Source: Dinochytrium kinnereticum
Taxonomy: Eukaryota > Chytridiomycota > Chytridiomycetes > Chytridiales > Chytridiaceae
Length of the DNA: 26,421 nucleotides
Assembly: GCA_027604005.1 (NCBI GenBank)
Contig: JADGJT010000281.1
Coordinates: forward strand, 4,949-31,369
Reading direction: 5' to 3'
In this document: one piece after another, positions 1 through 26,421 of the stretch
How positions within the stretch are numbered: position 1 is the first letter of the stretch
Layout of the letters: every line of letters starts with the position of its first letter
Program-made: the position numbers and the translations under genes
Notes under the pieces: model-generated
What the model was told of the DNA's origin: nothing
Databases searched by the model: none
The model's input: only the letters and a program-made list of their open reading frames with translations

Positions 1-1734
1 CCGCCGTTAAAGCTTCTTTTCTGGTCGTTTGGGTGTGAGGGTTGGGTTGACGTTTTTTTCCCCCGCGCTCCTCCCTGCCTGTTTTTTTTTTAGGCATGGT
101 TGGGGGGGGGGGGGTTTACGTGTGTTGGTTTGGGTTTGGGTTTGTGAAGGGTTGGATGAAGGTGGGTAGACGGTTTGGTGTTTGTTTTTTTGCGTTTTCC
201 CCTCCCCACCCACCCATCGTCTTTTATTATTGTCGTGATGTTGGTGAATCGATGGTTTGAGGTACGTTTTTAGCGTGGTGATCGAATTGGGGGTGGGGGG
301 TTTATCATCACTTTTTTCCTGCTTGGTGTTGTTGTTGCTGTCCTCTCCTCTTCTTTTTGGGCCGTCAAGCTTCTTTTCTTGGTCGTTTGGGTGTGAGGGT
401 TGGGTTGACTTTTTTCCCCCCCCGCTCCTCACTGCCTGTTTTTTTAAGGGATGGTTGGGTGGGGGAGGGTTTAAGTGGGTTGGTTTGGTTTGGGTTTGTG
501 AAGGGTTGGGTGGGGGTGGGTATGCGTTTGGTGTTTGTTGTTTGTTGTTTGGTTTTTTTCGTCCCTGCGGATGGAGTGTGTATTTATGTGTGCATTTCCG
601 ACATTTTTCGCATCAAAGGTAAGACGTAGATACGACGGGTAACAGTGTTCATACGTTTGCCGATGCCTTTTTTTGGGGGGTCACTTTTGGTGGGAGGGGG
701 GTGGTGGCTCTTTTTCCTCCCCCCGCCCCAACATTTTTTGTTATTTCGTGATATTCGACATCAAATGTCTTTGTACCGATTTTGAAGAGGGCCGTTGGTT
801 GTGTTTTTTAATTATGTATTGAGGGGTTAGGTTTTTGTTTTGCTTTGCTTTTCTTCATCTGGAAGCAGGCTTCAGGTAACACCCATCCTTCACATATTGC
901 GTCAAACTCAAGCCTGTTGGGTTCTGATTCGGCAAAAGGTGTTTCTTCAGTTTAAGGTGTGATTTCTTTTTTTTCTTGTCTTTTCCATGGGCTTGTTTTC
1001 TTTTTTTTTCTCTTCTCTCTCGTGTGTGGCATGTTTAATTTGTTTTCGGTGTTATGCCCTCTTTCCACTTTTTTCTTTCTTTTCTTTCTCTTTGTTTATT
1101 ATTTTCGATTCTTGCGAGTGCTAGGGTCAGGTTGTTGCATTGTGGTTTGTTTGCAAATCTTTTTTCTCATTGCATTGGATGTATGAAAGAAGTTGTGGCG
1201 AGTCGGTATTTGTGGTGGGTGTTGAATGTATTTAACGCTTTACCTTTTTCTCTTCTTTCACTCTCTTGGGTTTCGTTCTTTTCTTCTTCTTCTTCTGTTG
1301 TTGTTGGTCTCTCCTATCCTTTCCTGCTCTTTTTCCTATTTCTATTTTCTGGGCTTGTTCTTCCAGGATTCCAATCTTTTGTTTTTCCAGGATTCAATCA
1401 AGATAGGATAAGGCAAACATTCAGTGGAGCGGATGATGACGTGTGTCGTCTTTGATTGAGCGTTGAGAATTCGTTCTAGTCCTGGGCTTCGATGTTCATC
1501 CCCCACCCCGTCAATCAGAACTCGAAAACAACAAACAAGCACCTATCTAAGCCCCTCAAAAATAAGTGGGGGGGAGCGAGGCTCGAAGGGAAAAAAAACG
1601 AAAAGAGAAGATATACGCCAATTAGCTATGTCAGATATCATCATTTTATGGGATAAACTACACCCCCTCCCCACCATCCCCCCAGACCCGTCCCCCTCCC
1701 CAACCAAAAACACCAAACGGTCACTGCCCCGACC
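1..1734. other. gene-less T/G-rich region
   Basis: No reading frame here resembles a protein. The plus strand is strongly T- and G-rich, with homopolymers (a run of 12 or more G near 103-115, T runs near 86-95 and 1000-1010), and the open frames are low-complexity Phe/Leu or Gly/Val translations. It holds an imperfect direct repeat, listed separately. It lies downstream of the 3' end of the DRG1 gene and may contain that gene's 3' UTR, whose end I cannot place. Confidence 0.6.
3..562. repeat. imperfect direct repeat, two copies about 358 bp apart
   Basis: The stretch from about 3 to 195 recurs at about 361 to 562. Both copies run through the same ordered landmarks: GCCGT then AAGCTTCTTTTC, a block ending GGTCGTTTGGGTGTGAGG, a C-rich tract before CTCCCTGCCTG or CTCACTGCCTG, a T run, a G-rich GGATGGTTGGG-like block, GTTTGTGAAGGGTTGG and GTTTGGTGTTTGTT. 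Differences are mainly homopolymer length changes and scattered substitutions. About 165 bp of unrelated sequence separates the copies. It looks like an old tandem segmental duplication. Confidence 0.75.
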
Positions 1735-3997
1735 TCAAATCTTCTTAACAATCTGTACAACATCTTCATCCGTCAGCTCATGCTCCTTCCCAACCCTCTG
1801 AGGCTGATGCTTGGCCGAAGCACCCCAGACAAGCGCGTACTTGAACTCCTTGATGATGGCCTTGTGAATCGTGTCACAGAACTTCTCAACCGTCGCCTCG
1901 GATTTCTTGATGACAACGGGGGCGCTGTAATCGGGAAGCTGGCCTTTGGGTTTCGTGTAGATTCGAGCGAGGTTGAGGTATTCCCACATCTTCGTTGTTT
2001 GTTTTTTTTTGTTTGTTTTTTTTGGAACGGGGGGAGGGCGGCAAAGGAGGGAGGGAGGAGGTTAGGAAGGGGAAGAAAGGGGGGAAGGGAATGGGGGGTT
2101 GTGGAGGGTTGGAGGTACCTTTTCGAGGAGCTCGTCAAAGTTCCAGCCGTGGTGGGCGCTGATCGGGATTGAGTGGGGGATTTTGTAGACGATGTCGAGC
2201 TCTTCGATGGAGATTTGGTCGATTTTGTTCAGGACGTAGACGCAGGGGATGTAGACTCGGTTTCTGAATAGGAAGAAGATGATGATGAGAACAATGAAAT
2301 AAGGAAGATAAAAAAAAACTAGTCCAATAAATAACGAAAAAAAAACATAAAAACAACAAACAACAACATTAAACCCTATGAGAATGCCCAACCGAAACCA
2401 CTTTTGAATAAACAAGAGAGGAAGAACAAATAAAAACAACTAAACGCCTACCCCTCAATGACATCAATAAGATCATCCGCAGTGTAATCCCCCTTAAACG
2501 ATACGTCGGCATTATGAATCCGATACTCCGACAAAATCGCCTTAATCGAATCATTATCCAAAAACGTCAACGGCACCGTCGACGAAACGCTCACCCCCCC
2601 CTTCTCCTTCTTCTTAAAAAAGATGCCAGGAGGCTGCTTATTCATCCTAATCCCAAACCCTTCCAACTCCCTCTCGATGACCCTCTTATCTCCAAGCGGT
2701 TTCAACACATCCAACACGATGAAGATCAGACTGCATGTGCGGGCCACCGCGATGACTTGTCGACCTCTTCCTTTACCGTCTTTGGCACCTTCAATGATAC
2801 CTGGGAGATCGAGCATCTGGATTTTGGCGCCCTTGTATTGGATCACGCCGGGGACGGTGGTGAGGGTTGTGAATTCGTAAGCGCCGACTTCGGAGTGGGT
2901 GCCGGTTATTTTTGACATGAGGGTGGATTTGCCGACGGATGGGAAGCCTACAAAGCCTACTCTTGCCACTCCCTATATTAATCATTTTTTTGTCGTTCGT
3001 GTTTGTTAGAACGATACGATGAGAGTGAAGGAGAGAGGTAAGTCGTGCTTGAGGTTTCATTTGGATAAGGAAAGAAAGGTAAAAAGGAGAATTATGGACG
3101 TACCGTTTTGGCGACATCGAACCCCGCTCCAGGACCTCCTCCACCCCCACCGCTGGGAGTCAACAGCTCTCTTCTCAATTTCGCAAGTTTCGCCTACCAA
3201 AAATGCAAATAAAAAGACATTCAGGATGCTACTTTCAAGCGTATTCCCCCTCTTCTTGTTTTTTCTTGACGTTATCCCCGCCGAGTGACGATAGAAAGCC
3301 CAAAAAAATATAAATGCAAACCTTTAGAATACCCAAATGGTAAGACGTGGCCTTGTTCTTTTGAGTTCGAGCCATCTCGGACTCGATCTCTTTGATTTTC
3401 TTTGTGGGTTCAGTGGTGGTGAGGGGAACAAATAGGTGAGTTATCTTTCATATGTAGAGGATTGTGAAGATGAAAAAAAGGAAACGCTCAACAACTTCTT
3501 TTCTTTTAAAAAGGAAGTGTGTGAGGAAAAGCAAGTTTCTGCCGACTAAAAAAAAACTTGAATGCCTATTTCATACTATGCAATCACTATATATCCATTT
3601 CATCGCCGTCTGGAGTATACCAAGGCGTGATTGGCAGCATACCACATAAAAACGCCGATAGACTTCCAACCCCCAACGTCAAATACCACCTATAAAAAAC
3701 TTCCGCCAAAACGCTCTCCAGCCCTAAAAAAAACTTCACCGCCCTCAAAACAACGCTAGAATGAAAAATGGCTTCCAACCCAACTTGGCTTCGTTATTGT
3801 TTTTTTTCTTTCGCTCTGCGTCCAGACGTCCCGACGACTTTGACACAAGAAGAATATAGACCAGCTCCATTCCCCCCCCTTCTCCACTTGTCATCCACCA
3901 TTCAAAGGGACCAACCCCTTCTCCCTGGCCCTCATCGATTCAAACTTGATATGGCAAATTCCAGGATCGTGAAATGGCTCACCTCTACGATGGACAT
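1735..3997 (-). CDS. RBG1: DRG1/Rbg1 developmentally regulated GTP-binding protein
   Basis: Translation-associated GTPase of the Obg/DRG class. In yeast, Rbg1 pairs with the DFRP protein Tma46 and binds ribosomes. Six exons (3997-3983, 3399-3322, 3193-3104, 2972-2452, 2263-2119, 1989-1735) join in frame to 367 aa, matching the family length of about 367-369. An N-terminal helix ([18 protein letters not shown]) leads into a Gly-rich linker. The G domain has the P-loop GFPSVGKS (about residue 68), DLPGI, NKID and a SAH motif. The C-terminal part is a TGS domain with YTKPKGQ. The start was chosen because a 15-nt exon encoding MSIVE, ending at a GTGAGC donor, supplies the expected short N-terminus after a 583-nt first intron. 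Two acceptors are AAG (before 3399 and before 1989). The core is certain; the tiny first exon is an inference from frame and family. Confidence 0.93.
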
Positions 3998-4635
3998 GGC
4001 TGCGGTTCTGTTGTGAGGTCAAGATGAATGGAGAAAAAAAATGGTGGTTCGTGTGACCCTGGGAGGTTAGCAGGTTTGAATGCAGATGGGAAGGCATTGG
4101 TGAATTGGAGGAACCCGGGAGAGGTGGGGAAAGGGCGGAATAGGATGTGGTGGTATGAATAGGATTGGAAGACTGCTTTTACTCATATTAACCTCTGACG
4201 AAAACAAAGGTGTTGCACGGAAGTAAGACTGTTTACGTCTGAAGCTATATACAAGTGGACAGTTTATCGATTTCTTTAGATGTCTAGATATTTGAATCTC
4301 AGGTTTTGTTTTAAAGTGATTGAAAAGGTTAATGGAGGTTAGACGCTTCACTTGCGTCAGTTGATCAGGTGTTGCGCGTAGCCTTTGTGATGTAATTACG
4401 ACACAAGTCTTTTCCAATTATACTTGCTTCTACGTGGAATTTGGTTCACATCAGTAATGTCCATTATGATGCGAATGAAGGCAATACGTACGCGTTGAAG
4501 GGTAAGATTTCCTGGGGCTCCAAAACAGATTTACATCATTTGGAATTCCCATCAGTAGCTATCAATGTCAAAAAACAAAACAAAAAACAACCAGCCATGA
4601 ACTTTGAGAATGCGTTATTAGTCATTAATGTTTAA
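3998..4635. other. intergenic region upstream of DRG1
   Basis: Contains the presumed DRG1 promoter on the minus strand. Open frames on both strands (for example 4067-4417 minus and 4441-4635 plus) show no recognisable domain or codon pattern. The plus frame ending at 4635 runs in the same phase into the possible reverse-transcriptase relic that follows, so it could be part of the same decayed element, but nothing in it is diagnostic. Confidence 0.4.
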
Positions 4636-4839
4636 CCGTCCCCTGCAAGCCAGGAGGTATTTGAGGACATCCAAAAGAATGGAATAACCGAGACCCATGT
4701 TGCTGATCTGAAGACTGCCTTTCTCCCTCCAGTAAAGAGTATTTTAACGTACGGAGTGCTCGCGCATCGCTCTACGCGCGGTCAGCAGCTAGACGCGTTC
4801 GAGACGCGCATCAATGGGTCTCGGTGGATGGAGGCTTGA
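4636..4839 (+). pseudogene. possible LINE-type reverse transcriptase relic
   Basis: A 67-codon frame open between stops at 4633 and 4837 contains AFLPPVKSILTYGVLAHRS followed by QQLDAFETRIN. This resembles the region after the polymerase core of non-LTR retrotransposon reverse transcriptases, where a run ending in (L)TYG plus an aliphatic or Trp segment is followed by a conserved LDAFE or LEAFE helix. There is no start, no catalytic YxDD block and no neighbouring endonuclease, so if the reading is right it is a short dead fragment. The stretch is locally more GC-rich than its flanks. The resemblance is short and could be chance. Confidence 0.3.
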
Positions 4840-5058
4840 ATCCCGCCGCAAGTGGTCTCAGCCTCAATTCCATCTTCGAAAAAAAATTAATTGGTAAGAG
4901 GCGGGCCTCTACACAAGAAAGGGAAAGAAGGCTGGCAACGACCGTTCCCCTCCAACGACTTGCGCATCGCAGTTATCCATCCCATCGACACCATTGGAAT
5001 ATCAACAGGCGTCACTCCCTTTATCACTAAATCAGGAGAGATTAGGCATCCAACGACA

Positions 5059-7198
5059 ATGAAGCTTCTTCACATCATTCTCCTGGCGGCGGCTGGGTGC
5101 CTTGCATCCGCTGATCCCAACTTTCCTAAGGACAGGGTCGACTTCTTGCAACCGCAAAGAAGCTTTTCAAACTTTGGCCCAGAAGATGATGTATCAATCT
5201 TTGCGGACTCAGATTCCTATCTAGAATCATTGGCTGAGCCCGAGGCTGCTCGAGAGCGCGAATGGAGTGACTTGACAGAGAACAACTACATGGATGACTC
5301 TCAAGCATCCCGATACAACCCTGAAGATTTAATGGGTGGATGGGAGCCTAGAATGGAAGGGTCCGACTTCCTCTCAGATGACTTTCCCGCCCCTTCCAGA
5401 GCCTCCAACAGCGACGGACCCAATCCCTGGTTCTCGTCGGAATCCAAATCAATCAATGGAGACAGAGCCGTTCGTGACGACTGGAAGGATGCTCGACCAA
5501 ACCTACTTGCTCCAACCAAAGATGATATCTTCGGAACAGTGGATGAAAAGAGGAATGACGCTGCGGAGGGCTCTGTGGATGGAGCCGGGGCTGCTGGGTT
5601 TTCAGAGTTCCATCCACCGAGGACTCCTATTCGCGCTGTGGATGTGAGGACGGGCAGGCTTCCGGAGGAGAATGAGTTTGTGGGAGTTGCTCCAGCAAAG
5701 TTTGTTGGGAATCGTATTCAGAGGCCAGCTGCTGGATCTAGACGTAAGTTCAACTTCCTCCTTTTTTGCTTGCATATCATTTTCCTAGTTGAGCATTTGA
5801 CCAACCGTTCGCTTCCCCTTTTGTATTTCAGTGAAGGCTGCTGACGTTGACTCGCCAAGCCCTACCACCACCGAAAACCTTCGAAGCACAACTGTGGCAT
5901 CCACAGCCACTGGCACAGCTGAAGCCCTCGTTCCAGCCGTAAGTTTATAACTCGTTATTTATGTCGCAAATTCTAAGTTATATGTCACTCTATCGCAGAT
6001 TCCGGAGTTTTTAAAAACGTCTACGGTCGCCGTTCCGGGCCTTACAAACTGCCAGACGAATTTGATGTTGAAGCTGGCGGCATTTTACGAGACTGGGAAT
6101 TCTGATCTGTTTTACGGGAGGTGTGGACCCATGGATAGGCACCATGGTTATGCGGCGGGATACGTTGACCTTACGACGTAAATATCGTGCTGCGTCCTCT
6201 GTCTTTTGTCGTTGTGATGGTTGGTTTTCGTTATTGACACTTTTCTTGTAGTAACCAAGGAAGTGTACTTCGAACGATCAAGACTTATGTCGCCTCGTTA
6301 CCAGAAGGGACGGAAAATCCGTTCCAGGAATGGATGGAGCTCCTCCAAGACACTGCTTCCGGTTTCGCCAACCCCGATGATATTGTTTACTTTGAAGGGT
6401 GAGTAATTCCTCTGAGAGAAGGGTCTTGGGCAGTTCCTTTTTTAACATCGACCTTAAACCAGATTCTGTGACGCCTGGAGAGAAACATCGAAGGAAAAAA
6501 CATTCCGCGAAGCCTTTGACACCACTCTCAAAGATCTCTACATCACCCCAACTCTCGACGCTGCTCGTTCTCTCCACCTAACCCAACCCCTCTCCATCAC
6601 AATCCTCTTCGATTCAATGCTCCATCTCGGCCCCAAAGTCCTCGACTCCCAAATCATCCCGAACATCACCCGCGAAACTACCGTAGCAAAGGATGGTGAA
6701 GCAACGTTTATTTCTCGCTTGATTCTCTTGAGACAACAGTACCGTATCAAAGCTTCTAAAGCCATGCAAGAGGCGATGGATAATGAAGACGGTGAGGCAG
6801 ATTGGGATACCTCCCCGGATGGAAAGTGGGAGGCTGGGTTGGCAGCTTACGCTTCGTTGATTGTTGCGAATGGGAAGACAAAAGAGGGGGTGGCGTTGAG
6901 TTTGAGCATGAATAATACTGTGCTGAGGGTTGCTGGGGATGTTAATGGGACGAGCAAGGTCAGCATTTCTTGTGATAAGGTTGATGCTGTGACTTTGCGA
7001 ATGGCGGGAATGGATAGGGCTGCTGCTAAAGACGGGTTCTTGAGTTCCGAGAATTTTAACTTTGCTGACCCGAAACCTATTGGGTCGTGGCAGAGGGGCG
7101 GAAAGACCAACTCGGCAGGTCAACTTGGAGAGATGGGGTTAAGATGTAAGGTTGCTGCGGGTTTCTGGATCATGGTGGCTGTGATTCTAGGAGCTTAA
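5059..7198 (+). CDS. secreted GH46 chitosanase with acidic N-terminal extension
   Basis: Predicted endo-chitosanase hydrolysing beta-1,4 bonds of chitosan. Exons 5059-5743, 5832-5938, 5999-6177, 6252-6398 and 6463-7198 join in frame to 617 aa. The start at 5059 gives a clean signal peptide (MKLLHIILLAAAGCLASA). Residues about 20-260 are an acidic, Ser/Pro/Asp-rich region without a recognised domain, followed by a Ser/Thr-rich linker. From about 280 the GH46 pattern appears: AAFYETGNSD with candidate general acid E295, then YGRCGPMDRHHGYAAGY with candidate D310 in the place of the DGRGYTGG Asp of Streptomyces chitosanase. FCDAW, REAFD, LYITPTLDAARSL and LFDSMLHLG follow, as in the family. The last 20 residues are hydrophobic, compatible with a GPI-anchor signal. 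The fold call is firm; the two catalytic assignments rest on motif alignment by eye. GH46 is mainly bacterial. Confidence 0.85.
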
Positions 7199-7823
7199 TT
7201 ACGATTGCTTTGTTGTATAAATGTATCTTCTTTTTTTACCTTTTTCTTTCATACTCACTGATTTACTTTCGGGGTCCAACCCCTCTTTGATCTGATATCT
7301 ATGCTTTTGGCTCTCGTCTATTGACAGTCATTCATCTGGATTTATGGGCTATAGTTTTAATTTTCCAGGAATCAAATTGATTCTGACTAACTTCGGATCA
7401 AAAGCTTATGGTTGTTGTTATAAAACAGCCGAAAGCAAATGAAACAAAGGAGCTATCTGCTGCGGAGACTACCCGTAATCATGAAAAGACTGCTGATCCG
7501 CAATCGACAAAAACATTCCTGAGCGGGGAGTGAGGCGGGATACCATTCAAATCTCAGACGCCAGAGGCCAATCTAAACCGTGTGAGCACATACAGGGAGC
7601 AATCTAGATTGCAGAATGTACTGGGTCGTGCCCAATTGTTAATGATCCGAGGGTTTGGTGTCTTTCATTATTGCATGGAGAGATTTATTTCTGTGTCCAA
7701 CCCAAATCAAAGGAGACAGCCTGATCAACCTTCCCCAACCCATAAGTAAGTCCACAAGCCATCCAATCCAACAAATCTCTGGACGCCATTATTGGAACCA
7801 AAACATCTCTCTCAGCATCTGCA
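7199..7823. other. intergenic region, chitosanase to Nudix gene
   Basis: Between two plus-strand genes. It should hold the chitosanase 3' UTR and the Nudix promoter and 5' UTR. I see no RNA gene, repeat or conserved frame in it. Confidence 0.5.
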
Positions 7824-8681
7824 ATGGGTTCTCAATGCTCTACACCGCAGGAAACCATGACCGAGCAGGCAAAGGCAACCACCGTCCCGACCGCTGAGGA
7901 GATCGCCAACAGGCTAAAGGTCGACGTTGACACAACCGTCTATAAAAACCCTGCAACCACTGTCGATGCGCTTGTTGTCAGGAAGAATGCCGTTTCTGGC
8001 GATTATGAGCTTCTGGTCATTCAAAGGGGCAGGAACCCCTTCCAGGGCTACTGGGCGCTGCCAGGTAAATACATTACGTTTGCGATCAATGCCCGCCTTT
8101 GCTCTCAGTTTGTCGACCGATTTGAGTGGTCGAAAGGAATTCACCTTCAGGCCAAAGATCTCCTCTTGTTCCGATGAAAGCTTTGGACTTGCATGATGGC
8201 ATCCAGTACTTCGTGATCTTACTTATACTTCATTAAGGCGGATTTGTCGAGTACGGAGAGGACCCTGAGGATGGTGCTGCCCGTGAGCTTGAGGAGGAGA
8301 CTAAGCTCATCAAGCTTCCCGGTCAGGAGAACATCCAATTGATCGCTGTCAGGGGCAAGGGTGACCGCGATCCTCGTCAGCACATCATCACGATAGCCTA
8401 CGCGATCAAGCTTGATGCTTCTTCTCTGTCTAACTGCGCTGCCGCAGACGATGCCAAGGTATTTGATCTGTACGTCCGGTTTACTTCTAACATCGCAAAA
8501 TTAGGCGGCAAAGTGGCTCAATTTGGAGACTCTTGGAAACGAGGATTTCCCTCTTGCCTTTGACCATGTTCACATCGTCAACGATTTTAGGGCGTGGTTC
8601 AAGAAGGAGGGTGAGGCGAGGGGATTCTTTGTTGTCGACAATGACCCTAGGCAACCTGGGGAGACTTCTGCTAAGCATTAG
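7824..8681 (+). CDS. Nudix hydrolase
   Basis: Member of the Nudix family, which hydrolyses nucleoside diphosphates linked to another moiety. The sequence is closest in feel to ADP-ribose pyrophosphatase/COG1051-type proteins, but the substrate cannot be read from it. Exons 7824-8064, 8238-8458 and 8505-8681 give 212 aa. The beta-strand LLVIQRGRNPFQGYWALPG precedes a Nudix box, GFVEYGEDPEDGAARELEEE, matching G-x5-E-x7-RE-U-x-EE, but with Lys where the consensus has the final Gly (TKL instead of xGU). The box is split by the first intron, whose acceptor is AAG, and only that junction restores PGGFVEYGE. The start MGSQCS fits an N-myristoylation signal with a palmitoylatable Cys5. An in-frame Met at 7857 is the alternative start and would remove it. 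The C-terminus is not membrane-like. Confidence 0.88.
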
Positions 8682-9234
8682 ATGAACACTAGGCTGAAAG
8701 CAAGTTATCTGCCAATCATGGGATATTTCATAGACTGATTAGACCCTTCTGAGTGGCTACTATTTTTTGGCGTTCTCTATCACTTTTGATTTCATTCTTC
8801 GGTTATCAACACTCGTTTCCCTCCCCGTCTTGCCGGTTCCTACCTTCCCATAACAGTCCCTCGTTTGCTTGTTTTTTGACTTTCAACCGCACTAGAAAGT
8901 TCTTGACCTTCTAATTCTGTATATCATTGCCGCTTTCTCTTTTCAAGGAAAATAAAATTAAGCATGAGAAATGGTTCAATCTAAAGGAATAAACCGATAT
9001 TATTTGTGATTATTTCTCTTCAACCATTAAAAGAGAATGAAAAGGCTAGTCAAAATGAGTAAGAAAGGACCGGAAGAAGGCGAAATAAAGGTGAAGAGAA
9101 AAAGCAGGGCTAATAGGGAAAGCACAGACACCCTAAGAGGAAAAAAAAGCACCAAAATAATGAAGGCTCAGGCAAGAACTGAAGACCAAGGTAAAGGGGA
9201 GCAACGAAAGGCATGAAAGGTTTAACACAGCAAT
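8682..9234. other. convergent intergenic region
   Basis: Lies between the 3' ends of the Nudix gene (plus) and the methyltransferase gene (minus). From about 8940 to 9230 the plus strand is A/G-rich, so the minus strand is T/C-rich, as expected for a 3' UTR or terminator region. No gene or repeat seen. Confidence 0.5.
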
Positions 9235-12200
9235 CTACTTCCCAACTTGAATATCACCACCCCTTTCCCCATTGCTAAAGTTATTCAAACCTGCATCCTG
9301 ATCAAGCCCTTCGTTCATATCTCTATTCAACGCAATCTCCCCGTGATGATTTTGGGGTGGTGGTGGAAGTGTAAATCCCTCACGTAGCTTAAAGTCTGAA
9401 TCAAGCATTCCACCTCCAAGGCTATCCCAAACTGGGAACGGGAGGGGACGCCGAGTTGTGTAGTATCGGTGTTCGCTGTTATTCTTTGACTTGTCCTGGC
9501 TCTCGATGAAGCGCTCGTTGCTCTACCAAAATAATAGGGGAAAATATGATCAGATAAGGATGCGGAAGAGAGAAACCAGCATCCTACCAATTCTGTCACA
9601 GGCACCCTGGGGACCATCTCCAGATAGAGTTTCAGCCCACAATCATTACAAATTGTTTTAAACCCATCTGTGCCATTCCTCCAACAGACCGTTTCCGTAA
9701 CCCCGCACTTCTTGCAACTCTTAACATCCTCCATCTCAATATCTCCATTATCAATGCGAGCTTTCTTAACAATTCTTCCATCCTCACCCTCGTTCATATC
9801 TTTGCAATCCTCAACACGCTTTGGCGGCCCGGTCCTATACAACCCACTGCATCCCCATAAAGCCCATGGGAATCCAGGCGGAACGAGTCCGGTGCAAACG
9901 TAACGAAGCGCCTTGCGGATAGAGGTGTGGTTACGGACCGCTTGCTCGCCAAATCGGTTCATGAGTTTCGCGAGGTTTCCGGTGGCGGGATCAGTATTTT
10001 CGGGGTCGAAGGGTTCGAGGGCTTTGGATGAGACCACTGAGCTATGAAGGACAGCAGTTTTAGGTGGTGGTTAATGTGAGCCGTCACAGACAAAGCCTAC
10101 CATGAATTGTCTTCAAAGTATCGAACTACGTAAGACCCAGGATTCATTGATTTCACAGGAATAGAGTCGTCAAGTTCTTCCAGAGGTATTATCTGATTTC
10201 AAAGTGCTCAGTATGCTGCTGTGAAGAGGAGTCGCAGTGATAGGTGAGACGTACCATGCCAGGCCACCAGATTTGATTATCCTTCACCTTCATAAACTTG
10301 TGTGGGACGACAAACACCACAGACTGCATTTCAACGGGTGAGGTGAAGAATATAACACGCATATATATCAAGATGCAAGAACAAAGGAATCAAAAACAAA
10401 GCTGATTAGAAAAGGCAAAGCATGAACATGCCAGCTTACCCCCTCCTCCAACCACTCCTCTGCCTGGTCTCCCCACTCCTTCTCAAACGCCTCCAAAATA
10501 GACTTCTCCATATCGTCCTCCGATCTGTCTACGATGCATTCAACGGCTGTCCTCAAATCATCCTCTACGTCCTTTATCGAAAGGTAGCCGCCCTTAGGGA
10601 CAGCCGAGAGGGTGTGATGGGATGGCAAATCTGGGTCAATGGTACCAAGTTCAGGGATTGATATATCGAGACGAGCGGTGATAGATGCGAGTGTTGGGAT
10701 TGTTGGATTTGGTTTCGGTGGTGGGGTTGATTCAAGCGGAAGGCTTTTTCGAGACGCTAACAATTCCAACAGGAGGTAAAAAAACGCAAGGTTAACCACT
10801 TTAACGCAAATAATGATAATAAGCCTTACTTCTTCTCTTTCTAGAGCCATTTACTTCCTTTACAGGGACAATACCCGCTTTCCTCAAACCCAGACATCCC
10901 TCCCAGACGTCCTCTCCAACCTCTCCTTTCGCACCCCACCTGCTCCACCTCATCGAAATGGAAGCTCTACCTCCCTTTGCAGCCTCAATCGCCTTCAAAA
11001 CATCCTTCCTTCCCAACCATCCAGGCAGACATCTTTCCATAGTCGCTGCCGGCTCGCTTCCAGTCGTAGGGTCAAGCAATCTGAAATTGGAGATAGCAAT
11101 ACCGTTTCGAGAAGACCTTTTACCGCCTTGTGGGTATTGATAGGGGCAAACAGTCCCGTAAGCCCCGTTTGAAAAGTATCGGATCACGACGGAGGTGGTT
11201 TTGGGGTCCGGGCGTGGCATTGTTGCGTCCCACTCCTCAGAGGGAACTATTATGGCGGCTGACCAGGAAGGGGGTTCGGAGGGTGCCGCGTCGTTGACAA
11301 GGACGACATACCGATGATCATCTGGTATTGTAGGAAAGGGAAGTTAAAGAGGATAAGAATATAAATGATGGCATCAGATGGGATGGAACTTACAATCTGG
11401 CACAAGGTACCCCGGCATCACTGAGGAATCAGGAACCTCATCGACGGAGACGTGTTGAGTCAGCTTTTGGAGTCGACGAAGTACTCGTCTGACCTTATCC
11501 CGCTCTCCGATCGTGAGTCTTGAAGGTTTATTGTCAACTGGTGGCAGGGGTTTCATTGTAGAAATATCTTCTTCTACTTTTGGCCCTGAAGCCGAAAAGA
11601 TGGTTAGATTTCGACCGTGCGGAACGGTGAACTGTAATGGAAAGACAAAGGAAAAATCTTTGGAAAATAAATAAACCTGACGAAGCTGAAGCACGCTCTT
11701 TAACTATGATAGAAGACCCAGCTGAAATGCAAAAAATATCACGCTCAGATTACAAACAAGAAAGACATCGTAGCCACCAGAAAACAAATCTTCATACCTG
11801 TCCCCTTGGCCCCCTTCCATTGAAGCTCTTCAGCAACCAAATCCCCCTTAAACAACCCTCCCAAAATATGCATAACTGAGTAAACGTTGAAAGAATTCCC
11901 TAGCATCCCATGGCGTTGCGGCCTCCGTGCCGATTCAGTTTCAGTATAGAAGTCGGGAAAGCCCATCAGACGCTCGACTAATTTGAATTAGGATCATATT
12001 AAGATTGGTGGAGCTTACTTTCAACTGGATGATAACTTCGCCGTTTTCCATCGGGGTACCAGAGAACATTGAAACGACTGTCACCAAGGTGAGGAGAGCT
12101 ATTACCCTGTAAGCATAGTTAGAGAAAATAAATTGCGAATAAAGTCTGACTTACTCTTGTTATGCATTGTGCTTTAACAATTTCACTTTATTGTTCTTAG

Positions 12201-14306
12201 GGTTAGAATTGGCGCGCTAGGAGAAGGCCCTTTTTTGAAGTCAGAAAAGACTTACGGAATAGCCTCGTCTAAAACCACTTCCTGAGTAGTCATTGGTCTA
12301 TCCTGAAGATTCTGAGGGATCTTTCGAATGGGTATGTTGGTCCAAAAGAGGCGATTACGACGGCATGCGGAGAGATCAACGGAGTCTATGACATCATTAG
12401 ATTCATCATCAGATCAAGGCATATCGGAAGAGAACAGATTCTCACCAACGGCGGTAGGTTTAACGCCCAATTCTTTCGAAATAATATTCATATCCTCGAC
12501 CCTCATCCTAACATTCTCAAACAAAAACCATCTCGGTTTTGTTTCTTTCAACACCCTCACATACTCGAAAAAGAACGAGCTTTGTTCTCCCTGCACAACG
12601 CCTGCACCCTGTCCCAAAAAGCTTAAATCTGTGCAAGGCGATCCTCCAACCAAAAGATCCACAACAGGTTCTCCCCCACCTTTCGCCCAGGTAGAAAGCT
12701 TCTGGCTCTCAACCGTGTTTTTAAGAAGCCTCGGAAGATCTTTGACAGGGTTGAACTTTGTGACGTCTCCAACTTGAATAACGTTGCCGCTGTGGGATTC
12801 AGCATAAGTGTCGAGAACTTCGCAGGCCGTGGTATCAATCTCGCTGCTGAGATAGGCAGAGGGCTGGACTCCTAGGCGGCGAAGGGCGATGTAAGCTGCG
12901 CCAATGCCGTCAAAAAGGGAGAGCACAACGGGCTTTGAACGCCAGCTGGGGTTGCCCTCTATTTCTTTGTGGATGGCCTTTATACTATTAATAAAGCATA
13001 ACATAGGTGTATGTACCTGACATGTGCTGCAAAACCACTCAATATCTGGGACGTGATCGAGGCCGAGACATTTGATATGGAATACAGCGGGGCAGCCGTC
13101 GCAACACATAAGCTAAGAAAATCAAAATATCAACGCTAAAACTTTGACTTATAACAGAAACTTACCTCTCCATGCTCATTACAGATAGCGCATATATTAT
13201 CGCTATCATCTGACTCAGATTCTTCATCATCTGAGTGATATGTCTCCCTGATTCTTGAAGCAGCCTTTGAACGCTATTAGTAAGGCGGAGACAATAGCGG
13301 ATATACTAACAAGTGCACGAAGCGCTTTCAACTTGCACTGTGCTCGTTTCGGACAGGTTCCTATTTTATGGAATTCCCAAATATTAAAATTCATTCTGCC
13401 TCAAAGGCACTTTAATCTCTCAAACCTTTACAGTGGCAGCATTGCCTTTGAGAAGCGTTAACAAAAACTATGTGGAAACAAAAACATTACCAGTGATCAT
13501 CAGACTCAGCGATATCCCAATCCCACCCTTCACGAACGAAGCACGCTCTTCGCATGGAGCAGAAAAGAGCAAGCAGATCAGACACTGTTAAAAACCCACA
13601 GAGACTCCTGGACCTACTTGCAAACAACATTCCTACAAATCGGCCTAATCACAGATGGCGTCACTATCCCAATGCCCTCTCCTTCGTCCTCCTCTTTCAC
13701 ACCTGACCCTCTCGTTCTTTTCCTCTTACCCGACAACGCCCCGCCATCCGCTTTCCCAACAACCTCATCTGGCCTCTCCTTTTCGTTCGAACAGACCATC
13801 ATTTCGCTCCCTTCAGATCTCCCACAGACATGACAGCAGTCACTGGACATGTCCGGGGGTTCGGAAGGGTCGGAGGCATCAGTTTCAGCAAGGGCGGAGT
13901 TCTTTGAACGAGGTTTGCGGGAAAGGTATTTTTCTCTTTTGGGAGTGTTAGATAGAGTTTGCGAGCACGATATTGAAGGAGCATGACTGAAAGAGGATGG
14001 TCTCACTTTGCCAGTAGCGTCGGGACGATGTTCTAAATCAAAAGATACGTGGTTTTAGAGTCGTTAGACCCATAAGCCGCATGCAGTGGAAGTAGAAGGG
14101 AGACAAAGCACATGAATGGTGAGAAGAAAGCACTGACAAGTTCCCCACCCCATTGAGTCGTGGAGAGACACGATCCTGCGCACCATCCAAACCGCAAGCA
14201 AACCGAAAATCCTTACCTCGGCCTCACGAAGAGCCACCAGAGCGGCATCCAGCTTGCATTCGGTGATGCATTGCTTGAGCTTCAGCTGTCGAATGATGGG
14301 ATCCAT
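9235..14306 (-). CDS. DNMT3-type cytosine-5 DNA methyltransferase with zinc-finger, PHD, PWWP and GATA modules
   Basis: Predicted nuclear enzyme moving methyl from SAM to C5 of cytosine. From 13112 down, exons 13112-13017, 12977-12446, 12385-12256, 12185-12155, 12106-12019, 11977-11798, 11721-11677, 11585-11394, 11321-10830, 10756-10440, 10323-10255, 10192-10101, 10041-9588 and 9522-9235 keep one frame for 1,001 codons. Upstream exons are 14306-14217 (tentative), 14032-13618, 13547-13491, 13445-13426, 13360-13311 and 13264-13166. Order: Cys-rich zinc finger (CCHVC, ICRNVVCKACF, HWQCCHCKGTC); PHD finger (ICAIC, MCCDGC, FHIKC, FCSTC); MTase; PWWP-like; PWWP; GATA finger (CKKC-x18-CNDC). MTase motifs: LSLFDGIG, SSEID, VGDV, GGSPCTDLS (catalytic Cys codon 12635-12633), FLFENV, ACRRNRLFW, CITRGNSS, ERLMGFP, GMLGNSF. 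The short target-recognition region and GGSPC-DLS favour DNMT3 over DNMT1, DIM-2, RID or DNMT2. The 5' end is unresolved: exon 14306-14217 does not meet the next in phase. Confidence 0.88.
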
Positions 14307-14437
14307 ACAAAAAAGTGACAAACTGGTTGTGAAACGGTTTGAGGCAAGTAAAGGGTGTTAACATTCCATTTGCACCAATGTGTTTTACAGTTTCGTGAAT
14401 TGTAAAGCGGCCATCGCCGACATGAAGAGAGTAGCAG

Positions 14438-15832
14438 CTACCAAAGACGTAGCTGGAGGTACACAATGTTAAGGCTCTTATCAAATTTTGTCCCGACGTC
14501 CGTCAGGAATCCCTGGACCTTGAAGCCAAGCTTCTGAAGGAGATAGATGTGGTTCGCATGGCGAAGCTCCGGCATGTCTTGAGTATAAATTCAGAAAGCA
14601 TTGAATAGTGTATACTTACTGAGAAGATCTCGGAATCCGTAACTTTTTGCCCTATCTATAAGACTCGAAACAAGGCTTACACCAACAGGGGTGTGATGAT
14701 GCCCATGATGAACAAAGAAAGATATCTCCCGTGTTCTAATAGCGCAAAAGGTTAAAAAAAACACAGAATATATCACAAGTAATTCACCTGTAGAAACCAT
14801 CCCTGGCCACGTGAACCGGCAAATGCCCATAAGCTGCCTATAGAAAGTGCGGTTAGACTGAAGAAGTAAACAACCAAAACACATACAACAGTTCCATCGT
14901 TCGCCACAGCAACAACCAAAGGATTCTTCCTCTCAGCCGAAAAAGTCCTCAAATATACTGCCGCAGCATCAACACTTTGCTCAACTGTATCCCCTGTCAA
15001 AGTCCCATTCGAGATCTCCCAATTGTAAATCTCTATGATCCCCTTAAAATCTTCCTCCGTCGCATCTCTGACAGTATATCCCGGCGCATTCCTGTCAATC
15101 TCGGGCTCAGCACTTGCGACAGGAACATCGATTGATGTCTTGACGTCCGAACCATCTTGAAGCGCACACTGCATGTAGATGTCGTCAAGGTCACGATCGA
15201 ATTTGATCATGATTCCTTTGAGGAAGATCATTCTTTTAAACCCAAGTGAATCGAAAAGCCCTAAACTCTTTTCGTTTTCGGCGCAGATGGAGGCTATTTC
15301 AGATTTGTTATGGCATTGACTATCAGTAGATGCTTACCTAGCATGGTTTGATACCCTAGCGCTTTTGCCCGCGCCATCATATGCTGGACAACCTTGCGTC
15401 CGATACCCTTCCGGTGATAGTCACGATGAATGGCAAGGCCAATTTCAACCGTCCTGTTTGCATGAAGTCATGAAGCTCTTTAAAAACAAGTGATAATACA
15501 AGCAAGGAACCATTGCTCACTGACTTTGCGAAGGCCGGCAAAGAAATGTAGCTCCTCAGTCCACAGCTCCCGACCTGTAAGAACAAATCAAGACAGTGAG
15601 AAACCGGTTGAAGCATTGACCGCATGCATCTCACCACAACCCCATCCAAAGTTGTTACTGTGACAAGAGGCTTTGCAGGATCCCCGGAGCAGCTATTGAA
15701 CCACTGCAACCTATCCTCAAGTGTCTTTGCATGGTAGTCCGCAAATGCCGTATTGTTCAGGATTTCCCAGTTCTGGATCTCCATGATACTCGGCACGTCG
15801 GCCTCGACGGCATCTCGGATGATCACCTCCAT
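14438..15832 (-). CDS. tandem-domain GNAT acetyltransferase (phosphinothricin acetyltransferase-like)
   Basis: Two GNAT N-acetyltransferase domains in one 358-aa protein, both of the Pat/Bar/YncA type that acetylates small amines. Exons 15832-15635, 15574-15525, 15453-15338, 15293-14887, 14837-14788, 14735-14620 and 14577-14438 join in frame. Domain 1 (about 1-175) opens with IIRDAVEADVPSIMEIQNWE and has TVEIGLAIHRDYHRKGIGRK, the acetyl-CoA loop with GIG intact, then SICAENEKSLGLFDSLGFK. Domain 2 (about 192-358) repeats the plan: YTVRDATEEDFKGIIEIYNW, then REISFFVHHGHHHTPVGVS, where the GxG loop is lost, then HANHIYLLQKLGFKVQGF. The two intron positions flanking each acetyl-CoA-binding strand are similar in both halves, consistent with internal duplication. 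The last acceptor is AAG. The substrate cannot be inferred. The stop lies about 130 bp before the presumed start of the methyltransferase. Confidence 0.88.
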
Positions 15833-15948
15833 TTTAGGTGAACACCAAGCAACGTCCAGATCAAAAGTTGAACGATATACTGCAAGATCCGACGGTAGCT
15901 CAAATCCAATGGACTGGTAATTATTGGGTTTAATTTAATTGAATATGA

Positions 15949-18296
15949 TCATTGCTCTTCTGTGGTGATCTTTCGCTTCTTCTTAAAGCGATCAACGGCA
16001 GAATACGCGCGCTCAGGCTCTACGATGCCTTGCGCACGCTTCTTTTCACGCTCTTTCTCACTCCTCTCCTTGTTAAGACCTTCGATAAACGACGCCTAAA
16101 AAATCGGTTAATCACGTTACATCAGGTATAAAGCAGGAAAGATAGTGGCTAACTCCAACTAAGTCTACTCACCCGCTTTGGATCCAAGATATTTGACTGC
16201 TTTCGGATGTACCTTCTCATAGCCGACGACTTGCCACGAGCCCTCTGTCGGGGGGTGAACTTCTCCTCTGGGTTATTCGCTTCAAACTGCCTCTTTTTCT
16301 CCACCCGAAGAACCTCCTGTGGTGTCCTATCCACAGTACCAATAACAGTGGGATCAAGTGAAATCATCTCAGGTTGAATCTACCAAACAGTTAGATACAA
16401 ATATAGCATGAAGGCACGACCAAAACAAAGGGAAAAAACCAACCTTCTCCAACAGAGCGTGCACTTCTGTCGTCTTCCTCTGCTTTTTGGTCTGGAAGGG
16501 GTTGGCTTCCATGGCGTCGTAGTTGGGCTCTCCAGAACCGGGAATGACGAGGCTAGAGATACCTTTGGCGTGCCCAAATCCGAGAACATCTTCGTATGGG
16601 CAGAACCTCAGTTTGCTCACTCGGGATCCTGGCTGGAGGTGATTCATGTACGGAGACTCGGCTTTGGTTTTAATAGCGTCCTTCCAGAGCTGTGAGCACA
16701 AGATGGCATTAACTTAGTCATTTAACAGCTGTCAAGTTTGGTGGTCTAAAAAGAAAAAAAAAAGCCTCACTGTCACGTTGGGTCCATAGCCAACGGCCAA
16801 AATTCCCATTTGACTGATGTCGATAGTGGTAGCTGGTGTAGGTGTAAAATATTGCTCGACAGCCTTGTAAGTTCGAACGTCCCACACCTTCATTTGCCCA
16901 TCCAATCCCGTTGTGACCATGTAACTTAATAAAATGAACGCACCAAGTGTCAAAAAGCCGTACGTAGAAATTTGAAAAATCAATCAGGACTTACGTTCCA
17001 GATCGATCAATCGCCAGCGACTGCACTGGTCCACGATGGCAAAGCATTTTCACCACGGGCTCGTTTACACTAGGGCTCCAAAGAGTAACAGTGCCTGCGA
17101 AATGAGGTTCAATAATAGACAAGTAGAACGGAAAGGAGTTATTTGAAGTGGAACCCGGCTCACCATTATTGTGTCCTAAATGCAGAATCGCATTATAAGG
17201 GTTCTGCCTCATAGTTTTGCACTCTCCCAGCCGCGTCTTTTGCTCAGCAACAACCTGTCCTGTTGACGTATCCTGATAAAGGAGCCGTCCAGGTTTTCCC
17301 TAAGAAATCTTCTCAGTATCTTTGGTCAACGACCACCTATTCTCACGTACCACTGATGCTAGGAGGAAATGATAGGGTAAGAACTCCAGACAATTTACTT
17401 CAACGTGCTTCTGGAGGCAGTGAATTTCCATTCCAGTCTGATCGTAGATATAGACAAACTGCTTCTGGGCGACCGCGAACATGGTCTCATTGTGCAGCCA
17501 TCTTTGAACGGGAATAGATCGTTAGATATAGAATACTTACAGGGAAAAGAAACCTGGGGGACCCTACCTAACATCTCGAATCGTCTCCCGAACATGCAAC
17601 TCGCATCCTAAAGCCTTTGACTCCCAGTTAAAGGTAGCAATGTGGCCTTTCCGTCCACCTATCAGCAGATTCCTTGAAAACAAGGGTGTGAGAATCCCCA
17701 TCCTCCAAATCAAGCTTGTAATTCACCTTCCGTTACGGGTATAATCCAAAGAATAAGGTCCAAACTCATCCAGCTTCAGCTCAAAAATCTGGGGAAAGAG
17801 GAGTCAGCCTTTCCGTCTGCTCATTGTATTGGAAGATCCAGCAAAGCCCGCAAAGTCTCCAACCTTTCTCTGATTGTTAAGATCAACATGGTCTGCAAGT
17901 TCCTTTTGGCTCAGCTTATAAGTCCTTTCCATCCCTTCTGCCTCCAAGTAACCAGCCTCCTCCATGAGGAGCCTTTCCGTCTGAGCAGCCTTTTTAGCGG
18001 CATCGTCGTATTTTTTCGCAATTTTCCTGAGGTTCCCTTTCAATTTCTTGTCGGTGATGCTCTATTATTAATTCTTAGCATCCAGCATGAGTGGCTAGAA
18101 GTAGGAGAACCTTGATGGGGAGGTTGACTTTCTCTCGTTGGTACTTTTTGACCGCGGGATCCTGTGGAGGTGTCTGGTGGTTGTCTTTTGATGCGGAGGG
18201 GGATCTCTTTGTGCGTGGCTTCCTCTGAGGTCTGTCCTCAGACTCTTGTGATGGCTTGCGACCGACGCCTTCGTCAGTAGGCGTAATTGAAGGCAT
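15949..18296 (-). CDS. UTP7: UTP7/WDR46 (BING4) U3 snoRNP WD40 protein
   Basis: Component of the small-subunit processome needed for 18S rRNA maturation in the nucleolus. Eleven exons (18296-18111, 18061-17864, 17788-17727, 17672-17568, 17501-17351, 17299-17164, 17094-16995, 16924-16771, 16689-16444, 16379-16173, 16095-15949) join in frame to 563 aa. A basic N-terminus (about 1-65) is followed by a coiled helix ([20 protein letters not shown]), WD40 blades (for example [48 protein letters not shown]) and the family-specific BING4CT segment ([36 protein letters not shown]). A Lys/Arg-rich tail ends in KRKITTEEQ. Three acceptors are AAG (before 17672, 17501 and 16924), each forced by unbroken homology across the junction. 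It is transcribed divergently from the gene at 18690 and lies about 115 bp upstream of the GNAT gene. Confidence 0.95.
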
Positions 18297-18689
18297 TGTT
18301 CTTGCGTTGGGTTGTTCCAATAAAAAAAAAAAAAAAAAAAGGACTGATGGTTCGAGATTGTCAGATGTGAGAAGACCTTCCGACTTCAAAACAACTCTTA
18401 TTATTATTATACTACATGAATGCGGACAGCGAGTCAAAATGTCGATGCGTAGAAGGGGTGCTTTCGCATGCGTTTGGGCCCCTTCAAGGCATAATGGTCT
18501 CATTACCGTCGCTGGGTGAGGGAGCGATGCCTGTCCGACGTCTAAATTCCTCCGCGCCAAGATCTCTGCCATGGCGAGGCTGGCTCGGATCGGGCCTTAA
18601 CTTTTTCTTTTACTGTTTGCCTCTCACATTTAAATACTGTAATCACCCAACACCTCCCTCACACCTCCCACAATCGCATCTGAGCCGAC
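18297..18689. promoter_or_regulatory. divergent promoter region, UTP7 and unknown gene
   Basis: A gap of 393 bp between the UTP7 start (minus) and the start at 18690 (plus) must hold both promoters. It contains a poly-A run of about 18 at 18323-18340 and a short TTATTATTATTAT microsatellite near 18398-18411. Poly(dA:dT) tracts of this kind commonly exclude nucleosomes at divergent promoters in fungi. No factor-specific site was recognised. Confidence 0.45.
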
Positions 18690-19529
18690 ATGACCAAGGC
18701 CAGCAGATTCTGGAGATGCATTGCATGCGCATGCGGCGGGCGCGAAGTTGAGGACAGCGACTCGGACGCAGAGGCGCGGAGGGACAGGCGATCGGGGATG
18801 AGAGCGAGGGGTGCTGGAGATAACCCTTCAATGAGCCAAACAGTATCTTCCGGTTCCTATCGTCCCCTCACACCCACCTCACCATCATGCAATCGCATTC
18901 AACGGAATTTGCAGTCACCGCAGATCGCACGCATCCGCTCCAACGCCAGCCCTACCAACCATTACAGCGAGGATCGAAGCGAAGTCGCATCTTCGGTGGT
19001 CACCTTTATCCATCATCCAGATGCGCATGCATCCCCTTCCGTCGGCCACAGGCTTGACATTAATGCCAAGGGCCCAGCACTCAAGCATTCCCCAATCGTA
19101 GCTGGTGGCGTCATATCATCAAGCTATGCCTCTGGTGGCGTCAAAGTAGACACAACTGTCTCGACAGCTTGGCCATCTTCGAGCGCTCAACCGTGCTGGC
19201 TGTGTGATGTACATCATCCTAAAGGCATCTTTTGCGGCTTCGGTTTTCCTGATGATGGCGCAGGAGTTGGCGTTTCATGTCAGCCCGAATCAACTGCTTC
19301 CAACTCTACAGCCAACACAACATCCGTCGGTTCCAGTGCGGAACTACTTGGAAGCAATTTGAAAGCTACAGCAATGGCGCGTCAAAACTCGACGGTATCG
19401 ACACTTTCGACGGCATCGATCAACAGGCGGTTTGATAGCCAGCTGGCGAGCGCCAAGAGCGTTTTCAGTCGTATCAAGCAGACCAGCCAGGATCGACAGG
19501 AGAGTATCATGCGACGCACCCTCGTATGA
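18690..19529 (+). CDS. Ser-rich protein of unknown function, 279 aa
   Basis: Single-exon frame, not recognised. The N-terminus MTKASRFWRCIACACGG carries three closely spaced cysteines that could be lipidated or bind metal. It is followed by an acidic Asp/Ser patch and then a long Ser/Thr/Pro-rich, probably disordered middle. A second Cys cluster lies at PCWLCDVHHPKGIFCGF (about residues 169-185). The C-terminus has a likely helix, RRFDSQLASAKSVFSRIKQ, rich in basic residues. An AATAAA at 19630-19635, about 100 bp after the stop, and the divergent promoter with UTP7 support a real gene. It could be a lineage-specific regulator; no function is proposed. Confidence 0.65.
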   Translation: MTKASRFWRCIACACGGREVEDSDSDAEARRDRRSGMRARGAGDNPSMSQTVSSGSYRPLTPTSPSCNRIQRNLQSPQIARIRSNASPTNHYSEDRSEVASSVVTFIHHPDAHASPSVGHRLDINAKGPALKHSPIVAGGVISSSYASGGVKVDTTVSTAWPSSSAQPCWLCDVHHPKGIFCGFGFPDDGAGVGVSCQPESTASNSTANTTSVGSSAELLGSNLKATAMARQNSTVSTLSTASINRRFDSQLASAKSVFSRIKQTSQDRQESIMRRTLV

Positions 19530-20631
19530 GGCCCTTTACGCCGTAGTGCTTCTTGACGATCCCTACCTCCCACCATTTTTGCATGCAGTGATGGGCTTGC
19601 AAAGGTGAAATTGTCACTTGTTGGCGTGCAATAAAGTCAACTATCCATCCTTTACATTAAAGTAAGTTGCCTTTCCTTAGGTCTTTGTTCCTGGCTTTAT
19701 TTCTTGCAAGCTGACGGGCATCTGCTGAAGACTTTTTGTGTACAGATAAATAAGAGCGTGCCATCATGAATCTTCGAAGAATCCTGACCACTTCCTATCT
19801 CCCGTAGTGCCCTGGCGACTCGCGCAATTACATTTAGTGTGCCAGCTCAAAACATCGTTAAATACCGTGAATATGACCCCGGCCGTGGCACGCAGAGATC
19901 AGCATGGAGCTTGCATGTGCCGCAGGGATGAGTGCGAGCTCTCTAAGGCCACCTCCTGGATCACACGTGCGAGAACAGCTCTAACTGCCTTAGGCTGTAT
20001 CATGGCAATTGGCCGTTTAACGTGTTATTGTTTCCTTCACTGTCGGACACCTTTTGGAGGCACTCTTGTTTTGATTCTGTCGCCTTGGCCTGTATTCTCT
20101 TCTCACCTAGATTTGTTTGTCTGCGATTTTGGGTTAGGTAGGCTGCAGTCGCATCTCTGTCGTTTCTTTTTCTTTTTTTTCATTTACTTTTTTTATGCAA
20201 TTTGTTTTCATACCTTATTGTTTTACTTTTACTCAGTGATTCCTCGTCTTCTTGCAGTACTCTGTCAGCCTGACTTTGTCCAGATTCAACTATTTCAATG
20301 ACCCCTGGATCCTGGATGCCCCCTCTCCCCTTGCCCAATATGTACCAAATATAATAAGTAAATAATTAATGCTGAAAGCTCGTTGAAAAGGTGGGTCTAG
20401 AAGAAGAGGAAAAACAAGTAAATGCATCGAACAGGTACAAGGCAACCAAGGCCTTTCCTTTTATTACAAAAATGTCAACTTCCCATTCCTCGTGACAAAT
20501 CGATTGTTGTGTGGCAAGGCCACCTGCGACACCAAAATACTCAGATAGATAATCTGATAAGGCTGCTATACTCCTACATCCACACCACCACATCCTGACT
20601 CTTCCGCCCCTTACCCCGCTCACCCCCCGAC
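19530..20631. other. intergenic region between two unknown genes
   Basis: Holds the 3' UTR of the preceding gene (AATAAA at 19630) and a strongly T/C-rich stretch at about 20160-20280. An open frame at 19807-20301 on the plus strand ends in a poly-Phe translation of this tract and looks spurious. No RNA gene or repeat recognised. Confidence 0.5.
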
Positions 20632-21249
20632 ATGATTCTCGCCCGGCTTCCTCCACCGAGTCTGGCGGATGCTCTCCTCCCAACAGACATCCTACGCAAC
20701 GCAAACACTTGTGTGCGGAGGCCTCTAAACCGACACTTCCACCGCACTCCCTCAGCCACATCTGCCTCTGCCTCTCCCCATAACCCTTCAAGCTCGTCCT
20801 CAACTGCACAAACCGCTCTCCACAAGCTTTTTACCGTCTCAACCTCCTCTCCACTCTCCCCTTTCATGGGTGAGATGGATGGCGTTGACAGCGACATGAT
20901 CTCGTTCATCCTGGAAGAGTGCGAGAGGTTCTCGGACGTGGACTTTCCATCGCATCCAAACATATCTAGGACATCCTCGCTTTCCAAGCTCAACTATGAG
21001 TTCGTCACTGTTGATCCTTGTGGCAGTGGGCGGCGCAGCACTCCTGCCTTGCTGGACTGTGGAATGGAGGTATCGATGGTCGGATCGGACATGGTCCATG
21101 TCGAAAGACATGAGGGGGAAGCTTATCATATGGTTGCAGAGGATGTTGAGCTGGTCGCCGTTGCTCCCTCATATTGGATGACGCAGGACGCTCAGCCCTC
21201 CGTTCCAAAATTGGGTGGCTCAGTCGTAACTGCCAACACCACAACGTGA
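20632..21249 (+). CDS. hypothetical protein, 205 aa
   Basis: Single-exon frame with coding-like composition that is clearly more GC-rich than its flanks. The first 75 residues are Arg/Ser/Pro-rich, possibly a mitochondrial targeting sequence or simply disordered. Residues about 80-130 contain an acidic helix-like stretch (MDGVDSDMISFILEECERF), and a Val-rich C-terminal half follows. No domain is recognised. A frame of 139 codons on the opposite strand (20574-20993) is open over part of the same DNA. The plus frame is preferred because it is longer and less biased in composition, but the call is tentative. Confidence 0.5.
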   Translation: MILARLPPPSLADALLPTDILRNANTCVRRPLNRHFHRTPSATSASASPHNPSSSSSTAQTALHKLFTVSTSSPLSPFMGEMDGVDSDMISFILEECERFSDVDFPSHPNISRTSSLSKLNYEFVTVDPCGSGRRSTPALLDCGMEVSMVGSDMVHVERHEGEAYHMVAEDVELVAVAPSYWMTQDAQPSVPKLGGSVVTANTTT

Positions 21250-21562
21250 GCTGACCACAGACTTAGTGACGAATCTGCCTTGATGTCGCTGGCGCTCTCA
21301 GGGTTGTAACGAAGCTTTGCAGTGCATACAGAAAGGTTGCTATTGCTATTATTACCCTGTGTGAAGACATATTCCCGTCCCCTCATATTTTTTTTGCCCC
21401 ACTGATCACTTGAATATATTTACCTGTAAGCCGCTCTCCTGTTATTCACTTTTATATGCAAAAGGACGGGCTCCATGGCCTGGACTGAAGCTCCTTTTCT
21501 CAAGCAAGTCTCAATGCTTCCTTATCCCAAGCAAATTTTTGTTTCCTTAACAACTCACACAC
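21250..21562. other. intergenic region before the I9 inhibitor gene
   Basis: About 310 bp, AT-rich near 21385-21470, presumably the promoter and 5' UTR of the inhibitor gene and the 3' UTR of the preceding gene. Nothing else seen. Confidence 0.45.
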
Positions 21563-22024
21563 ATGGCCTCCCTCCGCCAGTGCCTCCTCGTTCTCCTGAT
21601 TACGCTGATGGCCATCGCCATGGTCTCGGCCTCATCCAAGGAAGCGCCACTGACTGATAATACCTCTGGCAAGTGCTTTCACATGCACTGTTGAGAGAGC
21701 TGCTCAATCTGACTAGATGAAACAGCTTTCCGCAAGTACATTGTCGTGTTCAAACCGAGCGCTGCAAAGTCTTCCGTCGAAGAGATTATCACCAAGCTTT
21801 CAGGTGTTGGTGGAAAGATTGTGCACAAGCTTGACATCATCCATGGTCTTGCCGTTGGTAAGGACCCGTTTTGTTGTGTGTCGCTATTGTTTGGGCAGTG
21901 CATTAATGTCTTGGTTGCAGAGGCTCCAGCTTCGTTTATCAAGTCCATCTCTGACTTCGCCGGCATTGACTATATCGAAGAGGATGGACCCGTCCACACT
22001 TTTGGCGAACCTGAGGCTTTGTAA
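21563..22024 (+). CDS. secreted I9-type proteinase inhibitor
   Basis: Small inhibitor of the subtilisin-propeptide (I9) fold, related to fungal proteinase B/A inhibitors such as yeast Pbi2 and the Pleurotus inhibitors. Exons 21563-21668, 21717-21857 and 21921-22024 give 116 aa. The domain reads KYIVVFKPSAAKSSVEEIIT, then GGKIVHKLDIIHGLAV, then ISDFAGIDYIEEDGPVHTFG, which is the complete I9 beta-alpha-beta layout of about 75 residues. The chosen start gives a signal peptide (MASLRQCLLVLLITLMAIA, ending VSAS), so the protein should enter the secretory pathway, unlike cytosolic Pbi2. The first intron begins with GC (GCAAGT) rather than GT; the neighbouring GT would put a stop in frame. It could inhibit a vacuolar or secreted subtilisin or act as its folding helper. 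Confidence 0.85.
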
Positions 22025-22433
22025 ACTGTTGCAATAGGAGCCATCCTGAAACATAAGCCTTTGATATCCTACAACTATTTGCAAATAAACCAAATCATTT
22101 AAAAGCGAAAACTGGATGAACTCTTCTAGCAATCCTATCAGAGTACTTGAGACGCTGGGATGCGAAAGAAAAAAAACAAGATATGTATATAAAGCTAACA
22201 TTTGGCAACGAAAAACATGGATTTCAGCTTAAAGTAAAAAAGAATCTATGGCTATCGAAGAAGTAAATGTGTGGTGCAATACGGAATCGCTTCAAGTTAT
22301 CAATGTTGGATATGACACACATTCATGTTACGAAAGTAAGAGAAGACGGGCTTCCTCCACGATCATCAGCATATCCAGACATATCCAAGTAATTATTGTT
22401 ATAATATAATTCGTTTATCAATTTTTTCTTCAA
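22025..22433. other. intergenic region, I9 inhibitor to SF3B2
   Basis: AT-rich, about 410 bp. An AATAAA near 22083, about 60 bp past the inhibitor stop, is a likely poly(A) signal. The rest should carry the SF3B2 promoter and 5' UTR. No gene seen. Confidence 0.5.
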
Positions 22434-24767
22434 ATGACTGGAACCGCGGTTGCTCGCCCTGCACAGCAAAGTTTGGATGCAGGGAATGGGATGAACGGGG
22501 TCGATAAGACCTTGGTGAATGGGAACCACGGCAACTCAAAGGCGGATAAAGACAAGGAAAAGAAAAAGAGGCGGAAGAAGAAGCGGAGGGATGCATCGAA
22601 CAGAAGAGGGGAAAGCGCCTCAGAGTTGGAGACTACCGTACGTTTCTAAGGGCCTCTGCATCTCTGTTCATTCAATGCAAAACTCACCGCATTCTCTTGG
22701 TTCTTGTGAAAATGCATATGACTGTCATCTACAACTTCACACATACAGGATAAGGAAGATGACGACCTCGCCAACGTTGAAATTGAGTACGTTGCAGCTC
22801 CCACATCCGCCCTCTTCGAAGACGAAGCATTCAAAGATTATGAAAAGGTGTTTGAGCGATTCTCACTGACACGGGCTGATGCAACGGAAACAGCCAAAGA
22901 TGAGGATGAGACTGCAGGTGATGCAAGCGGGACAGCCGGAGCCGACCAAACTGGTGCAAAAGACGAGGATGAGGAAGATGAGGAGGAGATGTCAAAAAAG
23001 AAGAAAAGGTTGGCTCAAAGGCTCTCGGTTGCGCAATTGAAACAATTGGTTTCGAAGCCCGATGTAGTTGAGGTGGGTTATTCAGCTTCATCTTCTTCAA
23101 CTGTTATGATTTTTGGATATCTAATGTTTCGTTTGCGGCGACTCATAGTGGGTTGATATTACGGCGGCAGATCCGAAACTTCTGGTTCATCTTAAGGCTT
23201 ATAAAAACACCGTCCCGATTCCGATTCATTGGCAACAGAAACGAAAATATCTACAAGGAAAGCGAGGAATTGAAAAACCTCCTTTTCAACTTCCAGGTAT
23301 CTGATCTTTCAGCTCTCAATCCCCAAAGAAACTCAGTACTGATGACGACGTTTTTCTGTAGACTTTATTAAGGCCACCGGCATTATGGAGCTTCGAGAGA
23401 CTGTTAGAGAGAAGGAGGAGGCTGGAGGACTGAAAGCAAAAGCACGGGACCGGATGGCGCCAAAGATGGGAAAACTGGATATTGACTATCAAAAACTTCA
23501 CGATGCCTTCTTCCGGTGGCAGACAAAGCCCCCGCTCTCGATTCACGGCGATCTGTAAGTTGTGGTTTTATTCATAAAGCCAATACCCCCCCCCCCCCCT
23601 ACCTGCGTGTTTTTCCTTGTTAACTAACACACAACTACTTAACCCAGTTACTACGAAGGCAAAGAGTACGAAACAAAATTGAAGTTAAAAAAACCGGGTC
23701 AACTCTCTGACGAACTTCGACTAGCCCTTAACATTCCTCCGAATGCGCCACCTCCTTGGCTTGTAAATATGCAGCGCTACGGTCCACCACCCAGTTATCC
23801 ATCTTTGAAGATTGCAGGGCTTAATGCTCCGATCCCTGAAGGTGGGCAGTGGGGCTATCACCCTGGAGGATGGGGAAAGCCACCTGTTGATGAGTATGGG
23901 AGACCACTTTATGGGGATGTTTTCGGAGTCGCTGGCCAGGAGGCGCCATCAATGGTAATTTATTTGGCTTGGGGCATTTTATTCTCTTGCCTCGTTTGTC
24001 GACTCTCGTATCGGTCAGCACCTAACATCTTTTTGTTTATGAGCAGTACCTTGCCGAGATTGAGCGCAAGATATGGGGTGAGCTTGAGGAGGAGGAAGAG
24101 GTAGAAGAGGAGGAGGAGGAGGAAGAGGAGGAGGCTGAGGAGGAGGGTGGCGAAGCTCAGGCTGGAGAGGAGGAGCAATCTTTCCCGATGGAGGGTTTAG
24201 CCACCCCAAGTGGTCTCTCAAGCGTCCCAGCGGGACTAGAGACGCCCGATTTTATCGAGCTCAGGAAGGATCGGAGGTTAGTACCCGTTTATTTTGCTGG
24301 GTTTTTTTCGTTATTGTTTAAGAAAAGAAAAAAACATCCGCGACTCACATTCAACTGCAAACAGAGACGAGGGCCCAAAGGATCTTTACACAATCTTACC
24401 CCAAAAGGATGTTGCCGTCAAAGGTTTCATGGGAAGCGCACATACTTACGACCTATCTGGCGTCTCCGCCCCTGTCTCCGCTCCCTCCGACTCGACCCCC
24501 GCAAAAAAGCGCAAAACCGTCCCTGGCGTTATTGACAGCAAAACAGCTGTTGAGGTCGCTCTCAACCCTGAAGATCTTGAAGGGGGGTTACACGGAGAAG
24601 CGGTTAGGAAAGCCTACGAGGGAACTGTCAAAGAGAAACAGCAGGGGAGTAAGATGGAGGACTTTTCGGATATGGTCGCTGAGCATGCCAGCCGACAGAG
24701 TAAGAAGAGAAGAAAGGGGGAGGAAGAAAAGAAGGGAAAGAAGGAGAAAGATAAGTTTAAGTTTTAG
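22434..24767 (+). CDS. CUS1: splicing factor SF3B2/Cus1 (SAP145), U2 snRNP SF3b subunit
   Basis: Subunit of the SF3b complex of U2 snRNP, which holds U2 at the intron branch site and contacts SF3B4/Hsh49. Seven exons (22434-22637, 22749-23072, 23149-23296, 23362-23554, 23648-23954, 24047-24276, 24365-24767) join in frame to 602 aa. A Lys/Arg-rich N-terminus (KEKKKRRKKKRR) and an acidic stretch are followed by the DUF382/SF3b2 domain (about 177-300: DPKLLVHLKAYKNTVPIPIHW, IEKPPFQLPDFI). The PSP motif (about 310-345) is LNIPPNAPPPWLVNMQRYGP, then YPSLKIAGLNAPIPEG and WGYHPGGWGKPPVDEYGRPL. A very acidic Glu run spans about 398-428. The tail is Lys-rich. All acceptors are CAG or TAG. The fourth intron contains a run of about 14 C. 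AATAAA lies about 40 bp after the stop. Confidence 0.95.
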
Positions 24768-26062
24768 CTCTTATTTATGGAGAAGGTTACGATGTTTGTA
24801 TTGAATTGAATAAAGCGAGCAAACATCAGCGTTTTAGACAGAGAATATCGCAGTGTCTGATCGACAAGTACAAAAAAATTGTGAAGTCAAAAATAGTTTG
24901 ACAAGACGGTGAAGGAAAACAAACTTGCGGACAGCATTTGGAGAACTCAAGGCAACAGGCATAGGAAAGCAAGGAACTAAGTGCTGACAACTACGGCAGG
25001 GCTCAGTGGTGAGTAATATGGAGAATGGGAGAAAGAGGAGAGCAACGGAGGAGGAGGGGAACAAGGAGAAGAACGTGGTAGATCAACAGAAAGCGAATCA
25101 GGAGAAGGTGTGTGGAGATCAGTCAAGGCAGCGGCGAGGTGGGAAAAAAAGTAGAAGACGGGTAGGGCTGTCCATACAGCCAGGGAGGGACTCGAAACTG
25201 AACCGATGTCGAAGAAGGAGCTCGTGTCAGCGATGGTCAAGAGTGGGAATACCCGTGAGCGTGAAGAGCGGGAAGGGAGCCATGACGGGTAAGGCAAATC
25301 CAGCGGAGGGCAGAGGCAACGTGGGCGTGGAGAGGAGTGAGAAGGGGAAAGCAAGAGTCGATCAGGAGAAAGTAATCTCAAAGGAGAAGAGCAAAGAGGC
25401 GAAAAAGCGAATGCCGATGGGCAAGACCCCAGCCAAAGGAATAGCGTTGGACCATACCGACTTTGACGAAACGCGGAGAGCAAGTGAATCTAGAACTTGA
25501 GGGATAACTGATACTGCCAGTGGTGAACCAGTCATCAACAATATCAGAAGGTATAATGGGGGGTCGGGAGGCATGGGAATATTGGGGGGAGAAGAAGAAA
25601 AGGCACGTGTGAAATGGTCAGCAAGAGTAAGCGAGGGTCAGAGGAGGACTGGCAGGAGAGCCAGACGAGGTAAGAGGAGCTCAACCAAGGCGTGCTTGAA
25701 AAGGCGAACGGCAACGCTGAGGTGAGGAAAGGTGAGAAAATGTGAGGTAAGGTGAGGTAGGTAAGCTGCAGGTGGAGGGTGAAGTAGTCTCCGTCAGATT
25801 GGGGTCATAGGTGCCACGGTGGCGGCAGCGTGGATTGCAGAAAGAAGTTTTGTATAGAGAAAATAACGTGAGCCTGTCTGAGGGCAGTGGAGGCTAGAAG
25901 ATGCTCAGCAGAGATGCAGGCAACTGAAGGGATGCAACTGAAGGGATGTTTGGGGAAGCCAGAGCGTAGTCACTGATCAACCTCGAGCCATCTCTATTGT
26001 TTCTTGTCAGGGGAAAGTAGCCAGTGTTGAGGGTTGTTGAAAACCAGATCGAAAAAAAGAAA
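24768..26062. other. purine-rich region without a convincing gene
   Basis: After the SF3B2 3' UTR, the plus strand is A/G-rich from about 24960 to 25780. Open frames follow from this bias: 25006-25500 plus (Lys/Arg/Glu-rich) and 24977-25483 minus (Ser/Leu/Pro-rich), neither with a recognisable domain. A minus-strand frame at 25362-25574 begins with a hydrophobic, signal-like segment, but nothing downstream supports it. Short GGTGAGG-like repeats lie at about 25720-25765, and a 14-bp direct tandem duplication of GCAACTGAAGGGAT lies at about 25920-25947. Confidence 0.45.
26052..26058 (-). terminator. RNA polymerase III terminator
   Basis: A run of seven T on the minus strand, starting 4 nt after the tRNA-Glu discriminator base, is a standard Pol III stop. 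None occurs between the two tRNA genes, so this should end a joint transcript. Confidence 0.7.
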
Positions 26063-26134
26063 TTCCGAAACGGGGAATTGAACCCCGGCCACCGCTGTGA
26101 GAGAGCGGGATCATAACCACTAGACTATTTCGGA
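26063..26134 (-). tRNA. tRNA-Glu (anticodon CUC)
   Basis: 72 nt including an A discriminator. The acceptor stem TCCGAAA/TTTCGGA pairs fully. The anticodon stem CCGCT/AGCGG encloses the loop CTCTCAC, giving anticodon CUC for codon GAG. The T arm CGGGG-TTCAATT-CCCCG carries the B-box GGTTCAATTCC. No intron. It lies 4 nt downstream of tRNA-Leu. Confidence 0.95.
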
Positions 26135-26138
26135 TAAG

Positions 26139-26220
26139 TGAGCAGAGTGGGGGTCGAACCCACGCCTCCGGAGAGATTGCGGCCTAAACGCAACGCCTTA
26201 GACCACTCGGCCATCTGCCC
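26139..26220 (-). tRNA. tRNA-Leu (anticodon UAG)
   Basis: 82 nt including an A discriminator. The acceptor stem is GGGCAGA/TCTGCTC, with one G-T pair. The anticodon stem TTGCG/CGCAA encloses TTTAGGC, giving anticodon UAG for CUA and wobble CUN codons. The long variable arm (TCTCTCCGGAGG region) is typical of a class II tRNA, and the T arm has GGTTCGACCCC. No intron. It precedes tRNA-Glu on the same strand. Confidence 0.95.
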
Positions 26221-26421
26221 CTGTGTTCCTTAACTTTTGTGAGGGAATGGAGTGGATGAGCAGAAGTCTCAAAGTGCCAAGATGAGAGTTGCTCAGGATA
26301 TTGCCAATAAAGTTGAGAGTAGAAAAGTGATCAGTTTATTTTTCATGAAAGATGAAGGAACAGAGGGGCCTTTTATAGGCGACAGATCGGAGAATAGGAA
26401 AATAACAATGGAATGAGAAGG

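Follow-up and report, generated by a model that had tools for sequence, protein, structure and literature searches.

The window, a 26,421-nucleotide stretch of contig JADGJT010000281.1 of the chytrid Dinochytrium kinnereticum, contains on its reverse strand, to which all feature coordinates below refer, a gene at positions 9235–14306 with 21 exons encoding 1,224 amino acids. The gene model was assembled by scripted splicing and from deposited models, namely P0001, which represents the same gene on the same contig, and P0002–P0006 from relatives. The exons lie at 14306-14217, 14032-14007, 13935-13618, 13547-13491, 13445-13426, 13360-13311, 13273-13166, 13112-13017, 12977-12446, 12385-12256, 12185-12155, 12106-12019, 11977-11798, 11721-11677, 11585-11394, 11321-10830, 10756-10440, 10323-10255, 10192-10101, 10041-9588 and 9522-9235. 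All 20 introns are of the GT-AG type and measure 37–184 nt. An earlier note on this DNA had joined the exons in one frame into ~1,245 residues. The single frame held, and our initial chain had exactly this length; alternative first introns (...REAENIVPTLLAKE...) backed by P0001 and P0004 shortened the protein to 1,224 residues. From its N-terminus onwards, the protein carries a CDCA7-like zinc finger, followed by a PHD finger and then a complete C5 cytosine methyltransferase (MTase); beyond the MTase come two PWWP domains, one GATA finger and a conserved tail. The frame opens with a conserved segment (aa 1–46, LKLKQCITECKLDAALVALREAENIVPTLLAKEKYLSRK; 13914..14306), for which comparable words are found in P0002 and P0004.

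A Pfam search with the 1,245-residue chain returned DNA_methylase (81.2 bits), PWWP (44.6), GATA (33.4), PHD-1st_NSD (32) and PHD (26.5), all above cut-off. Together with profile and fold comparison for the first PWWP domain, this bore out the elements listed in the earlier note (zinc finger, PHD, intact MTase, two PWWP-like repeats and GATA finger), with the zinc finger scoring 21.4 bits against a cut-off of 22.7. The presence of a multi-domain DNMT3-type gene at 14306–9235 is confirmed. The neighbouring genes are eukaryotic, encoding the PSP domain of an SF3B2-type factor and a DRG-type GTPase. Bacterial contamination was ruled out by the 20 introns, these neighbours and the occurrence of relatives in seven further chytrids. 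A fusion of two separate genes in the annotation was likewise rejected, as the two halves appear joined in the deposited models of other species.

The MTase domain (aa 271–558; 11850..12932) was assigned from Pfam, its best PDB matches and phylogenetic trees. It contains motifs I (LFDGIG), IV (GGSPCTDLS), VI (FLFENV), VIII (RRNRLFW), IX (ERLMGFP) and X (GMLGNSF). Three chytrid and three animal-type rows agree without exception in the G of motif X and in the core residues of the other five motifs. Among the best 60 of 64 PDB matches, DNMT3B and DNMT3A ranked at the top with 113 bits (82.9–112.8 for chains named DNMT3A, B or C), followed by DRM2 (74), HhaI (38–42), HaeIII (31–35) and DNMT2 (18–27); no chain named DNMT1 or DNMT5 occurred among these 60. 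A 31-nt exon with GT-AG flanks (12155..12185) encodes the start of the target-recognition loop, where EIVKAQCITR aligns with KKVQTITT of DNMT3B. The target-recognition region between motifs VIII and IX is short, as previously noted, with 69 residues in all four chytrids measured, compared with 69–71 in 4/4 animal-type DNMT3 enzymes and 69–220 in six of seven prokaryotic/phage-type enzymes (those measurable); the prokaryotic-type P0254 also has 69. By these sequence features, the methyltransferase is DNMT3-type. Identity as DIM-2, RID, DNMT1, DNMT5 or DNMT2 was rejected on Pfam domains, PDB ranking and trees, the last containing DNMT2 rows but not DIM-2, DNMT5 or DNMT1 rows. Note that near the equivalent of DNMT3A R836, the CpG-reading arginine, the alignment has R in Dinochytrium and T in Blyttiomyces sp., a point we count against our preferred explanation (see below).

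The seven further chytrids allowed comparison of the whole architecture. The order PHD-MTase-PWWP is present in six of the eight chytrid proteins, two of them with a PWWP below the Pfam cut-off. Deposited models of six other species link PHD and MTase, and five of these continue into the PWWP region. Over the aligned catalytic domain, 73–83% is shared by the four nearest species, so this part of the gene is not a product of chance. Motifs I to X are intact in Dinochytrium, Phlyctochytrium, Irineochytrium and Blyttiomyces sp. Motif IV is present in Chytridiales sp. P0006 and Thoreauomyces P0024; in both, the target-recognition part of the deposited model is broken. The catalytic PC motif is absent from the deposited models of Blyttiomyces helicus (P0023), which has different residues there, and Chytridium (P0003), where about ten residues are gone; by eye, the gap in P0003 looks like a gene-model error.

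On the N-terminal side of the MTase, the first zinc finger (aa 72–179; 13335..13838) has a long loop separating its third and fourth cysteines. After this loop was trimmed by hand, the finger matched zf-4CXXC_R1 (PF10497) with 21.4 bits (E 2.9e-4), below the Pfam cut-off of 22.7. A segment of Blyttiomyces sp. reached 22.3 bits (E 1.5e-4) and Phlyctochytrium 10.4, and Chytridium gave no match. A PDB search with the finger alignment returned mostly iron-sulphur proteins and no zf-4CXXC_R1 or CDCA7 chain. The finger looks like a diverged zf-4CXXC_R1 (CDCA7-type) module. A separate zf-4CXXC_R1 match is located elsewhere in the Dinochytrium genome, at C84.

The adjacent PHD finger (aa 213–255; 13017..13198) matched Pfam PHD-1st_NSD and PHD above cut-off. 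Its best single-PHD chains in the PDB were AIRE (50.9 bits), ZMYND8 (49.0) and CHD4 (44.1), followed by TRIM66, TRIM24 and PHF21A. The PHD fingers of AIRE, TRIM24 and BHC80 bind the unmodified H3 tail. In the whole-chain ranking, multi-PHD NSD2 was on top (66.1 bits for the whole chain, 39 for its best single PHD). Because the best whole-chain rows and the best Pfam family are of NSD type, reading of H3K4me0 by this PHD is unsure. No ADD family was found among the five Pfam matches at E ≤ 1 to the 1,245-residue chain; a PHD and a zf-4CXXC_R1-like finger lie upstream of the MTase instead.

The C-terminal half carries two PWWP domains and a GATA finger. PWWP domain 2 (aa 920–1027; 9894..10454) matched Pfam PWWP with 44.6 bits (cut-off 25.6) and, weakly, PWWP domain-containing protein 1 (2l89, E 0.001) and the DNMT3B PWWP (E 0.0019) in the PDB. 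PWWP domain 1 (aa 654–772; 10969..11397) is diverged: the Dinochytrium sequence itself gave no Pfam match and had no sequence kin in the PDB. Its assignment draws on profile comparison with PWWP2 (97.1%, E 6e-11), on a Pfam PWWP match in one of the five members of the alignment, and on the predicted fold of the corresponding part of the Chytridium P0003 structure model. Apart from this region, the whole-protein model was poor (mean pLDDT 39.4, six sequences). A fold search with this model ranked a TRIM33 PHD-bromodomain chain first; the match spans low-confidence parts and is given no interpretation.

PWWP domains bind methylated H3K36 or nucleosomal DNA. PWWP2 of Dinochytrium keeps WWP and the Y of the YF strand and has Q at the presumed first aromatic-cage position (QIWWP). 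As this position is seemingly non-aromatic and PWWP1 is diverged, H3K36me reading is unsure. The GATA zinc finger (aa 1087–1116; 9627..9716) scored 33.4 bits (cut-off 26.8). It is followed by a conserved tail (aa 1122–1182, ELSNERFIESQDKSKNNSEHRYYTTRRPLPFPVWD...; 9364..9611) that is closely alike in P0002, P0003 and P0004 and matched no Pfam family in the search with the 1,245-residue chain. Thus, of the earlier proposal that the chromatin readers lie on the opposite side of the MTase from those of animals, the part concerning the PWWPs and GATA finger stood; the zinc finger and PHD are N-terminal, where animals have the ADD.

The origin of the MTase was analyzed in two trees. Each protein search scored ~8,000 candidates, and 22 matches, the best 120 of 197 and the best 120 of 5,310 were listed. 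The first tree included 54 of 138 rows and the second 56 of 258, with P0001 in neither; for the second we removed the DNMT2 encoded by this genome (at C203), some prokaryotic rows and three rows each of the animal and the long dinoflagellate-like kind. No named row fell below the limit of 80 aligned columns. In most cases the group labels of the prokaryotic/phage and dinoflagellate rows are our own assignments, as are those of P0049 and P0052 among the animals. The chytrids formed a clade with support of 100/97 (first tree) and 100/99 (second tree). In both trees they fell within a DNMT3-type node that comprised animal DNMT3, dinoflagellate-like DNMT3 and the prokaryotic/phage enzymes resembling DNMT3, and that excluded HhaI and DNMT2. 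The phylogeny suggested earlier accordingly separates the enzyme from DNMT2 and HhaI, in sets without DIM-2, DNMT1, DNMT5 and DRM2 rows or plant, amoebozoan, ichthyosporean and diatom DNMT3.

We give an even chance to vertical descent, in which a DNMT3 of the opisthokont ancestor or LECA was retained in Chytridiomycota, lost in other fungi, and gained its readers independently of animals. PMC12344493 traces DNMT3 to LECA, the motif VIII–IX spacing of 69 fits, and in the first tree the chytrids shared a grouping (92/80) with the animal and the dinoflagellate-like rows. However, this support was not starred, and the second tree, with more animals, did not separate the three lines. Approximately unbiased (AU) tests on the second set did not discriminate either (chytrid + animal, p 0.417; chytrid + animal + dinoflagellate-like, p 0.491).

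A tentative alternative, to which we give somewhat less than an even chance, is that the chytrid ancestor separately captured a prokaryotic or phage DNMT3-like MTase and fused it to its own PHD, PWWP, GATA and CDCA7-type domains. The resemblance to animal DNMT3 architecture would then be convergent, with a chromatin-guided DNA methyltransferase function still expected. Consistent with capture, the aligned MTase core is ~37–46% identical to prokaryotic/phage-type enzymes (main set) versus 30–35% to animal-type DNMT3; prokaryotic/phage-type enzymes follow the chytrids as next best matches of the chytrid profile (among the best 120 of 197); the accessory domain order is unlike that of animals; and a chytrid + prokaryotic clade was not rejected by AU (p 0.18 in the first set, 0.391 in the second). 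In contrast, the chytrids lay within the prokaryotic clade in neither tree: beside the first-tree grouping, the second made the dinoflagellate-like rows their sister group (93/89) and set both apart from the prokaryotic clade (99/97). Their target-recognition spacing is also that of DNMT3. The trees and AU tests (p 0.18–0.49) are compatible with inheritance of a DNMT3 as well as with its separate acquisition from a prokaryote or phage, and do not decide between them. Of the earlier claim of a DNMT3-clade enzyme in a fungus, the DNMT3 type (PDB, spacing, trees) and the chytridiomycete host stand, while clade membership by descent is not separated from capture. We count the higher raw identity to prokaryotic/phage-type enzymes against our preferred explanation. 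Two loci came up when viral contigs were scanned with one phage-type enzyme.

Compared with known systems, the enzyme shares with animal DNMT3A and DNMT3B (PWWP-ADD-MTase) the closest solved catalytic domain, the target-recognition spacing, a PHD-type reader immediately preceding the MTase and a PWWP in the same chain. It differs in its zf-4CXXC_R1-like finger and plain PHD, in having two PWWPs, both C-terminal to the MTase, and in the added GATA finger and tail. Prokaryotic/phage enzymes, some named DNMT3A by JGI (e.g. P0041), are similar over the aligned core, whereas the non-chytrid rows lack PHD, PWWP and GATA in precomputed domains (best 120 of 197) and their target-recognition region is mostly longer. 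Dinoflagellate-type DNMT3s (P0015 of Prorocentrum cordatum; P0014, P0094, P0128), sister to the chytrids in the second tree, are by eye flanked by reverse-transcriptase-like sequence and carry no chromatin readers. Plant DRM2, second to DNMT3 in the PDB ranking, has rearranged catalytic motifs, and ChloroDNMT is a PWWP-bearing green algal DNMT. The fungal enzymes DIM-2, RID/Masc1, DNMT1, DNMT5 and DnmtX share the C5-MTase fold, but the chytrid chain of 1,245 residues had no Pfam match to BAH or RFD at E ≤ 1 or to an SNF2 ATPase, its C-terminal half being PWWP-PWWP-GATA. The variable third-fourth cysteine spacing of the diverged finger recalls fungal class II CDCA7F, as described in PMC10538959; unlike CDCA7, the finger is fused to a methyltransferase.

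The single exon chain, the intact catalytic domain, whose closest relatives of solved structure are DNMT3A/B, and the PHD-MTase-PWWP order in other chytrids make it probable that this is a chytrid DNMT3-type cytosine-C5 DNA methyltransferase carrying its own chromatin readers. It probably serves to methylate cytosines de novo, directed by these histone readers. The PHD, whose single-PHD kin include binders of the unmodified H3 tail, and one or both PWWPs would position the enzyme on selected nucleosomes, and the CDCA7-like and GATA fingers may touch DNA or nucleosomes. The MTase would then methylate cytosines so far unmethylated. This would follow the logic of animal DNMT3 with different parts, some across the catalytic domain. 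The genome shows mild CpG depletion (0.83 in 18 pooled 10-kb samples), weak evidence that we count against this explanation. Searches of the genome for SRA and DNMT1-RFD returned nothing, with controls silent too. A catalytically retired or RNA-directed protein acting mainly as a chromatin scaffold, as the missing PC motif in P0003 and P0023 might suggest, is improbable in view of the intact motifs in four species and the motif IV retained in P0006 and P0024.

Fungi are stated to lack DNMT3 in PMC7862722, PMC10538959 and PMC13297926, and PMC12344493 describes protist and algal DNMT3s as having no identifiable companion domains. In animal DNMT3, according to PMC13297926, the ADD reads H3K4me0 and the PWWP reads H3K36me. 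We found no description of a chytrid DNMT3-type reader-writer in the open-licence literature, in line with the earlier expectation that such enzymes are rarely or never described in fungi. Judging from sequence, we lean slightly towards the view that Chytridiomycetes possess a DNMT3-type de novo MTase whose single chain unites a CDCA7-type finger, a PHD that reads the H3 tail and two PWWPs, built independently of animals and in a different order. If true, DNMT3 was joined to an H3-tail reader and a PWWP on at least two occasions. The chytrid family offers a natural second case of a DNMT3-type MTase fused to PHD and PWWP readers. As far as DNMT3-type enzymes are concerned, it contradicts the statement that fungi lack DNMT3. 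It also makes testable how methylation begins in chytrids and whether gene-body methylation is driven by PWWP fusion. A CDCA7-like finger in the MTase chain would physically link a CDCA7-like module directly to the writer, and the family may reopen the question of how DNA methylation is established in fungi.

The gene proposed in the earlier note is real: a single frame runs across 21 exons on the minus strand (14306-9235), joined over GT-AG introns of 37-184 nt. A 31-nt exon (12185-12155, minus strand) completes the target-recognition region of the methyltransferase (MTase). Our first exon chain reproduced the 1,245 aa of that note. However, the stretch ENIVPTLLAKE is common to a relative (P0004) and to the deposited model on the same contig (P0001), which fixed the first introns and revised the product to 1,224 aa. 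P0001 (2,098 aa; window 9235-18100, minus strand) merges the DNMT3-type MTase with a UTP7-like SSU processome gene and with segments of GNAT acetyltransferase type. It is labelled an SSU processome component because neighboring genes were fused and the zinc-finger exons, forming part of the zinc finger, were misread. We infer that this fused, mislabelled model is an annotation error hiding the MTase, and it could explain the oversight. Elsewhere in the window are a match to glycosyl hydrolase family 46 (chitosanase; 6458-7195, plus strand, 33.8 bits), a DRG-type GTPase exon (MMR_HSR1 and MMR_HSR1_Xtn; 2448-2969, minus strand) and a PSP domain exon (23643-24101, plus strand) of an SF3B2/CUS1-type splicing factor.

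To which type does METHYLTRANSFERASE belong? Among the best 60 of 64 PDB rows, the best solved chains were DNMT3B/3A (up to 113 bits), followed by DRM2 (≤74), HhaI (≤42), HaeIII (≤35) and DNMT2 (≤27 bits), with no chain named DNMT1 or DNMT5. With the N-terminal half alone, DNMT3A ranked top (49.6 bits) and DRM2 was close (46.9). Motifs VIII and IX lie 69 residues apart in all four chytrids for which the spacing was measured; four animal-type DNMT3s gave 69-71, and prokaryotic/phage-type enzymes spanned 69-220 (6 of 7, where the search pattern worked). The residue near the CpG-reading position is R in Dinochytrium but T in Blyttiomyces sp.

Two MTase trees were built, in which group labels are our own where rows are nameless (most prokaryotic/phage and dinoflagellate-like rows). 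The first (60 rows: 8 chytrid, 7 animal, 7 dinoflagellate-like, 34 prokaryotic/phage, 4 outgroup) recovered the chytrids as a single clade (100/97), grouped with animal and dinoflagellate-like rows (92/80); 31 prokaryotic rows formed a separate clade (99/96) and the remaining 3 grouped with HhaI. The second (61 rows, 7 of them unnamed, with a larger animal sampling) recovered chytrid (100/99), animal (100/100) and prokaryotic (99/97) clades and joined chytrids to dinoflagellate-like rows (93/89), the order of the three lines not being settled beneath a node of 99/98. AU tests rejected no arrangement: p was 0.18 and 0.391 (first and second test) for chytrid+prokaryotic, 0.301 and 0.417 for chytrid+animal, and 0.491 (second test) for chytrid+animal+dinoflagellate-like. 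Raw MTase identity was ~37-46% to prokaryotic/phage-type versus 30-35% to animal enzymes, a preference tempered by the long branch of the animal rows. We thus firmly assign the chytrid MTase to the DNMT3 type as a class and leave its line of descent undecided. The proteins P0025-P0032 contain paired tandem DNMT3-like MTase units within single proteins (558-590 aa); P0032, at 924 aa, carries an intein-like insert. They are perhaps of phage origin.

The host, Dinochytrium kinnereticum, is a chytrid of the Chytridiaceae. Relatives of the protein occur in Phlyctochytrium planicorne, Chytridium lagenaria, Irineochytrium annulatum, Blyttiomyces sp. JEL0837 and Chytridiales sp. JEL 0842, and a second protein search added Blyttiomyces helicus and Thoreauomyces humboldtii (Spizellomycetales). 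All six species with taxonomy looked up, of eight in total, are Chytridiomycota. In a domain scan of the window's own protein and six relatives, the MTase exceeded the cut-off in 7/7, PHD in 6/7, and PWWP and GATA in 3/7 each; hits under the cut-off were seen in two further proteins for PWWP and in one for GATA. P0005, outside the scan, has PHD, MTase, PWWP and GATA in its precomputed domain list. The models of P0003 (Chytridium), P0006 (Chytridiales sp.), P0023 (B. helicus) and P0024 (Thoreauomyces) seem broken or incomplete in places. The chytrid proteins are a conserved family; the predicted readers, which the earlier note had placed on the opposite side of the MTase, flank the DNMT3-type writer on both sides.

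Passages of PMC7862722 describe the DNMT3 family as absent from all fungi, and those of PMC10538959 as missing in fungi; PMC13297926 states that canonical DNMT3 was found in no surveyed fungus. Sections of PMC12344493 call it typically absent in fungi and list its companions as PWWP and ADD in animals, a DUF in land plants and none identifiable in protists/algae; an excerpt of PMC9998398 reports microalgal DNMT3s without chromatin domains. In the chytrid Spizellomyces, 5mC is restricted to transposons, according to a portion of PMC12695648. No account of a chytrid DNMT3 was found among the open-licence papers that the searches listed, and the reader-writer family is apparently undescribed so far.

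In the D. kinnereticum genome, a C5-MTase exceeded the cut-off at four places, including the window gene. A DNMT2 lies at C203. An HhaI-like C5-methyltransferase (L003; G000:C36:58253-59717) is split by apparent introns, its joined pieces scoring 158 bits to HhaI. A DNMT1-superfamily MTase (L008, L012; G000:C120:1686-4103), with motif IV GGLACGPWS in place of GGPPC and an upstream segment that is BAH-like by eye, is perhaps of the RID/DIM-2 line. A separate zf-4CXXC_R1 match (G000:C84:16002-16232, 32 bits) is a candidate CDCA7F. CpG observed/expected ratios (0.83 for the genome in 18 pooled samples, 0.82 for the window gene's exons, 0.64 for its introns) are compatible with some CpG methylation, without proving it.

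The nearest single-PHD solved chains to the PHD were AIRE, ZMYND8 and CHD4, then TRIM66, TRIM24 and PHF21A, several of whose PHDs bind the unmodified H3 tail. Multi-PHD NSD2 chains head the PDB list and PHD-1st_NSD is the best Pfam family, which counts against reading of the unmodified H3 tail. PWWP2 weakly matches the PWWPs of DNMT3B and PWWP domain-containing protein 1. Full confidence in a histone-guided writer is held back because the first cage position of PWWP2, as we place it, is a Q, the sequence of PWWP1 is diverged, and Blyttiomyces sp. differs near the CpG-reading position. The likeliest reading is a predicted writer that, like its animal counterparts, would be positioned by the H3 tail together with either H3K36 methylation or DNA.
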